64,000 bases of DNA from Desulfolutivibrio sulfoxidireducens. GTDB lineage: Bacteria > Desulfobacterota > Desulfovibrionia > Desulfovibrionales > Desulfovibrionaceae. The position numbers and the translations under genes were made by a program. A model generated the notes under the pieces. That model ran no database searches, was not told the origin of the DNA, and worked only from the letters and a program-made list of their open reading frames with translations. The DNA lies in NCBI RefSeq assembly GCF_013376475.1, contig NZ_CP045508.1, forward strand, positions 62,001 through 126,000, written 5' to 3'. Below, piece after piece: positions 1-64,000 of this stretch. Within the stretch, counting starts at the first letter, position 1, and each line of letters opens with the position of its first letter.

Positions 1-1
1 G

Positions 2-412
2 CCGAGCGTGCGCTGGTATTGGGAGGGCACGCCCGAGGAGGTCATGACCGCGGTCATCACCCAGGCGGTCAACTGCCTGCCCGGGGTGACCGGGGTCACC
101 ACCTACCGCCCCCGGGTGGAGCATGACGCGGTCATGTCCGGGGACGTCACGGCGTTCAACGTGCAGCGCAAGGGCGGGCTGCGTTTCGTGGCCGCCGTGC
201 GCGTGGAGGTCTGGACAAGGAACATGATGGGCATGATCGGCGGCAAGGAGTTTCGGGCCGAGGCGCCCATGCCCGGGGAAACGGCCTCGGACATCGCCGA
301 GGCCGCATCCAAGGCCGCCACGGACATCGGCAACGAGGTGGCGGCCTGGATGACCGTGGAAAACGGCGGGGTCCTGAGCCGGGCCTTCGTCCCCGAGGAA
401 AAACGCCCATGA
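2..412 (+). CDS. Probable ABC-type transport auxiliary lipoprotein, C-terminal part (5' end outside window)
   Basis: The frame is open from base 2, so the true start lies upstream; the GTG at base 8 is probably internal. About 136 residues are visible. The pattern (tryptophan and proline near the start, then a run of alternating hydrophobic residues such as RFVAAVRVEVWTR, a FRAEAPMP-type strand and a final helix DIAEAASKAATDIGNEVAAW) resembles the C-terminal half of PqiC/ABC-type transport auxiliary lipoproteins, which partner MCE-type lipid transporters at the outer membrane. This is a fold-level impression, not a firm family call. It overlaps the next gene by 4 bases (ATGA), so the two are translationally coupled. 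Confidence 0.4.
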   Translation, partial: PSVRWYWEGTPEEVMTAVITQAVNCLPGVTGVTTYRPRVEHDAVMSGDVTAFNVQRKGGLRFVAAVRVEVWTRNMMGMIGGKEFRAEAPMPGETASDIAEAASKAATDIGNEVAAWMTVENGGVLSRAFVPEEKRP

Positions 413-816
413 GCCTTTGCCTGTTCGCACGGATCGCGGAGCGGCGCATCGAGGAGGCCATGGCCCGGGGAGAATTCGAGAATCTCGAGGGCGCGGGGAA
501 ACCGCTGGTCTTCGAGGACGACTCCATGGTCCCCGAAGACCTGCGCATGGCCTACAAGATTCTGAGGAATTCTGGGTTCGTGCCTCCGGAAATTCTGGAG
601 GAAAAAGAGATTTTGACCGCCGCCGACCTGCTGGCCAAGGCCCCGGACGAACAGGAGCGCTATCGGCGGATGAACAAGCTCCAGGTGCTGGTCATGCGCG
701 CCAACATGCGGCGGAACAGGCCGATATGCCTGGAAAAAAATGTCGAATACTACCAGAAGGTCGTATCCAGGGTGGAAATTCGTGGGTCATGCGATGTGAC
801 GGATTGTAAAAAATAG
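409..816 (+). CDS. DUF1992 (DnaJC28-type conserved domain) protein
   Basis: A 135-residue protein whose first 65 residues carry the DUF1992 signature: IAERRIEEAMARGEFENLEG followed by GKPL, then PEDLRMAYKILRNSGFVPPE. The family (E. coli YjdN/YhdN-like and the human DNAJC28 conserved region) has no established biochemical role. The C-terminal half is basic and helical, with a central stretch suited to binding another protein. Translation is coupled to the preceding gene by the ATGA overlap. The stop codon lies inside the left arm of an inverted repeat that may end transcription. Confidence 0.85.
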   Translation: MSLCLFARIAERRIEEAMARGEFENLEGAGKPLVFEDDSMVPEDLRMAYKILRNSGFVPPEILEEKEILTAADLLAKAPDEQERYRRMNKLQVLVMRANMRRNRPICLEKNVEYYQKVVSRVEIRGSCDVTDCKK

Positions 817-837
817 CATACGTTACGGCTATTTTTT
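808..837. terminator. AT-rich inverted repeat, possible terminator
   Basis: A perfect 10-base inverted repeat (AAAAAATAGC at 808-817 and GCTATTTTTT at 828-837) with a 10-base loop overlaps the stop codon of the DUF1992 gene. The right arm ends in six T, so the structure could end transcription, but the stem is A/T rich and weak. The remaining bases up to 1036 hold the hydrogenase promoter and leader; no other gene was seen there. Confidence 0.4.
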
Positions 838-902
838 GATAAAGTTGTGCCGCAGTCGCCTGGCGGCGCAAAAACAAGAACCGCAATTTCGCGCGTTATG
901 TC

Positions 903-931
903 TTGAAAGGCTTTTCATTCGGCCGTATACG
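903..931 (+). promoter_or_regulatory. Sigma70-like promoter of the hydrogenase operon
   Basis: TTGAAA (903-908), a 17-base spacer and TATACG (926-931) make a good -35/-10 pair about 100 bases upstream of hydB. The predicted start is near 938. The hydB start has a GGAGGAG ribosome binding site at about 1028-1034. No clear operator was seen in the leader. Confidence 0.5.
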
Positions 932-1036
932 ACAAGACCGTGACAGGAGTCGAAGGCTCGCCCAGCGCGCCCAGGAGCGCGACGCGAGGGAAAAAAAGCG
1001 CGTAAAGGCCAGGCATACCGGGTCCGCGGAGGAGAC

Positions 1037-2083
1037 ATGACGGCATATACCGTGCAGATGGAGCAGTTGCCCAAGCTGTGCGCCACGTGGAGCACCCAGT
1101 TCGCGGTGCACGTGCCCATGGCCCTGGGCAATGGGTTTTACGATTTCGCGCCGTGGCGGCCGGGGGCGGAAATCGCCTTCGAATACGACGTGGCCTACAA
1201 CTCACTCAAGCGATTTTTCATGCCGCCCCGCGAGGACATGGTGGCCTTCGACCTGGACACCTATGCGGCCAAGCCCGTGTTCGCGGCGCCGCCCACGCTG
1301 CTCTTCGGGGCGCATCCCTATGACGTCAAGGCCGTGACCCAGCTCGACCAGCTCATGGAAGCGGGGAGTGTGGACCAGAACTATTTTTCCAGGCGCGACG
1401 CCGTGGTCATCTTCGCCCTGACCCCCATGGCCGTCTCCGACACCGCCTTCTGGGCCGCCGTGGGCGCGGACAAAGTGGACCAGGGGTATGACCTGTACTG
1501 GACCAAGACCGGGCCGGGGACCTTCCACGTGGAGGTCGGCTCGGGCAAGGGCGAGGAACTGCTTCTGGCCGCCGGGCCGTTGTCCCCGGCCACGGCCGGG
1601 AGTCGCGAGGCCGCGCGCAAGGCCCAGGTCCGGGCCAGGAATCTGGGGCTGGCCAGGAATCTCCAGTATGATTGGCGGGAGACGCCGCGCATCATGGAGC
1701 GGTCCTGGAACTCGTCGGTCTGGCACCGCAAGGCCGAGAAGTGTCTGGGGTGCGGGTCCTGTAACATCGTCTGCCCCACCTGCTACTGTTTCGACATTCG
1801 GGAAGAGGTGGACGAAAAACTGAAAGAGGGGCGGCGATTCCGGGAATGGGATGGCTGCATGTTACACGGCTTCGCCCTGGTGGCTGGCGGCCACAACTTC
1901 CGAGCCCAGGCCACGGAACGGTATAGGCACCGCTACATGCGCAAGGGAAAATACATTTTTGACAAGATCGGGGAGCTTGGCTGCGTGGGGTGTGGCCGGT
2001 GCGTGCGGGCCTGCACCAGCAAGATCGCGGACCCGTGCGAGATATTCAATACCCTGTGGGAGGAAAGCCGCCATGAAATCTAG
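1037..2083 (+). CDS. hydB: Cytoplasmic NiFe hydrogenase / sulfhydrogenase beta subunit (4Fe-4S protein)
   Basis: A 348-residue iron-sulfur subunit that passes electrons between the NiFe core and the flavin subunit. Two 4Fe-4S motifs are visible: CLGCGSCNIVCPTCYC near residues 236-251 and CVGCGRCVRACTSK near 316-330. The N-terminal 230 residues match the anaerobic sulfite reductase A / HydB type. The gene order beta-gamma-delta-alpha is that of the Pyrococcus sulfhydrogenase operon (hydBGDA). A strong GGAGGAG site lies just before the ATG. The gene overlaps hydG by 11 bases. In bacteria these enzymes usually couple H2 to NAD(P)(H); sulfur reduction is possible but unproven. Confidence 0.88.
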   Translation: MTAYTVQMEQLPKLCATWSTQFAVHVPMALGNGFYDFAPWRPGAEIAFEYDVAYNSLKRFFMPPREDMVAFDLDTYAAKPVFAAPPTLLFGAHPYDVKAVTQLDQLMEAGSVDQNYFSRRDAVVIFALTPMAVSDTAFWAAVGADKVDQGYDLYWTKTGPGTFHVEVGSGKGEELLLAAGPLSPATAGSREAARKAQVRARNLGLARNLQYDWRETPRIMERSWNSSVWHRKAEKCLGCGSCNIVCPTCYCFDIREEVDEKLKEGRRFREWDGCMLHGFALVAGGHNFRAQATERYRHRYMRKGKYIFDKIGELGCVGCGRCVRACTSKIADPCEIFNTLWEESRHEI

Positions 2084-2906
2084 GACGTTTTCCCCCTACG
2101 TGCCCCGTCCGGCCACCCTGGTGTCCAAATCCCCCCTGTCCGAACTGGTGACGCTCTACGAGTTCACCCTGGACAACGGCAAGAACCTGGCCCACAAGCC
2201 GGGCCAGTTCATCATGTTGTCCATCTACGGCGTGGGCGAGGCCCCCTTTTCCGTCAGCTCCGCGCCGATCAAGGACTCAGTCGTCTTCGAACTGGCCGTA
2301 CGCCGCATCGGAACCGTGACCAAGGCCCTGTCTGAGTTGCCGGTGGGGGCCAAGGTGGGCATCCGGGGGCCGTTTGGCACCAGCTTTCCGGTCCAGGAAT
2401 TCGTGGGCAAGGACACCCTGCTGGTGGCCGGCGGGCTCGGATACATCCCCATCCGCAGCCTGTTGCACTACCAGCTCAGGCACCGCCAGGAATTCGGCCG
2501 GATGATCGTGCTCATCGGGACACGCTCGCCCGGGGAACGCATCTTCACCGACCAGCTTGCGGATTTGGCCGCCAGCCGGGACGTGGAGCTTTTGGAGACC
2601 GTGGACGTGCCGGACGAGGCCTGGAAGGGCAATGTGGGGGTCATCACCACGCTTTTGCCCAAGGCCAAGGTAGATCCGCAAAACACCTTCGTGGCCATGA
2701 TCGGGCCGCCGGTCATGTACAAGTTCGTGCTGCGCCAGTGCCGGGAGATGGGCATTCCCTCGGAGCGCATCTGGGTGTCCTTGGAGCGGCGCATGAAATG
2801 CGGCCTGGGCAAGTGCGGGCACTGTCAGATCAACAACCTCAATGCCTGCCTGGATGGCCCGGTCTTCCGCTATATGGACATCGAGAGCCTGGAGGAGGCC
2901 ATCTAG
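2073..2906 (+). CDS. hydG: Hydrogenase gamma subunit (FAD/NAD(P)-binding, 2Fe-2S)
   Basis: A 277-residue flavoprotein of the ferredoxin-NADP reductase superfamily. The FAD site is visible as EAPFSVSS near residue 52, followed by the NAD-binding GGLGYIPIRSLL stretch near residue 119. Near the C-terminus a Cys cluster (KCGLGKCGHC and a later Cys) binds a 2Fe-2S centre, as in dihydroorotate dehydrogenase electron-transfer subunits. It exchanges electrons with NAD(P)H. The ATG at 2073 was chosen because homologues begin just before the first beta strand; longer upstream starts would lie deep inside hydB. hydD starts one base after its stop. Confidence 0.88.
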   Translation: MKSRTFSPYVPRPATLVSKSPLSELVTLYEFTLDNGKNLAHKPGQFIMLSIYGVGEAPFSVSSAPIKDSVVFELAVRRIGTVTKALSELPVGAKVGIRGPFGTSFPVQEFVGKDTLLVAGGLGYIPIRSLLHYQLRHRQEFGRMIVLIGTRSPGERIFTDQLADLAASRDVELLETVDVPDEAWKGNVGVITTLLPKAKVDPQNTFVAMIGPPVMYKFVLRQCREMGIPSERIWVSLERRMKCGLGKCGHCQINNLNACLDGPVFRYMDIESLEEAI

Positions 2907-2907
2907 C

Positions 2908-3696
2908 ATGGACACAGCACCGGACACCTGCGCATCGAACGAGAAGTGCCTCATGACCGCGAAGCCGAAGATCGCCTTTTTCGATTTCGCGGGCTGCGAA
3001 GGCGACCAGCTTCAGATCGCCAACCTCGAGGAAAAGCTCCTGGACATCCTGGCCCACGTCGACGTGGTCAGCTTCCGGGAGATCAAGACCGGTCATTCCG
3101 ACGACTACGACATCGCCTTCGTGGAGGGGTCCATCACCCGTCAGGAGGACGAAAAGCGCCTGAAGGACATCCGCTCCAAGGCCAAGATCCTGGTGGCCCT
3201 GGGGGCCTGCGCCCACATCGGCGGCATCAATTGCCTGAAAAACTTCATGGGCGAGGCCTTTTACCGCGATGTGGTCTACGGGCCGAACGCCGGGTGGTAC
3301 CGCACCTACGCGGCCCGGCCCCTGTCCGCCGTGGTGCCCGTGGACGCCGCGATCCCGGGCTGTCCCATCGACAGGCTGGAGTTCGCCCGGGTGGTCAAGG
3401 AGCTTTTACTCGGCCGCACGCCCTGGCTGCCGGACTATCCCGTGTGCGTGGAATGCAAGATGGCCGGCAACGTCTGCCGCTACGACCTGGGCCAGATGTG
3501 CCTGGGCATCATCACCCGGGCCGGATGCGGGGCCTGCTGCGTCACCGAGGGCGCCCACTGTTGGGGCTGCCGGGGGCTTTTCCCCTCGGCCAACCTGGAC
3601 GCGGCGCGCCAGGTCATGGACCGGGCCGGATTCGACCGGCGCCACGTCCAGGATCTGATGCGCTTTTTCCTGGGAGACACCCAGGCGGCCCTGTAA
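2908..3696 (+). CDS. hydD: NiFe hydrogenase delta (small) subunit
   Basis: A 262-residue small subunit that carries the FeS clusters nearest the NiFe site. Cysteines expected for the proximal cluster are seen in CEGDQLQ, GACAHIGG and PGCPID. The C-terminal third has many more (CVECKMAGNVC, AGCGACC, CWGCRG) for further clusters. A second ATG at 2953 gives a protein that starts directly at the conserved KIAFFDFAGCEG strand; either start is possible. A 157-base gap without a recognisable gene separates it from hydA. The gap has AT-rich tracts near 3710-3740 but no convincing terminator, so the operon probably continues. Confidence 0.87.
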   Translation: MDTAPDTCASNEKCLMTAKPKIAFFDFAGCEGDQLQIANLEEKLLDILAHVDVVSFREIKTGHSDDYDIAFVEGSITRQEDEKRLKDIRSKAKILVALGACAHIGGINCLKNFMGEAFYRDVVYGPNAGWYRTYAARPLSAVVPVDAAIPGCPIDRLEFARVVKELLLGRTPWLPDYPVCVECKMAGNVCRYDLGQMCLGIITRAGCGACCVTEGAHCWGCRGLFPSANLDAARQVMDRAGFDRRHVQDLMRFFLGDTQAAL

Positions 3697-3853
3697 CGTG
3701 GAGTCCCATAAAAAAACGTCCGTATTTTTGAAGAAAAAAACAGGCTAAAGCGTTCTCCTTGAAATTCGCAGGAGCGGATTTCGAGGACACGACGGTAGCC
3801 GAACCCGGACATCATCTTTCGCGCGGCCGGCGCGCCGCATCGAGGGGAAGGAC

Positions 3854-5239
3854 ATGGCCAAGGCAGCCAAGGAAAGCACCGTGAGCACGGCCAAGAAGAT
3901 CAACGTGCACTACCTGACCCGGGTGGAAGGGCACGGCAATATCATCGCCGAGGTGGACGAGGCGGGAAAGGTGACCGCGTGCCATTGGGAGGTTCCCGAG
4001 GCTCCGCGCTTTTTCGAGGCCATGATGCTCGGCAGAAGCTATGCCGACGTGCACCACATCGCCTCGCGCATCTGCGGCATCTGTTCCATCGGCCATCAGT
4101 TGGCCTCGCTTCAGGCCACGGAAGAGGCCCTGGGGGTCATGGTCTCGGAGCAGACGCTTTTTTTGCGAAAGCTGGCCCTGCACGGGGAGAACATCCAAAG
4201 CCACCTCCTGCATGTGGGCTACCTGGTCCTGCCGGACCTTCTGGGCGTGGATTCGGTCATCCCGCTGGCCTCCTCCCATCGCCAGGAGCTTTTGCACCTG
4301 GTCAAGTCCCGGGCCATGTCCAACGAGTTCTGTCGCCTGGTCTCCGGGCGCACCACCCATCCCCAGCGGCTCATGGTCGGCGGCATGGCCAAACTGCCCT
4401 CGGTTGAGGACCTGGAGCGCCTGCGCGAGATACTGGTCGCGGCCGTGCCCGAGATGCGGGCGGTGGTGGATCTCTTCGCGGCCGTCAAGGGCAATTTCCC
4501 GGATTTCACCCGGGAGACGGAATACGTGGGACTGACCTCGCCCTCGGAATACGGCCTGTACTGGGGCGAGGTGGCCTCGTCCATGGCCCCGAAACGTCCG
4601 GCCGCCCTGTATCAGGACGTGGCCAAGGAATACTGTGTTCCCGCCTCCACGGCCAAATGGTCCCGGGGCGTGGACGGGCCGTACATGGTGGGGGCCCTGG
4701 CCAGGTTCAACCTCAACCACAGCCAGTTGGGGCCGGCCGGCCGTGAGGCTGCGGAAAAGCTGGGATTGAAGGCCCCGTGCCACAACCCGTATTACATTTC
4801 ATTGGCGCAAATCGTAGAGGTTGTGCACTCCATAGAAGATTCCATATCGCTTACGGATCGGCTTTTGTCGCGTGGCCTGCGACCCGAAACGCCCGCGTCG
4901 GTCAGGACCGTTCCGGGACGCGGCGTCAGCGCGGTGGAGGTACCGCGCGGCCTGCTTTTCCATGCGTACGAATACGATGAAAACGGCCGGATGGTCCATG
5001 CCGACTGCGTCATCCCCACCAACCAGAACCACGCCAACATCCAGAAGGACCTGGAGGCCTTGACCCCGCTTATCGCCAGGCAGGACAAAGACAGCGTGGA
5101 ACTGAAACTCTCCATGCTGGTGCGGGCCTACGATCCCTGCATCTCCTGCTCCGCGCACCGGCTGGACCTGTCACCGGAAGAACGAGGGCTGGTCAAATTC
5201 GTGCCGGCGGGGTCGCACCACAAGACAGGCGAAAAATAG
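3854..5239 (+). CDS. hydA: NiFe hydrogenase alpha (large) catalytic subunit
   Basis: A 461-residue large subunit holding the NiFe active site. Both nickel-ligand motifs are intact: SRICGICSIGH (RxCGxC) near residue 72 and DPCISCSAHR near residue 428. About 25 residues follow the C-terminal motif; in this family such a tail is removed by a dedicated endopeptidase during maturation. No hyp genes or hyd protease are in the window, so maturation factors must be encoded elsewhere. It closes the hydBGDA operon and is followed by a long GC-rich hairpin. The protein is cytoplasmic, as no Tat signal is present on any subunit. Confidence 0.9.
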   Translation: MAKAAKESTVSTAKKINVHYLTRVEGHGNIIAEVDEAGKVTACHWEVPEAPRFFEAMMLGRSYADVHHIASRICGICSIGHQLASLQATEEALGVMVSEQTLFLRKLALHGENIQSHLLHVGYLVLPDLLGVDSVIPLASSHRQELLHLVKSRAMSNEFCRLVSGRTTHPQRLMVGGMAKLPSVEDLERLREILVAAVPEMRAVVDLFAAVKGNFPDFTRETEYVGLTSPSEYGLYWGEVASSMAPKRPAALYQDVAKEYCVPASTAKWSRGVDGPYMVGALARFNLNHSQLGPAGREAAEKLGLKAPCHNPYYISLAQIVEVVHSIEDSISLTDRLLSRGLRPETPASVRTVPGRGVSAVEVPRGLLFHAYEYDENGRMVHADCVIPTNQNHANIQKDLEALTPLIARQDKDSVELKLSMLVRAYDPCISCSAHRLDLSPEERGLVKFVPAGSHHKTGEK

Positions 5240-5246
5240 AGCCGTC

Positions 5247-5288
5247 CCCGGCCGCTGTCCTCCCGTGCGCGGGCGGACAGCGGCCGGG
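5247..5288 (+). terminator. GC-rich hairpin after hydA
   Basis: A 14-base-pair stem (CCCGGCCGCTGTCC at 5247-5260 with its complement at 5275-5288) encloses a small inner hairpin. No T tract follows, so it is a candidate RNA 3'-end stabiliser or Rho-assisted stop rather than a classic intrinsic terminator. A second short inverted repeat (GCCGGA/TCCGGC) follows at about 5288-5304. The rest of the gap to ilvD shows nothing further apart from the ribosome binding site. Confidence 0.4.
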
Positions 5289-5452
5289 CCGGATCATGTC
5301 CGGCGTATCCCCGGCCAAGCAACGGGAGATGCGCGTCAGCCCGCCGCTCCAGCCTGTTGCCCCTTGCCAGAATCCCGCCTTCTGTGGAATCCTTCCCACT
5401 TCGCGACGCCAGTGCGCCGAAACACCGTCCCGTCCAAGGAGGACGCCTCGTC

Positions 5453-7120
5453 ATGCGCGGAAAACTCATGACCGAGGGCCTGGAAAAGGCCCCGCACCGT
5501 TCGCTTTTGCATGCCCTGGGGCTCACCCGCGAGGAAATGGCCCGGCCCCTGGTGGGCGTGGTCAACGCGGCCAACGAGATCATCCCCGGGCACATCCATC
5601 TCAATACCCTGGCCGAGGCGGTCAAGGCCGGCATCCGCATGGCCGGCGGCACGCCCATGGCCTTCCCGGCCATCGGGGTCTGCGACGGCCTGGCCATGAA
5701 CCACGGGGGCATGCGCTTTTCCCTGCCCAGCCGGGAAATCATCGCCGATTCCATCGAGATCATGGCCTCGGCCCATCCCTTCGACGCCCTGGTCATGATC
5801 CCCAACTGCGACAAGATCGTCCCGGCCATGCTCATGGCCATGCTGCGCCTGGACATTCCGGCCATCCTGGTCAGCGGCGGCCCCATGCTGCCCGGCCGGC
5901 ACCGGGGCCAGGGCTGCGACCTGATCACCGTGTTCGAGGCCGTGGGCAAGGTCAGCCGGGGGCAGATGGACGAGGCCGAACTCGCGGAACTCGAGGAGGA
6001 GGCCTGCCCGGGCTGCGGTTCCTGCGCGGGCATGTTCACGGCCAACTCCATGAACTGTCTGTCCGAGAGCATCGGCCTGGCCCTGCCCGGCAACGGCACC
6101 ATCCCGGCCGTGTCCGCGGCCCGGGTGCGGCTGGCCAAGAAGGCGGGCATGCAGATCATGGAGCTTCTGGCCAAAAAGATCACCCCGCGCATGATCGTCA
6201 CGGAAAAAAGCGTGCGCAACGCCATTGCCATGGACATGGCCCTGGGCTGTTCCACCAACACCGTGTTGCATCTGCCGGCGGTCTTCGCCGAGGCCGGGCT
6301 GGACGTGGACCTGACCGTCTTCGACGAAATAAGCCGCAAGACCCCGAATCTGTGCAAGCTTTCCCCGGCCGGGACCCACTATCTGTCGGATCTGGATCAG
6401 GCCGGGGGCATCCCGGCGGTCATGAAGACCCTGGCGGGCAAGGGGCTGATCCACGAGGACGCCCTGACCGTGACCGGGGCCACGGTCGGCGAAAACCTCG
6501 CCGCCCCCGGGGTCACGGTCAAGGACACGGACATCATCCGCGTGGACGCGCCCTACAGCCCGCAGGGGGGCATCGCCATTCTGCGCGGCAACCTGGCCCC
6601 GGACGGGGCGGTGGTCAAGCAGTCGGCCGTGGCCGCGTCCATGATGCGGCGCACGGGCACGGCCAAGGTCTTCGACAGCGAGGAACAGGCCATTCCGGTG
6701 ATCCTTGGCGGCGGCATCAAGGCCGGCGACGTGGTGGTCATTCGCTACGAGGGTCCCAAGGGCGGTCCGGGCATGCGCGAGATGCTCTCGCCCACGGCGG
6801 CCATCATGGGCATGGGCCTTGGCGGCGAGGTGGCCCTTTTGACCGACGGCCGCTTCAGCGGCGGCACGCGCGGAGCGGCCATCGGGCACATCTCGCCGGA
6901 GGCGGCCGAGGGCGGCCCCATCGCCCTGGTCGAGGACGGCGACGAGATTGAAATCGACATCCCCGGCCGGGTGCTGGTCCTCAAAGTCCCGGAGGAGGAA
7001 CTGGCCCGGCGGCGGGAGGCCTGGACCCCCAGGGTCAAGGCGATTGATTCCCCCTTTCTGCGCCGCTACGTGAAGACGGTCATGTCCGCGGCCCACGGCG
7101 CGCGACACAGAAACGAGTAA
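5453..7120 (+). CDS. ilvD: Dihydroxy-acid dehydratase
   Basis: A 555-residue enzyme that dehydrates 2,3-dihydroxy-isovalerate and its methyl homologue in valine, leucine and isoleucine synthesis. FeS-ligand motifs are seen as [11 protein letters not shown] near residue 122 and [17 protein letters not shown] near residue 185. [12 protein letters not shown] and [10 protein letters not shown] mark the substrate region and the C-terminal swivelling domain. The ATG at 5453 has an AAGGAGG site 10 bases upstream; an in-frame ATG at 5357 lacks one and would add an unconserved extension. Length is normal for the family. A sigma54-activator gene follows after 25 bases. Confidence 0.96.
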
Positions 7121-7145
7121 GAGAGGGGCGAGGCACTCAAAACAG

Positions 7146-8651
7146 ATGGCCAGGCTTTTACTGATCGACGATGACCCGTTTTTTCGCGAGACCATCGGCC
7201 GGGTACTGGACCGCATGGGGCACGAGCCGCTTTTCGCGGCCACGCTGGAGGAGGGCCGGTCCCTTTTATGGGCCGAGAGGCCGGACGTGGTCTTTTTGGA
7301 CCTGCGTCTGCCCGACGGGTACGGGCTGTCGCTTATGTCCGAACTCCGGCAGGGGGCGGACTGCCCAGAGGTGATCATCGTCACCGGCGAGGAGGATCCC
7401 GAGGGCGCGGAACTGGCCATCAAAAGCGGGGCCTGGGACTACCTGCAAAAGCCGGTGACCCAGGCCTCCCTGGCCCTGCCCCTGGTTCGGGCGCTGGAGT
7501 ACCGGGCCCAGAAGGCCGCCAAGCGGCCCAGGGCTGTGCTTAAACGCGAGGGCATCGTGGGGGTGAGCCGGGCCATCGAGTTCTGCCTGGAGCAGGTGGC
7601 CCAGGCCGCTGACTCCGATGCCGGGGTGCTGGTCACGGGCGAGACCGGCACAGGCAAGGAGCTTTTCGCCAGGGCCATTCACGCCAATTCGCCACGGGTG
7701 AACAGCAACTTCGTGGTGGTGGACTGCGCGGCCCTGCCCGAGACGCTGGTGGAAAGCGTGCTGTTCGGCCACGTCAAGGGGGCGTTTACCGGCGCGGACC
7801 GGGATCGGGACGGGCTTTTCCGACTGGCCGACGGCGGGACGCTTTTTTTGGACGAGATCGGCGAGTTGTCCCCGGCCATTCAAAAGGTGTTTCTGCGGGT
7901 GCTCCAGGACGGCCGCTTTCGGGCGGTCGGGGCCAAGCACGAGTCTCAGAGCGATTTTAGGCTGGTGGCGGCCACCAACCGCGATCTGGGGATCATGGCC
8001 GAGCGGGGCGGTTTCCGGGACGATCTGCTCTACCGCTTGAAAACCATGGTCATTTCCCTGCCGCCCCTGCGCGAGCGGCCCGAGGACATCAAGCCCCTGG
8101 CCATCCACTACATGAACCGGCTGTGCGAGCGCTACCGCATCCCCACCAAGGGGTTTTCCGAGGAGTTTTTCATGGCCCTGGCCGCCCATCCCTGGCCGGG
8201 CAACGTTCGCGAGCTGTTCAACACCCTGGAGCGCATGCTCCTGCAGCACCGGGACCAGCCGGTCCTGTATCCCATGCACCTTCCGGACGACATCCGGATC
8301 CGGGCCATCCGGGCCGGGTCCTCGGCCCGGGGCGGCCCGGGGCGATCACGGGAGGCGCTTGCGGGCGAAACTTGCCAGACCCCGAGCCAGGGGGCGGCGG
8401 GGTCCCCGGCCGTCGGGGAGGACGCCCCGGGCATGGGGTCCGGTGCGGTCGCGGCCCCTTGCCGGGCTTTGGGGCCCGTGGACGAGTGGAAAAAATATCG
8501 TCGCCGGGCTCTTGAGGAGGCCGAGCACCGATATCTGCGGGAACTGATGGAGGAGACGGGAGGCAATGTGTCCCGGGCCTCGGCGGTCTCGGGGCTGTCC
8601 CCGTCGCGAATGTATGATTTGCTTCGCAAGTATGGGCTGCCCACGCGGTAG
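7146..8651 (+). CDS. Sigma54-dependent response regulator, NtrC family (orphan)
   Basis: A 501-residue activator with receiver, AAA+ and DNA-binding parts. The receiver (residues 1-120) has the acidic pair in LLIDDDPF and the phosphate acceptor in VVFLDLRLP. The AAA+ core has Walker A GETGTGKE, the sigma54-contact loop GAFTGA and Walker B LFLDEIGE. The C-terminus is a Fis-type helix-turn-helix ([20 protein letters not shown]). A low-complexity linker rich in Gly, Ala and Pro separates core and DNA-binding domain. No kinase gene is adjacent. A sigma54-like promoter and a possible enhancer palindrome lie immediately downstream, which suggests a local target. Confidence 0.92.
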
Positions 8652-8795
8652 GGCGGTCCTTTTTCTTGGGAAAATCGAGGGAAAATTCAGGAATAGTCCA
8701 TTTTTCCCGTAGGACGAGAAAGATGGCTGATGCAGCCTGAAAAGAAATCGCCTTGATATTTAAGGAGAATATTTTTCTGGCGGAAAACCTCAGAC

Positions 8796-8811
8796 TGGTA
8801 TGCTTCTTGGA
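8796..8811 (+). promoter_or_regulatory. Sigma54-like promoter
   Basis: TGGTATG, four bases, TTGGA matches the -24/-12 pattern (TGGYRYR-N4-TTGCW) except for GG in place of GC at -12. The predicted start is about 8821-8823, exactly the 5' foot of the small-RNA hairpin. A 5+5 palindrome (GGCTG-ATG-CAGCC, 8725-8737) sits about 90 bases upstream, a usual enhancer distance. A TATAAA box at 8813-8818 would give nearly the same start with sigma70, but its -35 is poor. Confidence 0.33.
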
Positions 8812-8820
8812 TTATAAAAT

Positions 8821-8903
8821 AGTAGAGCAGACAATACCTCCCTATTGTTCTGACCTCTCCTTCAACTCCTGCGCGGGGGCCTTCACGGCCCCCCACTTTT
8901 TTT
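8821..8903 (+). ncRNA. Candidate small RNA with CCUCCC loop
   Basis: About 83 nt between the predicted start and an intrinsic terminator. A first hairpin pairs 8828-8836 with 8843-8852 (nine pairs, one bulged T) and displays CCTCCC in a six-base loop. An unpaired pyrimidine-rich stretch with CCTCTCC (about 8854-8860) follows. CCTCC-type loops can pair with Shine-Dalgarno sequences and are typical of trans-acting regulatory RNAs. The alternative is a leader/attenuator of the downstream K+ transporter gene, which starts 76 bases past the terminator. There is no sizeable open frame inside. Confidence 0.4.
8875..8903 (+). terminator. Intrinsic terminator
   Basis: GGGGGCC (8875-8881) pairs with GGCCCCC (8887-8893) around the loop TTCAC. 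Three bases later a run of seven T (8897-8903) follows. It lies 220 bases beyond the regulator stop codon and before trkH, so it ends either the candidate small RNA or read-through from the regulator gene. Confidence 0.6.
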
Positions 8904-8978
8904 GGGGACGTCTCCCGTGAGGGACTATGTTTCCGGTCCGACCTGGGGTAAGGTCCTCCAGCCCAAAGCGCCCACGCC

Positions 8979-10340
8979 ATGCCCACCAAAAAGCTCCTCT
9001 CGCCGCTGGCCCTGCCCATCTACGTGTTTGCCGCCGCCATCCTCGCCGGAGCGGCCCTGCTGCGCAGTCCCGCAAGCCACGCCGGCCCCACGGTTCCCTT
9101 CCTGGACGCCCTTTTCACCGCCACCTCGGCCACCTGCGTCACCGGCCTTGTCGTGGTGGATACGGGCTCGGCCTTCACCCCCTTCGGCCAGGGCGTCATT
9201 CTCCTGCTCATCCAGCTCGGGGGCCTGGGTATTATGACCTACGCCAGCCTGTTTTTTTATCTGTGGCGGCGTCGGGTCTCGCTCACCGACCACATTGCCG
9301 TGGGCCAGAGCCTGCTGCAGGACCCGTCCTTCCACCTGGGCCATTTCCTGTTGCGGGTGGTGGCCAGCGTGGCGGTCATCGAGGCCTTGGGCGCGCTTCT
9401 GCTGTACCTCATGGACCCGGTGGGCTTTTCCCCCTTCTCGGCCGTGTTCCACTCGATTTCGGCCTTTTGCAACGCGGGGTTCGGTCTTCTCCCGGACAAC
9501 CTCATGCGCTATCGGGGCCATGTCGGGGTGAACCTGGTGATCATGGCCCTTATCGTCCTTGGGGGGCTGGGGTTTACCGTCATCGTGGAACTCTACCGCC
9601 TTTCCCGGCAGCGGTTGCGCCCTCGCGCGCGGCTGGTTCCCTGGCGGGGCCTGAGTTGGTATTCCCGGACGGTCCTTTCCACCTCCGCCTTCCTGATCGT
9701 GGCCGGGGCGGCCCTGCTGTTCCTGGGGGAATACGCCCTCTCGACGTGGACAGACTGGGCGGATGCCGCCCTGGCCGCCATGTTCCAGTCCGTGACCTGC
9801 CGTACCGCCGGGTTCAACACCGTGGATATCGGCCGTATGGGCGAGGCCTCGCTGGGGATCATGATCCTGCTCATGTTCATCGGCGGTTCCCCGGGGTCCT
9901 GCGCCGGAGGGATCAAGACCACCACCTTCCGGGTCCTGGCGGCCTTTGGCCGGGCCCAGATGCGCGGCGGCAGGCAGGCCGTGATCGGGCGGTTCGCCGT
10001 GGACGACGCCACCCTGAACCGGGCCGTGACCCTGACCATCTTCGCCATGGGCATCGTGCTTGTTTCGCTCCTGGTCCTGTGCTTTACCGAGGGAGCCACC
10101 CAGGCCCACCACCTGGCCCCGGGACGGTTTCTGGATATCCTGTTCGAGGTGGTCTCGGCGTTCGGCACTGTGGGCCTGTCCACCGGGCTGACTCCCAATC
10201 TGACGCCCGCCGGGAAGATCGTGGTGATCGGGCTGATGTTCGTGGGGCGGCTCGGGCCCATTGTGTTTTTGTCCGTGCTCCAGGGGTTTCAGGAGCGGCC
10301 GCGGTACCAGTGGCCGGAACAGGGCATGCTCATCGGCTAG
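8979..10340 (+). CDS. TrkH/KtrB-family K+ uptake membrane subunit
   Basis: A 453-residue inner-membrane protein with the four-fold M1-P-M2 repeat of the TrkH/KtrB superfamily. Selectivity-filter regions are recognisable by their spacing: TSATCVTGLVVVDTG near residue 50, FCNAGFGLLPDN near residue 165, CRTAGFNTVD near residue 272 and FGTVGLSTGLTPN near residue 397. Length and lack of extra helices are closer to KtrB than to E. coli TrkH. A TrkA-type cytoplasmic gating subunit follows after a 122-base gap. The gap contains GC-rich inverted repeats but no T-tailed terminator. Confidence 0.9.
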   Translation: MPTKKLLSPLALPIYVFAAAILAGAALLRSPASHAGPTVPFLDALFTATSATCVTGLVVVDTGSAFTPFGQGVILLLIQLGGLGIMTYASLFFYLWRRRVSLTDHIAVGQSLLQDPSFHLGHFLLRVVASVAVIEALGALLLYLMDPVGFSPFSAVFHSISAFCNAGFGLLPDNLMRYRGHVGVNLVIMALIVLGGLGFTVIVELYRLSRQRLRPRARLVPWRGLSWYSRTVLSTSAFLIVAGAALLFLGEYALSTWTDWADAALAAMFQSVTCRTAGFNTVDIGRMGEASLGIMILLMFIGGSPGSCAGGIKTTTFRVLAAFGRAQMRGGRQAVIGRFAVDDATLNRAVTLTIFAMGIVLVSLLVLCFTEGATQAHHLAPGRFLDILFEVVSAFGTVGLSTGLTPNLTPAGKIVVIGLMFVGRLGPIVFLSVLQGFQERPRYQWPEQGMLIG

Positions 10341-10462
10341 TGTCGCGTTTTCGAAAAACCGGGTAGGATTGTTACAAAATAAAAAAGGGCACGCCGCACG
10401 GCGTCTCCGGCGGCGGCGCAAAACCGGGCGAATCCGCGCAAAACCAAACAGGGAACGTGTCC

Positions 10463-12132
<1,670 letters not shown>

Positions 12133-12133
12133 C

Positions 12134-12389
12134 CGGGGCTGCCGCCCCGGACCCCGCCCGGGAGGAATCATTCCCCCCGGACTCCCTGACACCGACTGGT
12201 TTTGCACCGACGCAAAGTGTCGGGGCAAAACCCGCCGGAAATCAAGGGGTACGCAGGCAATCATGCCATCCGGCCAGGGCTTTGGGCAATGCGGCTCTGA
12301 TTTCGCCGGTGTCGATCGGCCCGGCGTGTCAGGGGTGCGGGGGGCCGAGTCCCCCGCCGGGGGGTATGGGGCGGCGCCCACCGGGCACG
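12134..12389. repeat. Modular intergenic repeat, copy A
   Basis: This 256-base convergent gap between obgE and fliQ has no gene. It contains three blocks shared with the copy at 27920-28189: a GC-rich head with the GGAATCATTCC core (about 12134-12190), a core GGAAATCAAGGGG followed by AGGCAATCATG (about 12237-12265), and a tail ending in GGGGTATGGGGCGGCGCCC. Spacers between blocks differ but each contains a hairpin. The head (CCGGGGC-TGCC-GCCCCGG) could also end obgE transcription. Confidence 0.7.
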
Positions 12390-12659
12390 TCAACGAATGT
12401 AGGCGGGCAGATTGAGGAACAGTTCGCGGGTGTAAGTGATCATTTTGTCCATGAGCCAGGGGAAGGTCAAAAGGAGCGCCAGGAACATGGACAGGATCTT
12501 GGGCACGAAGGTCAGGGTCATTTCCTGGATCTGGGTGGCCGCCTGCAGGACGCTGACGAACACCCCGACCACGAGGCTGACGCCGAGCATGGGCAGGGCC
12601 ATGAGCAGGGTGAGCTCGATGGCCTGACGGGCGATGCTGATGACGGTTTCCGGGGTCAT
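12390..12659 (-). CDS. fliQ: Flagellar export apparatus protein FliQ
   Basis: An 89-residue inner-membrane protein of the flagellar type III export gate. Two hydrophobic helices are visible (residues 16-40 and 52-72) and the N-terminal MTPETVISIARQAIELTLL is typical. It is the last gene of the fliL-N-O-P-Q run, with fliP ending 19 bases upstream. The usual next genes fliR and flhB are not present: the stop is followed directly by a repeat element and the convergent obgE. Confidence 0.95.
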   Translation of the reverse strand: MTPETVISIARQAIELTLLMALPMLGVSLVVGVFVSVLQAATQIQEMTLTFVPKILSMFLALLLTFPWLMDKMITYTRELFLNLPAYIR

Positions 12660-12678
12660 GGGGGGTCCTTTGGGTATG

Positions 12679-13461
12679 TCATAGGGCGAAACTGTTGACC
12701 AGGGAGCCGGTCAAAAGGCTCCAGCCGTCGACAAGGACGAAAAGCAGGAGTTTGAACGGCATGGACACCATGGCCGGAGGCAGCATCATCATGCCCATGG
12801 ACAGAAGGATGCTGGAGACGACCATGTCCAGGACCAAAAACGGGATATAGATGAGAAAGCCGATGGTGAAGCCGGTCTTGAGCTCGCTGATCATGAACGC
12901 AGCGGCGAGCATGATGGTTGGGACCTGGTCCCGGTTTTCCGGGCGCTCCATCTTGGTGATGGTGTAGAAGATGGACAGGTCCTTCTCCCGGGTGTGTTTG
13001 AAAAGGAATTCGCGGAGCGGCGTTTCGGCCTTTTTCGCGGCGTCCGTGAACGTGATTTCCTCGCGCATGTAAGGCTGCAGGGCCTCGTCGTTGATGCGCT
13101 TGCCCACGGGGAACATGATCACCACGGTCATGAAGATGGCCAGGCTGGCCAGGATCTGGTTCGGAGGCATCTGGGTGGTGCCCATGGCCTGGCGCAGGAA
13201 GGAAAAGGCGATGATGATGCGGGTGAACGAGGTTACGGTGAGCACGATGGACGGGGCCAGGGAGAGCACCGTCAAAAGAAGCAGGATTTCGAGCAGGGTG
13301 GAGACGCGGCCGGGTTCGGCCTGACCGGCGGCCAGGCTCAGGGTCAGGGAGGGGAGGTCCTGGGCCAGGGCCGTGGCTGGCAAAAAAAGAAAAAGGCTAA
13401 GGAGAACCACCCGGAGGATCGGCCCGTGAAAGCGCGTTGGCGAAGTCGGTTTCCCGGTCAT
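12679..13461 (-). CDS. fliP: Flagellar export apparatus protein FliP
   Basis: A 260-residue polytopic core subunit of the flagellar export gate. A cleavable signal-like segment (RVVLLSLFLFLPATALAQ) is followed by conserved blocks FTRIIIAFSFLRQAMGTTQ, PPNQILASLAIFMT and FLVLDMVVSSILLSMGMMM. The chosen ATG overlaps the end of fliO by 65 bases, unusually long but needed to include the basic N-terminus before the signal. FliP assembles with FliQ and FliR into the helical export channel. Confidence 0.95.
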   Translation of the reverse strand: MTGKPTSPTRFHGPILRVVLLSLFLFLPATALAQDLPSLTLSLAAGQAEPGRVSTLLEILLLLTVLSLAPSIVLTVTSFTRIIIAFSFLRQAMGTTQMPPNQILASLAIFMTVVIMFPVGKRINDEALQPYMREEITFTDAAKKAETPLREFLFKHTREKDLSIFYTITKMERPENRDQVPTIMLAAAFMISELKTGFTIGFLIYIPFLVLDMVVSSILLSMGMMMLPPAMVSMPFKLLLFVLVDGWSLLTGSLVNSFAL

Positions 13462-13753
13462 GGCTCTCGTCGATCTCGGTAATCAGGTTGATGGAATGCT
13501 CGGTCACCCCGAGCACCAGGACCTTATTCAAGAAACGGACCAGGACCAGGCTCCGTTTGGGGCCAAGGGGCAATTGCCCCAGGAATTTGAGCCCGCTGTT
13601 CTTGCCGGACACGGCCAACCCCATGCGGGGGCCGAAACGCTTGATGAGCCAGAAGGCCACGAAAATGACGGCCAAAAGCAAAAGCAGGGCCATGGCCATC
13701 TGGGCGGCCACGGAAGTCAGGCCGTAGACGGATTGGGCGGCGGCGTCAGGCAA
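13397..13753 (-). CDS. fliO: Flagellar biosynthesis protein FliO
   Basis: A 118-residue FliO-type protein with one membrane helix (about residues 14-36), then a basic KRFGPRMGL stretch and the small conserved domain (LKFLGQLPLGPKRSLVLVRF). FliO helps FliP complexes assemble. It overlaps fliN by 8 bases upstream and fliP by 65 bases downstream, so the genes are tightly coupled. Confidence 0.9.
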   Translation of the reverse strand: MPDAAAQSVYGLTSVAAQMAMALLLLLAVIFVAFWLIKRFGPRMGLAVSGKNSGLKFLGQLPLGPKRSLVLVRFLNKVLVLGVTEHSINLITEIDESHDRETDFANALSRADPPGGSP

Positions 13754-14297
13754 GCTGCTTGACCCTCTCGATGGGGCTTATGATGTCGGTCAGACGCACC
13801 CCGAATTTTTCGTTGATGACCACAGCCTCGCCCCGGGCCACGAGCTTGCCGTTGACGTAGATTTCAAGGGGCTCGCCGGCCAGTTTGTTCAGCTCGATGA
13901 CCGACCCCTGGCCAAGTTGCAACAACTCGTTGATCAAAAGCTTGGTGCGCCCCAGCTCGGCGGAGACATCCAGGGGGATGTCCAGGATGAAATCCAGGTC
14001 CCGATGCGCGCTCTCGGCGCGGGGGGCCTTGGAGTCCTGCGTCAAATCCTTGAATTGGGCCGTGCGGCTTTGACGGGAGAGCTGATCCTGCTCGCGCTCC
14101 TTTTTCAGCCCCTGTTCCTCTTCCACGGCCAATGCGGCGGCCCATTCCTCGGCCAGGGCGGCGTCGGAATCGGAACCCGTGGGCTGGCCATGGCCGCCAC
14201 TGGCGGCCGGCGTCTCGTCGCCTTCCTTTTCCTGTTCCGCCAGAGCCGCGGCCCATTCGGCGGCCAACTGGTCTTGATCCTGATCGTCGGAACCCAT
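13746..14297 (-). CDS. fliN: Flagellar motor switch protein FliN with duplicated N-terminal motif
   Basis: A 183-residue C-ring protein. The C-terminal 85 residues are the SpoA domain (ILDIPLDVSAELGRTKLLI to VRLTDIISPIERVKQLA). The N-terminal extension holds two copies of one motif: LAAEWAAALA at 11-20 and LAEEWAAALA at 48-57, joined by a Gly/Ser/Thr-rich linker. In other FliN proteins a single motif of this kind (E. coli DDLWAEALSEQ) lies in the region that recruits the export ATPase regulator FliH. Its duplication here is unusual. fliO starts before the fliN stop. Confidence 0.93.
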   Translation of the reverse strand: MGSDDQDQDQLAAEWAAALAEQEKEGDETPAASGGHGQPTGSDSDAALAEEWAAALAVEEEQGLKKEREQDQLSRQSRTAQFKDLTQDSKAPRAESAHRDLDFILDIPLDVSAELGRTKLLINELLQLGQGSVIELNKLAGEPLEIYVNGKLVARGEAVVINEKFGVRLTDIISPIERVKQLA

Positions 14298-14355
14298 GCG
14301 TCGTCGCCTCGGAGTTGGGGTTGTTCGCGCGTCCCGGCGGCCGGGACCGGGCGCC

Positions 14356-14931
14356 TTATTGAATCACGAAATCCGTGAAATACACGCGAAGCACAATGGG
14401 CTTGCCCAGGACCTGGTTGATCCGGTCGGCGATGTCCTTGCGCAGGGTGATCTTGCCCTCGATACCGGCCAACTCCTCGGCCGTCTTGGAGGATAAAAGC
14501 ATGAGCAGGGCGTCGCGGATCTTGGACATGACCGCCTGCACCGGCTCGCCCGGACCCTTGACCTCCAGGTCCATGGAGAGCTTGAGGTAACGCCGTCCCG
14601 AGGAGTCGGCCAGGTTGACCACAAAGGTGGGAATGGACACCAGGGACTCGGTGGGCGCGGCCTTGCCGTCCCCGTGTCCGCCCTTGGCCTCGCCATGGTC
14701 GCCCTTGGCCTCGCCGTGTCCCTCTGTCTTGGCCGGTTCCGGGGCGGGTTCCGGTTCGGGGGTTCCCTCGGCGGGAGGGGAGCCCTCGGCAACGGGCGCG
14801 GCCGGCGGCGCGACGAAAAATTTCAGATAGGCGAAATAGCCGCCTCCGGCCAGGGCAAGCAGCAAGACGGCCAGGATGATCCATTTGAGGAATCCGGATT
14901 TCTTTTTTTCGCCTTCGGTGTCATCGGCCAT
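14356..14931 (-). CDS. fliL: Flagellar basal-body protein FliL
   Basis: A 191-residue single-pass membrane protein that supports the stator. A short acidic/basic cytoplasmic tail precedes the helix WIILAVLLLALAGGGYFAYL, then a Pro/Glu/Gly/His-rich periplasmic linker and the SPFH-like FliL domain ending in VLRVYFTDFVIQ. The ATG at 14931 has a GGGAG-type site upstream; a longer start at 14964 would run into the yggS stop. The gene sits 36 bases after yggS, so the flagellar genes may share the upstream era-yggS transcript. Confidence 0.92.
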   Translation of the reverse strand: MADDTEGEKKKSGFLKWIILAVLLLALAGGGYFAYLKFFVAPPAAPVAEGSPPAEGTPEPEPAPEPAKTEGHGEAKGDHGEAKGGHGDGKAAPTESLVSIPTFVVNLADSSGRRYLKLSMDLEVKGPGEPVQAVMSKIRDALLMLLSSKTAEELAGIEGKITLRKDIADRINQVLGKPIVLRVYFTDFVIQ

Positions 14932-14967
14932 CTGTCTTTCTCCCGGCGTGCCGCTTTTTGGCAAAGG

Positions 14968-15681
14968 CTACTTCGGATCGGATGCGTCTTTCCGTTGGCC
15001 GAAAAGGTCGGTTCCCACCCGGACATGGGTGGCCCCTTCCTCCACGGCGGCCTCCAGGTCCCCGCTCATGCCCATGGACAGGATCGGCAACGGCCGTCCC
15101 AGACGGGCCACAAGCGCGTCTCGTAACGCGCGCAGCCTGGAGAACGCGGGGCGGGCCGCCTCGGGATCGTCCAGGGCCTTTGGCAGGACCATGAGGCCGC
15201 CAAGCGCGAGCCGGTCCATGCCGGCCATGGCCTCGGCCAGGGCCGGGGCGTCGGTCTCGGACACGCCGGCCTTTTGGGGCTCGGCATCAATATTCACCTG
15301 AATGAGCACCGGCTGGACCACCTGTGCGGCCAGAGCGCGATTTTGCAAAGTCCGGGCCAATTCCAGGGAGTCCACAGTGTGGATCAGGGCGAACCGGCCC
15401 ACGGCGAATTTGGCCTTGTTTTTTTGCAGCCGCCCGATGAAATGCCATTCGATGTCCGGCTCGGTCACGGCCTCCATCTTGGGCAGGGCCTCCTGGATGT
15501 AGCTTTCGCCGAAAAGTCTCTGGCCGCGGGCGTACATGGCCGATACGGCCGCCGGAGGCTGGAACTTGGACACGGCCACCAGGGTCACCCCGGAAGGATC
15601 GCGTCCGGCCCGGGCGCAGGCCCGCCCAATGCGCTCCATGACCCGAAAGAGGCGCTCACTGGCGCGTGAATCGTCAGTCAT
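14968..15681 (-). CDS. yggS: YggS-family PLP homeostasis protein
   Basis: A 237-residue alanine-racemase-fold protein that binds pyridoxal phosphate and buffers its level; no enzyme reaction is established. The PLP lysine is in LVAVSKFQP near residue 37, and the C-terminal signature GMSGDLEAAVEEGATHVRVG is complete. The ATG at 15681 gives the standard N-terminus; an upstream in-frame ATG adds 13 unconserved residues. The gene lies between era and fliL on the same strand. Confidence 0.93.
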   Translation of the reverse strand: MTDDSRASERLFRVMERIGRACARAGRDPSGVTLVAVSKFQPPAAVSAMYARGQRLFGESYIQEALPKMEAVTEPDIEWHFIGRLQKNKAKFAVGRFALIHTVDSLELARTLQNRALAAQVVQPVLIQVNIDAEPQKAGVSETDAPALAEAMAGMDRLALGGLMVLPKALDDPEAARPAFSRLRALRDALVARLGRPLPILSMGMSGDLEAAVEEGATHVRVGTDLFGQRKDASDPK

Positions 15682-15750
15682 GAAAAAAAGGCTAGCACAT
15701 CCGAAACGAAAGGAAAACACGCCGCATGACGCACCATCGGGGAAGCGGGC

Positions 15751-16662
15751 CTATTCCCCAAGTCCCATCTCGCGCACGAACCCTTTGTCCCCGGGCCAGT
15801 CCGGCTTAACCTTGACCCACAGTTCCAGGTGCGCCCGACCTCCCAGAAGCTCCTCGATCTCGGCCCTGGCCTCGGAGCCCACCTTTTTGAGCACCTCGCC
15901 GCCCTTGCCGATGACGATGCCCTTGTGATTCTGCTTGGCCACGTAGATCACGGCGGAGATGCGGGGCAGGCCCGGGCTGGTCAGCTCGTCCCAGGACTCG
16001 ATCTCAACGGCCAGTCCGTACGGCAACTCCTGGCCCAGGGCCAGAAAGAGCTTTTCGCGCACGGCCTCGGCGACCAGAAAGCGCATGGGCGCGGTGGTGA
16101 TCTCGTCCTCGGCGTACATGGCCGGTCCTTCCGGGAGGCGCCTGGTCACCGCCGCCACCAGTTCGTCCACTCCCTGGCCGGTCAGGGCGCTCACCGGGAA
16201 CACCTCGGCCTGGGGGAACTGGGCGGCCAGGGCCTGGATCACCGGCAAGAGCAGCTCCTTGGGACGGACCTGGTCCACCTTGTTCAGGGCCGCCAGGATC
16301 GGGACCGGGTTTTCGGAAAGGGCCTTGACCAGGGTCCTGGTCTCGGTCTCGATCAGATGCGGTTTCTGGACCAGGGCCTTGGCATCGAAAAAAAGGAGCA
16401 CCACGTCGGCCATGGGCAGGGCGTTCCAGGCCGAGCGCAGAAGCAGCGGGCTTATGCCCCGGGTCTGGCGGTGCAGGCCCGGGGTGTCCAGGAAGACGAT
16501 CTGGGCCTCGTCCGTGGTCAGGATGCCGGTTATGCGGTTCCGGGTGGTCTGGGGTTTGGGCGAGACGATGGACACCTTCTGGCCCACGACCCGGTTCACG
16601 AAGGTGGATTTTCCGGCGTTGGTGGGGCCGATGAGGGCCACGTGGCCAAAGCGATGGGGCAT
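15751..16662 (-). CDS. era: GTPase Era
   Basis: A 303-residue GTPase that binds 16S rRNA and aids 30S maturation. The G1 loop GPTNAGKST is near residue 10, the switch region PQTTRNRITGI near residue 35, G3 LDTPGLHR near residue 60 and G4 NKVD near residue 122. The C-terminal KH domain shows VIYVAKQNHKGIVIGKGG (GxxG loop). The ATG at 16662 fits the family; an open frame continues upstream to 16851 but is not conserved. The upstream gap (16663-16789) shows no gene. Confidence 0.95.
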   Translation of the reverse strand: MPHRFGHVALIGPTNAGKSTFVNRVVGQKVSIVSPKPQTTRNRITGILTTDEAQIVFLDTPGLHRQTRGISPLLLRSAWNALPMADVVLLFFDAKALVQKPHLIETETRTLVKALSENPVPILAALNKVDQVRPKELLLPVIQALAAQFPQAEVFPVSALTGQGVDELVAAVTRRLPEGPAMYAEDEITTAPMRFLVAEAVREKLFLALGQELPYGLAVEIESWDELTSPGLPRISAVIYVAKQNHKGIVIGKGGEVLKKVGSEARAEIEELLGGRAHLELWVKVKPDWPGDKGFVREMGLGE

Positions 16663-16789
16663 GGGGTTCTCCGGGAAAAAAGGCGTGGGGGCGAAGGCTG
16701 CCCGCCTGCGTTCCCTTGTTCTCGAAAAACGCGGAAGGATCAAGCGGGAATCCGCTCGAAACAGGGCGACGACAGGGGGGACAGGTCGA

Positions 16790-16819
16790 AAAAATGGCCG
16801 GGAGGGGCGTCCCTCCCGG
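16790..16819 (-). terminator. Intrinsic terminator of hisI-hisG
   Basis: Read on the minus strand, CCGGGAGGG pairs with CCCTCCCGG (16811-16819 and 16798-16806) around a four-base loop, and is followed by CCATTTTTTCG. It lies about 155 bases beyond the hisG stop and before era. Nothing else is recognisable between 16820 and 16973. Confidence 0.7.
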
Positions 16820-16973
16820 TCACGGTGCGGCACATGCCGCGAGGCAGACATGCATGAGCCGTTTTCCGAAATGGACCGGTGGAGAAAGCCTCTGGAGGTC
16901 CAGGGGATTCGCCCGTTGCCATCCCGTAACGGTTGCGGTTGGTCGCTTCAAGATATGCGCCCCTGGCACGTCG

Positions 16974-17855
16974 TCAGATGACCTTGTTCAGGGAGTATTC
17001 GATGATGCCCTCGGCCCCGAGTTCGCGCAGTTGGGGAATCAGGTCTCGCACCAGGCTTTCCGAGACCACGATCTCCACGGACAGCCAGTCCTTGTTGTAC
17101 AGGTTGGCCACGGTGGGCGCGGTGAGGCTGGGCAGAAGGCCCATGATGGCGGGCATCTTGTCCTCGGGCACGTTCATCTTGAGTCCGACCAGGCTTTCGG
17201 CCCGAAGCGCGCCCTGCAGAAGCAGGTTCAGGTTCTCGATTTTTTTGCGTTTGAAGGGGTCTTCCCAGGCCGTCTTGTTGGCGATCAGCCGGGTGTTGGT
17301 CTGGAGCAGCTCGGCGATGATGCGAAGCCCATGGGCCTTGATGGTGGTGCCGGTCTCGGTGACCTCCACGATGGCGTCGGCCAGACCCTCGACCACCTTG
17401 GCCTCGGTGGCGCCCCAGGAGAATTCCACGGACACGGGCACATCGGCGGACTCGAAATAGGACTTGGTGAAGCTGACCAGTTCCGTGGCGATCTTTTTCC
17501 CGGCCAGGTCCTGGGGACGGCGATAGGGGGAATCCGCGGCCACGGCCAGCACCCAGCGGGCCGGCCGGTTGCTGACCTTGGAATAGACCAGGTCGGACAC
17601 CACCACCACGTCGGAGTTGTTTTCCAATATCCAGTCCTTGCCGGTCAGCCCGGCGTCCAGGGTTCCGGTCTCCACGTAGCGCGACATCTCCTGGGCCCGG
17701 CACATGCTGCACTGGATATCCGGATCGTTGATCTCGGGGAAATAGTTGCGGTGGTGCATGCGGATCTTCCAGCCGGATTTCTCGAACAGGGCGATGGTGG
17801 CGTCCTGGAGGGAGCCCTTGGGAATGCCGAGTTTGAGTTTTTTTTGCGGATTCAT
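16974..17855 (-). CDS. hisG: ATP phosphoribosyltransferase (long form)
   Basis: A 293-residue first enzyme of histidine synthesis, joining ATP and PRPP. It is the long homohexameric form: a type-2 periplasmic-binding-like catalytic part ([12 protein letters not shown] at the start, [11 protein letters not shown] near residue 67, and the PRPP loop [14 protein letters not shown] near residue 165), then a C-terminal regulatory ACT-like domain for histidine feedback. No HisZ partner is needed for this form. hisI ends directly before its ATG, and an intrinsic terminator follows. Confidence 0.95.
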
Positions 17856-18230
17856 TTATTTGTAGACCTCCTTGGGATCGAAAATGAGCGGGGAGCAGAT
17901 GCGGTCGCCGTCCGGGGCCACCTCGGTGAAAAAGCAGCTCTTGTAGCCTGTGTGGCAGGCCGCGCCGCCAAGCTGCTCCACCAGGACCAGGACCGTGTCG
18001 TTGTCGCAGTCAAGGCGCACGCTTTTGACCTTCTGGACGTGGCCGGAGGTGCCGCCCTTGCGCCACAGGGCCTTGCGGCTCCTGCTGAAATAATGGACCT
18101 CGCCGGTGGCCAGGGTTTTTTCCCAGGCCTCCTCGTTCATGTAGGCCAGCATGAGCACCTCGCCGGTGGCGGCCTCCTGGGCGATGCAGGGCACCAGGCC
18201 GCCGCACTTGGCGAAATCGGGTCGGGACAT
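17856..18230 (-). CDS. hisI: Phosphoribosyl-AMP cyclohydrolase
   Basis: A 124-residue enzyme for the third step of histidine synthesis. Family motifs are clear: [43 protein letters not shown], and the zinc/magnesium ligands in LDCDNDTVL and CHTGYKSCF. The HisE pyrophosphohydrolase half is absent, so that step is encoded elsewhere. The stop abuts the hisG start. Confidence 0.95.
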
Positions 18231-18268
18231 GACGTCGTTCCTCTTTTTCCGTGAAATCGGGGAAGGCC

Positions 18269-18297
18269 TTTGTAGTGAAAAGCGCGGCCGGGCACAA
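18269..18297 (-). promoter_or_regulatory. Sigma70-like promoter of hisI-hisG
   Basis: On the minus strand TTGTGC (18292-18297), 17 bases and TACAAA (18269-18274) precede hisI by about 40 bases. The -10 matches 4 of 6 and the -35 matches 3 of 6 consensus bases. Confidence 0.38.
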
Positions 18298-18349
18298 GGG
18301 GCGCGGGTGACGCCGGGATGGAGACTTGGTCACGAAACCGGGGCGGGGA

Positions 18350-18784
18350 TTATGGAACCGTGAGCTCGCTGTCCGCAAGGAAGAGAAGCCGTTCAAAGTC
18401 CGCCCGGTTGAAACTTACGATTTTTTGCGCCCGGCCAACCATGGCCGCCCGGACATGGAGCGCGTCGTAGATGATGCCTCCGGGCAGGCCGCGCGCTGCC
18501 AGTTCCTGAATGACGGACACATGGTCGGCGACGCCAAGGGGGATGATCGTGGCGTGCTTCGCCACAGAGCTCATGATGAGGCGGGCGGCTTGTTCCGGGG
18601 AGATCTTTGGGGTCGAGGGATAGCGGGTCAAGACGGCATAGAGTTCGACAAGGGCATGCGCCGCCACGAGCAAGGTGATTTTTCCGGACGAGGCCTGTCG
18701 CAGCCAGGTAAAAGCCCGTTCATGCAGGGGATGGGTGCCGACAAGCGCCGCGACCAGAACGGAGGTGTCAAGAAGGACGTTCAT
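18350..18784 (-). CDS. vapC: PIN-domain ribonuclease toxin, VapC type
   Basis: A 144-residue PIN protein, expected to cleave specific tRNA or rRNA sites when free of its antitoxin. Acidic metal ligands are present: D6 in LLDTSVLV, E in HALVELYAVL near residue 47, D in GIIYDALH near residue 106 and D in FNRADFERLL near residue 128. It appears intact. Its start overlaps the stop of the upstream AbrB-type gene by 4 bases, the usual antitoxin-toxin coupling. Confidence 0.85.
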   Translation of the reverse strand: MNVLLDTSVLVAALVGTHPLHERAFTWLRQASSGKITLLVAAHALVELYAVLTRYPSTPKISPEQAARLIMSSVAKHATIIPLGVADHVSVIQELAARGLPGGIIYDALHVRAAMVGRAQKIVSFNRADFERLLFLADSELTVP

Positions 18785-19053
18785 TCGGGGCAGGACAAAA
18801 TATCCCGCAGCCTGTCGGCGCGCAGGTGAGAAAGAATGTCTCCAGGGTCTTGCGTGGTTTCGCCCATGAAAACCAGCAGGCCGTCTTTTTCCACAAGGCC
18901 TGTCGTTTCATTGGCAGGGCGCACCAAAAGACCCTCCCCGCCTTCTTGCAGAGTAACGGGAGCCCCCGGACGCAAGCCGAGGCGTTCTCGCATCGGCTTG
19001 GGGATGGACAGTCTGCCGTATTTGTCCAGGTATGCCTGTGTGCAGGATTCCAT
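18781..19053 (-). CDS. vapB: AbrB/MazE-type antitoxin (VapB)
   Basis: A 90-residue antitoxin with an N-terminal swapped-hairpin AbrB domain (LDKYGRLSIPKPMRERLGL, then GAPVTL) that binds the operon operator. The acidic C-terminal tail (TTQDPGDILSHLRADRLRDI) probably covers the VapC active site. The ATG at 19053 has a GAGGTG site just upstream; a GTG two codons earlier leaves no room for a site. The region between it and rlmN shows no other gene. Confidence 0.8.
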   Translation of the reverse strand: MESCTQAYLDKYGRLSIPKPMRERLGLRPGAPVTLQEGGEGLLVRPANETTGLVEKDGLLVFMGETTQDPGDILSHLRADRLRDILSCPE

Positions 19054-19115
19054 ACCCACCTCTTATGCATTTCGGGGCACGGAGGCAAGGTGCGGCCTGC
19101 GGGCACCCGGCCATG

Positions 19116-20174
19116 TCACGGAGTCTGCGCCGTGGCGGCTGCCGCGCCCTCGGCCCGAAGCTGGCCGCAGGCCGCGGCGATGTCCGCGCCCTTGGACTTG
19201 CGAAGCGTGGCCGTCAGGCCCTTTTGCCGCAAAACCTCCTGAAAGGCCTCGACCCTTCCCGGGTCCGGCGCGCCGTAGGGGATGCCGGGCACGGGGTTAA
19301 ACGCGATCAGGTTCACCTTGGCCTTGACGTGGGACAGAAGCCGGACCAGCTCCCGGGCCATCTCCGGGGAGTCGTTTATCCCGTCGAGCAAAAGGTATTC
19401 GAAGGTCAGCCGTTCCCGGGGCTTGAGCGGATATTTATTGAGCGCGGCCATGAGGTCGTCAAGCGGCACGGTCTTGGCCACGGGCATGATCCGCTCCCGC
19501 AGTTCCTGGGTCGGGGCGTGTAGGGATATGGCCAGGGACCCTAGCCCCGTGGCCCCGAACGTCGCCAGATTCTTGATGATCCCGGCCGTGGACAGGGTGA
19601 TGCGGCGGCTTGAGAAGTCCAGGCCCTGGGGGTGGTGCAGGGCCTCCAGGGCCGCAAGCAGGTTGTCGTAGTTTAAAAGCGGCTCGCCCATGCCCATGAA
19701 CACCAGATTGCGCAGGGCCAGGGGGGACTCCCGGTCCCAAAGCCACTGCCTGGCCACCAGGATCTGCCCCAGGATCTCGCCTGGGGTCAGGTTGCGGCGA
19801 AAGCCCATCTTTCCCGTGGCGCAGAAGGTGCAACCCAGGGCGCAGCCGACCTGGGTGGACAGGCACAGGGTATAGTGGTCCTTTTCCGGGATGAGCACGG
19901 TTTCGATGGCCTCGGCGTCGGCCAGACGCAAAAGGAATTTGGCCGTGCCGTCGGTCGAGACCTGTTCCCTGGCCACCTCCGGCCAGCGGACCTCGGCCTT
20001 TTCGGCAAGCGCGGCGCGCAGGGATTTGGAGACGTCGGAGAAGGCGGCGATGTCCCGGCAGCCCTTTTGCCACAGCCATTGCCAGACCTGTCTGGCCCGG
20101 TACGGGGCCTCTCCCAGCCCGACCAGGAACGTCTCCAGTTCATGGAACGACAGATCCACAAGATTCGTTTTCAT
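19116..20174 (-). CDS. rlmN: 23S rRNA (adenine2503-C2)/tRNA methyltransferase RlmN
   Basis: A 352-residue radical SAM enzyme that methylates A2503 of 23S rRNA and A37 of some tRNAs. The cluster motif CALGCTFCATG is near residue 108, GMGEPLLNYD near residue 160 and the C-terminal methyl-accepting Cys in AAACGQLRAE near residue 339. The ATG at 20174 gives the usual short N-terminus before the helix LSFHELETFLVGLG; the upstream ATG at 20201 is also open. The C-terminal TAxTP tail varies in the family. Confidence 0.95.
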   Translation of the reverse strand: MKTNLVDLSFHELETFLVGLGEAPYRARQVWQWLWQKGCRDIAAFSDVSKSLRAALAEKAEVRWPEVAREQVSTDGTAKFLLRLADAEAIETVLIPEKDHYTLCLSTQVGCALGCTFCATGKMGFRRNLTPGEILGQILVARQWLWDRESPLALRNLVFMGMGEPLLNYDNLLAALEALHHPQGLDFSSRRITLSTAGIIKNLATFGATGLGSLAISLHAPTQELRERIMPVAKTVPLDDLMAALNKYPLKPRERLTFEYLLLDGINDSPEMARELVRLLSHVKAKVNLIAFNPVPGIPYGAPDPGRVEAFQEVLRQKGLTATLRKSKGADIAAACGQLRAEGAAAATAQTP

Positions 20175-20220
20175 GGCCTTCAAGGATAAGTGCGAACTCA
20201 CGGTTGGGGAAGAACATTTC

Positions 20221-20287
20221 GGGGGTCCAGGGGGAATGATTCCCCCTGGCGGGAGGGGGGTCGGGGGAGGGCGGCGCCCTCCCCCGA
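20221..20287. repeat. Repeat element, copy C (short, inverted relative to A and B)
   Basis: Between the HD-protein gene and rlmN lies a GGGGGAATGATTCCCCC palindrome (about 20230-20246) and a GGGGGAGGGCGGCGCCCTCCCCC hairpin region (about 20263-20285). These correspond to the head and tail blocks of copies A and B in reverse orientation; the central AAATCAAGGGG block is missing. It begins just beyond the stop of the minus-strand HD gene and could act as its terminator. Confidence 0.65.
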
Positions 20288-20306
20288 ATCTTGCTTCCTC
20301 CCCCTC

Positions 20307-21626
20307 TTACAAGCTATCCGCGGCGCGGTGGCGGGCGACGAAGGCCACGGCCTCGTCGACGTTTGTGACGTCGCCGGAGATTTGGGCCTTAAGCAGGGCG
20401 TCGCGCAAAAGCCCCACGGCGGGTCCGGGTTTGAGGCCGGTCAGTTGCATGATGCGCCCGCCGTTTAAGAGCGGTTCGAGCATGTCCTCCGGGGTGTCGG
20501 AGCGGTCGAGCATCTTCATGTTGTGGTTGAATTCCTTGTAGCTGCCGCCCCGGGCCTTGATGTCGGCGCGGACCATTTCGATCAGGCGCGGGTATTCGTC
20601 CAGGGCCTTGAAGCGGCGGATGCCCCGGTCGGTGAGCATGAAGTGGAAGCGCATGTGGTGGCGCACCAGAAAGCACACCAGGTCGGTTTCCTCTGGGGGG
20701 AAGTGCAATCGAGACAGGATCTTGCGGGTGACCTTGGCCCCGACGCGGTGGTGCTGGTAGAAGGTCCAGCGGCCGTCGAAGAATTCGGCGGTGTGCAGTT
20801 TGCCCACGTCGTGGAACAGGCAGGCCAGGGTGCCGTACCAGTCGTAGGGAAGTTCATGGGGGTAGTTGGCCATGACATCCAGGGTATGGTCGAAGACGGT
20901 TTCCTCTTCGGTTTCGTTTTTTTGCTGTTTGATGCGGGCCATGGCCGCGATTTCGGGGATAAGCCCGTGCAGGATCATGGATTCGTAGAGCAGTTTGACG
21001 AAGGCGGCCATGGTCTCGGCCTCGACCTTGCGCCATTCGTCGATGATGTCGCTGGCCGAGACGTAGTCCAGGACGCGACGGGCGGACCGCAGGATGGCCA
21101 TCCAGGTATTGTGTTCGATGGGAAGATTGTAGTTGGCGGAGAAGCGCAGGGCGCGCACGGCCCGCAAATAGTTTTGCCGCAGGGTCTGGTCCGGGAGGCC
21201 GAGCAGGCGGATCTCTCCGGATCCCAGGTCGGCGAAGCCGTCGTGGACATCCTTGGGACGCGGCAGGTAGGGACAGGCCAGGTGCAGGGGCATCTCTCCC
21301 GTGTCCTGGAGTTTTTTGAGGAGTCTCGGGGTGACCATGGCCACGCATTCCTCGGGGTGCGAGCCGTCCTCGGAATCCGCCGGATAGAAGAAAATGATGC
21401 AGGATTCGGCCTTGTATATGGCGAAGGCGGTGTCTGTTCCGGTCTTCTCGGTCGAGGGGTAGATCTTTTGCAGGTCGGCCAGGGTCATGTCCGTGCAGAT
21501 GTCGATTTCCATCGCCTCGGAGCCTTTGGCCTTTTCCTGAAGTCTGGCATTGACGACATAGGCGTCGTAGCCGTTACGCATGATGGTTTTGCAGATGGAA
21601 GCGGCTTCCTTGAAGGACTGGCTCAT
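20307..21626 (-). CDS. HD-domain protein with degenerate CCA-enzyme-like nucleotidyltransferase head
   Basis: A 439-residue protein with the layout of class II CCA-adding/poly(A) polymerases: N-terminal nucleotidyltransferase head, neck helices (LRQNYLRAVRALRFSANYNL near residue 155) and a C-terminal HD domain (CLFHDVGKLHT near residue 271). The head lacks key catalytic features. The GG loop is replaced by YVVNARLQ, the DxD pair is E40-I-D42, and the RRDFTINA block is absent. Nucleotide transfer is therefore unlikely; HD phosphohydrolase activity remains plausible. Its stop overlaps the pyrC-side start region: the upstream pyrC stop (21623) lies inside its first codons, so it is coupled to pyrB-pyrC. 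Confidence 0.75.
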   Translation of the reverse strand: MSQSFKEAASICKTIMRNGYDAYVVNARLQEKAKGSEAMEIDICTDMTLADLQKIYPSTEKTGTDTAFAIYKAESCIIFFYPADSEDGSHPEECVAMVTPRLLKKLQDTGEMPLHLACPYLPRPKDVHDGFADLGSGEIRLLGLPDQTLRQNYLRAVRALRFSANYNLPIEHNTWMAILRSARRVLDYVSASDIIDEWRKVEAETMAAFVKLLYESMILHGLIPEIAAMARIKQQKNETEEETVFDHTLDVMANYPHELPYDWYGTLACLFHDVGKLHTAEFFDGRWTFYQHHRVGAKVTRKILSRLHFPPEETDLVCFLVRHHMRFHFMLTDRGIRRFKALDEYPRLIEMVRADIKARGGSYKEFNHNMKMLDRSDTPEDMLEPLLNGGRIMQLTGLKPGPAVGLLRDALLKAQISGDVTNVDEAVAFVARHRAADSL

Positions 21627-22966
21627 GAATGTCTCCCGTGCGTGCTGCGCGATGCGGATGCTGTGGCGGCCGAGGTGAATTCCCCGCGCGTGAAGACCGG
21701 TGTGGCCCCGATGAAGTGGGCCACCACCCGTCCGGTCAGGGTCCGGCCCAGGCAGGGGGTGTTTTTCCCTTTGGAAAACAGGGAGTCGGGCGTGACCGTC
21801 CAGGCCTCGCGGGGGTCGAAGAGGACGAAGTCGGCGGGGTCGCCGGAATTGAAGGTGTTGATCGGCAGGTTGAAAAGGTGCGCCGGCGTTGTGGCGAAAA
21901 GCCGGATGATGTCCGGGACGTCGAGCATGCCCTTGTCCGTGAGCACGAAGGCCAGGGACAGGGCGGTTTCCAGACCGGAGATGCCGCAGGGGGCCTCCCC
22001 GAAGGGGGTCTCCTTCTCGTGGGCCGCGTGGGGGGCGTGGTCCGTGGCCAGGATGTCGATGACCCCCTCGCGCAGGGCCTGGATCAGGGCCAGGACGTCG
22101 TCCCGGGTGCGTAGCGGCGGATTGACCTTGGCCAGGGTGTTATAGCCCTCCACCTCGACCTCGGTGAAATGCAGGTAGTGGGGGCAGGTCTCGGCCGTGA
22201 CCGGGACGCCCTTGGCCTTGGCCCGCTCGATGAGCTCGACGGAGCGGCGGCAACTGATGTGGGCCAGATGGATGGGGATGCCCAGGTAGTCGGCCAAAAG
22301 GATGTCCCGGGCCACCTGGATGGCCTCGGCCACGTCGGGCTGGCCGGGCAGCCCCAGGCGCGAGGACACCTGCCCCTCGTTCATGCCCGCGCCCGGGGCC
22401 ATGGTCGGTTCCTCGCAGTGGTCGATGACCCGAAGTCCCAGGTCCGAGGCGTATTCCATGGCGTGGCGGAAAAGCTCGGCGTCGGCCACGGGCCGGCCGT
22501 CGTTGGAGAAGGCCACGCATCCGGCCTGGGCCAGTTCGGCCATGGGGGCCAGTTCCTTGCCCAAGAGGCCCCTGGTCAGGGCGCCTATGGGGAAAAGGCG
22601 CGGACCGTCCGGCCAGGTCGCGGCGGCGCGCGTGGTCATGTGCTCGGTGACCGAGGCCGTGTCGTTGACCGGGTCGGTGTTGGCCATGCACATGACGTTG
22701 GAAAATCCGCCGGCCGCGGCCGCGCCAAGGCCCGAGGCGATGTCCTCCTTCCATTCCTGGCCGGGCTCGCGCAGGTGGGTGTGGGCGTCGGTCAGGCCGG
22801 GCAGGAGAGTGAGTCCCCGGCCGGAAAGAACCCGGGCGCCCTCGTAGGCCGCGTCCGGGTCGTGGGGGATGACACCCTGGATGCGCCCGGCCGCGCACAG
22901 AAGGTCCACCGGGTGGGGCATCTCCGGAAAGATCAGGTTGGTGACGGCGAGATCGGGATGGGCCAC
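21623..22966 (-). CDS. pyrC: Dihydroorotase (class I)
   Basis: A 447-residue amidohydrolase for the third step of pyrimidine synthesis. The metal-ligand motif DAHTHLREPGQEWKEDI is near residue 61 and the catalytic aspartate region ATDHAPHAAHEKE near residue 308. All expected ligands are present, so this is an active enzyme and not the inactive PyrC-like partner of some class I aspartate carbamoyltransferases. It starts 3 bases after pyrB ends and overlaps the next gene by 4 bases. Confidence 0.94.
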   Translation of the reverse strand: MAHPDLAVTNLIFPEMPHPVDLLCAAGRIQGVIPHDPDAAYEGARVLSGRGLTLLPGLTDAHTHLREPGQEWKEDIASGLGAAAAGGFSNVMCMANTDPVNDTASVTEHMTTRAAATWPDGPRLFPIGALTRGLLGKELAPMAELAQAGCVAFSNDGRPVADAELFRHAMEYASDLGLRVIDHCEEPTMAPGAGMNEGQVSSRLGLPGQPDVAEAIQVARDILLADYLGIPIHLAHISCRRSVELIERAKAKGVPVTAETCPHYLHFTEVEVEGYNTLAKVNPPLRTRDDVLALIQALREGVIDILATDHAPHAAHEKETPFGEAPCGISGLETALSLAFVLTDKGMLDVPDIIRLFATTPAHLFNLPINTFNSGDPADFVLFDPREAWTVTPDSLFSKGKNTPCLGRTLTGRVVAHFIGATPVFTRGEFTSAATASASRSTHGRHS

Positions 22967-22969
22967 GGG

Positions 22970-23908
22970 TTACTCCTTCTCACCCCGGTCCTTGCGGGTG
23001 ATGAAGAGATGCAAAAGGGCCATGCGCACGGCCACGCCCGAGGCCACCTGGTCGAGGATGAGGCTTTCGCCGGCGTCGGCCAGTTCCGAGGAAATCTCGA
23101 TGCCCCGGTTGATGGGCCCGGGATGCAGCACCTTGACGTGTGGGGCGGCCCCGGAAAGCCGTTTCGAGGACAGGCAATAGCGCCCGGCGTATTCGCGAAG
23201 GTCGGGCAAAAGCCCGGCCTGCTGGCGTTCGAGCTGCAGCCGCAGGCACATGACCGCGTCGGCCCCGGCCACGGCCGGACGCAGGTCGGAGAAGACCTCC
23301 ACACCCCAGCTTTCCACCGCCGGAGGCAGAAGCGTGCGCGGCCCGCACAGCCGGACGTTGGCCCCCAGCATGGACAAAAGGACCACGTTGGAGCGGGCCA
23401 CCCGGCTGTGGGCGATATCGCCCAGGATGCACACGGTCTTGTCCCGCAGATCGCCCCACTTCTCCAAGAGGGTGAAGGCGTCGAGCAGGGCCTGGGTGGG
23501 ATGGGCGTGGCGGCCGTCGCCGGCGTTTATCACCGAACACGACACCCTGGCGGCCACAAAGGCGGCCGCGCCGCTTTCCGAGTGGCGGATGACCAGGGCG
23601 TCGGGATTCATGGCCAAAAGGGTGAGCACCGTGTCCTTGAGGCTCTCGCCCTTGACCAGGGAGCTGCCGGACTTGGTCAGGGCAAAGGTGTCCGCGGACA
23701 GGCGCTTGCCGGCCATGTCGAAGGAGGTCTTGGTGCGGGTGCTCGGTTCCGCGAAAAAAAGGACCACGCTACGGCCCTTGAGGGTGGGCACCTTCTTGAC
23801 CGGGCGGGCGTTGATCTCCCGAAACGAGGTGGCGGTCTTCATGACCATGGTCACATCGTCACGGGAAAGCTGTGAAACGTCTAACAAATCCTTGTGGGGC
23901 CAGCTCAT
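22970..23908 (-). CDS. pyrB: Aspartate carbamoyltransferase catalytic subunit
   Basis: A 312-residue enzyme joining carbamoyl phosphate and aspartate. Carbamoyl-phosphate loop [13 protein letters not shown] is near residue 52, [12 protein letters not shown] near residue 78 and the aspartate region [10 protein letters not shown] near residue 225. The ATG at 23908 has AAAGGAG five bases upstream. No regulatory chain (pyrI) is in the window. It heads the pyrB-pyrC-HD run. The 116-base gap upstream to rsmB contains AT-rich tracts but no clear promoter that I can defend. Confidence 0.95.
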
Positions 23909-24024
23909 GCGGGCTCCTTTGGGTCGCGGCGGGAAGTGGGGACGCGTCTTTTCGCCATAGCCGAATGTTTTTTTCACATGCCACGGCCGCCGTCAATCGG
24001 CCGGAGGCACTTTTCGGTGGCGGC

Positions 24025-25425
24025 CTATCCGGCCTTGCGGATGGCCGCGGCGAAAAAAAACTCCCCAAGCGGCGAGGCCGGGTCCGGATCGAGGCGGGCC
24101 GTGCGGCCCGCTCCGGGCGTTTCGGTCAGGAAACGGTCCACCAGGGCCTGGTTTTCTCCGGGGGACAGGGTGCAGGTCACATAGGCCACAAGCCCCCCCG
24201 GGGCCACGGCGTCGAATGCGGCCCGTACAAGCGAATCCTGGAGCCGGATCAGGGCGGCCACGTCGTCCGGGGTGCGCTTCCACTTGGCGTCGGGACGGCG
24301 CGCCAGGACCCCCAGGCCGGAGCAGGGCGCGTCCAGGAGGATGGTCCCGGGTTTTCGCCCAAGGGGGGCGGAGAGCCCCGAGGCGGCAAAGACCGGGATG
24401 TCCGGCAGCCCAAGACGGGCCAGTTCGCGGCCAAGGGCCTTGAGCCTTCCCCGATGCACGTCGGCGGCCCACACGGCATGGTCCGTGGTCTCCAGAAGGT
24501 GCGCGGTCTTGCCGCCGCGGCCGGCGCAGGCGTCATAGACCGGCCCGGGCCAGCCGTCGGGTTCCAGATCGGCCAGGACCCGCTGGGCCGCCGCCGACTG
24601 CCGGGACACGAGTCCCCGGGCCAGGGCGTCGGCCAGATCGAAGCCGCCTGACGCGAGGTCCGTGCCCGGGGCCAAGGCCAGGGTGGGAAACGCGGCCAGA
24701 ATCGTCCCGGGCAGTCCCGCAAGCCTCCCGAACAGTTCCCTGGCCCCGGGCCGACGCGCGTTCACCCGCAGTCCCAGGGGCGGCGCGGCGGCCTGGGCGG
24801 CCAGGAATCGTTCGGTGGCCGCGTCGCCGTACGTCTCGCGCCACATCCTGACGATCCAGGCCGGGCAGGAATAATACCGGGCCAGAAGCGTGGTTCGATC
24901 CACCCCCGGGGTATGGCAACACTGGATGTCCGAAACCCGCGCGGCCTCGTCGGCCAGCCGGCGCAGGACCGCATTGGCCACCCCGGCCAGCCTGGCCCCG
25001 GACAGGGCCTTGATGCGGCAAACGGCCCAGTCCACCGAAGCGTAGGCCGGGATGCGGTCCAGGTGCAAAATCTCGTGGGCGGCCAGGGACAGGGCGGCGA
25101 AGACCGGCGGCGGCAGCCCGGCCGGGTTTTTGAGGAAGCGGGAGAGGAGAAATTCCGTGCGGCCCCGAAGCCTGGCGTGGCCGTAGACCAGCTCCGCCGC
25201 CAGGGCCGTATCCCGGGGATCCATGCCCCGCCCGGCCAGCACCGCGTCCAGGGCGGCCTGGAGGTCCATGGCCCTGCCGGCGGCGCCTCGCCCGGGAAAT
25301 ATCCGGGACAGGGCCTCCAGGGCCGCGGCCCGGGCCGGCGGAATCTGGGCGGCATGGCCTGTCCGTGCGGCGGGGGCGTTCTGGCTGGGCAGGCGGGGCT
25401 TGCCCCCCCGGGCCGGCGGGGTCAT
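24025..25425 (-). CDS. rsmB: RsmB/Sun-type 16S rRNA m5C methyltransferase
   Basis: A 466-residue SAM-dependent methyltransferase with an N-terminal NusB-like domain (residues about 35-165) and a C-terminal Rossmann domain. SAM-binding CAGRGGKTAHLLE lies near residue 283; catalytic cysteines are in LDAPCSGLGVL near residue 347 and VAYVTCTLSPGEN near residue 400. An unconserved Pro/Ala-rich stretch of about 30 residues opens the protein. The ATG overlaps the DUF116 stop (ATGA), so translation is coupled. The open frame continues far upstream but only as a shadow of the DUF116 gene. Confidence 0.92.
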   Translation of the reverse strand: MTPPARGGKPRLPSQNAPAARTGHAAQIPPARAAALEALSRIFPGRGAAGRAMDLQAALDAVLAGRGMDPRDTALAAELVYGHARLRGRTEFLLSRFLKNPAGLPPPVFAALSLAAHEILHLDRIPAYASVDWAVCRIKALSGARLAGVANAVLRRLADEAARVSDIQCCHTPGVDRTTLLARYYSCPAWIVRMWRETYGDAATERFLAAQAAAPPLGLRVNARRPGARELFGRLAGLPGTILAAFPTLALAPGTDLASGGFDLADALARGLVSRQSAAAQRVLADLEPDGWPGPVYDACAGRGGKTAHLLETTDHAVWAADVHRGRLKALGRELARLGLPDIPVFAASGLSAPLGRKPGTILLDAPCSGLGVLARRPDAKWKRTPDDVAALIRLQDSLVRAAFDAVAPGGLVAYVTCTLSPGENQALVDRFLTETPGAGRTARLDPDPASPLGEFFFAAAIRKAG

Positions 25426-26378
25426 GAGGCGGCCGGTCCCTCGGGGGGCTCCGAGGAATGTGGGGTGGGACGGGCGTCGGCCGCGCTTCCGGCCGCCGGG
25501 TCGGACGGCTCGGGCTGGCCGGGCTGTTCCGTCCGCTTTGACCGCCCGGAGCCGGCCCGGCCGGAACGTTTCCCCAGCCGGGGCAGGATGTCGGCCACGG
25601 GAGGTCCCTCGGGCAGGTCTTTGAGGAAATACCGCAGGGCCTGTTCCAGGGCGCAAAGGCTGACCGTGGTGTCCAGGCAGGGGCCGTGGGGACGCTCGTT
25701 TAAGACCCCGTAGACCGGGATGGGATAGGTGTCCTGGATGCCGCTGGCCAGATCCCGCTCGCAGGCCACGGCCAAAATCAGCCTTGGTCGCTTCTGGACC
25801 ACGATGCGCCGGGCGATGGTGCCGCCGGTGGCGATGGCCAGATGCGTCCCATAGTGCTCGGCCAGGGCCAGGAGGCCGGCCACCGGACACTTCCCGCACC
25901 GCTTGCAGTTGTTGACGTCGTAGGTCAGGCGCAGGGTGCAATGGCTGTTTTGCAGGCAGTGGGGCAAAAGCACCAATATTTGCCCCGGGGCGTATTTTCC
26001 GGCGTCGGCCGAGACCAGTTCGTTGTTGACCTTGATGAACGAGCCCCGGACCCGCTCCTTGGAGATGCCGAGCATCCGGCCGAAAAGGGTCATCAGCGGC
26101 AAAAAGACCTTGGCCGTGACCCCGCGAAGCCTCCCCGAAAAAAGGAGCGAACGCCCCATGGCCACGCTTAGGGCCAGGCCCAGGCAGGCCCACAGGACCC
26201 AGAGGATCACCGCCCCCAGGGCCACGCCCATGACCCACGGCGCGGCCGGGTGGATGTTTGTGAGGCCCACGAAGGGAATGACCCACAAAAGGGCCAGGAA
26301 GGCGCACACCGCGAGGCTGGTGCCGGTTATGAGCCCGATGAACAGGCGCTTGCGAGAGGGTTCGCTTGCTTCCATCAT
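25422..26378 (-). CDS. DUF116 membrane protein
   Basis: A protein of about 318 residues with two membrane helices (around residues 10-32 and 42-68), then the DUF116 domain. Conserved features include LLPHCLQNSHC, the cysteine cluster NNCKRCGKCPVAG, and ILAVACERDLASGI. The cysteines suggest a metal or FeS site on the cytoplasmic side, but no function is established. A low-complexity Ser/Pro/Glu-rich tail (last 60 residues) is dispensable-looking. It lies between fmt and rsmB in a def-fmt-DUF116-rsmB run; this pairing with formylation/deformylation genes hints at translation-linked duty. Confidence 0.8.
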   Translation of the reverse strand: MMEASEPSRKRLFIGLITGTSLAVCAFLALLWVIPFVGLTNIHPAAPWVMGVALGAVILWVLWACLGLALSVAMGRSLLFSGRLRGVTAKVFLPLMTLFGRMLGISKERVRGSFIKVNNELVSADAGKYAPGQILVLLPHCLQNSHCTLRLTYDVNNCKRCGKCPVAGLLALAEHYGTHLAIATGGTIARRIVVQKRPRLILAVACERDLASGIQDTYPIPVYGVLNERPHGPCLDTTVSLCALEQALRYFLKDLPEGPPVADILPRLGKRSGRAGSGRSKRTEQPGQPEPSDPAAGSAADARPTPHSSEPPEGPAAS

Positions 26379-26391
26379 AAGAAAAATGACA

Positions 26392-27420
26392 TTATCCGGC
26401 CGGCCCGTCCAGTTCACAGGGCACGCACACCGGCGCCTCGCCGTCCGGGCGGATGCGGAAGTAGCCGCAGGCGAAGGCCTCAGCCGTCATCTCCTTTTTT
26501 CCCGCCGGCCGCAATGTGGGGATCAGGTACACCCCGTCCCCGCAGGCCACGCGCAGGCCTCCCCCGGCCAGCCCCAGCACCGTCCCCGGCGCGGCCAGCC
26601 CCGGGACCGCCTCCCCGGGCCCGCCCTCCGGACGCCCCGGCGAGGCGATGACCCGCACGGGCGGCCTGTCCGGGCCAAGGCGCATGAAAAAAAAGGCCCC
26701 GGGTTTCGGCGAAAAGGCCCGGATCCGGTTGTGCACGGCCATGACCGGCTGGTCGAAGCGGATCTCGGCCTCGGCCTTGGCGATCTTGGCCGCATACGTG
26801 GCCCGGGTCTCGTCCTGGGGAACCTCCAGGATCGCCCCGGCGCCCAGGCGCGTCAGTGTCTCGACCAGGAGCTTGCCCCCAAGGTCGGCCATCTGGTCCA
26901 GGACCGCCCCGGCATCGTCGGCGAAGCCGATGGCCAGGGCCCGCTGGGACAGGATCGGACCGGCGTCCAGGGGCCTGACCATGCGCATGATGGTCACCCC
27001 GGTCACGGTGTCGCCGTTTAAGATGGCCCGCTGCACCGGCGCCGCCCCCCGGTATCTGGGCAAAAGCGAGGCGTGGACGTTTATGGGCATGAGCCTTGGC
27101 ACGTCCAGCACCGCCTGGGGCAGAAGCATGCCGTAGGCCGCCACCAGCAGCACATCCGGCGCGAACGCCGCCAGACGCGCCACTTCCTCCGGCGACCTGA
27201 AATCCGCGGGCTGGAGAATCTCAAGGCCCCGCGTAAAGGCCAGTTCCTTGACCGGCCCCGGGCGGCAGGCCTGCCCCCGGCCACACGGCCGGTCCGGCTG
27301 GGTATAGACCGCGACAACCTCGCAGCCCCCCGCATCAAGGACCTGGCGCAACACGGCCGCCGCGAATTCCGGCGTGCCCATGAAAACCGCTCTTAGTCGT
27401 CCTCCGCCTTCCTGTCCCAT
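26392..27420 (-). CDS. fmt: Methionyl-tRNA formyltransferase
   Basis: A 342-residue enzyme that formylates initiator Met-tRNA. The N-terminal formyltransferase domain shows RAVFMGTPEFAA, YTQPDRPCGRG and the catalytic block INVHASLLPRYRGAAPVQRA near residue 107; the C-terminal OB-like domain binds tRNA. The start at 27420 overlaps the end of def by 28 bases. The internal ATG at 27381 would remove part of the first conserved strand, so the overlapping start is preferred. Confidence 0.94.
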   Translation of the reverse strand: MGQEGGGRLRAVFMGTPEFAAAVLRQVLDAGGCEVVAVYTQPDRPCGRGQACRPGPVKELAFTRGLEILQPADFRSPEEVARLAAFAPDVLLVAAYGMLLPQAVLDVPRLMPINVHASLLPRYRGAAPVQRAILNGDTVTGVTIMRMVRPLDAGPILSQRALAIGFADDAGAVLDQMADLGGKLLVETLTRLGAGAILEVPQDETRATYAAKIAKAEAEIRFDQPVMAVHNRIRAFSPKPGAFFFMRLGPDRPPVRVIASPGRPEGGPGEAVPGLAAPGTVLGLAGGGLRVACGDGVYLIPTLRPAGKKEMTAEAFACGYFRIRPDGEAPVCVPCELDGPAG

Positions 27421-27905
27421 TTCTTCAACCTCTTGTCGTACAAGGCGCGCTTCAAACGACTGACGTGGTCAATGAACAGCGTGCCGTCCAGATGGTCGAT
27501 CTCGTGCTGCAGACACACGGCCAAAAGCCCCTCGGCGTCAAGGCATACGTCCCTGCCCGACAGATCGACTCCCTTTACCCGCACCTTCTCGGACCTGACC
27601 ACATTGGCCCGGTAATTCCGTACGCTGAGGCAGCCCTCCTCGGTCTCCGTCTCCCCCTCCCGCTCCACGATCTCGGGGTTGAGCAAAACCAGAAGCTCCT
27701 CGCGCTTCTCCGGCCCCGAGAGGTCCACGGTCACCAGCCGCACCAGCTCGCCCACCTGGTTGGCCGCCAACCCGATGCCCTGATTGGCGTACATGGCCTC
27801 GGCCATGTCGCTTGCCAAGGCCACGACCCCGGAGGTGATGTCGTCAATTCTCGTGGCCTTTTTCGCCAGGACCGGATCCGGATAGGTGATGATTTTTTTG
27901 GTCAT
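27393..27905 (-). CDS. def: Peptide deformylase
   Basis: A 170-residue metalloprotease that removes N-formyl groups from nascent proteins. All three motifs are present: GIGLAANQVG near residue 45, EEGCLSV near residue 91 (Cys ligand) and the HEIDHLDG helix near residue 136 (two His ligands and Glu). The ATG at 27905 gives the standard MTKKIITYPDP start. It heads the def-fmt-DUF116-rsmB cluster and lies directly downstream of repeat copy B. Confidence 0.96.
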   Translation of the reverse strand: MTKKIITYPDPVLAKKATRIDDITSGVVALASDMAEAMYANQGIGLAANQVGELVRLVTVDLSGPEKREELLVLLNPEIVEREGETETEEGCLSVRNYRANVVRSEKVRVKGVDLSGRDVCLDAEGLLAVCLQHEIDHLDGTLFIDHVSRLKRALYDKRLKKWDRKAEDD

Positions 27906-27919
27906 CTCTCTCCTCAAAT

Positions 27920-28189
27920 CGGGGCTGCCGCCCCGGACCCCGCCCGGGGGGAATCATTCCCCCCCGGACCCCACGACTCCCTGCGCGCCACGCAGGGCGC
28001 GGCACGCCGGGAAATCAAGGGGCTCGGAGGCAATCATGTCCCCCGGACAGGGCGCGAAGGCCTTGCGCCTGTGGTTTCGCGGCGGGTTTCCCCGAGGTGC
28101 TTTGCACCTCGGGGAAACCCGCCGCGTAACACGGGGTGCACGGGGGCTTAGCCCCCTGCCGGGGGTATGGGGGGCGGCGCCCCCCGATC
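27920..28189. repeat. Modular intergenic repeat, copy B
   Basis: This gap between def and aspS (both minus strand) has no gene. It holds the same head (GGGGCTGCCGCCCCGGACCC onward, with the GGAATCATTCC core), core (GAAATCAAGGGG, then AGGCAATCATG near 28024-28038) and tail (GGGGGTATGGGGGGCGGCGC, ending at about 28189) as copy A. Between core and tail it carries a large hairpin (28078-28126) that copy A has in a different place. The tail ends at the aspS stop codon. Confidence 0.72.
28078..28126. repeat. 23-bp perfect hairpin inside repeat copy B
   Basis: Bases 28078-28100 are the exact complement of 28104-28126, with a three-base TTT loop. No T tail follows on either strand. It is a strong cruciform/RNA hairpin and lies in the variable spacer of the repeat. 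Confidence 0.75.
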
Positions 28190-29995
28190 TTACTCTTCCT
28201 TCTTGCGGGTCTTGATGCCCAGCTCCCGCAATTGCGCCGGGGCCACGGTATTGGGGGCGTCGGTCAGCAGGCAGGCCGCCTTCTGGGTCTTGGGGAAGGC
28301 GATGACGTCCCGGATGGATTTAGCCCCGCACAGAAGCATGATAATGCGGTCCAGGCCGAAGGCAATGCCGCCGTGGGGCGGGGTGCCGTGGTCCAGGGCG
28401 CGCAGGAAGAAGCCGAATTTTTCGGCGGTTTCGGCCTCGTCGAGGCCCAGGGCGGCGAACATGCGGCGCTGGGCCTCTGGGGTGTGGATGCGGATGGAGC
28501 CGCCGCCGATCTCGTAGCCGTTAAGGACCAGGTCGTAGGCCCGGGCCAGGGCCTTTTCCGGGGAGTGGGCCAGAAGGTCCAGGTGTCCGGGCGCGGCCGA
28601 GGTGAAGGGGTGGTGCCGGGCCACATGGCGTTTGGCCTCGGGGTCGTATTCGAAAAGCGGAAAGTCGGTGATCCACACTGGCGCGTAGGTGTCTTCGGGG
28701 ATCAGGTTGAAGCGCTCGCCGAGTTTGAGGCGCAGGTTCCCCAGGGCGGTATTGACCATGTCCGCCGGTCCGGCCTGGAAGAAGACGATGTCGCCCACTT
28801 CGAGAGCGAGTTCGCGGGCGAGACCGTCGCGTTCGGCGTCGGAGAGGAACTTGGCGAAGGGAGACTGCCATTCGTCGGGCCTGATCTTGATCCAGGCCAG
28901 ACCCTGGGCCCCGTAGATTTTGACGAATTCCGTGAGGTCGTCGATCTCCTTGCGGGTGAGTTCGCCGCCGCCGGGCACGCGCAGGCCCTTGACCAGCTCG
29001 GCCTTGGCAAAGACCCGGAAGCCCGAGTCGCGCACCACGTGGGTCACGTCCGTAAGCTTTAAGTCGAAGCGGATGTCGGGCTTGTCCAGGCCGTACTCGG
29101 CGATGGCCGTGGCGTAGGTCATGCGCGGGAAGGGCGAGGGTAGTTCGATGCCGGAGGCGTCGCGGAAGATGCCCATGACCATGCCCTCGGCCATGTCCAT
29201 GACCTGCTCCTCGTCCACGAAGGACATCTCGATGTCGATCTGGGTGAATTCGGGCTGGCGGTCGGCGCGCAGGTCCTCGTCGCGGAAGCAGCGCACGATC
29301 TGGTAGTAGCGGTCGAACCCCGACATCATGAGCATCTGCTTGAAGAGCTGGGGAGACTGGGGCAGGGCGTAGAAGCTGCCCTGGTTGACGCGGCTTGGGA
29401 CCAGGAAGTCCCGGGCGCCCTCGGGGGTGCTCTTGGTCAGGATGGGGGTTTCGACCTCCAGGAACCCCAGGCCGTCCAGGTAGCGGCGCACGCTCATGGC
29501 CGCCTTGTGCCGGGCCAGGAAGTTGGCCGCGAGCTTGGGGCGGCGCAGGTCCAGATAGCGGTGTTTCAGGCGCAGGGATTCGGCGGCGTCGATGCGGTCC
29601 TCGATGGGGAACGGCGGGGTGGCGGCGGTATTCAACAGCTTGAAATCGTGGACCACCACCTCGATCTCGCCTGTGGCCATGTTGGGATTGACCATGCCCT
29701 CGGGCCGGGCGCGCACCAGGCCGGTTATGGCCAGGACGTATTCCACGCGCAGGTCGTGGGCCTTGTCGTGGGCCGTGGGGGCGTCGTCCGGGGAAAAGAC
29801 CACCTGGGTCAGGCCGGCCCGGTCGCGCAGGTCGATAAATATCAGTCCGCCATGGTCGCGGCGGTATTGGGCCCAGCCCATGAGCGTCACGGTCTGGCCG
29901 ATGTGTTCCCGGGTCAGTTGGCCGCAGGAGTGGGTGCGCCGCAGGCCGCCGAGGTCATCGAGCGGGGCGGTTTCGCGCGGGGAGGATTCGCTCAT
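28190..29995 (-). CDS. aspS: Aspartyl-tRNA synthetase
   Basis: A 601-residue class IIb synthetase of bacterial length. The N-terminal OB domain (TVTLMGWAQYRRDHGGLIFI) binds the anticodon. Motif 2 (FRDEDLRADRQPEFTQIDIE) and motif 3 (GGIAFGLDRIIMLL) are complete, and a GAD insertion domain sits between. Whether it also charges tRNA-Asn cannot be decided from sequence alone. hisS lies 81 bases upstream on the same strand, so both probably share the promoter at 31392-31420. Confidence 0.96.
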   Translation of the reverse strand: MSESSPRETAPLDDLGGLRRTHSCGQLTREHIGQTVTLMGWAQYRRDHGGLIFIDLRDRAGLTQVVFSPDDAPTAHDKAHDLRVEYVLAITGLVRARPEGMVNPNMATGEIEVVVHDFKLLNTAATPPFPIEDRIDAAESLRLKHRYLDLRRPKLAANFLARHKAAMSVRRYLDGLGFLEVETPILTKSTPEGARDFLVPSRVNQGSFYALPQSPQLFKQMLMMSGFDRYYQIVRCFRDEDLRADRQPEFTQIDIEMSFVDEEQVMDMAEGMVMGIFRDASGIELPSPFPRMTYATAIAEYGLDKPDIRFDLKLTDVTHVVRDSGFRVFAKAELVKGLRVPGGGELTRKEIDDLTEFVKIYGAQGLAWIKIRPDEWQSPFAKFLSDAERDGLARELALEVGDIVFFQAGPADMVNTALGNLRLKLGERFNLIPEDTYAPVWITDFPLFEYDPEAKRHVARHHPFTSAAPGHLDLLAHSPEKALARAYDLVLNGYEIGGGSIRIHTPEAQRRMFAALGLDEAETAEKFGFFLRALDHGTPPHGGIAFGLDRIIMLLCGAKSIRDVIAFPKTQKAACLLTDAPNTVAPAQLRELGIKTRKKEE

Positions 29996-30076
29996 GTCGG
30001 GATGCTCCGTCTGTCGCCGCGTTGTCGCGGGGGATTGTTGTGGTGTGTGATGGACGGGCCTGTGGGGGGATGGCCG

Positions 30077-31336
30077 TCAGGAGGCGCGAAGCCTTGCGGA
30101 GAGAAAGCCGGCCAGTTGGTCCTGGGCCACGGCGGTCTGGATGCCGTCAGCGAGGTCTTTGACCTGGACGGTGTTGCCGGCCAGTTCCGCCTCGCCAAGG
30201 ATCAGGCAGAAGCGCGCCCCCAGGCGTCCGGCGTGGCGCAGGGCGCTCTTGGCGCTGGTCGGTCGGTAGGGCATCTCGCCGGAAAGCCCCAGGCGGCGCA
30301 GGTCCCGGGCCAGGAGCAGGGCGCGCGTGGTGGCTGCCGGGTCGAGCACGGCCACGTCGAAGTCGGGCTTTTGGTCCTGGTCGGCGGAGACCAGCAGGGC
30401 CAGGCGCTCCATGCCGCAGGCGAACCCGATGCCGGGCGTGTCCGGGCCGCCGAGCTGGGCCACCAGGCCGTCGTAGCGGCCGCCGCCGGCGATGGAGGAC
30501 TGGGCTCCGATGTCCCCGGAGACGATCTCGAAGGTGGTGCGCACGTAGTAGTCCAGGCCGCGCACCAGGCGGGGGGCCGGTTCATAGGGCATGCCGGCGG
30601 CGGCCAAAAGGCCCGTGACCGTGGCGAAGTGGGCCGCGCAGTCCGGGCACAGAAAATCCGTGATCCGGGGCGCGTCCTCGGTCAGCTCGCGGCAGCCCGG
30701 GACCTTGCAGTCCAGCACGCGCAGGGGATTGGTCAGCTTGCGGCGCAGGCAGTCCTCGCACAGCTTTTCCTTGTGCATGCCGCGCAAAAAATCGCGCAGG
30801 GCGTCGAGGTAGACCGGCCGGCAGACCCGGCAGCCCAGGGAATTGAGCTGGGTGACGGTGTCGGTGATGCCGAGATCGGTCAGAAAGTGGTCGAGCATAA
30901 GGAGCATCTCGGCGTCCAGGGCCGGGTCCGGGGAGCCCAGGGCCTCCACGTCCACCTGGTGGAACTGGCGCATGCGGCCTTTCTGGGGGCGCTCGTAGCG
31001 GAACATGGGGCCGTGGGCGTAAAGCCGGCTGACGCCCTCGCAGGCGTACAGCTTCTGGTCCACATAGGCCCGCAGAAGTCCGGCCGTGGCCTCGGGCCGT
31101 AGCGTCAGGGAACGGCCCTTGCGGTCGGGGAAGGTGTACATTTCCTTTTGCACCACGTCGGTCTCCTCGCCGATGGACCGGGCAAAGAGTTCGGTGCGTT
31201 CGAGCAGGGGGATGCGGGCCTCGTGGTAGCCGTAACGGGAAAACACGTCCGCGGCGGTGCGCTCGATGCGGGTGAAGACCCCGCTTTCCGGCGCGAAGAT
31301 ATCCGCGAAGCCTTTGATTTTCTGAATTTTTTCCAT
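30077..31336 (-). CDS. hisS: Histidyl-tRNA synthetase
   Basis: A 419-residue class IIa synthetase. Motif 1 and 2 regions are seen (YHEARIPLLERTELFARSIG, then MFRYERPQKGRMRQFHQVD) and the histidine-specific loops LVRGLDYYVRTTFE and GGGRYDGL near residues 258 and 286. The C-terminal anticodon-binding domain is complete. The ATG at 31336 gives the usual MEKIQKIKGFADI start. The ZPR-like Cys pair set (CRVC, CEDC, CDC..C) in the middle is a metal-site insertion seen in some relatives. Confidence 0.94.
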   Translation of the reverse strand: MEKIQKIKGFADIFAPESGVFTRIERTAADVFSRYGYHEARIPLLERTELFARSIGEETDVVQKEMYTFPDRKGRSLTLRPEATAGLLRAYVDQKLYACEGVSRLYAHGPMFRYERPQKGRMRQFHQVDVEALGSPDPALDAEMLLMLDHFLTDLGITDTVTQLNSLGCRVCRPVYLDALRDFLRGMHKEKLCEDCLRRKLTNPLRVLDCKVPGCRELTEDAPRITDFLCPDCAAHFATVTGLLAAAGMPYEPAPRLVRGLDYYVRTTFEIVSGDIGAQSSIAGGGRYDGLVAQLGGPDTPGIGFACGMERLALLVSADQDQKPDFDVAVLDPAATTRALLLARDLRRLGLSGEMPYRPTSAKSALRHAGRLGARFCLILGEAELAGNTVQVKDLADGIQTAVAQDQLAGFLSARLRAS

Positions 31337-31391
31337 TGGTTCCGACCGGTTCGAGGGGTGCGGCGGCCTGTGCCGTCGAAAAAGAAGGAAA

Positions 31392-31420
31392 ACGTTAGTC
31401 GAGACCGGGGCGATTGTCAA
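31392..31420 (-). promoter_or_regulatory. Sigma70-like promoter of hisS-aspS
   Basis: On the minus strand a consensus TTGACA (31415-31420), 17 bases and TAACGT (31392-31397) lie about 60 bases upstream of hisS. The -35 is perfect; the -10 is moderate. No T-box leader features were found. Confidence 0.55.
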
Positions 31421-31459
31421 AAGCGGCATCCAAAACAGGGACCTCGCCGGCTCCGGCGG

Positions 31460-32194
31460 TCAGCCGATGCCCGGCTTGGCCTTGAGCGCGTGCAGGGGGA
31501 TGCGCGCGGGGTCGCCCAGAAGGTCCACCCGCGCGGCGCAAAACGCCCCAATCGGCAGGGGCAGGATCGGCGCGTTGAGTTGCCGCCAAAGCGGGGCGTC
31601 GCGCCAGGTGGGCAGGGGGCCGGGCAGCACGCAACGGCAGACGTAGGGCCGTCGTCCGAGGTTCTCCATGGCCAGATGGCGCATCTCCCAGGGAAGAAAC
31701 CATCTGGCCCGGCCCAAAAGGGAGCCGGACCGCCGGCCGGGCAGGCCCTGGGTGAAGAGCCAGTGCAGGGACAGGCGGTTCAGATAGCCGATGATCAGGC
31801 CCTTGCGGGCCACCCGGGCGGCCTCGCGCAAAGCCTGGGCCGGGTCCGGGCAGAACTCCAGGACCGTGAACAGCACCGCGAAGTCGAATTCGTTGTCGTC
31901 AAAGGGCAGATGCTCCGCATCCCCCAGGTGCAGGTCGGCCAGCGCCCCCATGCGCGTCCGGGCGGCCTCCAGCATGGCCGGGGATTTGTCCAGGCCCGCC
32001 ACGTCGAAGCCGGCCTGGTGCAGCACCTCTAAAAAAATGCCCGTGCCGCAGCCGATCTCCAGCAGGCGTTGGCCTCGACGCGGCCAGCCGGCGGTCATGC
32101 GCTCCAAAAGGCGTATCTCCCGGCCAAGGGCGAAGGCCCCGCCGGGGGTCGAAAACCAGGCGTCGTAGCGTCGTGCCGTGTCCGTATCCCACAT
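31460..32194 (-). CDS. SAM-dependent methyltransferase (class I)
   Basis: A 244-residue Rossmann-fold methyltransferase. The SAM-binding motif LLEIGCGTGIFLEVL is near residue 45, the acidic residue of motif II in VAGLDKSPAML near residue 69, and HLGDAEHLPFDDNEFD near residue 92. The C-terminal part has a basic, Arg/Trp-rich patch (RRSGSLLGRARWFLPWEM). The substrate cannot be told from sequence. It ends 123 bases before hisS and has its own start without close upstream partners. Confidence 0.85.
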   Translation of the reverse strand: MWDTDTARRYDAWFSTPGGAFALGREIRLLERMTAGWPRRGQRLLEIGCGTGIFLEVLHQAGFDVAGLDKSPAMLEAARTRMGALADLHLGDAEHLPFDDNEFDFAVLFTVLEFCPDPAQALREAARVARKGLIIGYLNRLSLHWLFTQGLPGRRSGSLLGRARWFLPWEMRHLAMENLGRRPYVCRCVLPGPLPTWRDAPLWRQLNAPILPLPIGAFCAARVDLLGDPARIPLHALKAKPGIG

Positions 32195-32311
32195 GCCGGC
32201 ATCCTATCGTCGGTCCGAGGGGAAGGGAAGCCCCGGACGAGGGTTTCCCCGTGACGGCGCGCCTGTCTTTCGGATTCGGACGTGGGCGCCGGGGTTCCCC
32301 GGGGAGGAGGG

Positions 32312-33181
32312 TTACAATGCCCGGACATGGTCCGGTCGCAGGGGGATGCGCCCGGACAGGGCGGCCTCGATGAGCGAAAGGGCGTGGTCCTTGTCCCGGG
32401 GCAGGCGCAACGCCAGAGGCAGGAAATTGGAGGCGTGGTTGGCCAGAAAAAGGCCCCGGGAAAGGTGGGTGTGGGCAAGCATGGTCGAAAGCTCGGAGAG
32501 CATGCCCCGGGCGTGGGGCAGGTCAAAACGGCCGGCCTTCCAGTCGGCGTGCAGTGGGGTGCCGGGCACGAGCATAAGCGTCAGGGCCGCGGCCTGGGCC
32601 GGGTCCATCTCGGACAGGGCCGCGCCGGTGCGCTCGGCGTGGATGCGCCAGCGACGCGTCCCGGCCAGCCCGAGAAGCACGGTCACCGACAGCCGCAGAC
32701 CGGCCCGGCGGACCTTTTGCCCGGCGGCCACGATGTCGGCCACGGTATCCGCCTTGTTCATGGCCGAAAGGGTTTCCTGGTCGCCGGTCTCCAGGCCCAT
32801 GTACAGGGTGTGCAGGCCAAGGCCGCGCAGGGCCGCAAGCTCCTCCACGGATTTGGGACCCAGGCTTCTGGCGTTGGCGTAGGCGCTGATCCGGGACACG
32901 AAGGGCAGCCGTTCCCGGATGCGGGTCAAAAGGCGCGTCAGACGGTTCGTGGACAGGACCATGGCGTCGCCGTCGCACAAAAATACCCGGCGGCTTTGGT
33001 GGCCGTAGTCCCGGGCAAAGGCCAGCGCCTCGTCCACTGCGGCCTCGGGCACCACCCGGAAGGGCTTGTCGATATAGGCCCCGCAAAAGGCGCATTTGTT
33101 GTGGGAACAGCCCAGGGTGACCTGGAGGAGGATGCTGTCGGCCTCGCTGGGGGGCCGTATGACGGAACCGGTCAGGCGCAT
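32312..33181 (-). CDS. Radical SAM protein with CX4CX2C cluster motif
   Basis: A 289-residue radical SAM protein. The cluster motif is TLGCSHNKCAFC near residue 29, i.e. four instead of three residues between the first two cysteines; this spacing is seen in relatives with a GCSxNxCxFC signature. GLHTLYMGLETGDQETL near residue 125 and the VTVLLGLAGT strand fit the Elp3/HemN-like barrel. There is no B12 domain or second FeS motif. Reaction unknown. A hicBA pair lies just upstream on the same strand with 9 bases between. Confidence 0.82.
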   Translation of the reverse strand: MRLTGSVIRPPSEADSILLQVTLGCSHNKCAFCGAYIDKPFRVVPEAAVDEALAFARDYGHQSRRVFLCDGDAMVLSTNRLTRLLTRIRERLPFVSRISAYANARSLGPKSVEELAALRGLGLHTLYMGLETGDQETLSAMNKADTVADIVAAGQKVRRAGLRLSVTVLLGLAGTRRWRIHAERTGAALSEMDPAQAAALTLMLVPGTPLHADWKAGRFDLPHARGMLSELSTMLAHTHLSRGLFLANHASNFLPLALRLPRDKDHALSLIEAALSGRIPLRPDHVRAL

Positions 33182-33190
33182 GGGGGGCGT

Positions 33191-33378
33191 TTAGAAGATG
33201 GCCGGAATTCCGGCCTGCTTGCACAGTTCATTGGCGGTGACGCGATCCAGGGCGTGGTGTCGCTTCACCGGAATCACCTTGGTTCCGTTCGTGAAAACGG
33301 AATGGTTGCCCCCTCGCGCAACAGATGGAAGCCGTTTTTTTCCAGATGCCTGACGAGGTCACGCCGTTTGACGGACAT
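33191..33378 (-). pseudogene. hicA: HicA-type toxin, frameshifted
   Basis: Reading from the ATG at 33378 gives MSVKRRDLVRHLEKNGF and then the HicA frame is lost. After a run of five G (33309-33313 as C on the plus strand) the next frame continues as GNHSVFTNGTKVIPVKRHHA and ends at a TAA at 33191, a full HicA of 62 residues if one G is added. The catalytic histidine (G-N-H) is beyond the shift, so the product (about 34 residues) should be inactive. A sequencing error or slippage in the G run is the alternative. It overlaps the intact hicB by 20 bases. Confidence 0.8.
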
Positions 33379-33595
33379 GGGGAGGTTCCACGGCGAGGGA
33401 TTCCATGAGGGCGTTGCCGGGGGGGATGTCCCTGCCCAGTTCCTGGTAGGCCAGAACCATTTCCCGCAAGGCGTCGCGGAGTTGCTCGCGGCATTCCTCA
33501 AGGGTCTGGCCCTCGGTGACCACCTCGGGCCACTCCACCAGCCTCCCCATGTAACCGGAAGGGATTTTCAGGTATTGAGCCGTGTACTGGATCAT
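33359..33595 (-). CDS. hicB: HicB-type antitoxin
   Basis: A 78-residue protein with the HicB partial-RNase-H fold: GYMGRLVEWPEVVTEGQTLE followed by the helix CREQLRDALREMVLAYQE. There is no separate DNA-binding domain, as in short HicB proteins. It precedes its toxin gene and overlaps it, so order is antitoxin first. AGGAG lies six bases before the ATG. It stays open although the toxin is broken. Confidence 0.85.
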   Translation of the reverse strand: MIQYTAQYLKIPSGYMGRLVEWPEVVTEGQTLEECREQLRDALREMVLAYQELGRDIPPGNALMESLAVEPPHVRQTA

Positions 33596-33655
33596 GATCG
33601 ACTCCTGCCCGGAGTCGGGCGCGAAGTCAATGCCCTGAAGGGGCTCGGGGGCGGG

Positions 33656-33687
33656 CCGCCGCGCTCCGCGAACCGGGAGCGCGGCGG
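33656..33687. repeat. GC-rich 12-bp hairpin
   Basis: CCGCCGCGCTCC (33656-33667) pairs perfectly with GGAGCGCGGCGG (33676-33687) around an eight-base loop. It lies 12 bases past the stop of the Cys-rich gene on the minus strand and could protect or end that transcript; no T tract is present. Confidence 0.55.
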
Positions 33688-33699
33688 GAACGCGAATGG

Positions 33700-34161
33700 C
33701 TATTGTCCGGAATTGCCCGTGCCGCAGCCCGAGCGCACACTTTGGCAGTAGGCCTCACATTGGCGCAGGTACATGGGATTGGAGGCGGTGTGCGGGTCGC
33801 GGCGGCAGTTGGCCAGGCAGGCCTGATACTGGGCCTCGCAATGTTCCGGGGTCTCGATGCGGCTTTGCATGTCCAGGCCGGTCAGGGCCTCGGGCCGGAC
33901 CTGGACCACGGGGACCTGGTTCTCGAGATCGGGATTGGCCCCGTTTTGGATACGCAGGACCGCGGAGCAGGTCAGGTTGCACTGGGTGCAGGACAGGTTG
34001 CACAGGACACTGGGGTCGTGGCGGGCCCCCGGGGCCACCAGGATGGCGCACACGGGCGCCCCGTCGGGTTTGACGCAAAAGTATTTGGTTTGGGCCGAGG
34101 CCTCCGGGACTCCCGCCGCTACGAGAAGCGCCAGGGCGAGAAATGAAAACAGGCTTTTCAT
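33700..34161 (-). CDS. Secreted cysteine-rich protein of unknown function
   Basis: A 153-residue protein with a clear Sec signal (SLFSFLALALLVAAGVPEASA) and 12 cysteines in the mature part. They fall in two groups: FC, VC, LC, SCTQC, TC in the first half and HCEAQYQAC, NC, QCEAYC, GC in the second. The even number and pairing suggest disulfides or metal binding in the periplasm. I do not recognise a family. AAGGAGG precedes the ATG at 34161. It is transcribed divergently from the receiver-kinase pair; the 208-base gap between them holds a run of nine G (34252-34260). Confidence 0.7.
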   Translation of the reverse strand: MKSLFSFLALALLVAAGVPEASAQTKYFCVKPDGAPVCAILVAPGARHDPSVLCNLSCTQCNLTCSAVLRIQNGANPDLENQVPVVQVRPEALTGLDMQSRIETPEHCEAQYQACLANCRRDPHTASNPMYLRQCEAYCQSVRSGCGTGNSGQ

Positions 34162-34369
34162 GCCGACCTCCTTGGGAATGGGAAGAAAAGCGTCCGGCGA
34201 TGATGCCGATAGCTTTGGCACCTACTCCAAACGACCGGGCTTGTCATGTCCGGGGGGGGGCCGGAGACCTGCTCGAACTCGGGAACAAATCGGAATTGCG
34301 CGATTTCAGAAGGCTTGGTATCGGAAAGACGAAATTCGGGAGGGGGAGGTCTGATACGAGGAGGCGGCC

Positions 34370-35497
34370 ATGTCCCATGCGGACCGGGCCGAAATACTGG
34401 TCGTCGACGACATGCCGGGCAATGTGCGCGTTTTGGCCCATCTCCTCGAATCCGAGGACCTGGAGGTCGTCACGGCCCATTCCGGGAAGCAGGCCCTGGA
34501 ACTGGCGTGCCGCCACGATTTCGCCCTGGCCATGGTGGATGTGGCCATGCCCGGCATGGATGGCTTCGAGACGGCCGCCCGGCTTCGGGAACTGCCCGGG
34601 TTCCGCCATGTGCCGGTGATTTTCATGACGACCCTTTGCGCGGCCCGGGACCAGGTCTTTCAGGGCTACGAGGCCGGGGCCGTGGATTATCTGGTCAAAC
34701 CCGTGGAGCCCGCGGTGCTGCGCAACAAGGTCCGTGTCTTCGTGGAACAGCACCGGGTGCGAAAGACGTTGGAGATGCGGGTGGCCGAGCGCGTGGAAGA
34801 CCTCAGGGAAGCCAACGCCAGGCTTCTGGCCGAGGTCCGGGAGCGGCAAAAGGTTGAGGCCAGGCTGCGCGAGGCCCTGGCGGAAAAGGAGAGTCTGCTC
34901 GCGGAGATCCACCACCGGGTCAAAAACAACCTCCAGATCGTCTCCAGCCTCACGGACATGGTCAGCCGGCGCATCCAGGACCCCGAGGCCCGGGCCATCT
35001 GTCTCGACCTTCAGGCCAAGATTCACGGCATGGGGCTCATCCACACCGAACTCTACCGGAGCGGCAACATCGGACGCATCGACATCGCGGCCTACGGCCG
35101 CACGCTGTTTTTCCAACTGGCCAAGATGTACGAGGCCGATGGCATCGAACCGGTCTTCGATCTCGACGAGGTGCTCTTGCCCCTGGACAAGGCCGTGCCC
35201 TGCGGGCTGATCCTCAATGAATTATTGAGCAACGTCTTCAAGCATGCCTATCCCAAGGGCGGCCGGGGCCAGGTGGATATCCGCATCGGCCGCTGCGGAC
35301 CGCGCACCGCGGTCATCTCCATCCGCGACCACGGCCGGGGGCTGCCAGAGGAGGTGGATGGGCGCGGGACCACGACCTTCGGTTTGCGACTTATACGGGA
35401 TACGGTAAAACGCCAGTTGTGCGGAACCCTGCGAATGGATAGGGGGAAGGGAACGGCGGTTGCCGTGGAGTTTCAAGTCGCGGAGGTGTCGTCATGA
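34370..35497 (+). CDS. Receiver-HisKA_2 sensor kinase (first of pair)
   Basis: A 375-residue soluble protein. Residues 1-125 form a receiver (ILVVDDMPGN, acceptor Asp in LAMVDVAMPGMDG, Lys in DYLVKPVEP). A coiled-coil linker (RVAERVEDLREANARLLAEV) leads to a HisKA_2 phosphorylation helix with the histidine in LLAEIHHRVKNNLQIVSSL near residue 183, then an HATPase_c domain (LILNELLSNVFKHAYP, GRGLPEE). Kinases with an N-terminal receiver are usually controlled by another kinase. The gene overlaps the next, related one by 4 bases. A weak promoter (TTGCGC-N17-TATCGG, 34296-34324) lies upstream. Confidence 0.88.
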   Translation: MSHADRAEILVVDDMPGNVRVLAHLLESEDLEVVTAHSGKQALELACRHDFALAMVDVAMPGMDGFETAARLRELPGFRHVPVIFMTTLCAARDQVFQGYEAGAVDYLVKPVEPAVLRNKVRVFVEQHRVRKTLEMRVAERVEDLREANARLLAEVRERQKVEARLREALAEKESLLAEIHHRVKNNLQIVSSLTDMVSRRIQDPEARAICLDLQAKIHGMGLIHTELYRSGNIGRIDIAAYGRTLFFQLAKMYEADGIEPVFDLDEVLLPLDKAVPCGLILNELLSNVFKHAYPKGGRGQVDIRIGRCGPRTAVISIRDHGRGLPEEVDGRGTTTFGLRLIRDTVKRQLCGTLRMDRGKGTAVAVEFQVAEVSS

Positions 35498-36531
35498 AGG
35501 GGAACGCGACGGAAAAAGGCAGCATCCTGGTGGTTGACGACGAGCCGATCATCACCGCCCAACTCGAGGACATGCTGGGGGCCATGGGATATCATGTGCT
35601 GGAATCGGCCGGGGCTGGCGAGGAGGCCGTGGATTTCGCCTCGCGCCTGCATCCGGACCTGGTGCTCATGGACATCGTCATGCCCGGCCGCATGGACGGC
35701 ATCGCGGCCTGCGACCGCATCCAGCGGGAGTTCAACATCCCGGTGGTCCTTCTGACGGCGTTCGGCGACGACGAACACATCGCCCGGGCCAAGGCCGCCC
35801 ATCCCTACGGATACATCCTAAAGCCCTACCAGAACTGCCAGATCAAGGCCTCCGTGGAAATCGCCCTGGAAAAAAAACGCATGGAGCGGGCACTGGAAAA
35901 GACCCTCGCCGCGTTTCGAGCCAAGGCCGAGGACTCGGAGCTGCGGCTGCGGGAGGCGCATCATCGCATCAAAAATCATCTGAACGTGGTGGCCGGTCTT
36001 TTGGGGTTGCAGTCGGAGGTGACCTCCGACGCGGCCTGCCGCGATCTTCTGGAGATGTCGCGGCATCGCGTCCTGGCCGTGGCCCACATCCACGAACGCT
36101 TAAGCGGCGCGGACCGCGACCGGCGCCTGGACTGCCGGGAATATCTGTGCGCCCTGGTGGAACGCATGGTCCGGGTCCTGACGTATGGGCGCCGCCGCCC
36201 CAGGCTGGTCCTGGAGATTGAAAACATCGTCCTCGACTCCTGGGCCCTGGCCCCACTGGGGCTCATCGCCAACGAACTCTTGTCCAATACCGTCAAGCAC
36301 GCCTTTCCCGGTGACAGGGAGGGCGAGATCCGGGTATCCTTGCGCGCCCGGGACAGCCGGGCCGAGCTCGTGGTGAGCGACAATGGCGTGGGGCTTCCCC
36401 AGGCGGCGGACGCCGGGTCCGACAGTCTCGGCCTGGAACTGGTGCGCGGCCTGGCGGCCCAACTCGACGGCGGCCTGACCCTCGAGCGCGGCGAACCGGG
36501 GACGCGGGCCACGGTCTTTTTTCCCTTGTGA
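35494..36531 (+). CDS. Receiver-HisKA_2 sensor kinase (second of pair)
   Basis: A 345-residue soluble protein of the same design as its neighbour. The receiver (ILVVDDEPIITAQLEDMLGA, acceptor in VLMDIVMPGRMDG, KPYQ loop) is of the type found in RpfG/PdtaR-like proteins. The phosphohistidine is in LREAHHRIKNHLNVVAGLL near residue 155 and the ATPase N-box in LIANELLSNTVKHAFP. It shares only family-level similarity with the upstream protein, so this is an old pair. Translation is coupled by the ATGA overlap. The 197-base gap after it holds small inverted repeats (36536-36577) and the atp promoter. Confidence 0.88.
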   Translation: MKGNATEKGSILVVDDEPIITAQLEDMLGAMGYHVLESAGAGEEAVDFASRLHPDLVLMDIVMPGRMDGIAACDRIQREFNIPVVLLTAFGDDEHIARAKAAHPYGYILKPYQNCQIKASVEIALEKKRMERALEKTLAAFRAKAEDSELRLREAHHRIKNHLNVVAGLLGLQSEVTSDAACRDLLEMSRHRVLAVAHIHERLSGADRDRRLDCREYLCALVERMVRVLTYGRRRPRLVLEIENIVLDSWALAPLGLIANELLSNTVKHAFPGDREGEIRVSLRARDSRAELVVSDNGVGLPQAADAGSDSLGLELVRGLAAQLDGGLTLERGEPGTRATVFFPL

Positions 36532-36613
36532 CCGGCCGTGGCTGCCGCATGCCACGGGCAAGCCTCCTGGGGCTTTTCACGGCGGCAACAGCGTGATAAA
36601 ACGCCAAACACCG

Positions 36614-36642
36614 TTGACTTTCCCGATTTGGGCGTGTTAGGC
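36614..36642 (+). promoter_or_regulatory. Possible sigma70 promoter of atpZIBE
   Basis: TTGACT (36614-36619) is followed after 17 bases by a weak -10 (TTAGGC, 36637-36642). A possible Rex site starts 10 bases further on, at about the expected transcription start. Confidence 0.3.
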
Positions 36643-36651
36643 CTTCCCGAC

Positions 36652-36669
36652 TTGTGAAGTCTTGCACGA
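36652..36669 (+). promoter_or_regulatory. Possible Rex operator upstream of atpZ
   Basis: TTGTGAAG-TC-TTGCACGA resembles the Rex consensus TTGTGAAA-NN-TTTCACAA with three mismatches. Its place just downstream of the candidate promoter fits repression by blocking. Rex-box regulation of energy genes is known in Desulfovibrio; this site itself is inferred. Confidence 0.35.
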
Positions 36670-36728
36670 ACTCCGTCGCGTGCGGCGGCCCAAAGCCGAC
36701 GGGACAAGCAGGGCACGGAGGCGGGGCG

Positions 36729-37001
36729 GTGCTGGACAAATTTCTCAAGTCACCGATATTCAAGGATAAAAAGACGTGGGACGCCGTAGGAAACGCCTCG
36801 GTCATCGGCCTGCATCTTGTTTCGGGCGTCCTTGTCGGGCTGGCCATCGGGTATTGGTTGGATGTGTGGTTTGGCACCAAGCCGTGGCTGCTGTTGCTTT
36901 TTTTGGTGTTCGGCATCATCGCGGGATTTCGCAACGTTTACCTGGAAGCCAAAAAATTCCAGGAAGAGTCGAATAAGACGAACCATGACGGCCAAGAGTA
37001 A
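36729..37001 (+). CDS. atpZ: AtpZ/AtpI family ATP synthase accessory protein
   Basis: A 90-residue protein with two membrane helices (ASVIGLHLVSGVLVGLAIGY and PWLLLLFLVFGIIAGFRNV) and the hairpin motif WLDVWFGTKP between them, typical of AtpZ. Relatives help c-ring assembly or Mg2+/Ca2+ handling of the F0 operon. The GTG at 36729 has GGAGG seven bases upstream; the longer in-frame ATG at 36654 lies inside the putative Rex operator. It overlaps atpI by 17 bases. Confidence 0.85.
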   Translation: MLDKFLKSPIFKDKKTWDAVGNASVIGLHLVSGVLVGLAIGYWLDVWFGTKPWLLLLFLVFGIIAGFRNVYLEAKKFQEESNKTNHDGQE

Positions 37002-37446
37002 GGCGTTGATTTTTCCCTTGGACCGGATGCTTTTCCGGAAGGGATTCGTGGACGCGGACATCCGGATGCTGGTGCGCAACCAGATCCTTTTGGCCGCGTT
37101 TTCCTCGGCCTTCTGTCTTGTGGTGTTGGGACTGTCGGCCTGGGCCTGGTCGTATTGCGCGGGAGCGGTTCTGGTCACCGTGAACTTCTGGTTCCTGGCC
37201 GAATTCGGCCGCCGGGTCGCCTCGTCCCGTGACAAGGCCAAGGCCGTCGTTTCCACGCTTTTTCGGTTTTATCTGCGGCTCGGACTGACCGGGGTCGCCC
37301 TGTATGCGCTTCTGGTATGGGCCGGAGCCCGTCCCGTGGCGCTTTTGGCCGGGGTTTCGATCATCGTCGTCAATTTTCTGTGCTGGGGCGCCGCAAGGGT
37401 CGCGGCCTCCGCAACGCGGGAAGCGCCAAATGGAAAGGAGGCATAA
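36985..37446 (+). CDS. atpI: ATP synthase subunit I (AtpI)
   Basis: A 153-residue membrane protein with four helices (residues about 26-46, 51-71, 88-108 and 111-131) and short charged loops, placed between atpZ and atpB. AtpI proteins act as chaperones for c-ring assembly. The sequence is not strongly conserved, so the call rests on topology and position. The ATG at 36985 overlaps atpZ. Confidence 0.75.
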   Translation: MTAKSKALIFPLDRMLFRKGFVDADIRMLVRNQILLAAFSSAFCLVVLGLSAWAWSYCAGAVLVTVNFWFLAEFGRRVASSRDKAKAVVSTLFRFYLRLGLTGVALYALLVWAGARPVALLAGVSIIVVNFLCWGAARVAASATREAPNGKEA

Positions 37447-37449
37447 GCT

Positions 37450-38139
37450 ATGGCTGGTGGTGGACTTCCGCATCCCCTGTTGATCGCCGAGGAGGGTTTC
37501 CGCGCGGTGGGTCTGAACGTCCCGGGCAACGTGGTCGAGGCCTGGGTGGTCATGACCATCATGATCGTGCTCGGCCTCCTGGCCACCCGCAAGCTGTCCA
37601 TGGTCCCCGGGGGAATGCAGAATTTCTTCGAGTTTTTGGTCGGCGGCCTGGAAAGTTTCGTGGTCGCCAACATCGGCGAAAAAGGACGCAAGGTCTTTGC
37701 GTTTCTGTGCGGCCTGTTCGTCTTCATCCTCATCGGCAACCTTCTGGGCTTCGTGCCCGGTTTCGATGCCCCCACGGCCAACATCAACACCAACGCGGCC
37801 ATGGCCATCACCGTGTTCCTGTTCTACAACTTCTGGGGCCTGAAGCTGTGGGGTCCCGGATACATCAAACATTTTCTTGGACCGTTCTGGTGGCTCGTGC
37901 CGCTCATGCTCCCGGTGGAACTGATCTCCCACCTGGCCCGGCCCCTGTCGCTTACCCTGCGTCTTTTCGGCAACGTGCGCGGCGGTGAAATCATCCTGGT
38001 GCTGCTTTTCATCCTGGCCCCGGTGATTTCCACCATCCCCATGTTCTTCATGTTCATCCTGGCCAAGACCATCCAGGCCTTCGTGTTCTTCATGCTGTCC
38101 ATGATCTATCTCAAGGGATCGCTGGAACACGCGCATTAA
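37450..38139 (+). CDS. atpB: ATP synthase F0 subunit a
   Basis: A 229-residue polytopic subunit forming the ion half-channels. The essential arginine lies in [20 protein letters not shown] near residue 170, and [20 protein letters not shown] closes the protein. An early helix ([21 protein letters not shown]) and the GFVPGF loop are typical. It begins 3 bases after the atpI stop. F1 genes and subunit b are not in the window. Confidence 0.95.
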
Positions 38140-38200
38140 ATCGGGGGAAATGGTCCTTGCGACCAATAACATCAACGTATTCCGTAACGGAGGATGCACC

Positions 38201-38521
38201 ATGCGCAAAGCTCTGATGACCGCCCTGAACACCGCGGCCCTTCTCGCCCTGGCCAGCGTGGCCTTCGCCGCCGGCGATCCCGCCGTCATCGCCACCATCT
38301 CCTGGGCCACCGCCCTGGCGCAGGCCATTGCCGCCGCCTTCTGCGGCCTGGGCATGGGCCTGGCCATCAAGGCCGCCTGCGAAGGAACCGCCCGCAACCC
38401 CGAGGCCAGCGGCAAGATCACCGTGACCTTGATTCTGGGCCTGGCCTTCCTCGAGTCCCTGGCCATTTACGGCTTGGTCATCAACTTGATCCTGCTGTTC
38501 GCCAACCCCTACATGGGCTAG
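38201..38521 (+). CDS. atpE: ATP synthase F0 subunit c
   Basis: A 106-residue proteolipid. Unusually for subunit c, it starts with a signal-like segment ([22 protein letters not shown]), as in other Desulfovibrio. The hairpin has loop ARNPEASG and the ion-binding glutamate in [14 protein letters not shown] near residue 90. Residues after the Glu (Ser, and Tyr four later) resemble Na+-binding rings, but the helix-1 glutamine of Na+ types is Met here (GLGMGL), so proton use is more likely. GGAGG lies eight bases before the ATG. A strong terminator follows. Confidence 0.94.
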
Positions 38522-38540
38522 GCTTCCGCCGTCCTGGAAA

Positions 38541-38570
38541 GGGAGGCCGGAGCGCCGGCCTCCCTTTTTT
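38541..38570 (+). terminator. Intrinsic terminator of atpZIBE
   Basis: A perfect 10-base-pair stem (GGGAGGCCGG at 38541-38550, CCGGCCTCCC at 38555-38564), AGCG loop and six T make a textbook terminator 20 bases after atpE. It separates the F0 genes from rex. Confidence 0.9.
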
Positions 38571-38581
38571 AAAGACGGACT

Positions 38582-38599
38582 TTGTTAAAAGTTTCACAT
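38582..38599 (+). promoter_or_regulatory. Rex operator upstream of rex
   Basis: TTGTTAAA-AG-TTTCACAT differs from the Rex consensus TTGTGAAA-NN-TTTCACAA at one base in each half. It overlaps a possible -10 (CATAAA, 38597-38602) and lies 22 bases before the chosen GTG start, which indicates autorepression. Confidence 0.6.
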
Positions 38600-38620
38600 A
38601 AAAGCCTTTTTTTGAACACA

Positions 38621-39274
38621 GTGAAAAGCGACCACATCCCTAGAGCGACGATCAAGCGCCTGGCCATGTACGTCCAGGTGCTTGAATCCTTCAAGCGGGA
38701 AGGGACCCAGGTGGTGTCCTCCGAGCTTTTGGCCAGGACCTGCAATGTCAATCCCTCACAGATACGCAAGGATCTGGCCTATTTCGGCGAGTTCGGGGTG
38801 CGCGGGGTGGGCTACCACGTCCAGGATCTGATCACCGCCATCAAGCGCTCCCTGGGCGTGGACCGCATGTGGAAGTGCGCCCTGGTGGGCGTGGGCAACC
38901 TGGGCAACGCGCTTTTGCGGCATCGGGAATTCAAGTACCGGGGGTTCGACATCGTGGCCGCCTTCGACTGCGATCCCTTCAAGATCGGCGAGGAGGTCAT
39001 GGGCCTGGAGGTGGTCTGTACCCGGCGGCTCAAGGATACGGCCAAGGAACTGGGCATCGAGATCGGGCTCATCACCACGCCTCCGGACCGGGCTCAGCGG
39101 GCCGCCAACTTTCTGGTCGAGGCCGGCATGCGGGGCATCATCAACTTCGCCCCGGCCCGGATCACCGTCCCTGCCGACGTCAACGTGGAATACGTGGATT
39201 TCTTTCATCACCTCTATGCCGTGTCCTTCTCCATCACCCTGGATCAGCGTTCCAAGGCCCAAGACGCCGACTGA
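38621..39274 (+). CDS. rex: Redox-sensing transcriptional repressor Rex
   Basis: A 217-residue repressor that leaves DNA when NADH binds. The winged-helix part (IPRATIKRLAMYVQVLESFK, then SSELLARTCNVNPSQIRKDL) is followed by GEFGVRGVGYHV and a Rossmann domain with VGVGNLGNALL near residue 92. The GTG at 38621 gives the MKSDHIPRAT start seen in Desulfovibrio; the open frame back to 38582 would begin inside the Rex operator. In D. vulgaris Rex represses sulfate adenylyltransferase. The position beside the F0 genes is typical of the group. Confidence 0.95.
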   Translation: MKSDHIPRATIKRLAMYVQVLESFKREGTQVVSSELLARTCNVNPSQIRKDLAYFGEFGVRGVGYHVQDLITAIKRSLGVDRMWKCALVGVGNLGNALLRHREFKYRGFDIVAAFDCDPFKIGEEVMGLEVVCTRRLKDTAKELGIEIGLITTPPDRAQRAANFLVEAGMRGIINFAPARITVPADVNVEYVDFFHHLYAVSFSITLDQRSKAQDAD

Positions 39275-39373
39275 TCCGCCCGTCCCGGCCCGCCGTCCGA
39301 CCGTCTACCAAACCGGCTCGTTTTGCGGTATCCTCCGGCCTCGCCGTTGTTCCCGCGAGTTCAGGAGGTCGCC

Positions 39374-40195
39374 ATGTCACGCCCCGCTTTGCAGGCCGGG
39401 CACAGGCCGGTCATCGGTCTTTTGACGGATTTCGGATTGTCCGACCCCTACGTGGGTCAGCTCAAGGCCGTCCTGGCCAGCCTGGCGCCGGACGCGGCCA
39501 TCGTGGACATCACCCACGGCGTCCCCCCCCACAACATCCTGGCCGGGGCCTTTTTCCTGGACGCCAGCCTGCCCTGGATGCCGCCCGGGGCCGTGGTCGC
39601 GGCCGTGATCGATCCCGGCGTGGGCACGGCCAGGCGTGTGGTCTGCATCGAAGCCGACGATCGGCTGGTCCTGGCCCCGGACAACGGGCTGGCCTCGCTG
39701 GTGCTGAGCAGGGGGAGGATCGACGCGGCATGGGTTTGCGCAGTGCCCGAGGCGGCCAGCGCCACCTTCCACGGACGCGACGTGTTTGTTCCCCTGGCCG
39801 CCGCATTGGCCGGCGGCCAACACCCAAACACCCTGGGCTCCCCGATCGATCCGGGGACCCTGGCGGTCTTGCCGGGGATCGCCCCCCGACATGGGCAAGG
39901 CGTGATTTCGGCCGTGGTCCTGCACGCCGACCGTTTCGGCAACATCATCCTCAGCCTGGACATCGAGCGCTGGAGGGACATCCTCGATGCCGCGCCGCGC
40001 CTTGGGTTGTGTTCGCCAGTGCGTCGGACCGTGCGCCGGGTGTCCGCCTACGCCGGGCTGGCCCCGGGCGAGGTGGGCCTGGTGGCCGGGAGCCAGGGCT
40101 ATTTCGAATTGGCCATGAACCGCATCAGCGCCGCGGAGACCCTGGGACTGGCCTCTGGCGACGAGATCGCGTTTTCCCTGGACAGGGAGGAGTAG
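39374..40195 (+). CDS. SAM hydroxide adenosyltransferase (SAM hydrolase, DUF62)
   Basis: A 273-residue enzyme that splits S-adenosylmethionine with water into adenosine and methionine; relatives include the fluorinase family. The first domain shows IGLLTDFGLSDPYVGQLKAV and DITHGVPPHNILAGAFFL, the DPGVGTARR loop and LVLAPDNGLAS; the second a DRFGNIILS motif. The Asp-Arg-His water-activating set of hydrolases appears present (D in TDFG, R in ARR, H in ITHG). AGGAGG lies six bases before the ATG. A cobS-like fragment starts 3 bases after the stop. Confidence 0.88.
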   Translation: MSRPALQAGHRPVIGLLTDFGLSDPYVGQLKAVLASLAPDAAIVDITHGVPPHNILAGAFFLDASLPWMPPGAVVAAVIDPGVGTARRVVCIEADDRLVLAPDNGLASLVLSRGRIDAAWVCAVPEAASATFHGRDVFVPLAAALAGGQHPNTLGSPIDPGTLAVLPGIAPRHGQGVISAVVLHADRFGNIILSLDIERWRDILDAAPRLGLCSPVRRTVRRVSAYAGLAPGEVGLVAGSQGYFELAMNRISAAETLGLASGDEIAFSLDREE

Positions 40196-40198
40196 GGC

Positions 40199-40309
40199 GT
40201 GCCGGTTCTTCGGGGTTTCTTCGCGGCCATGGGCTTTCTGACCCGGTTCGGTCCATCGAGGAAGGTTTTCACTGGGGGTTTCGGGGCCTCGATCAACGTG
40301 GAGGCGTGA
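40199..40309 (+). pseudogene. Tandem duplicate of the cobS 5' end (36-codon open frame)
   Basis: A GTG start opens a frame whose first 19 codons (MPVLRGFFAAMGFLTRFGP) repeat the start of cobS (MPVFRGFLVAVGFLTRFGP) at about 82% base identity, with 20 identical bases in the second half. The following 17 codons are unrelated and end in TGA, 3 bases before the cobS ATG. Both copies are in the same frame, 114 bases apart. It may be a relic of a duplication or of a second cobS, or a translated leader. Confidence 0.7.
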
Positions 40310-40312
40310 GGC

Positions 40313-41044
40313 ATGCCGGTTTTCCGGGGATTTCTTGTGGCTGTGGGCTTTCTGACCCGGTTCGGACCAGCCGGGGTCTGGCGCGGCGAGGATGTTGCGG
40401 CGGCGGTGGCCTGGTTCCCGGTGGTGGGACTGGTTTTGGGGGCTGTGCTGGCCGGGCCTGTGGCTTTGGGTCTTTTCGCGGGTGAGCCGTGGATTGCGGC
40501 CTGGCTGGTGGTCCTTGGCGATCTGGCGGCCACCCGGGGGCTTCACGCCGACGGGGTGGCCGACGTGGCCGACGCCTGGGGGAGCATGGCCAGGGGGGAG
40601 CGGTTTTTCGAGATTTTGAAGGACAGCCGGGTGGGGGCCTTCGGGGTCATGGGCCTTTTCGTCGTCCTGGCGGGAAAGCTGATCCTTTTTTCAGCCCTGT
40701 TCGCCCGGGGCCAGGCCGGGGGGGTGGCGTTCTGCTTCGTTGCCGGCCGGGCCTGCGCCGTATGGCTCATGGGGCTCGGCGGCCATCTGGCCCGGCCGGG
40801 GCTTGGGGCGCTTTTCGCGCCCGGCGCGGGGGCTCGGACCCGGGCAGTGGTATTGGCCGTGACCGTGATTCTCGGGGCGTTTCTGGCTCCGTTGCGCGGG
40901 GTCGCGGCCGGATGCCTGCTCGGGGCGGGCGTCGTGGCCATGCTGTATGGCCTGGCCAGGGACCGGGGCGGGCTTAACGGGGATTTCCTGGGCGCGGCCG
41001 TGGTCGGGGGCGAGATCGCGGCCTGCCTGGGGATGTTCGTGTGA
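40313..41044 (+). CDS. cobS: Adenosylcobinamide-GDP ribazoletransferase
   Basis: A 243-residue integral membrane enzyme that joins adenosylcobinamide-GDP with alpha-ribazole in B12 synthesis. The signature is at the start (GFLTRFGPAGVW) and in TRGLHADGVADVADAWGS near residue 72, with at least five hydrophobic helices. Other cob genes are not in the window, and no cobalamin riboswitch was seen upstream. It is preceded by a partial copy of its own first codons. Confidence 0.92.
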   Translation: MPVFRGFLVAVGFLTRFGPAGVWRGEDVAAAVAWFPVVGLVLGAVLAGPVALGLFAGEPWIAAWLVVLGDLAATRGLHADGVADVADAWGSMARGERFFEILKDSRVGAFGVMGLFVVLAGKLILFSALFARGQAGGVAFCFVAGRACAVWLMGLGGHLARPGLGALFAPGAGARTRAVVLAVTVILGAFLAPLRGVAAGCLLGAGVVAMLYGLARDRGGLNGDFLGAAVVGGEIAACLGMFV

Positions 41045-41240
41045 GAGCGGGGCTGGACAGAGCGATCCCCTTGTGTTTCACGTGTGCTGGAAGAAAGCGA
41101 ACTGTGCGTGACGGCAAGAAATGATGCACTGGGAACGGTTCAGGTGATTACGAAACTGTGCCTCGTCGTTCTGGATCATCGCAAGAAATCAATACTGCTG
41201 CACACTAAACTTCATCCACATTAAACACACCATATGAGCT

Positions 41241-43385
41241 ATGACCATTTCAATAATATCCGAGACATCGCGAGGCGCGAAAAACATACAGTCGGAACAA
41301 GATTACATCAAAAAAGGAAATGCGTTCCTGAAACAGGGATTATATAACGAAAGTGAGTATTGCTTTCAACAGGCCATCAAGCTTTTCCCGGAAAGCCCAT
41401 TGGCCAAAGAAAGATATGCTTATGCAGCATTACGAAAATTGAATTTAAAAGAGGCCCATGCACGGTATCTCAATTTAAAGGCCGATCACCCCGACAACCC
41501 GTCCGGATATATCGGCCTGGGGAATGTCCTGCTCAGACAAGGCGACATTCATGAAGCGGAGGATGTCTTCAAGGAGGCCGTCGACCTCTTTCCCGAGAAC
41601 CCAATCGCTTCCGAGCGGTACGCGAATTGTGCGTTGCGGCTGTTGAAATTGGAGGATGCATACAGCCGATATATAGCGCATCTCAGGAAACATCCAGATA
41701 ATGCAAATGGATACATTGGGTTTGGTGGTGTTTTGCTCAAATATTCCCTTTTTGGTGAGGCCGAGGGAGTATATGAAACCGGACGTGTCCGTTTTCCAGA
41801 AAATCAGGCCATCCTTGAAAGGTATGCAAACGTGGCGCTGCAACTGGGAAACCTCGACGACGCCTATCACCGGTACGCGGAGTTTCGAGACAAATACCCC
41901 CAGAATCCTATAGGATATATTGGGATTGGGAACGTCTTGCTCAAGCATTCCCTCTTTGAGGAAGCCGAGGAGACATTCAAGGCGTCTCTCGCCTTATTTC
42001 CAGAGAATCAGGTCATTCTGGAAAGGATCGCCAATGTTGCAGTGCGATTATCCCACCTTGAAGAAGCGAGAACACGGTACCTTGCATTGCAGGAATATCA
42101 CCCAGAACATCAGTCTGGGTACATCGGATTGGGAAATGTTTTGATTAAAATGAACCTCCTTGATGAAGCTGAGCGGATTTTCGGGGAGGCATTAAAAATT
42201 TTTCCTGATAGCCATAAGATACTTGAAGAATTCGCACTCGTCGCGTTACGGAAATTAAAATTCGATCAGGCGCATTTACGCTATGAACATTTGAGAGATA
42301 CGCATCCAAATAGTCCTTCAGGGTTGGTCGGTCTTGGTAATGTCTTTCTGAAAATGAACAAATTGGAAAGGTCCGAGGAGATTTTCAGAGAGGCTAATCG
42401 TATTTTTCCCAACAACAAGATTGTCCTCAAGGCGATTCTTTTTGCGTGCTATTTTAGTATGAAATCAAATATGCACGCGATGCATTCATCGTTTAGTTCG
42501 CTAGCGATGACATCCTATGCGCAGCTTAAATCTGAATACCCTGAAGAGTTTTCATCTGTTGACTACAAGGCAAAGTATGCATCTGTTTACGCCGCGAAGG
42601 TTCTTTCTTGTGCTGAAAAGGGAATTATGTTTAGGCAGGAAATAGATTGCCAAGAAGAAAAGTTGAAGAAGATAGCTATATTAGGAGATTCGCATGTTTT
42701 CTATATGTTTGACAATCGTCACGCTTTTACCGCACGTGGGTTTACACCAAATGTTCTTCCTATTCCAGGAGCGAGCGTCGCTGGGTTAGGAAAACTTCAT
42801 TCAACGATGCAGCTTTATCCAAAAATACAGCATTACATTTGCATATCGAAAACTGAATATGTAGTTTTGAAATTCGGCCAGGTTGACGTTGATTTTATAT
42901 ACTACTACAAAAAATTTGTATTAAAACGCCATTCACTTGATTTTGAAAAATACGCAGAAGCCCTCACGGACAAATATGTTGAAATCGCTCACAATATAAG
43001 CAAACTTGCTAAAGTTTTAACCTGCAGCGTTAACCTTCCAAGCCTTTTTTGCAGAAAACAACTTGCAATCAGAGGGGTCTCGGTGATCACTGAAGGAGGA
43101 ATACTTACGCATAATTCAATGCTGTCATATAAGAAATTGGAGGCGTTACTGCCTTCGATACAATATCGTACAAAAATGACATTGTCGTTTAACGAACTTT
43201 TAAAGAAAAAATGTCAAGACAAACAAGTTGCATTCTTGGATACGACCTCTTTATTTTTAGATAAACAAACAGGAATATTAAATATTGCAAACCAGAAGGA
43301 CAATGATCACCATTATGTGCTTACGGAACGAGAAAAAGAACGGGTTATAGATCTAACAGTAAACGAGATTTTAAAATATGAATAA
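41241..43385 (+). CDS. Six-repeat TPR protein with C-terminal SGNH-hydrolase-like domain (AT-rich)
   Basis: A 714-residue protein. Residues about 15-420 hold six repeats of about 68 residues, each a TPR pair (consensus start GYIGLGNVLLK, then EAE..F..A...FP and AN.ALRL..LE.A..RY). Residues about 475-714 have an SGNH-like core: block I is AILGDSHVFYMF (S484) and DNDHHYVLT near 689 could supply Asp/His. The domain is preceded by no signal. Base composition drops to about 40% G+C, lowest in the 3' half, against about 67% around it, which suggests transfer. The 196-base leader shows no clear promoter. Possible role: acyl or glycan modification scaffold; not proven. Confidence 0.7.
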   Translation: MTISIISETSRGAKNIQSEQDYIKKGNAFLKQGLYNESEYCFQQAIKLFPESPLAKERYAYAALRKLNLKEAHARYLNLKADHPDNPSGYIGLGNVLLRQGDIHEAEDVFKEAVDLFPENPIASERYANCALRLLKLEDAYSRYIAHLRKHPDNANGYIGFGGVLLKYSLFGEAEGVYETGRVRFPENQAILERYANVALQLGNLDDAYHRYAEFRDKYPQNPIGYIGIGNVLLKHSLFEEAEETFKASLALFPENQVILERIANVAVRLSHLEEARTRYLALQEYHPEHQSGYIGLGNVLIKMNLLDEAERIFGEALKIFPDSHKILEEFALVALRKLKFDQAHLRYEHLRDTHPNSPSGLVGLGNVFLKMNKLERSEEIFREANRIFPNNKIVLKAILFACYFSMKSNMHAMHSSFSSLAMTSYAQLKSEYPEEFSSVDYKAKYASVYAAKVLSCAEKGIMFRQEIDCQEEKLKKIAILGDSHVFYMFDNRHAFTARGFTPNVLPIPGASVAGLGKLHSTMQLYPKIQHYICISKTEYVVLKFGQVDVDFIYYYKKFVLKRHSLDFEKYAEALTDKYVEIAHNISKLAKVLTCSVNLPSLFCRKQLAIRGVSVITEGGILTHNSMLSYKKLEALLPSIQYRTKMTLSFNELLKKKCQDKQVAFLDTTSLFLDKQTGILNIANQKDNDHHYVLTEREKERVIDLTVNEILKYE

Positions 43386-43545
43386 GAAAATAATGCCAGC
43401 AGGTGGCGAAAAAAGAATTCCTGTGAACGCAAAGCGATGAACTGAAAAGAAAGGTTCGTCAAAACAAAGAAAATGGATGTTGCTCAACGAGTCACATCCA
43501 TGCCGCGCCGAATGAAAAAGGGTCAAGCCCGCTCACGTATTTCCG

Positions 43546-43575
43546 TGAAAAAACAGTAAAGGCATCTGCCTTTAC
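43546..43575 (-). terminator. Intrinsic terminator after eipA-like gene
   Basis: On the minus strand GTAAAGGC pairs with GCCTTTAC (43568-43575 and 43556-43563, loop of four) and is followed by TGTTTTTTC. It lies about 70 bases past the eipA-like stop. The rest of 43386-43643 has no gene and is the transition from the AT-rich island back to normal composition. Confidence 0.7.
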
Positions 43576-43643
43576 GCGCTTCTCTTCCGGCGGTACCTTT
43601 TGGAGCGGGTTTTCCCTCTTCGTTTTCAAAAGATGCCGCGGCA

Positions 43644-44444
43644 CTAAAACGGATTGATCTCCTGGGTCCGGGTGTAGTGCTGGTAGCCCACATTGGCCCC
43701 AAGCCGCAGGCCCACGCCGAACCGGATGGGCGCCAGGGTGATGTTCTCGCTACGCTGGTAGGTCATGCCGAAGCCGCCGATGAGGTAGGCGCTGCCGTCC
43801 ACCCCCGGGTAACGGTGAAAAATCTCCTCGGGACGTTCCATGCCGTAGACCAGGGTGAACACCCGCACCGCGTTGACCCCGATGTCTAGGCCCACGGACG
43901 GGCTTTGCCAGAACACCTCGATGGGCTTGTGGTTTTTCAGGTACAGATAGCCCGTGCCGTAGCGCAGGCCGACCACCAAGGCGCCGCCGGCCTCGCTGCC
44001 CTTGATGTATCCCGTGGGCTGCCCCAGATCCTTGAAGGCCTTGGACACCAGTTCCGCCAGTCCGGCCGAGCCGCTGTCGAAAAATCCCATGACCTCCCGG
44101 TGCACCTCTTCACGGGAATACTTGCGCTGCTTGCCTGGCTTCGACGGGTCAGCGGGCGGGGGAGGCGGCGTCTCGGCCACGGGCTGGGGCTGGTCTTGCG
44201 CCGCCGTCCCTGCCGGGGACAGGGCCGGTGGCTGGCCGGTTTGCCCGTCGGAGGGCGCGACGGGCGCGGCCTGACCGGCGGGTTGTGCGGCGGGTTGTCC
44301 CTGAACCGGGGTGACCTGGGCCGCCGGGGTGGCGGTCGTGGCCGGGGGCGGGGCGTCACTCAGGGGTCGTTCCTCGAGGGCCTGGGCCGTGGCCGTGATC
44401 GTCAGGCAAAAGGCGAGGCATATCACCGCAAAAATGCGTTTCAT
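43644..44444 (-). CDS. DUF1134/EipA-family periplasmic protein
   Basis: A 266-residue protein with a Sec signal (RIFAVICLAFCLTITATAQA), then about 90 residues rich in Pro, Ala and Gln, then the DUF1134 domain (GFFDSGSAGLAELVSKAF, GYIKGSEAGGALVVGLRYG, SVGLDIGVNAVRVFTLVYGM). EipA of Brucella, the best-studied member, forms a small beta barrel and supports envelope integrity. The Pro-rich linker could span peptidoglycan. It lies 66 bases downstream of an SGNH-type gene and is followed by a terminator. Confidence 0.82.
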   Translation of the reverse strand: MKRIFAVICLAFCLTITATAQALEERPLSDAPPPATTATPAAQVTPVQGQPAAQPAGQAAPVAPSDGQTGQPPALSPAGTAAQDQPQPVAETPPPPPADPSKPGKQRKYSREEVHREVMGFFDSGSAGLAELVSKAFKDLGQPTGYIKGSEAGGALVVGLRYGTGYLYLKNHKPIEVFWQSPSVGLDIGVNAVRVFTLVYGMERPEEIFHRYPGVDGSAYLIGGFGMTYQRSENITLAPIRFGVGLRLGANVGYQHYTRTQEINPF

Positions 44445-44509
44445 GGTGTTCTCCCTGTTGTCCGTTCGGTAATGACGTTGGGGCGTCAGGTCCGGGACGA
44501 CGGCGCGGG

Positions 44510-45595
44510 TCATTTCCTGCAAAGCTCCTCGGCCTTGGAGGAAACCCGCTCCAGGCGCTGCCTGAGCAGGGGCACGATGACCCGGGCCACTCCCTCCCGG
44601 CCGGCGTCGGTCTGATGCACGCCATCGGCAGTGTACGCCGGGGCGGTTCGTGAACACAAGGCGTTTCGCAGGCTCACGAAATACGGCCTGTCCGCCAGGG
44701 CCTGTTCCAGGGCCGCATACACGATCATGAAATTTTGCCGCACGTGGGGAAAGGCCCGCCGCCCGAGGATGGTCCGTTCCTCGTCCAGGCGCACGGCCGG
44801 GTCCAGGTCCCCGCAGGTCTCGGCCCAGTACACGGGTTGCAGGAAGAGCAAAAACGAGGCCCCGTAGGCCGCGGCCATCCGATCCACATGGTCGTAGCGT
44901 TTGACGGTCAATTCGATGTAGTCCCGAAGCATCGGGGCATCGGGGTCCAGGGGCGTCAGGGCGTAGGCCGCCTTGGCCAGAAGCTCCCTGGTGAAGGAGG
45001 CGTACCAGGCCGCGCACAGGGGCTTGAGAATGCCCACGGGGGTCTTGAAGTAGCTTTCGAGCAGCCCCTGGACCCGGTCCATGCCCTCGTGGCCGTAGGG
45101 CGACTTGTAGAGCGCGAAATAGTTGGCGTCGTTGGCCCCGTCGTAAAACACCACCAGATTGGGGCGCACCTGGAACTCGATAAGCTGCTTTTGCAGATAC
45201 TTGGTCTCAAGGATGGAGTTGAAGGAATTGATCCCGAAATTGAAGCAGTTGTACCGCACCGGGCCGGGGGCGGCGTTGAGTTCCGAGGCCACGAAGCTGG
45301 GGATGGACTTGTCGAAGGGCGCGGTGCTGGCGCGCATGGTCGAGCCGCCGAAAAACCAGACCACCCGGTCGTTCTCGATGCTGCCGGAGGTGGCGATGCC
45401 CATGGTGGGCCAGATCCCGTTGGCCTGCAAAAAAAGCGCATAGGGATCGTAGACCGCCTTTGTCCCCTCGCGGGCATTGTCGTACAGCACGATGTTGAGA
45501 ACAGTGATCACCCCGAAGGAGGCGATCTCCAGACACGCGGCGAAAACAAGCAACCACAACAACATTCGGGGAAGTCGTCGCAACAGGCGCTTCAC
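44510..45595 (-). CDS. Membrane-anchored SGNH/GDSL-hydrolase-like protein
   Basis: A 361-residue protein with one N-terminal membrane helix (MLLWLLVFAACLEIASFGVI region) and an extracytoplasmic SGNH domain. Block I is WFFGGSTMR (S85), block III FYDGANDANYF near residue 150 and block V ADGVHQTDAGREGVA near residue 325, giving a full Ser/Asn/Asp-His set. Such proteins often add or remove acyl groups on polysaccharides. Its partner may be the eipA-like protein encoded 66 bases downstream. Substrate unknown. Confidence 0.75.
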   Translation of the reverse strand: MKRLLRRLPRMLLWLLVFAACLEIASFGVITVLNIVLYDNAREGTKAVYDPYALFLQANGIWPTMGIATSGSIENDRVVWFFGGSTMRASTAPFDKSIPSFVASELNAAPGPVRYNCFNFGINSFNSILETKYLQKQLIEFQVRPNLVVFYDGANDANYFALYKSPYGHEGMDRVQGLLESYFKTPVGILKPLCAAWYASFTRELLAKAAYALTPLDPDAPMLRDYIELTVKRYDHVDRMAAAYGASFLLFLQPVYWAETCGDLDPAVRLDEERTILGRRAFPHVRQNFMIVYAALEQALADRPYFVSLRNALCSRTAPAYTADGVHQTDAGREGVARVIVPLLRQRLERVSSKAEELCRK

Positions 45596-45730
45596 GGTGT
45601 ATGGTTCCCGGGCTCGTCCCGTTCTGGCCGCGTCTCAGGCGGCGCGTTCACATCGGTGCGACGAGGGCCGTGAGGGCTCGTCGTGGTCGTGTTGTCGTTG
45701 TGCCGCGGCAAGGCGCGAAATCGTCGGCGA

Positions 45731-46726
45731 TCACTTGGGAAGACGAATGGTCACGCCGTTTTGGGTCCTGTCCACGATGGGGGCCTCGCGCAGACGGGTG
45801 GTGGCATCCGGGGCCAGATCCAACACCAGCCGCAGCCTGTCGGGATGCTTGCCCACCCGGACCTGGCTGATCAAGGGGCTCTTGCCGGACAGGGTCAGGG
45901 GGCCGGTATAGGTCCAGCGGCCGACCAGATCAATGATCAGACGCGGCGGATTGTCCATGTAGGTCCGGGTCACCTCGCCGGCTGGCGAGGAGGTGGTCAC
46001 GGTGAGCACGTATTCACCGGGCTTGTCCGTGGCCGAGACGGCCACCACAGCGCCCCTGGATGCCGTCGATGCGGCGGCCTTGGCCGGGGGCTTGTCCGTG
46101 ACCGGTTTTTTTGACGCCAGGGGCGCCGGCTTGTTCGGGACGTCCAGGGCCTCGGCCTTGGTCTCCACGGGTTCGGAGACGGCCTTTGGCGCGGCCTCGG
46201 GCCTCTGCGCGGCCTGTGGCTTGGGGCTGGCCGCCTCCTCGCCCATCTCCGAAAACATGGTGTCCAGGGCCGCGTCCCCGGCGAACAAGGGGTGCTTTGC
46301 CACAACCTCCGGTGAAACCGGGGGCTGTGGGACCTGGGGGGCGCTGTCCCCGGAGGGAGGTAAAAGGGCCGGGGCTGGAGCGGACAAGGCCTCGACAGGC
46401 CCGGGGGAATGCGGGCTGGCCGGAGAACTGACCGGAGGACTGGCCGGGGGGGAAATCGGCAGGGGAACGGGGGAAGCGGGCGATGTGTCCGTCGTGGCGA
46501 CCGGAGGGGCCGGCGGCGGCGAGGCGGAGGTCCGCGCGCCCGGGGGCGCCGGGGAGGGCGAAGGGGCGGGCGTTGGCGCGGTGAAATCGCGCTGGGTCAT
46601 CTCCGGCGCGGGCATTTTGCCGGAGAAAAGATGGGGCTTGCGCCAGGCGGCCAGGCCCGCCACCACCGTCAAGGCCAGGACAACCGCGCCGATGATGATC
46701 AGCTTGTCCCCTTTGGTGAGCGGCAT
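45731..46726 (-). CDS. AMIN-domain envelope protein with Pro-rich linker
   Basis: A 331-residue protein with a membrane helix near the start (KLIIIGAVVLALTVVAGLAAW), about 200 residues rich in Pro, Ala, Ser and Lys, and a C-terminal AMIN domain (YVLTVTTSSPAGEVTRTYMD, PPRLIIDLVGRW, RLRLVLDLAPDA). AMIN domains bind peptidoglycan or target secretion and division proteins. The ATG at 46726 has a GGAGG site; the open frame upstream is not conserved. It is transcribed away from the topA operon. Confidence 0.8.
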   Translation of the reverse strand: MPLTKGDKLIIIGAVVLALTVVAGLAAWRKPHLFSGKMPAPEMTQRDFTAPTPAPSPSPAPPGARTSASPPPAPPVATTDTSPASPVPLPISPPASPPVSSPASPHSPGPVEALSAPAPALLPPSGDSAPQVPQPPVSPEVVAKHPLFAGDAALDTMFSEMGEEAASPKPQAAQRPEAAPKAVSEPVETKAEALDVPNKPAPLASKKPVTDKPPAKAAASTASRGAVVAVSATDKPGEYVLTVTTSSPAGEVTRTYMDNPPRLIIDLVGRWTYTGPLTLSGKSPLISQVRVGKHPDRLRLVLDLAPDATTRLREAPIVDRTQNGVTIRLPK

Positions 46727-46919
46727 GGTTCCTCCCTCGGACCTCAATGCAAAACGCCTGCCATCCTCCCCGTCTTCAACGCCGATGGCACCGTACCCGA
46801 CCTTGGCGTCGCGCTCAAGAAAAAACAGTTTCCGATGAAAACCCGCGCATTCGGGCGGCAAAAGGCCGTGCGCCGTCACTCGGGAGGCGTCCGGGCAGGC
46901 GATATGGGCCGACGGGGCG

Positions 46920-46947
46920 TTGACGGATGGGCCTGGTTTCGTATTAC
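46920..46947 (+). promoter_or_regulatory. Sigma70-like promoter of the topA operon
   Basis: TTGACG (46920-46925), 16 bases and TATTAC (46942-46947) lie 25 bases before the small gene at 46972. The gap back to the divergent AMIN gene (46727-46919) shows nothing else. Confidence 0.5.
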
Positions 46948-46971
46948 GCTTGGCCATACGGAGGAACGGTC

Positions 46972-47244
46972 ATGGCCAAGAAGGTGCGATCCGTGCGCGT
47001 GCCCCGGGAATTGGACGAACTCGACCTGTCGGCCCTGGTCGGGGAATGCGAGAAACACCTGCGCGATCTGGAGTCCGCCGGGCTGCTTCTGGCCCAGGGG
47101 AACCGGGACGCGGCCGACGCCCTGGTCAAGGCCCGGCGGGCGGACCTGGGACGGCGCGTCGGAACGCTTGTCTGGGAGGCCAGGCTGCGCCGTCAGGAAA
47201 AGGCCCGGGCCGGGCGTGAGCCCAAAGAGGTGGCCCGGGAATGA
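46972..47244 (+). CDS. Small charged protein upstream of topA, unknown function
   Basis: A 90-residue protein, mostly helical and rich in Arg, Lys, Glu and Leu (ELDELDLSALVGECEKHL, AADALVKARRADLGRR). It has no membrane segment and one Cys. GGAGG stands seven bases before the ATG. It lies 67 bases before topA behind a shared promoter, so it may be co-regulated, but I do not recognise a family. Confidence 0.65.
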   Translation: MAKKVRSVRVPRELDELDLSALVGECEKHLRDLESAGLLLAQGNRDAADALVKARRADLGRRVGTLVWEARLRRQEKARAGREPKEVARE

Positions 47245-47311
47245 GGCAAAAGGGAGGCGACGGCGCTTTGGCCTTGCCAGCGGGCAAGGGGATGGCTATA
47301 GCACGCCTGCC

Positions 47312-49576
47312 ATGGCAAAAGAGCTGATCATCGTCGAATCCCCGGCCAAGGTGAAAACCATCAAGAAATTCCTCGGCAACGCCTATGCCGTGGAGGCCTC
47401 GGTCGGTCACGTCCGCGACCTGCCCACGAGCAGCCTGGGCGTGGACGAGAAAAAAAATTTCGCCCCCCAGTACCAGATCATCCAGGGCAAGCAAAAAGTC
47501 GTCACCAGGCTGCGCGAGGCGGCGGCCAAGGCGAAGCGCATCTATTTGGCCCCGGACCCGGACCGCGAGGGCGAGGCCATCGCCTGGCACGTGGCCGAAC
47601 TGCTCAAGGATGGGGACCGGCCCATCCACCGCATCTTTTTCAACGAGATCACGGCCAAGGCCGTGCGCGAGGCCCTGAAAAATCCCCGCGAGATCGACGA
47701 GAAGCTCTTTTTGTCCCAGCAGGCCAGGCGCATCCTGGACCGGCTGGTGGGCTACAAGGTCTCGCCCCTTTTGTGGAAAAAGGTCAAACGCGGCATCTCC
47801 GCCGGCCGGGTGCAGTCCGTGGCCTTGAAGCTCGTGGTCGAGCGGGAAAAGGAGCGCCAGGCCTTCGTTCCCGAGGAATACTGGGTATTCAAGGCCCTTT
47901 TGGCCGCCGCCGAGCCCCCGGTCTTCGAGGCCGAACTGTGGAAGGTCGCCGGGAAAAAGCCGGTCATCGGCGACGCCGAGACCGCCTCGGCCCTGCGCGC
48001 CGAGATCCTCGAAAGCCCCTTCGCCGTGGCCGCCATGGTCGAAAAGGAGCGGGCCAAGTCCCCGCCGCCGCCCTATATCACCTCCACCCTGCAGCAGGCC
48101 GCCAACCAGCGCCTGGGCTTTTCGGCCAAGCGCACCATGGGCGCGGCCCAGCGCCTCTACGAGGGCGTGGAACTGGGCGAACGCGGCACCGTGGCCCTTA
48201 TCACCTACATGCGCACCGACTCCGTGCGCATTGCCGACGAGGCCAGGCAGGCCGCCCGGGAATTCATCGTGGACACGCTGGGGCCGGAATTCTACCCGGA
48301 CAAGCCCCGCTTTTTCAAGACCAAGGCCTCGGCCCAGGACGCCCACGAGGCCATCCGTCCCGTGGATCCGGCCGTCACCCCCGACGACGTGCGGGCCAGC
48401 CTGCCCCGGGAGCAGTACGCCCTGTACAAGCTCATCTGGGAGCGTTTTCTGGCCTCGCAGATGGCCGAGGCCCGCTTCTGGGACACCACGGCCGAGATCA
48501 AGGCCGGCCGGGCCCTGTTCCGGGCCAAGGGCCAGCGGCTGATCTTTCCTGGCTATCTCAAGGTGTACGGCATGGAGGCCGGGGACGAGGCCAAGACCCT
48601 GCCGCCGTTGGCAAAGGGCCAGTCCCTGACGCTTGCGGAACTCAAGACCGACCAGAAGTTCACCCAGCCGCCGCCGCGCTACACCGAAGCCTCGCTTGTG
48701 CGCGAGTTGGAGGAAAAGGGCATCGGCCGGCCCTCCACCTACGCGGCCATCATTTCCACCCTGATCGATCGCGAATACGCCCGCCTGGAGGAAAAGCACT
48801 TCGTGCCCTCGGAACTCGGAACCACCGTGTCCGACCTTTTGTCCGACCACTTCGCGACCATCATGGACGTGGGCTTCACGGCCGGGATGGAGGCCGCCCT
48901 GGACGAGGTGGCCGAGGGCCAGCGGGACTGGGTGGCCTTGCTCACGGATTTCACCGGCGGGTTCTATCCGGCCCTGGAAAAGGCCGCCGAGGACATGGCC
49001 GCGGTCAAGGCCGGCAAGGAAACGGGCCTTGTCTGCGAGAAGTGCGGCAAGCCCATGGTCATCAAGTTCGGCCGCATGGGCGAGTTCCTGGCCTGCTCGG
49101 GCTACCCCGACTGCAAGAACACCTCGAATTTCGTCCGCACCCCGGACGGCGGCATCGAGTTGGTGGCCCGTCAGGTCGACGAGCCCGTGGTGGTGGGGAA
49201 GTGCCCCGAGTGCGGCAAGGACCTGGTGCTCAAAAAGTCCCGCACCGGCAGCCGCTTCGTGGCCTGCACCGGCTATCCGGCCTGCAAGCACGCCGAACCC
49301 TTCCGCACCGGGGTCGCATGCCCCCGGGAGGGCTGCGGCGGGGAACTGGTGGAGAAAAGCTCCAAGCGGGGCAAGATCTTCTATTCCTGCGACCAATATC
49401 CCCAGTGCGACTACGCCGTGTGGGACTGGCCCGTGGCCGAGCCCTGCCCCAAATGCGGCTCGAAGATCCTGGTCAAAAAGCGCACCCAGGCCAAGGGCGA
49501 ACACCTGGCCTGCCCGGAAAAATCCTGCCGCTACACGCGGTCCCTGGACGGGAACGACCCCGAAGACACGGAATAA
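47312..49576 (+). CDS. topA: DNA topoisomerase I
   Basis: A 754-residue type IA topoisomerase that relaxes negative supercoils. The Toprim domain starts the protein (ELIIVESPAKVKTIKKFL, LAPDPDREGEAIAWHV) and the catalytic tyrosine is in ALITYMRTDSVRI near residue 301. Four C-terminal zinc ribbons follow: CEKCGKPM, CPECGKDLVL, CPREGCGGEL and CPKCGSKILV, each with a second Cys pair. The number of ribbons varies between species. A 23-base-pair hairpin follows the stop. Confidence 0.96.
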   Translation: MAKELIIVESPAKVKTIKKFLGNAYAVEASVGHVRDLPTSSLGVDEKKNFAPQYQIIQGKQKVVTRLREAAAKAKRIYLAPDPDREGEAIAWHVAELLKDGDRPIHRIFFNEITAKAVREALKNPREIDEKLFLSQQARRILDRLVGYKVSPLLWKKVKRGISAGRVQSVALKLVVEREKERQAFVPEEYWVFKALLAAAEPPVFEAELWKVAGKKPVIGDAETASALRAEILESPFAVAAMVEKERAKSPPPPYITSTLQQAANQRLGFSAKRTMGAAQRLYEGVELGERGTVALITYMRTDSVRIADEARQAAREFIVDTLGPEFYPDKPRFFKTKASAQDAHEAIRPVDPAVTPDDVRASLPREQYALYKLIWERFLASQMAEARFWDTTAEIKAGRALFRAKGQRLIFPGYLKVYGMEAGDEAKTLPPLAKGQSLTLAELKTDQKFTQPPPRYTEASLVRELEEKGIGRPSTYAAIISTLIDREYARLEEKHFVPSELGTTVSDLLSDHFATIMDVGFTAGMEAALDEVAEGQRDWVALLTDFTGGFYPALEKAAEDMAAVKAGKETGLVCEKCGKPMVIKFGRMGEFLACSGYPDCKNTSNFVRTPDGGIELVARQVDEPVVVGKCPECGKDLVLKKSRTGSRFVACTGYPACKHAEPFRTGVACPREGCGGELVEKSSKRGKIFYSCDQYPQCDYAVWDWPVAEPCPKCGSKILVKKRTQAKGEHLACPEKSCRYTRSLDGNDPEDTE

Positions 49577-49591
49577 GGAGGGGAAGCCTCC

Positions 49592-49639
49592 GGCGGCCAG
49601 GGAGGAACCCTTTTTCAAAAGGGTTCCTCCCTGGCCGCC
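49592..49639 (+). terminator. 23-bp perfect hairpin after topA
   Basis: Bases 49592-49614 are the exact complement of 49617-49639 with a two-base loop. The inner part (AACCCTTTT/AAAAGGGTT) has T and A tracts at the tip, not after the stem. It probably ends or protects the topA mRNA and may be one of a dispersed hairpin family. Confidence 0.6.
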
Positions 49640-49716
49640 TCCTTCGAAACGCATTGTCGCGCTTCGCGGTCGGGAACAGGACTCCGCCGGCTGCCGACAT
49701 GTCCCACCGACATGCC

Positions 49717-49745
49717 TTGACTGTATGCACATTCGTACATACATC
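49717..49745 (+). promoter_or_regulatory. brnTA promoter with operator palindrome
   Basis: TTGACT (49717-49722), 17 bases and TACATC (49740-49745) precede brnT. An inverted repeat TGTATG (49722-49727) / CATACA (49738-49743) spans the spacer and -10, a good site for BrnA. The predicted start falls within two bases of the brnT ATG, and no Shine-Dalgarno is visible. Confidence 0.42.
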
Positions 49746-49753
49746 ATGATCCC

Positions 49754-50008
49754 ATGCGTATCACCTGGGGCGAGGAGAAATACACGTCCAACTTCGAGAA
49801 GCATGGCCTATGGCTGGAAGACGCCTGGGCCGTCTTCGAAGGTCCCATGACCATCCGCGTGGATGACCGTCGGGATTACGGGGAAACCCGGTATGTCGCT
49901 CTGGGGTGCCTGGCGAACATGATCGTCTTTCTGGCCTACACCCTGCGGGGCGATGCGGTTCGTGATCTCCATGCGCCGGGCGAGCAAGATGGAGAGGAGG
50001 ATATATGA
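49754..50008 (+). pseudogene. brnT: BrnT-type toxin with C-terminal frameshift
   Basis: The first 69 residues fit BrnT ribonuclease toxins (ITWGEEKYTSNFEKHG, EDAWAVFEG, DYGETRYVALG, AYTLRGDAVR). Then the frame leaves the family: DLHAPGEQDGEEDI is read instead of VISMRRASKMERRIYE, which is present in the next frame and would end near 50028. The shift lies at about 49960-49963 and fits loss of CG from CGCG. The conserved Ser/Arg end of the toxin is therefore missing. The downstream antitoxin gene is intact and overlaps by 4 bases. Confidence 0.78.
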
Positions 50009-50289
50009 ATCGGAAGCTCAAGTCTGACCTGGACGGGGTGCTCAGCTTGTCGGAGGAGGAGATCGCGCGGCGGGCCGCTGTCGATCCCGACGCACTGCCC
50101 ACGGATGAGGCGTTCTGGCTGCGAACGACCCGGGTTGAACAGCCGTTGCGGAAGCAGAACGTTTCGATCCGTCTCAACCGGAAGGTCGTTGAGTTCTTCA
50201 AGAAGCAAGGGCCTGGCTACCAGACGCGAATCAACGCCGTGCTGGAGCGGTATGTGGAAATCAAGGAAGGGCGGGGAGAGTGCCGCTAA
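50005..50289 (+). CDS. brnA: BrnA-type antitoxin
   Basis: A 94-residue antitoxin. The C-terminal part is the BrnA ribbon-helix-helix (RKQNVSIRLNRKVVEFFKKQ, then GPGYQTRINAVLERYVE), which binds the operator and closes the toxin. GGAGAGGAGG lies just before the ATG. The gene is complete although the toxin frame is broken. The next gene is convergent, 12 bases away. Confidence 0.86.
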   Translation: MNRKLKSDLDGVLSLSEEEIARRAAVDPDALPTDEAFWLRTTRVEQPLRKQNVSIRLNRKVVEFFKKQGPGYQTRINAVLERYVEIKEGRGECR

Positions 50290-50301
50290 TGGAGGCTCCT
50301 T

Positions 50302-53300
50302 TCACCAGGATATCGGCAGGCGCACGGTCTTGGCGGCCTTGTTGGTGAAAAGCAGGAAGCGGTGCTCCCGGCCGAACAGGTACAGGTCCCGGGTAAGGGC
50401 CACGTCCTTGCGGCAGTATTCCTCGATGAGGTCCAGCCGCCCTTCTTTCCACCAGGCCAGGGCCTGGAGCCCGGAGGCGGTTTTTTTGGCCGCAAGCGTG
50501 GCCGAGGCCAGCCCGTCCAGGGACAGCCGGTAGCCCAGCCGCTCGTGGACCTTCTCCAGCAGGTCCAGGGTGGGCAGTCCCCGGAAGGGGAAATCGCACA
50601 CCCCGCCAAGCACCTGATAGTCGAAGCGCTTGATGTTGAATCCCACCACCAGATCCAGGACGGACAGGGCCTTGGCCATCTCCGGGAGTTCCTCCTGGCG
50701 GTAGCTTAGAAAATCGTCCAGGCCCGAATCGTACAAGACGGCCACGCTGACCCCCATGCGCCGGGCATTGCCCCAGCCCCCGACCTCCTCGGCCGAGCGC
50801 CTGGTCTCCACGTCCAGGACCCCGTAGCGCCGGGGCGTGGCGGCATCCTGGCCAGAAACCGTGGGTGAGGCGGCGGCCGCCGGGGCGGACGGGACAGAGG
50901 GGGTCGGGGCGGCGGGTTGGCCGACACGGATACGGACCGAGGCCGGGTGGGGGACGTCGTCTCTGGCCATGAGGGGCTCCGATTGCGTAACAGATGGAGC
51001 CGCGGCCTGTTTGGGCGCGGCCGGGACAGGTCCGGGCTCAGGGTCGCGAGAGGTCAGAAGCTCCAGGAGGTAGCGGGCGGCGGCCTTGTCGATGGGCCGG
51101 TTGCCCGAGCCGCACTTGGGCGAATGCACGCAGGATGGGCATCCGGTCTCGCACGGACAGGAGGCGATCACGGCCAGGGTCCGCGACAGGGCCTCGTCGG
51201 CCCGGGCAAAGGCCATGCGCGTCAGGCCCATGCCGCCGGGAATGCCGTCGTAGACGAACACGGCGGCCCGGCCCACCTGCTCGTGAAGCGGCGTGGAGAT
51301 GCCGCCCAGGTCATTGCGGTCCGTGAGCACCAAAAGGGGCAGGATGCCGATGAGCGCGTGCTCCATGGCGTGGATGGCCCCCATGAAGTGGAACAGCCTC
51401 CGGTCCATCTCCTCCTGGACGTCCCGGGGGATGGCGAACCAGAAGCCGTCGGTTTCGAAGGTCAGGGGCGGCAGATCGAGCGGCACGATGCCCAGAAGCG
51501 TCCCCCCGCGCACCCGGCGGCGCTCGTAGCCGGTGATGCATTCCGTGACCCGAAGCCGGCCGCGAAAGACCCTGGCCCCGTGGGCCGCGGCCTGGCCGGT
51601 GATCTCCAGAATCTCCGTGGATTTGTTGCCCCGAGCCTTGGTGTAGTAGTCCACGTTGCGGGCCTGGGCCGTGACCGTGCGGCCCGGGATGTCCAGGTTT
51701 TCGATCTCGAAGGTCCGGCCCCGGTGCAGGTAGACCGCGCCCGGATGGGTCTCGCGGTAGGCCCGGTGTTCGTCGATCTCGCCCAGGGTCTGGCCGGCGG
51801 CCTCGATGCGGAACCGGCCGCCCGCGCCGCGCAGGTTCACGTCCCGGTGGGGTCGTTTTCTGGCCGCGTACCATGTTGTGCCGTGCTCGTCGGCCAGAAG
51901 CAGGCCTTTTTGCACAAGGCGGTCGCGCTGGGCGGCCATGTCGGGATCGGCCAGGTAAGGTTCGCCGGACCGTAGCGGCAGTTCGGACGCGGCGCATTCC
52001 AGATGCCTGGCGGCAATGGCCGGGTTGGCCGGGTTTATGACCGCCGATTCGGGCGGCCGGTCGAAGAAGTCGGCCGGGTTGCGCATGAAATACTGGTCCA
52101 GGGCGTCCTCGCCGGCCAGAAGGGCCACGGCGGATTCACGTCCGGACCGGCCCACCCGGCCGCCGCGCTGCCAGGTGGACATGACCGAGCCGGGGTATCC
52201 GGCCAGGACGCACAGATCCAGGCCGCCGATGTCGATGCCCAGTTCCAGGGCGCTGGTCGAAATCACGGCCAGAAGCTCGCCCGAGGTCATCCTGGCCTCG
52301 ATCTCACGGCGTTCCTCGGGCAGAAAACCCGAGCGGTAGGCGCTGACCCGGGAGGCGTTGACCCCGTCCTTTCCGGCCTTTTCCGAAAGCCACATGGCGA
52401 TCAGCTCGGTCATCTTGCGCGACTGGGTGTAGACGATGGTCCGCAGTTCCCGGTGAAGGGCCGCCCGAAGCAGGTGCACGGCGGCCGTGGACGCGCTGCC
52501 CGGCGGATTGAGGAAGATGAAATGCCGGGTTCCGGTCGGCGCGCCGCTTTCCGTGATCGCCGGGACATCGAGGCCGGTCAGGTCCCGGGCCAGTTCCCCG
52601 GGGTTGCCGATGGTCGCCGAACAGAACACGAAGACCGGCCGTGCCCCGTACCGGCCGCAGACCCGGGCCAGCCGACGGAACACGTGGGCCATGTGCGAAC
52701 CCATGACCCCCCGGTAGGTGTGCATCTCGTCCACCACCACGTGGGTCAGGCCGGCGAAGAACACGGACCAGTTCTCGTGGTGCGGCAGAAGGGCCAGGTG
52801 CAGCATCTCCGGGTTGGTCAAAAGGATGTTGGGCGGGTTTTCGCGGATTTTGCGCCGGAAGTGGGCCGAGGTGTCGCCGTCGAAAATGGCCGCCGTGGGT
52901 CTGGCCGAGGCCGGCAGGGGGGCCAGGAATTCGTGGATGACCCGGAGCTGGTCCTGGGCCAGGGCCTTCAAGGGGAAAAGAAACACTGCCCGGGATTCCG
53001 GGTCGCGCAGGAACTGTTCCAGCACGGGCAAAAGGTAGACCAGGGACTTGCCGCTGGCCGTGGGGGTGGCCACGGCCACGTGGCGGCCGGAGCGGATGAG
53101 ATCGCAGGCCTTGGCCTGGTGGGAATAAAGCTCGCCTATGCCCCGGGCGGCCAAAAGCTCGGTCAGGGCCGCCGGCCAGGGCCGCAGGGTGGCGGCCGTC
53201 CGGGCCGGCGCGCCGGGGATGAGCCGGTGGTGGGCCACGAAGCTCCCCAGGGCCTCGGAGGCGCAAAGCGCCCGGACGTATTCGGCGATGTCGCGCGTTT

Positions 53301-53304
53301 CCAT
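50302..53304 (-). CDS. MrfA-like DEAD/DEAH helicase fused to MrfB-like DEDD exonuclease
   Basis: A 1000-residue protein. Residues 1-about 440 are a superfamily 2 helicase: Walker A TPTASGKS (82-87), DEMH box (192-195), and QRGGRVGRSGRES. A DUF1998 region with a four-Cys cluster (CPCETGCPSCVHSPKC) follows, as in YprA/MrfA. After a Pro/Ala-rich linker (about 745-820) comes a DEDD exonuclease with D831 and E833 (VLDVET), D895 (GFNIKRFD) and Y963/D967 (EEYCRKD). In B. subtilis MrfA and MrfB are separate proteins that repair mitomycin C damage. Start at 53304 omits unconserved upstream codons. Confidence 0.85.
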   Translation of the reverse strand: METRDIAEYVRALCASEALGSFVAHHRLIPGAPARTAATLRPWPAALTELLAARGIGELYSHQAKACDLIRSGRHVAVATPTASGKSLVYLLPVLEQFLRDPESRAVFLFPLKALAQDQLRVIHEFLAPLPASARPTAAIFDGDTSAHFRRKIRENPPNILLTNPEMLHLALLPHHENWSVFFAGLTHVVVDEMHTYRGVMGSHMAHVFRRLARVCGRYGARPVFVFCSATIGNPGELARDLTGLDVPAITESGAPTGTRHFIFLNPPGSASTAAVHLLRAALHRELRTIVYTQSRKMTELIAMWLSEKAGKDGVNASRVSAYRSGFLPEERREIEARMTSGELLAVISTSALELGIDIGGLDLCVLAGYPGSVMSTWQRGGRVGRSGRESAVALLAGEDALDQYFMRNPADFFDRPPESAVINPANPAIAARHLECAASELPLRSGEPYLADPDMAAQRDRLVQKGLLLADEHGTTWYAARKRPHRDVNLRGAGGRFRIEAAGQTLGEIDEHRAYRETHPGAVYLHRGRTFEIENLDIPGRTVTAQARNVDYYTKARGNKSTEILEITGQAAAHGARVFRGRLRVTECITGYERRRVRGGTLLGIVPLDLPPLTFETDGFWFAIPRDVQEEMDRRLFHFMGAIHAMEHALIGILPLLVLTDRNDLGGISTPLHEQVGRAAVFVYDGIPGGMGLTRMAFARADEALSRTLAVIASCPCETGCPSCVHSPKCGSGNRPIDKAAARYLLELLTSRDPEPGPVPAAPKQAAAPSVTQSEPLMARDDVPHPASVRIRVGQPAAPTPSVPSAPAAAASPTVSGQDAATPRRYGVLDVETRRSAEEVGGWGNARRMGVSVAVLYDSGLDDFLSYRQEELPEMAKALSVLDLVVGFNIKRFDYQVLGGVCDFPFRGLPTLDLLEKVHERLGYRLSLDGLASATLAAKKTASGLQALAWWKEGRLDLIEEYCRKDVALTRDLYLFGREHRFLLFTNKAAKTVRLPISW

Positions 53305-53399
53305 GTGCGGTCGCGAGTCTTGCCCAAAAGGGCCGGGGGGGCAAGTGCGGGACGGGCGAGGCGTGCGATTCTCCAGGTTGGGGAACATGGCCTGCCCCC

Positions 53400-53434
53400 T
53401 TGACTGGGGCATGGTCGTGTGTATTATTCCACAC
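53400..53434 (+). promoter_or_regulatory. hicAB promoter and operator, leaderless start
   Basis: TTGACT (53400-53405), 16 bases and TATTAT (53422-53427, 5 of 6 matches) precede hicA. GTGTG (53417-53421) and CACAC (53430-53434) flank the -10 as an inverted repeat, a likely HicB operator. The start predicted seven bases after the -10 is the A of the hicA ATG, and no ribosome binding site exists. Confidence 0.58.
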
Positions 53435-53623
53435 ATGGACAGCCGCGCGATCATCAAGAAACTCGAGCAACGCGGCTGGCGTCATGTGCGCACGGTGGGC
53501 AGCCACCACATTTTCGAGCACCCGGACTATCCCGAGATCGTCACCGTGCCGCATCCGAAAAAGGATCTGCCCCCGGGGACGCTTCGCGGCATTCTCAAGA
53601 CCGGGCGGATCGAACGTCAATAG
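53435..53623 (+). CDS. hicA: HicA-type mRNA interferase toxin
   Basis: A 62-residue double-stranded-RNA-binding-fold toxin that cleaves mRNA. The catalytic histidine is in VRTVGSHHIFEHP near residue 24, followed by VTVPHPKKDLPPGTLRGIL; all conserved positions are present, so it should be active. Its order (toxin first) differs from the hicBA pair at 33191-33595. The message is probably leaderless. It is divergent from the helicase-exonuclease gene across a 130-base gap. Confidence 0.9.
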   Translation: MDSRAIIKKLEQRGWRHVRTVGSHHIFEHPDYPEIVTVPHPKKDLPPGTLRGILKTGRIERQ

Positions 53624-53676
53624 GTCAGGAAAAGGCCGGCGCGCCCCGCGCGCGGCACGGCGGAAAGGGAGGCGGC

Positions 53677-54105
53677 ATGACGGCGTATATCGCGATGATT
53701 CACAAGGACCCGGACAGCGACTACGGGGTGTCGTTTCCCGATTTCCCGGGCTGCGTGACCGCCGGGAGCACCCTGGAGGAGGCTCGGGAGATGGCCGACG
53801 AGGCCCTTGGCGCCCATGTGGGCTACCTTCGGGAAACGGGGCGTGCCGTGCCGGAGCCCACAACCCTGGACGCGATCATGGCCGATCCGGAAACCGCCGG
53901 GGCGGTTTCGTTTCTGGTGGTTTCCGTGCCCGAGGCCAAGCAAAAGCCGGTGAGGATCAATGTCATGATTCCGGATGCGGACCTGCGCCGCATCGACGCC
54001 ACGGCCCGTCGCCTGGGCATGTCCCGCTCTTCGCTTCTGGTGCGGGCGGCCCGGAAGTTCCTCCTGGCCGGGAGCGGTCCGGCTACTCCGGCTGATACCC
54101 CTTAA
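53677..54105 (+). CDS. hicB: HicB-type antitoxin with DNA-binding C-terminus
   Basis: A 142-residue antitoxin. The N-terminal partial RNase H fold (YGVSFPDFPGCVTAGSTLEE) binds HicA; the C-terminal part (VRINVMIPDADLRRIDATAR, then LGMSRSSLLVRAARKFLL) is a ribbon-helix-helix for the operator. GGGAGG precedes the ATG. Its 3' end overlaps the convergent lipoprotein gene by 23 bases. It starts 53 bases after hicA. Confidence 0.88.
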   Translation: MTAYIAMIHKDPDSDYGVSFPDFPGCVTAGSTLEEAREMADEALGAHVGYLRETGRAVPEPTTLDAIMADPETAGAVSFLVVSVPEAKQKPVRINVMIPDADLRRIDATARRLGMSRSSLLVRAARKFLLAGSGPATPADTP

Positions 54106-54319
54106 GCTTCATGCACTTGTCCACCAGGGACTCGATGCGCTCCAGGCGGTCGTCGTTGTCCACCACCCCGGCCGTGGCCTTCTCGGCCTCGTACTGGCAT
54201 TCCATGTGGTCCCGTTCGGTGTCGTTCTTCGATTTGTCAGCGCTTGAGTAATACGTTTTGCTTCCGCATCCGAATGCGAAAAGCGATATTACCAGAGCAA
54301 TCAAGAGAACTTTGACCAT
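54083..54319 (-). CDS. Small lipoprotein, unknown function
   Basis: A 78-residue protein with a lipoprotein signal (VKVLLIALVISLFAFGCGS; lipobox FAFGC). The mature part is charged and helical, with two further Cys (MECQYEAEKA, VDKCMKLKG) that could pair. No family recognised. Its end overlaps hicB convergently. The 130-base stretch between it and the sigma54 regulator shows no other gene. Confidence 0.65.
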   Translation of the reverse strand: MVKVLLIALVISLFAFGCGSKTYYSSADKSKNDTERDHMECQYEAEKATAGVVDNDDRLERIESLVDKCMKLKGYQPE

Positions 54320-54449
54320 TTCCGTGCCCTCCAGGGGCGCACGTCGGAGTGCGGAATCCGACGTCAGGCGCATGTTCCCACGCCGGCCGCCACAGGCCCT
54401 CGGCCGCCGGGCAGGGTGTTCAAAATGATCGCGGACCGCAGGCAAACCG

Positions 54450-55823
54450 CTAATGGCCCGTCAATTTGTACTTTTTGAGCTTGTACTGCAAGAGGCTCTT
54501 GGAAAGTCCGAGCATCTCGGCGGCCTTGACCTGCACGAAGTTGGACCGGGCCAGGGCCCGGCGCACCAGGGCGGCCTCGATCTTCTCCAGGGTTTCGTTG
54601 AGGTTGATGCGCACGGGCAAAAGATCCACGGCGCTTTTGTACTGCGATTCCTCGTCTTTTATCTCCAGGGGCAGGTCCTCCACCCCGATGACCTCCCCGG
54701 AGGACAAAACCACGCAGCGCTCGATGACGTTTTGCAACTGGCGCACGTTACCCGGCCATTCGTAGGCCGTGAGATAGTCGATGGCCTCGGGGGAAAACCC
54801 CTTGAAGGGCTTGGCGTTTTCCGCCGCATAGCGTTCCAGGAAATGGGCCGCCAGGATGGGAATGTCCTCCCGGCGCTCACGAAGGGGCGGCATGTCCAGG
54901 CGGACCACGTTCAAGCGGTAGAACAGGTCCTCGCGGAATTCCCCGGCGGCCACGGCCTCTTCCAGGTTCTTGTTGGTGGCCGCCAGCACCCGGATGTCCA
55001 CCTCGATGGTCTCCGAGCCGCCCACCCGCTCGATCTTGCGCTCCTGGAGCACGCGCAAAAGCTTGACCTGCAAATCGGCTGAAAGCTCCCCGATCTCGTC
55101 CAAAAAGATCGTGCCCTCGTGGGCCATCTCGAACCGGCCCCGTTTGCGGGCCACCGCGCCCGTGAACGACCCCTTCTCGTGCCCGAAAAGCTCGCTCTCC
55201 AGCACCCCGGAGCTTAAGGCCATGCAGTTGATCGAGATGAACGGCCCTTTTTTGCGCGGCGAGGCGTAATGGATGGCCTTGGCGATGAGTTCCTTGCCCG
55301 TGCCCGACTCGCCGGTGATCAGCACCGTGCTTTTCGACGGCGCGGCCTTGGTCACCAGTTCCAGGACCCGCAGCATGGCCTTGCCCCGGCCGATGATCTG
55401 ATGCTGGGAATAGCGGTCCTCCAGGCTTTGGCGCAGCATGATGTTCTCGCGCTGGGCCGCGGCGAACCGGGCCGCCTTGTCCACGGTCAAAAGAAGCTCG
55501 TCGTTGGCAAAGGGCTTGGCGATGTAGTCGAAGGCCCCGTAGCGCATGGCCTCAACCGCGCCCTCGATGCTGCCGAAGGCGGTCATGATGATCACCGGCA
55601 CGTGGGCGTAGTTCTTTTTTACGAACTCCAAGACCTGCTGCCCGGTGATCTTGGGCATCTTCATGTCCGTGATCACCACGTCCACCTCGGACTCCTCCAG
55701 ATAGGCCAGGCCCATCTCCGGATCGTCCAGGGGGGTCACCGCATAGCCCGCGTCCGTGAGCATGGCGTCCAGAATCAGCAGATAGTTTTTCTCGTCGTCA
55801 AGTATCAGGATCTGGCTGGGCAT
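54450..55823 (-). CDS. Sigma54-dependent response regulator, NtrC/ZraR type
   Basis: A 457-residue activator. The receiver has LILDDEKNY and acceptor Asp in VVITDMKMP near residue 53. The AAA+ core has ITGESGTGKELIAKAIH, the GSFTGA loop (variant of GAFTGA) and GTIFLDEIGE. The Fis-type HTH closes the protein (KAAEMLGLSKSLLQYKLKKY). It lies 13 bases after a histidine kinase gene, which is surely its partner. GSFTGA instead of GAFTGA is a known functional variant. Confidence 0.94.
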   Translation of the reverse strand: MPSQILILDDEKNYLLILDAMLTDAGYAVTPLDDPEMGLAYLEESEVDVVITDMKMPKITGQQVLEFVKKNYAHVPVIIMTAFGSIEGAVEAMRYGAFDYIAKPFANDELLLTVDKAARFAAAQRENIMLRQSLEDRYSQHQIIGRGKAMLRVLELVTKAAPSKSTVLITGESGTGKELIAKAIHYASPRKKGPFISINCMALSSGVLESELFGHEKGSFTGAVARKRGRFEMAHEGTIFLDEIGELSADLQVKLLRVLQERKIERVGGSETIEVDIRVLAATNKNLEEAVAAGEFREDLFYRLNVVRLDMPPLRERREDIPILAAHFLERYAAENAKPFKGFSPEAIDYLTAYEWPGNVRQLQNVIERCVVLSSGEVIGVEDLPLEIKDEESQYKSAVDLLPVRINLNETLEKIEAALVRRALARSNFVQVKAAEMLGLSKSLLQYKLKKYKLTGH

Positions 55824-55836
55824 GACTCCCGCCTCC

Positions 55837-57282
55837 TTAGGGTCGGGGGAAGAGCATCTCCACCTTGGCGCCGCCGGTTTCGGTGTTGTCCAGGGTCAGG
55901 GTGGCGTTATGGCTTTCCAGGATGTTTTTGACAATGGCCAGCCCAAGTCCGGTGCCGGTGTCCTTGGTGGTGAAAAACGGGTCCGGGGCCTTGTCCTTGT
56001 GGCGTGGATCGAAGCCGGGGCCGGTGTCGGCGATGGTCAGAAGCGTGCCGTCCGCGGGTTGGGAGACCTGGAGGGAAAGGTGATGCCCCTCGGGACGCGG
56101 GGCCTGGCTCATGGCGTCCAGGGCGTTGCCCACGATGTTGTACACGGCCCGGTAGAGCAGATCCTTGTCGCCCTTCACGGGAATGTCCGCGTCGTAGCCT
56201 CGGGTGACGGTCACGCCGTGCTCCTCGCATTTGGATTCCAGAAAGGCCAGGACCTGATCCAGGATGGCGGACAGGTTCACGTCGTCCTGGCGGGGGGTCT
56301 TGGGCCGGGCGTAGTCCAGAAAGTCGCCCACGGTCTTGCTCAAGCGCTTGGACTCGTCGAAGATGGCGGCCAGAATGCGGCTATTGGGATCGTTTGTGCC
56401 CTGGGCCTTTTTGAGCAGAAGCTCGGCGCTGCTGCGGATGATTCCCAGGGGATTTCTGATCTCGTGGGCGATGCCGGCCACCACGCGGCCCATGCCGGCC
56501 AGCTTTTCCTGCTGTTGCAGCTCGCGTTCCAGGGCCTCGCGTTCCTGGATGCGCTGGGCGTTGATGCGCCCGGCCCGGCGCATGATCATGCTCAGGGAGA
56601 AAAAAAGGGCCAGGGAGGAGGCCCCGGCGGAGAGGATGATGATGCGCTGGAAATTGACGATTTTCTGGTAGTCGTCGGTGATGTCCTGGGTGATCTCCAA
56701 AACGCCCATGATCACCCCGGCCGGGGCCCCCGAGGACAGGGGGCGTTCGGTGCGCAGGGGATAGATGGTGCGCAGGATGACCGAGCCGGCCTGGGGGTTG
56801 AAGTCCAGGATGCCGCCCAGGGCCCCGGAGCGGCTTAAGACCTGGAAATCGCTTTTGCCCTGGTCCATGGCCTCGACAACGGCCTCGCCGGTGTAGCCGG
56901 TCTGGCCGATCAGGTCCTTTTCCGTGGCGTAGGAGATGCGTTTCTCGAAATCATAGATACGCAGCTCCATGACATGGAAGCTGTGGATGGTGGAGGTGAT
57001 GACTTTTTCGAGCTGCTCGTACTGGGCGGGCTGCTGCAGCTCCACCCGGCCGAACCCCAGGACCGTGGGCAGGGTGAAGCGCTGGTATATCTGGTGGTTG
57101 AGGTTTTCGGCCAGAAGGCGCGCGAACTCCTTTTGCTTGGACAGGACCTCCTGACGGCCGTAGTTGGATAAAAAGATGGACAAAAAGAGGTTGATGAGCA
57201 GGATGAACGCCAGGGAGCTCCAGGAAATGAATTTGACCAGTCCCAGGGACTGTTCCACGTCCTTGGCGGGCTTTTTCTTCAA
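55837..57282 (-). CDS. Membrane sensor histidine kinase (NtrB/ZraS type)
   Basis: A 481-residue kinase with two membrane helices (residues about 17-38 and 216-236) around a periplasmic sensor of about 175 residues. The phosphohistidine is in VVAGIAHEIRNPLGIIRSS near residue 279. The ATPase has N box IVGNALDAMSQ, G1 TIADTGPGFDP and G2 TGLGLAIVKNIL. No HAMP or PAS domain is obvious, only a short coiled coil. The signal is unknown. It is 57 bases downstream of an aminotransferase gene and 13 bases before its regulator. Confidence 0.92.
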   Translation of the reverse strand: MKKKPAKDVEQSLGLVKFISWSSLAFILLINLFLSIFLSNYGRQEVLSKQKEFARLLAENLNHQIYQRFTLPTVLGFGRVELQQPAQYEQLEKVITSTIHSFHVMELRIYDFEKRISYATEKDLIGQTGYTGEAVVEAMDQGKSDFQVLSRSGALGGILDFNPQAGSVILRTIYPLRTERPLSSGAPAGVIMGVLEITQDITDDYQKIVNFQRIIILSAGASSLALFFSLSMIMRRAGRINAQRIQEREALERELQQQEKLAGMGRVVAGIAHEIRNPLGIIRSSAELLLKKAQGTNDPNSRILAAIFDESKRLSKTVGDFLDYARPKTPRQDDVNLSAILDQVLAFLESKCEEHGVTVTRGYDADIPVKGDKDLLYRAVYNIVGNALDAMSQAPRPEGHHLSLQVSQPADGTLLTIADTGPGFDPRHKDKAPDPFFTTKDTGTGLGLAIVKNILESHNATLTLDNTETGGAKVEMLFPRP

Positions 57283-57339
57283 GAAGTCTCCTTCGGCCAG
57301 GTCGGCCGGCCGGGGAAAGCGGGGGCGTCCGGTCCGGAC

Positions 57340-58512
57340 CTACCCCATAAGCACACGGCCCATGAGCGTCAGGGCCTGCTCCAGGGAGGCGTCGTCCGTG
57401 GCGTAGGACAGGCGCAGACAGGCGTCGTCGCCGAACGCCACGCCGGGCACGGTGACCACCCCGGTCGCGTCCATGATCTTGGCGCACAGGGCCGTGCTGT
57501 CCGGGGCGTCAGGGGTGAAGTAGCCGGACAGGTCGGGAAAGAGGTAGAAGGCCCCCTGCGGGGTGGGGCACACGGCCCGGTCCCAGGTCTTTATGATCCG
57601 AAGGGCCAGATCGCGGCGGCGGACAAAGGCCCGGCGCATGGCGTCCACGGCGTCGTAGGGGCCGGTCAGGGCGGCCACGGCGGCCTTTTGGACAAAGGAG
57701 CAGACGTTCGAGGTGCTTTGGCCCTGGAGCTTGGCCATGGCCTTGATCAGATCGGGATGGGCCAGGCAATAGCCCAGCCGCCAGCCGGTCATGGAGAAGC
57801 TTTTGGCCAGGCCGTTGGCGATGCCCACCATCTCCGGTCTTTTCGCCCACCATCCGGCCATGGAGGCGGGCTTGGCCGGCTCGTAGACCAGTTGGTCGTA
57901 GATTTCGTCGGAAAGGATGAACACGTCCCGGGAAAAGGCCCATGCGGCGATGGCGTCCAGTTCGGCCTGGGTGTGGTGGCAGCCCGTGGGATTGGACGGC
58001 GAATTGAGGATGAGCAGGGTGGTCTTGGGGGTGCGGGCTTTTTCCAGGGCCTCCACCGTGACCTTGAACCCGCTGTGCGCCGTGGTGGGCACGGCCACCG
58101 GCTCGGCCCCGGCCAGCCGGACCATGTCCGGGTAGCTGACCCAGTAGGGGGCGGGGATGAGGGCCTCGTCGCCGGGGTTCATATAGGCCATAAGCAGGTT
58201 ATAGAGGGCCTGCTTGCCGCCGTTGGTGGCCATGGTGGCCTCGGGCGGGGCCGTCACGTCCCAAAAACGCTTGAAATATCCGGCGATGGCCGCGCGCAGT
58301 TCCGGAATGCCGGGCACGGCGGTATAGCGGGTGAAGTCGGCGTCGAGGGCCGCCTTGGCCGCCTCCTTGACATGGGACGGGGTGGGGAAATCCGGCTCCC
58401 CGACGGACAGATCCAGGACCCGGCGGCCGGCGGCCTTCATTTCCTTGGCCTTGGCGCTCATGGCCAGGGTGGCCGAGGGTTTGATGCAGTTCATGCGCAG
58501 GGCGGTGAGCAT
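57340..58512 (-). CDS. Pyridoxal-phosphate aminotransferase, class I (AspC-like)
   Basis: A 390-residue aminotransferase. The fold-type I features are present: GEPDFPTP near residue 38, NGGKQALYNLL near residue 96, NSPSNPTGCHH near residue 170, the lysine that binds PLP in LAKSFSMTGWRLG near residue 235, and a C-terminal arginine in CLRLSYAT near residue 371. It is closest to aspartate/prephenate aminotransferases; substrate not certain. An alternative ATG six codons later is possible. It may share a transcript with the two-component pair. Confidence 0.9.
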   Translation of the reverse strand: MLTALRMNCIKPSATLAMSAKAKEMKAAGRRVLDLSVGEPDFPTPSHVKEAAKAALDADFTRYTAVPGIPELRAAIAGYFKRFWDVTAPPEATMATNGGKQALYNLLMAYMNPGDEALIPAPYWVSYPDMVRLAGAEPVAVPTTAHSGFKVTVEALEKARTPKTTLLILNSPSNPTGCHHTQAELDAIAAWAFSRDVFILSDEIYDQLVYEPAKPASMAGWWAKRPEMVGIANGLAKSFSMTGWRLGYCLAHPDLIKAMAKLQGQSTSNVCSFVQKAAVAALTGPYDAVDAMRRAFVRRRDLALRIIKTWDRAVCPTPQGAFYLFPDLSGYFTPDAPDSTALCAKIMDATGVVTVPGVAFGDDACLRLSYATDDASLEQALTLMGRVLMG

Positions 58513-58557
58513 GTGGCGCTTCCCCGTTGTCGTAAGAGGTTGACCTGAAACACGCGG

Positions 58558-59400
58558 ATGGGCGAAAACGTCATCCCGGGCGTCCTTGTAGTGGATAACG
58601 CGAAAAAGGTAAATTCTCGGGCGAAGGCGGCCGCCTCCCCCCTGATCGTTTTTCCGGGGGGGCTGCGCCTGGCCAGGCTGGTCCGCCGTCACAAGCGGTT
58701 TCTGGTGGACGTGCGCGACGGCTCGGACATTTTCACCGCGCATACCAACAACACCGGGAGCATGCTCGGGCTTGCCCGCCCGGACACGCCGGTCCTTTTG
58801 TCCGTAAGCGACAACCCGGCCCGCCGGCTGGCCCACACCCTGGAGATGGCGCGCCTGGACGCCTTCGGGGGCGGATTTTGGGTGGGCGTCAATACCCTTG
58901 TTCCCAACCGGCTCCTTGGCGCGGCCTTTGCCGCCGGGCGGTTGCCGGAGATCTCGGGGGACCCGGCCGACGCCGCCTACGACCGCATCCGGCCCGAGCC
59001 GGCCTTTGCCCGGGGGCGGCTGGACGCCCGGCTCACCGGCCCCGCCGGGACCCTTCTGGTCGAGACCAAGAACGTGACCCTGGTCGAGGACGAGGTGGCC
59101 CTTTTCCCGGACGCGCCCACCGAACGCGGCCGCAAGCACCTGGAAGAACTGGTCCGGGTGGCCCGCGAGGGACGGGGAAACGGGGTGCGGGCGGCCTGTG
59201 TTTTCGTGGTGCAGCGGCCGGACGGGCGGTGTTTCGGCCCGGCGGACGTAATCGATTCGGACTATGCGGCGCTTTTCTGGCGGGCCGTGGACGCCGGGGT
59301 GCTCATGTGGCCGGTGCGGGCCGACGTGGGCCCCGACGGCATTTGGCTGGGGGCGAGGCTGCCTCTTGTTCGGCGTCCGGATGGCCTCCGGTCGGGGTGA
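58558..59400 (+). CDS. sfsA: SfsA family nuclease-like protein
   Basis: A 280-residue SfsA protein, a family with an N-terminal OB-like and a C-terminal restriction-endonuclease-like domain. ARLVRRHKRFLVDV, HTNNTGSMLGL, VGVNTLVPNRLL, LVETKNVTL and FPDAPTERGRKHL are conserved, with Asp/Glu/Lys of a PD-(D/E)XK site. The first 33 residues are not conserved, so a GTG at 58591 may be the true start. Only 45 bases separate it from the divergent aminotransferase gene. Confidence 0.9.
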   Translation: MGENVIPGVLVVDNAKKVNSRAKAAASPLIVFPGGLRLARLVRRHKRFLVDVRDGSDIFTAHTNNTGSMLGLARPDTPVLLSVSDNPARRLAHTLEMARLDAFGGGFWVGVNTLVPNRLLGAAFAAGRLPEISGDPADAAYDRIRPEPAFARGRLDARLTGPAGTLLVETKNVTLVEDEVALFPDAPTERGRKHLEELVRVAREGRGNGVRAACVFVVQRPDGRCFGPADVIDSDYAALFWRAVDAGVLMWPVRADVGPDGIWLGARLPLVRRPDGLRSG

Positions 59401-59512
59401 CAATCGGGAAAGAAGGCCGTATGTGTGGAAATGTTTTTACGGGGCGAAAGGCCGACCCAAAGCGGCCCAAGGCCGCCGCGCCGACATCTTCAACAAACCA
59501 CAACGAGCATCC

Positions 59513-62056
59513 ATGACAATCCTTCTGCCGCCGGAGCGCCTCCGGACAGCCTGTGACCCCGTCTCCATTCCGGCCGAGGACAGCCGGGGCATCCCCGAGG
59601 ACCCCCAGGCCCTGGCCAAGACCCAGCCCCGGGCCCACTCCGCCCTGGAAATGGCCCTGGCCATCAAAAGCCGCGAGTACAACGTCTATCTGGCCGGGGA
59701 CCCGCATCTGGGCCGCACCTATTTCACCCGGTCCTTCCTGGACCCGGCCGCGGCCACGTCCGCCACCCCCCCCGACCTGGTCTATGTCCACAACTTCGAG
59801 GACCCCGATCGTCCCCGGATCATCAGCCTTCCGGCCGGCCAGGGCCGCCGGCTCAAGGCCGCGCTGGCCAAGACCATGGCCGATATCCGGGACGACATCC
59901 CGGCCCATTTCGAGCGCGAGGCCTATGTGGCCAAGCGCCAGACCCTGCTTCGCGGCTTCAACTCCGGCCGCGACGAGCTCTATGCCGACATGGAGGGCCG
60001 GGCCAAGGACGAGGGCTTCAACCTGGCCCTGGACGACCAGGGGGCGCTGACCCTGTATCCGCTGCTGGAAGGCAAGGTGGTCAGCGACGAGGAGTTTGAA
60101 CACCTCGAGCCCGGGCTTAAAAAGGAGCTCAAGGCCAAGGGGGACCGCCTTCTGGAGGAGATGGGGGAATACCTGCGGCGCATAAGCCGCGAGGAGCGCG
60201 GACTTAGGGACCAGGAAAAAAGCCTGGATCGGGAGACCGCCGCCGAGGTCCTGGACGCCAGACTGGCCCCCCTTGGCGAGGAGTTCGGCCAGACCCCGGC
60301 CCTGGCCGACTATTTCAAGGCCCTGCGCGAGGACATGCTGGACAATGTGGACGTCCTGGCCGCGCCGTCCGGTCCGGGCGGCCAGGGCGGCGGCCCGCAG
60401 TCCTCCCCGGCCCATGTCGGACACGCCGGACTGCCCGGTCCGGGCGGTCACGGCGACGCCGGCCCCCTGGACGACATCTTTTATCGCTACGAGATCAACC
60501 TGTTCGTGGACAACTCCCAGACCCGGGGCGCGCCGGTCATCGTGGAGGATCACCCCACCTATTTCAACCTCATGGGCTGCATCGAGCGGGAATCCGAACT
60601 CGGCGCCCTGTATACGGATTTCACCCTGGTCAAGGCCGGGTCCCTGCACCGGGCAAACGGGGGGTTTCTCATCGTCAAGGTGGACGACCTGGTGCAAAAT
60701 CCCACGGCCTGGGAAGGGCTTTTGCGGGCCCTGCGCTCCGGGCTGGCCCGGGTGGAGGACCCCTCCGAGGGCGCGGAGCACGCCCGCACCAGGACCATAG
60801 AGCCGGAACCCCTGCAACTCGACGTCAAGGTCGTCCTGGTGGGCCTGGACGAGACCTATGAGCTGTTGCTGTACACCGACGAACGCTTCCAGAAGCTTTT
60901 CAAGCTGAAGGCCCATCTCCAGGACGCCATGAAGCGCACCCCGGAGAACACGGCCATCCTGGTCAGTCTGCTGTGCCGCATCATTCGCGCCGCCTCGCTT
61001 CTGCCCTTCGACCGGGACGCCCTGGCCGCCCTGGTGGACCATGCCTCGCTTCTGGCCGAGGATCAGGAAAAACTCTCCCTCAAGCTGCCCCTTTTGCGCG
61101 AACTCATGATCGAGGCCGAGGCCCTGGCCCGCATGGGCGGCGCGGACATGGTCGGCCGGGGCCATCTCGCCCGGGCCGTCAAGGCTCGCAATTACCGGGC
61201 GGAACTCTTCGAGGAGGAGTACCTGGCCGAATACGACCGGGAGATGCTCAAGGTGGCCACCTCGGGCACGGCCGTGGGCCGGGCCAACGGCCTGTCCGTG
61301 CGCATGATCGGGGACCACGCCTTCGGGCTGCCGCACCAGATCGCCTGCACTGTGGGCGTGGGCCACGGCGGCATCATGGACCTGGAACGCGAGGCCGAGC
61401 TTGGCGGCCCCATCCACACCAAGGGCATGATGATCTTAAAAAGCTACCTGGTGGGCCGTTTCGCCCAGGACAAGCCGTTGGTGCTCACTGGGTCGCTGTG
61501 CTTCGAGCAAAGCTACGCCGAGGTGGAGGGGGATTCGGCCTCGGGCGCGGAGCTGGCCGCCCTGCTTTCGGCCCTGGCCGAGCGCCCCATCCGCCTGTGT
61601 CACGCCTTTACCGGCGCGGTGTCCCAGTCCGGGGCCATCCTGGCTGTGGGCGGGGTCAACGAGAAGATCGAGGGCTTTTTCGCCGTGTGCCGCCGGCGCG
61701 GCCTGACCGGGGAGCAGGGGGTGCTGTTGCCGGCGGACAACGTGGACAACCTCATGCTTGACGAGGAGGTCGTGGAGGCCGTGCGTCAGGGCCTGTTCCA
61801 CATCTTTCCCGTGCGCCGCATCGAGGAGGCCATGGAAATATTGACCGGCATCCCGGCCGGGCGGCGCGGGGCGGACGGCTCGTTTCCGTCCGGGAGCCTC
61901 TTCGGACTGGTGGATGAACGGCTGACCCGCCTGGCCCGGCTGGCCCGGCGGCCGGCCCGGGAGGATGCGTGGGGGCCGGCGGCCGGTCCCCTGGGGCCGG
62001 GGTGGCCGGCCGATCAGGGCGGCCCGGCCGGGACGGGCCGAGGACCGGGCAAATGA
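59513..62056 (+). CDS. Lon-like ATP-dependent protease (AAA_32/LonB type)
   Basis: An 847-residue soluble protease with N-terminal AAA region (residues 45-75, YNVYLAGDPHLGRTYFTRSF), a helical insertion with Gly-rich stretch near residue 290, the main ATPase/lid part, and a C-terminal Lon domain. The catalytic dyad is S677 (GDSASGAEL) and K718 (VGGVNEKIE). The P-loop lacks the usual Lys (GR-T/Y instead of GK-T), a feature shared with AAA_32 relatives. A Pro/Gly-rich tail of about 40 residues ends the protein. The next gene starts 25 bases on. Confidence 0.87.
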   Translation: MTILLPPERLRTACDPVSIPAEDSRGIPEDPQALAKTQPRAHSALEMALAIKSREYNVYLAGDPHLGRTYFTRSFLDPAAATSATPPDLVYVHNFEDPDRPRIISLPAGQGRRLKAALAKTMADIRDDIPAHFEREAYVAKRQTLLRGFNSGRDELYADMEGRAKDEGFNLALDDQGALTLYPLLEGKVVSDEEFEHLEPGLKKELKAKGDRLLEEMGEYLRRISREERGLRDQEKSLDRETAAEVLDARLAPLGEEFGQTPALADYFKALREDMLDNVDVLAAPSGPGGQGGGPQSSPAHVGHAGLPGPGGHGDAGPLDDIFYRYEINLFVDNSQTRGAPVIVEDHPTYFNLMGCIERESELGALYTDFTLVKAGSLHRANGGFLIVKVDDLVQNPTAWEGLLRALRSGLARVEDPSEGAEHARTRTIEPEPLQLDVKVVLVGLDETYELLLYTDERFQKLFKLKAHLQDAMKRTPENTAILVSLLCRIIRAASLLPFDRDALAALVDHASLLAEDQEKLSLKLPLLRELMIEAEALARMGGADMVGRGHLARAVKARNYRAELFEEEYLAEYDREMLKVATSGTAVGRANGLSVRMIGDHAFGLPHQIACTVGVGHGGIMDLEREAELGGPIHTKGMMILKSYLVGRFAQDKPLVLTGSLCFEQSYAEVEGDSASGAELAALLSALAERPIRLCHAFTGAVSQSGAILAVGGVNEKIEGFFAVCRRRGLTGEQGVLLPADNVDNLMLDEEVVEAVRQGLFHIFPVRRIEEAMEILTGIPAGRRGADGSFPSGSLFGLVDERLTRLARLARRPAREDAWGPAAGPLGPGWPADQGGPAGTGRGPGK

Positions 62057-62081
62057 CGAGGGTGTCGGGGAGCCTGCCTAA

Positions 62082-62852
62082 ATGACCAAGAACTGGCTTC
62101 GAGAAAAACACGACGAGTTCGTGCGCGACCTGTTGCGGGATTTCTGCCTGTCCGCGCGCATTCTGGAGGAACGCTTCCAGGCGTTCGACCGGGGCGGGGG
62201 CATGGTCTTCGAGATCCTTCGCGATCTTTTGGGCGAGCAGATGAACAAGGGGCTTTTATGGCGCCTGAAGGACACGGCCCACCACCTGTTTAGGGACCGG
62301 GAGGAGGAAAGCCCCGTGGGCCAGTTTCTGGACTGGTGCATCGGCTACATCTTCCACGAGACCATGAAGCTCAAGGAAGACGCCTACCAGCAGCAGAACT
62401 ACGCCCCCTGGTTCAGGGAGATGCAGGGCCGGGCATTGCCCGAGACCGACCTGATCATCAGCCGCGAGCTGTTTCAACTGCTCATGCAGACCAACGAGAG
62501 CATGCAGCGCGAGAGCCGCCGCATCCGGTTCATCATTCGCCAGTGCCGCAAGCTCTTTCCCCTCTATCTGGCCGACCAGGACAAGAACCTCTGGCTGGCC
62601 CGGTTCCTGTTCAAGCGCAACGACCTGGTGCGGGAGGTCTTCGAGGAAAGCTACCGGGATCTCACTCGGGCCATCTACAAGGAGGCCCCGGAGATGCTTG
62701 AGATCATGGCCTCGCGCAGCCTGCGCGAGGGGGGGTGGGTGGTCCAGGCCGCCGAGGCCGCAGAGGCCGCCTGCCGCATGTGGCCCGACAGCCAGGCTGC
62801 TGTTTCGGAAAAGCGGGCCGTGGACGCCTGGCGGACCCGCCTGCGGGTCTGA
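62082..62852 (+). CDS. Helical protein downstream of the Lon-like protease, unknown function
   Basis: A 256-residue, almost wholly helical soluble protein rich in Arg, Glu and Leu ([20 protein letters not shown] at the start; [20 protein letters not shown] in the middle). No signal, membrane segment or motif was recognised. The 25-base spacing from the protease gene suggests co-transcription and possible adaptor or substrate roles, which is inference only. The 230-base region after it holds short inverted repeats but no clear terminator. Confidence 0.65.
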
Positions 62853-63082
62853 GTCCAGGGCCGTGGCGCCTTTTTAGGCGGGAAAAAAGCTGTTGCGTCT
62901 TTTGCAGCCTCGCGTATTTTTTGGGCAAAAGCGCACGGCATGGACGTGAAAACGCGCACGCGCACGGATGCGCGAAGGGAGAATCGCCCGGGCTTTGGAC
63001 CGTCCTCGCCCGGCAACCGCACATCCCGGCGTCTTTTGCAGCCGCCAACGGGGGACGCCCCGCTCTCGCATCGAAACCACGT

Positions 63083-64000
63083 ATGGACACCTACCTCACC
63101 GCCTTTCGGCACTTTCCCCAGGCCGTTTTGCTTGTCAGCCCGCGTCTTGAGATCGTGGATCTGAATCTGGCCGCGTCGGACCTGTTTTTAGCCGGCGATT
63201 CCGATCCGTCCCGGATGTCGGGACTGCAAGAGGATATTCGGGACTGGATCGGCGGGGAGCTTCTCCAATTCCAGGCCGGCGACAAGCAGGCCGACCTTTT
63301 CGAGAAAAAAAGGCGCGACGGTTTCGGGGCCAAGTATTACCGGATACGCCTGTCCAAAACAGATCCCCAAAGCCGCGACTCCGGGTTGGTGCTGATTTTT
63401 TCGGAAATCACCGAACGGCTGAAATATCTCCAGGAACTGGTCTTTCTGGCCACCATCGTGGAGTCCTCCGACGATGCGGTCATCGGAATGGCCACGGACG
63501 GCAAGGTGGTCAGTTGGAACCGGGCCGCCGAACGCATCTACGGCTACCCCGCCCGGGAGATCCTGGGCCGGGACGTGGCGGTGCTCGTCCCCCCGGGCCG
63601 GCGCAAGGAATTTTTCGCCTACATGGCCCGGGTGGCCGCCGGGGAGCCCCTGACCCGGCTGGAGACCATCCGGGTGCGCAAGGACGGAGGGCCGGTGCAC
63701 GTTTCCCTGACCGTCTCCTCCATCCGGGGCGAGACGGGAGAGGTCATGGGCATCTCCTGCATCGCCCGGGACATCACCCAGCGCAAGAAGGCCGAACGGG
63801 CCCTGCGCCGGGCCAAGGAGGACGCCGAGGCCGCAAGCGCGGCCAAAAGCCGGTTTCTGGCCAACATCAGCCACGAACTGCGCACCCCCCTAAGCGGCAT
63901 CATCGGCATGACCTCCCTGGTCCTGGGCACCCCGCTACGACCCGACCAGGAGGAGCTTCTGCTCCTGTCCCTGCGCTCGGCCAGGGACCTTCTGGGGGTG
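63083..64000 (+). CDS. PAS-domain sensor histidine kinase, partial (runs off the window)
   Basis: The visible 306 residues hold two PAS-type domains (about 1-110 and 118-235; [20 protein letters not shown] and [13 protein letters not shown] in the second, with a PAC segment [15 protein letters not shown]). The start of the HisKA helix follows, with the phosphohistidine in [17 protein letters not shown] near residue 272. No membrane helix is seen, so the protein is cytoplasmic up to here. Relatives of this layout are often hybrid kinases with receiver and HPt domains. The frame is open to base 64000. Confidence 0.88.

Follow-up and report, generated by a model that had tools for sequence, protein, structure and literature searches.

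GlmY and GlmZ, together with GlrR, represent a system in which a sigma54-driven small RNA is encoded near a regulator gene. The arrangement of a small RNA gene beside that of a sigma54 response regulator has already been described, judging from the accessible parts of the reports on Dv_sRNA2, pxr and Qrr. In Desulfovibrio vulgaris, the sigma54 response regulators DVU0679 and DVU0653 have the RNA gene downstream as their mapped target, and the function of Dv_sRNA2 is given as unknown in the available text (PMC3333781, PMC4641369). In Myxococcus, the pxr gene lies in the gap 3' of the sigma54 response regulator gene nla19 and has a sigma54 promoter of its own (PMC5568312). In Vibrio, LuxO, another such regulator, adjoins and activates Qrr1 (PMC10162802).

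The locus described here was found in a window of 64,000 nucleotides from Desulfolutivibrio sulfoxidireducens, positions 62001-126000 of a 4.16-Mb genome in a single contig. Judging from the comparison with related genomes, positions 8822-8903 of the forward strand, which lie in the gap separating the genes of a regulator and of a potassium transporter, are a genuine gene for a short regulatory RNA and are conserved. The neighbouring regulator probably activates this gene, and the sequence of the RNA suggests that it probably blocks ribosome binding on other messages. A preliminary description of the window had recognised the layout of an RNA gene in this 180-base gap, an observation that our analysis confirms.

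The locus resembles the two D. vulgaris pairs, which belong to the same family by name, in that the RNA gene lies 3' of the gene of a sigma54 response regulator. The activation motif is GAFTGA in the regulator of the window (7146-8651) and in DVU0653, and GAYTGS in DVU0679, the D. vulgaris loci being compared by their published description only. The D. vulgaris RNAs are likewise known to us by description; in 288 family genomes, the accepted matches of our covariance model of the RNA are confined to three genera. pxr is set apart by description, as a 108-nt RNA with a predicted triple stem-loop, beside a predicted NADH dehydrogenase gene (PMC5568312), and LuxO and Qrr1, unlike the present pair, are in opposite orientation (PMC10162802). 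The regulator reaches the cut-off of none of the 25 models listed among 92 NCBIfam models, including LuxO (287 bits, cut-off 800), GlrR (303, cut-off 763) and NtrC (308, cut-off 559). The preliminary description had likened the layout to GlmY/GlmZ loci while holding the RNA itself to be unrelated to them. The second part stands, as the RNA has no GlmY or GlmZ match in Rfam, but the DVU0679/DVU0653, pxr/nla19 and LuxO/Qrr pairs are closer in layout.

Architecture and conservation of the RNA gene

With the -12 position at 8810, transcription is predicted to start at 8822 (+1), and the T run extends to 8903. We infer from this spacing a transcript of about 82 nt, close to the 83 nt proposed earlier with an exact spacing. 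In order, it would contain a CCUCCC-loop hairpin, a linker rich in pyrimidines and an intrinsic terminator. The 5' hairpin, AGAG-CAG-ACAATA / TATTGT-T-CTG-AC-CTCT (8824-8858, +), begins next to the predicted start, in keeping with the initial placement of its foot there, and its loop CCTCCC is at 8837-8842. The conserved linker GACCTCTCCTTCAACTCCTGCGC (8852-8874, +) carries a second anti-Shine-Dalgarno stretch, CCTCTCC (8854-8860), the CTC of which is partly paired in the outer stem, and is the probable seed of the RNA. The terminator detected by the terminator scan (8875-8903, +) has a stem with seven G-C pairs (8875-8893) and a T7 run (8897-8903). All the elements named in the preliminary description, namely a palindrome, a -24/-12 element, the hairpin and its loop, CCTCTCC and the T7 run, are present, with positions correct to within a base. 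The predicted fold of 8820-8904 is better than those of 200 out of 200 dinucleotide shuffles (z -4.27).

When 99 genomes, the window's own included, were searched at the DNA level, 27 had matches at E<=0.1. The strong matches beyond the genome itself are in two genomes of the same genus, followed by G027 and G033, the remainder being short. In the two same-genus genomes, the match runs from the -24 element at 8796 to the terminator (94% and 91%). Via orthologues of the regulator, the same RNA was found in Desulfovibrionaceae MAG Ess09-06, Desulfovibrio sp. DV, S. aerotolerans and a Solidesulfovibrio MAG. A covariance model built from seven sequences and searched against the 288 family genomes yielded 21 matches at E<=0.01, of which 18, those four included, are real on reading; the other three (L130-L132) were dropped as chance terminators. 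The 18 RNA-bearing genomes represent the window's genus (3/3), its sister genus Solidesulfovibrio (14/14) and the genus of G033 (1/1). With its strict filters and 16 scored candidates per genome, this search may miss diverged copies of the RNA elsewhere.

The preliminary description had proposed a short RNA and expected its stem-loop to be conserved in Desulfovibrionaceae, with the CCTCCC loop and compensatory stem changes. This reading, with a stand-alone RNA, is supported by the 18 of 288 genomes that share the RNA, by the loop, kept in 17 of the 18 homologues and lost in G033, and by double changes in the inner stem. In the linker, TCTCCTTCA, CTCC and GCGC are invariant in all 18, the diverged G033 copy included, and the RNA motif UCUCCUUCA-N-CUCC is likewise present throughout (18/18). 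In the homologues, the linker is followed by a G+C-rich stem and a T-rich tail.

Alignment A4 has 18 rows, corresponding to 14 distinct sequences. Eleven stem pairs were written by hand, leaving out those that adjoin an alignment gap. In the inner six, every cell is paired in each of the 14 distinct sequences, and three of these pairs have changed on both sides, C-G/U-A in five sequences, A-U/G-C in five and A-U/G-C in one. Over all pair cells, 96.1% are paired, versus 29-66% when the partners are slid. The covariation score is 0.285 for a shuffle mean of 0.183, a value reached in 0/500 shuffles; the same holds for the paired percentage and for the number of double-change cells. There is no excess over shuffles in the number of pairs with double changes (122/500 at least as high) or in further pair types (499/500), and the outer five pairs have no double changes in this alignment. 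When nine sequences, including that of the window, were folded singly, the CCUCCC hairpin formed in eight, G033 having no such loop, and the outer stem was different or absent in some of these folds.

Rfam 15 gives no match at the gathering threshold over the whole window. With a threshold of E<=10 in 8640-8990, there are four sub-threshold matches, none to a plausible family and none to GlmY or GlmZ. The literature search found no published description of this RNA, as judged from its results alone. We conclude that the RNA family represented by 8822-8903 is real and conserved. It is matched neither in Rfam nor in the literature search results, and adds to the families without an Rfam 15 match.

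Promoter, upstream element and regulator

The proposed -24/-12-like element has the conservation of a sigma54-type promoter. The sequence CTGGTATG-CTTC-TTGGAT at 8795-8812 contains GG at 8797-8798 and at 8809-8810, in a GG-N10-GG arrangement; the promoter itself, TGGTATG-CTTC-TTGGAT (8796-8812, +), has G8810 as its -12 base. The pattern TGG[CT][AC][CT]G-N4-TTG is found in register upstream of the RNA in all 18 homologues, and RpoN is present in the genome. The -12 part is TTGG in 16 of the 18, TTGA in G303 and TTGC in G033. Compared with the published Desulfovibrionales consensus, tGGcacg/tTGCt (PMC4641369, available in part), the -12 base thus differs in 17 of 18 RNA promoters, G in 16 and A in one, which makes G at -12 a conserved deviation. 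This GG for GC had initially been regarded as the weak point of the promoter and turns out to be a conserved variant. The RNA promoters therefore offer a conserved exception to the sigma54 -12 consensus, unlike the promoters of a companion receiver gene described below, which have C (TGC) at that position.

TTTTTNCGTAAT and TTCCTGTTTTACCGTAA recur in the regions upstream of the RNA, commonly separated by about 20 bp and forming in some genomes the near-palindrome TCCTGTTTTACcGTAAAACAGGA. With a degenerate pattern, written after viewing the sequences, at least one such enhancer-like site is present in 18/18 upstream regions; the degenerate copy of the window, AGTCCATTTTTCCCGTAGGACGA, is at 8695-8717 (+). 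The strict 17-mer TTCCTGTTTTACCGTAA with up to two mismatches has 28 matches in 14 of the 18 genomes and none in the window's genus (G000, G001, G002). Of these, 11 precede the RNA, as is expected since the pattern was derived from those regions, 13 precede a gene for a stand-alone receiver, and four precede neither. Four of the 24 matches at the RNA or the receiver gene correspond to two palindromes of G306 read on both strands. The reversed pattern used as a control has 19 matches in the 18 genomes, eight of them in G033. As for the palindrome GGCTG-ATG-CAGCC, it is present at 8725-8737 as first described, but its sequence is not maintained even in the two other genomes of the genus, and we rejected it as an operator.

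The gene directly upstream (7146-8651, +) encodes a response regulator with a receiver, a sigma54-activation domain and a Fis-type helix-turn-helix according to Pfam, and with a GAFTGA motif; it is the presumed activator of the RNA. Among the 288 genomes, its close orthologues (at least 582 bits, 69-100% identity over the matched part) occur in exactly the 18 that carry the RNA, and the next best score beyond them is 511 bits (53%). The regulator gene is adjacent to and upstream of the RNA gene in seven of the 18, at about 3-7 kb in seven, at 161 kb in G313 and on another contig in G306, G308 and G312, so that the co-occurrence holds even where the two genes are apart. As the 18 genomes make up three complete genera of the set searched, this co-occurrence counts as one clade-level association.

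In agreement with the initial report of a sigma54 activator without a kinase partner, no conserved kinase was found, either among the open reading frames around the locus in five relatives or by following one kinase through the 18 genomes. That kinase, a hybrid with HisKA, HATPase and receiver domains, has its gene next to the RNA on the upstream side in only four genomes, all of the S. magneticus type (G027, G307, G308, G309; L140:8233-10743). Near-full-length relatives are present in just six of the 18 genomes, with 90-100% in those four and 56% in G306 and G313, and it was therefore rejected as a conserved cognate partner. Together, the putative activator, the enhancer-like element, the promoter, the RNA and the companion receiver represent a complete and testable regulatory unit in sulfate reducers.

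In N. liaohensis and two Desulfovibrio MAGs (L074, L068, L089), the gene of a related regulator with about 52% identity has a sequence TGGCACA-CTTC-TTGTT on its 3' side. These loci perhaps harbour another regulator-RNA pair. In L074, the activation motif of the related regulator is GAFTSA.

Mode of action and alternative readings

The reading that we favour, and hold to be likely from the comparative evidence, is that of a trans-acting anti-Shine-Dalgarno small RNA controlled by the adjacent activator. An unlinked kinase would phosphorylate the response regulator, which would then bind sites of the TTCC-TGTTTT-ACCGTAA type about 110-165 bp upstream and drive sigma54 RNA polymerase at the TGGYAYG-N4-TTGG promoter. 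The CCUCCC loop and the pyrimidine-rich linker would pair with purine-rich Shine-Dalgarno regions, thereby lowering the translation of the target mRNAs. C-rich seeds predicted to be unpaired are found in the loop (17/18) and in the linker (18/18). In this respect, the RNA resembles NfeR1 (alpha-r14) and the RsaA/UCCC RNAs, whose anti-Shine-Dalgarno or C-rich unpaired motifs mask ribosome-binding sites, as the available text has it (PMC10746234, PMC3961350). However, NfeR1 and RsaA have other sequences, belong to other organisms and are transcribed from promoters of another type, under the control of LsrB/NtrC and Sigma B, according to the same sources. The pairing would apparently operate without Hfq, for which there is no match in the genome; the control of this search was positive in 5/14 genomes. 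The locus thus provides a handle on how a bacterium without an Hfq match may use anti-Shine-Dalgarno RNAs.

The downstream gene, trkH (8979-10340, +; Pfam PF02386), for potassium uptake, raises the question of whether the element might be a 5' leader or attenuator of a trkH-trkA operon, with the sigma54 promoter driving trk and the hairpins gating read-through. trkH is indeed directly 3' of the RNA in 11 of the 18 loci, and in G033 (L146 8379-11396) the diverged, loop-less RNA is followed by a different Trk pair, in the order trkA, trkH. However, six of the 18 loci keep the RNA, its loop and its linker without an adjoining trk gene: obg comes next in G305, G310 and G314, and neither trk nor obg is found within the 16 kb read in G027, G307 and G309. 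The persistence of the RNA in these loci makes it hardly a trkH leader. Furthermore, a sigma70-like motif, read by eye and presumably acting as a promoter, is close 5' of the trkH ATG in the trk-bearing loci of the sister genus. We therefore regard the leader as unlikely and trkH as a neighbour that is probably transcribed separately. On its own account, the G033 Trk pair hints at a link between the RNA locus and potassium uptake. In the region corresponding to 8904-8979, trkH of the sister genus seems to have almost no untranslated leader, with the promoter-like motif near its ATG (by eye).

That the RNA is a decoy or mimics the 3' end of 16S, binding a protein or the ribosome instead of pairing with specific mRNAs, appears quite unlikely to us, although two anti-Shine-Dalgarno-like stretches and the lack of an Hfq match would suit such a role. 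So would the little target specificity that emerged from duplex energies calculated for 184 start regions, taken from the window and from 19 other loci, with a crude start-codon picker that included spurious open reading frames. Purine-rich Shine-Dalgarno regions score well in general, and these energies therefore do not discriminate targets. We found nothing directly contrary to a decoy, but the conservation of the linker exceeds that of a generic pyrimidine tract, which we read as favouring specific pairing. A small protein encoded by the transcript is very improbable. In some relatives, e.g. G311, a frame across the hairpin begins with an ATG, but this ATG is absent from window-type sequences, there is no shared start codon and the stem changes preserve pairing; the small open reading frame was rejected on these grounds.

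Candidate targets and the companion receiver gene

For the trans-acting RNA that we favour, targets were sought by searching the 18 genomes for complements of the seed and of the loop, and no target conserved in all of them was found. A seed 13-mer with up to one mismatch has 149 matches, versus 90 for the reversed-pattern control. Forty of these stretches were read without revealing a conserved Shine-Dalgarno site; eight have a possible open reading frame start 15-29 nt downstream, and only one is placed like a Shine-Dalgarno sequence, at a G033 gene that we take to be YbaB-like.

Two patterns placed before an ATG gave 37 matches for AGGGAGGTA-N1-8-ATG (control 9) and 74 for AGGAGAGGT-N2-9-ATG (control 34), some of the latter corresponding to the RNA's own antisense strand. 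AGGGAGGTA is at the start region of one gene, presumably QmoB-like, in 15 of the 18 genomes as read (L256:1490-1520 and homologues), and the same string, unread, occurs in G306 and G315. This string complements the RNA loop. However, it runs into the 3' end of the preceding gene, and G033, whose RNA has no such loop, keeps it as well. AGGAGAGGT was read in four sister-genus genomes at the gene of a 2Fe-2S thioredoxin-like subunit (Pfam PF01257), which we assume to be HndA-like; strings similar to it, unread, occur in others, and none was seen in the window's genus. No NCBIfam model names the QmoB-like or the HndA-like protein above its cut-off.

The companion gene preceded by the enhancer-like element (L311, L295, L310 and other loci) encodes a stand-alone receiver of about 122 residues (Pfam PF00072). 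All 14 genomes of the sister genus have a GG-N10-GC-type promoter 42-45 nt 5' of its ATG. As the element precedes both genes in that genus, the RNA and the receiver may form one small regulon there. The window's genus also has best matches to the receiver, that of G000 (C1:1754367-1754726) with 54% identity, and such a promoter pattern accompanies them in G002 and G001 but is lacking in G000. G033 has no match to the receiver at E<=1e-20.

The receiver mRNA is also a candidate target of the RNA, and the most suggestive one. Its ATG is preceded by AGGGAGG, which complements the loop CCUCCCU perfectly, in 10 of 14 genomes of the sister genus and in none of three in the window's genus; for comparison, 5 of 184 sampled start regions have this string. 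These counts include related, non-independent sequences. It is tempting to speculate, though we rate this as doubtful, that the regulator activates both the RNA and the receiver, that the RNA loop represses the receiver mRNA and that the receiver competes for the same phosphate, thereby closing a two-gene circuit. If true, this would represent an incoherent feed-forward loop that tunes a response regulator lacking a linked kinase, and in which the conserved G at -12 sets the RNA promoter apart from that of the receiver.

Feedback of the RNA on the regulator mRNA was considered in six loci (that of the window, G309, G027, G308 and two of G307), and no purine-rich complement was seen by eye in the S. 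magneticus-type start regions. The regulator's own start region in the window has a duplex energy of -28.2, a value as low or lower being obtained for 28 of the 184 sampled regions. Among the sampled window genes, the best duplex (-39.4 kcal/mol, structure ignored) is at 34330-34390, the start region of a receiver-domain gene.
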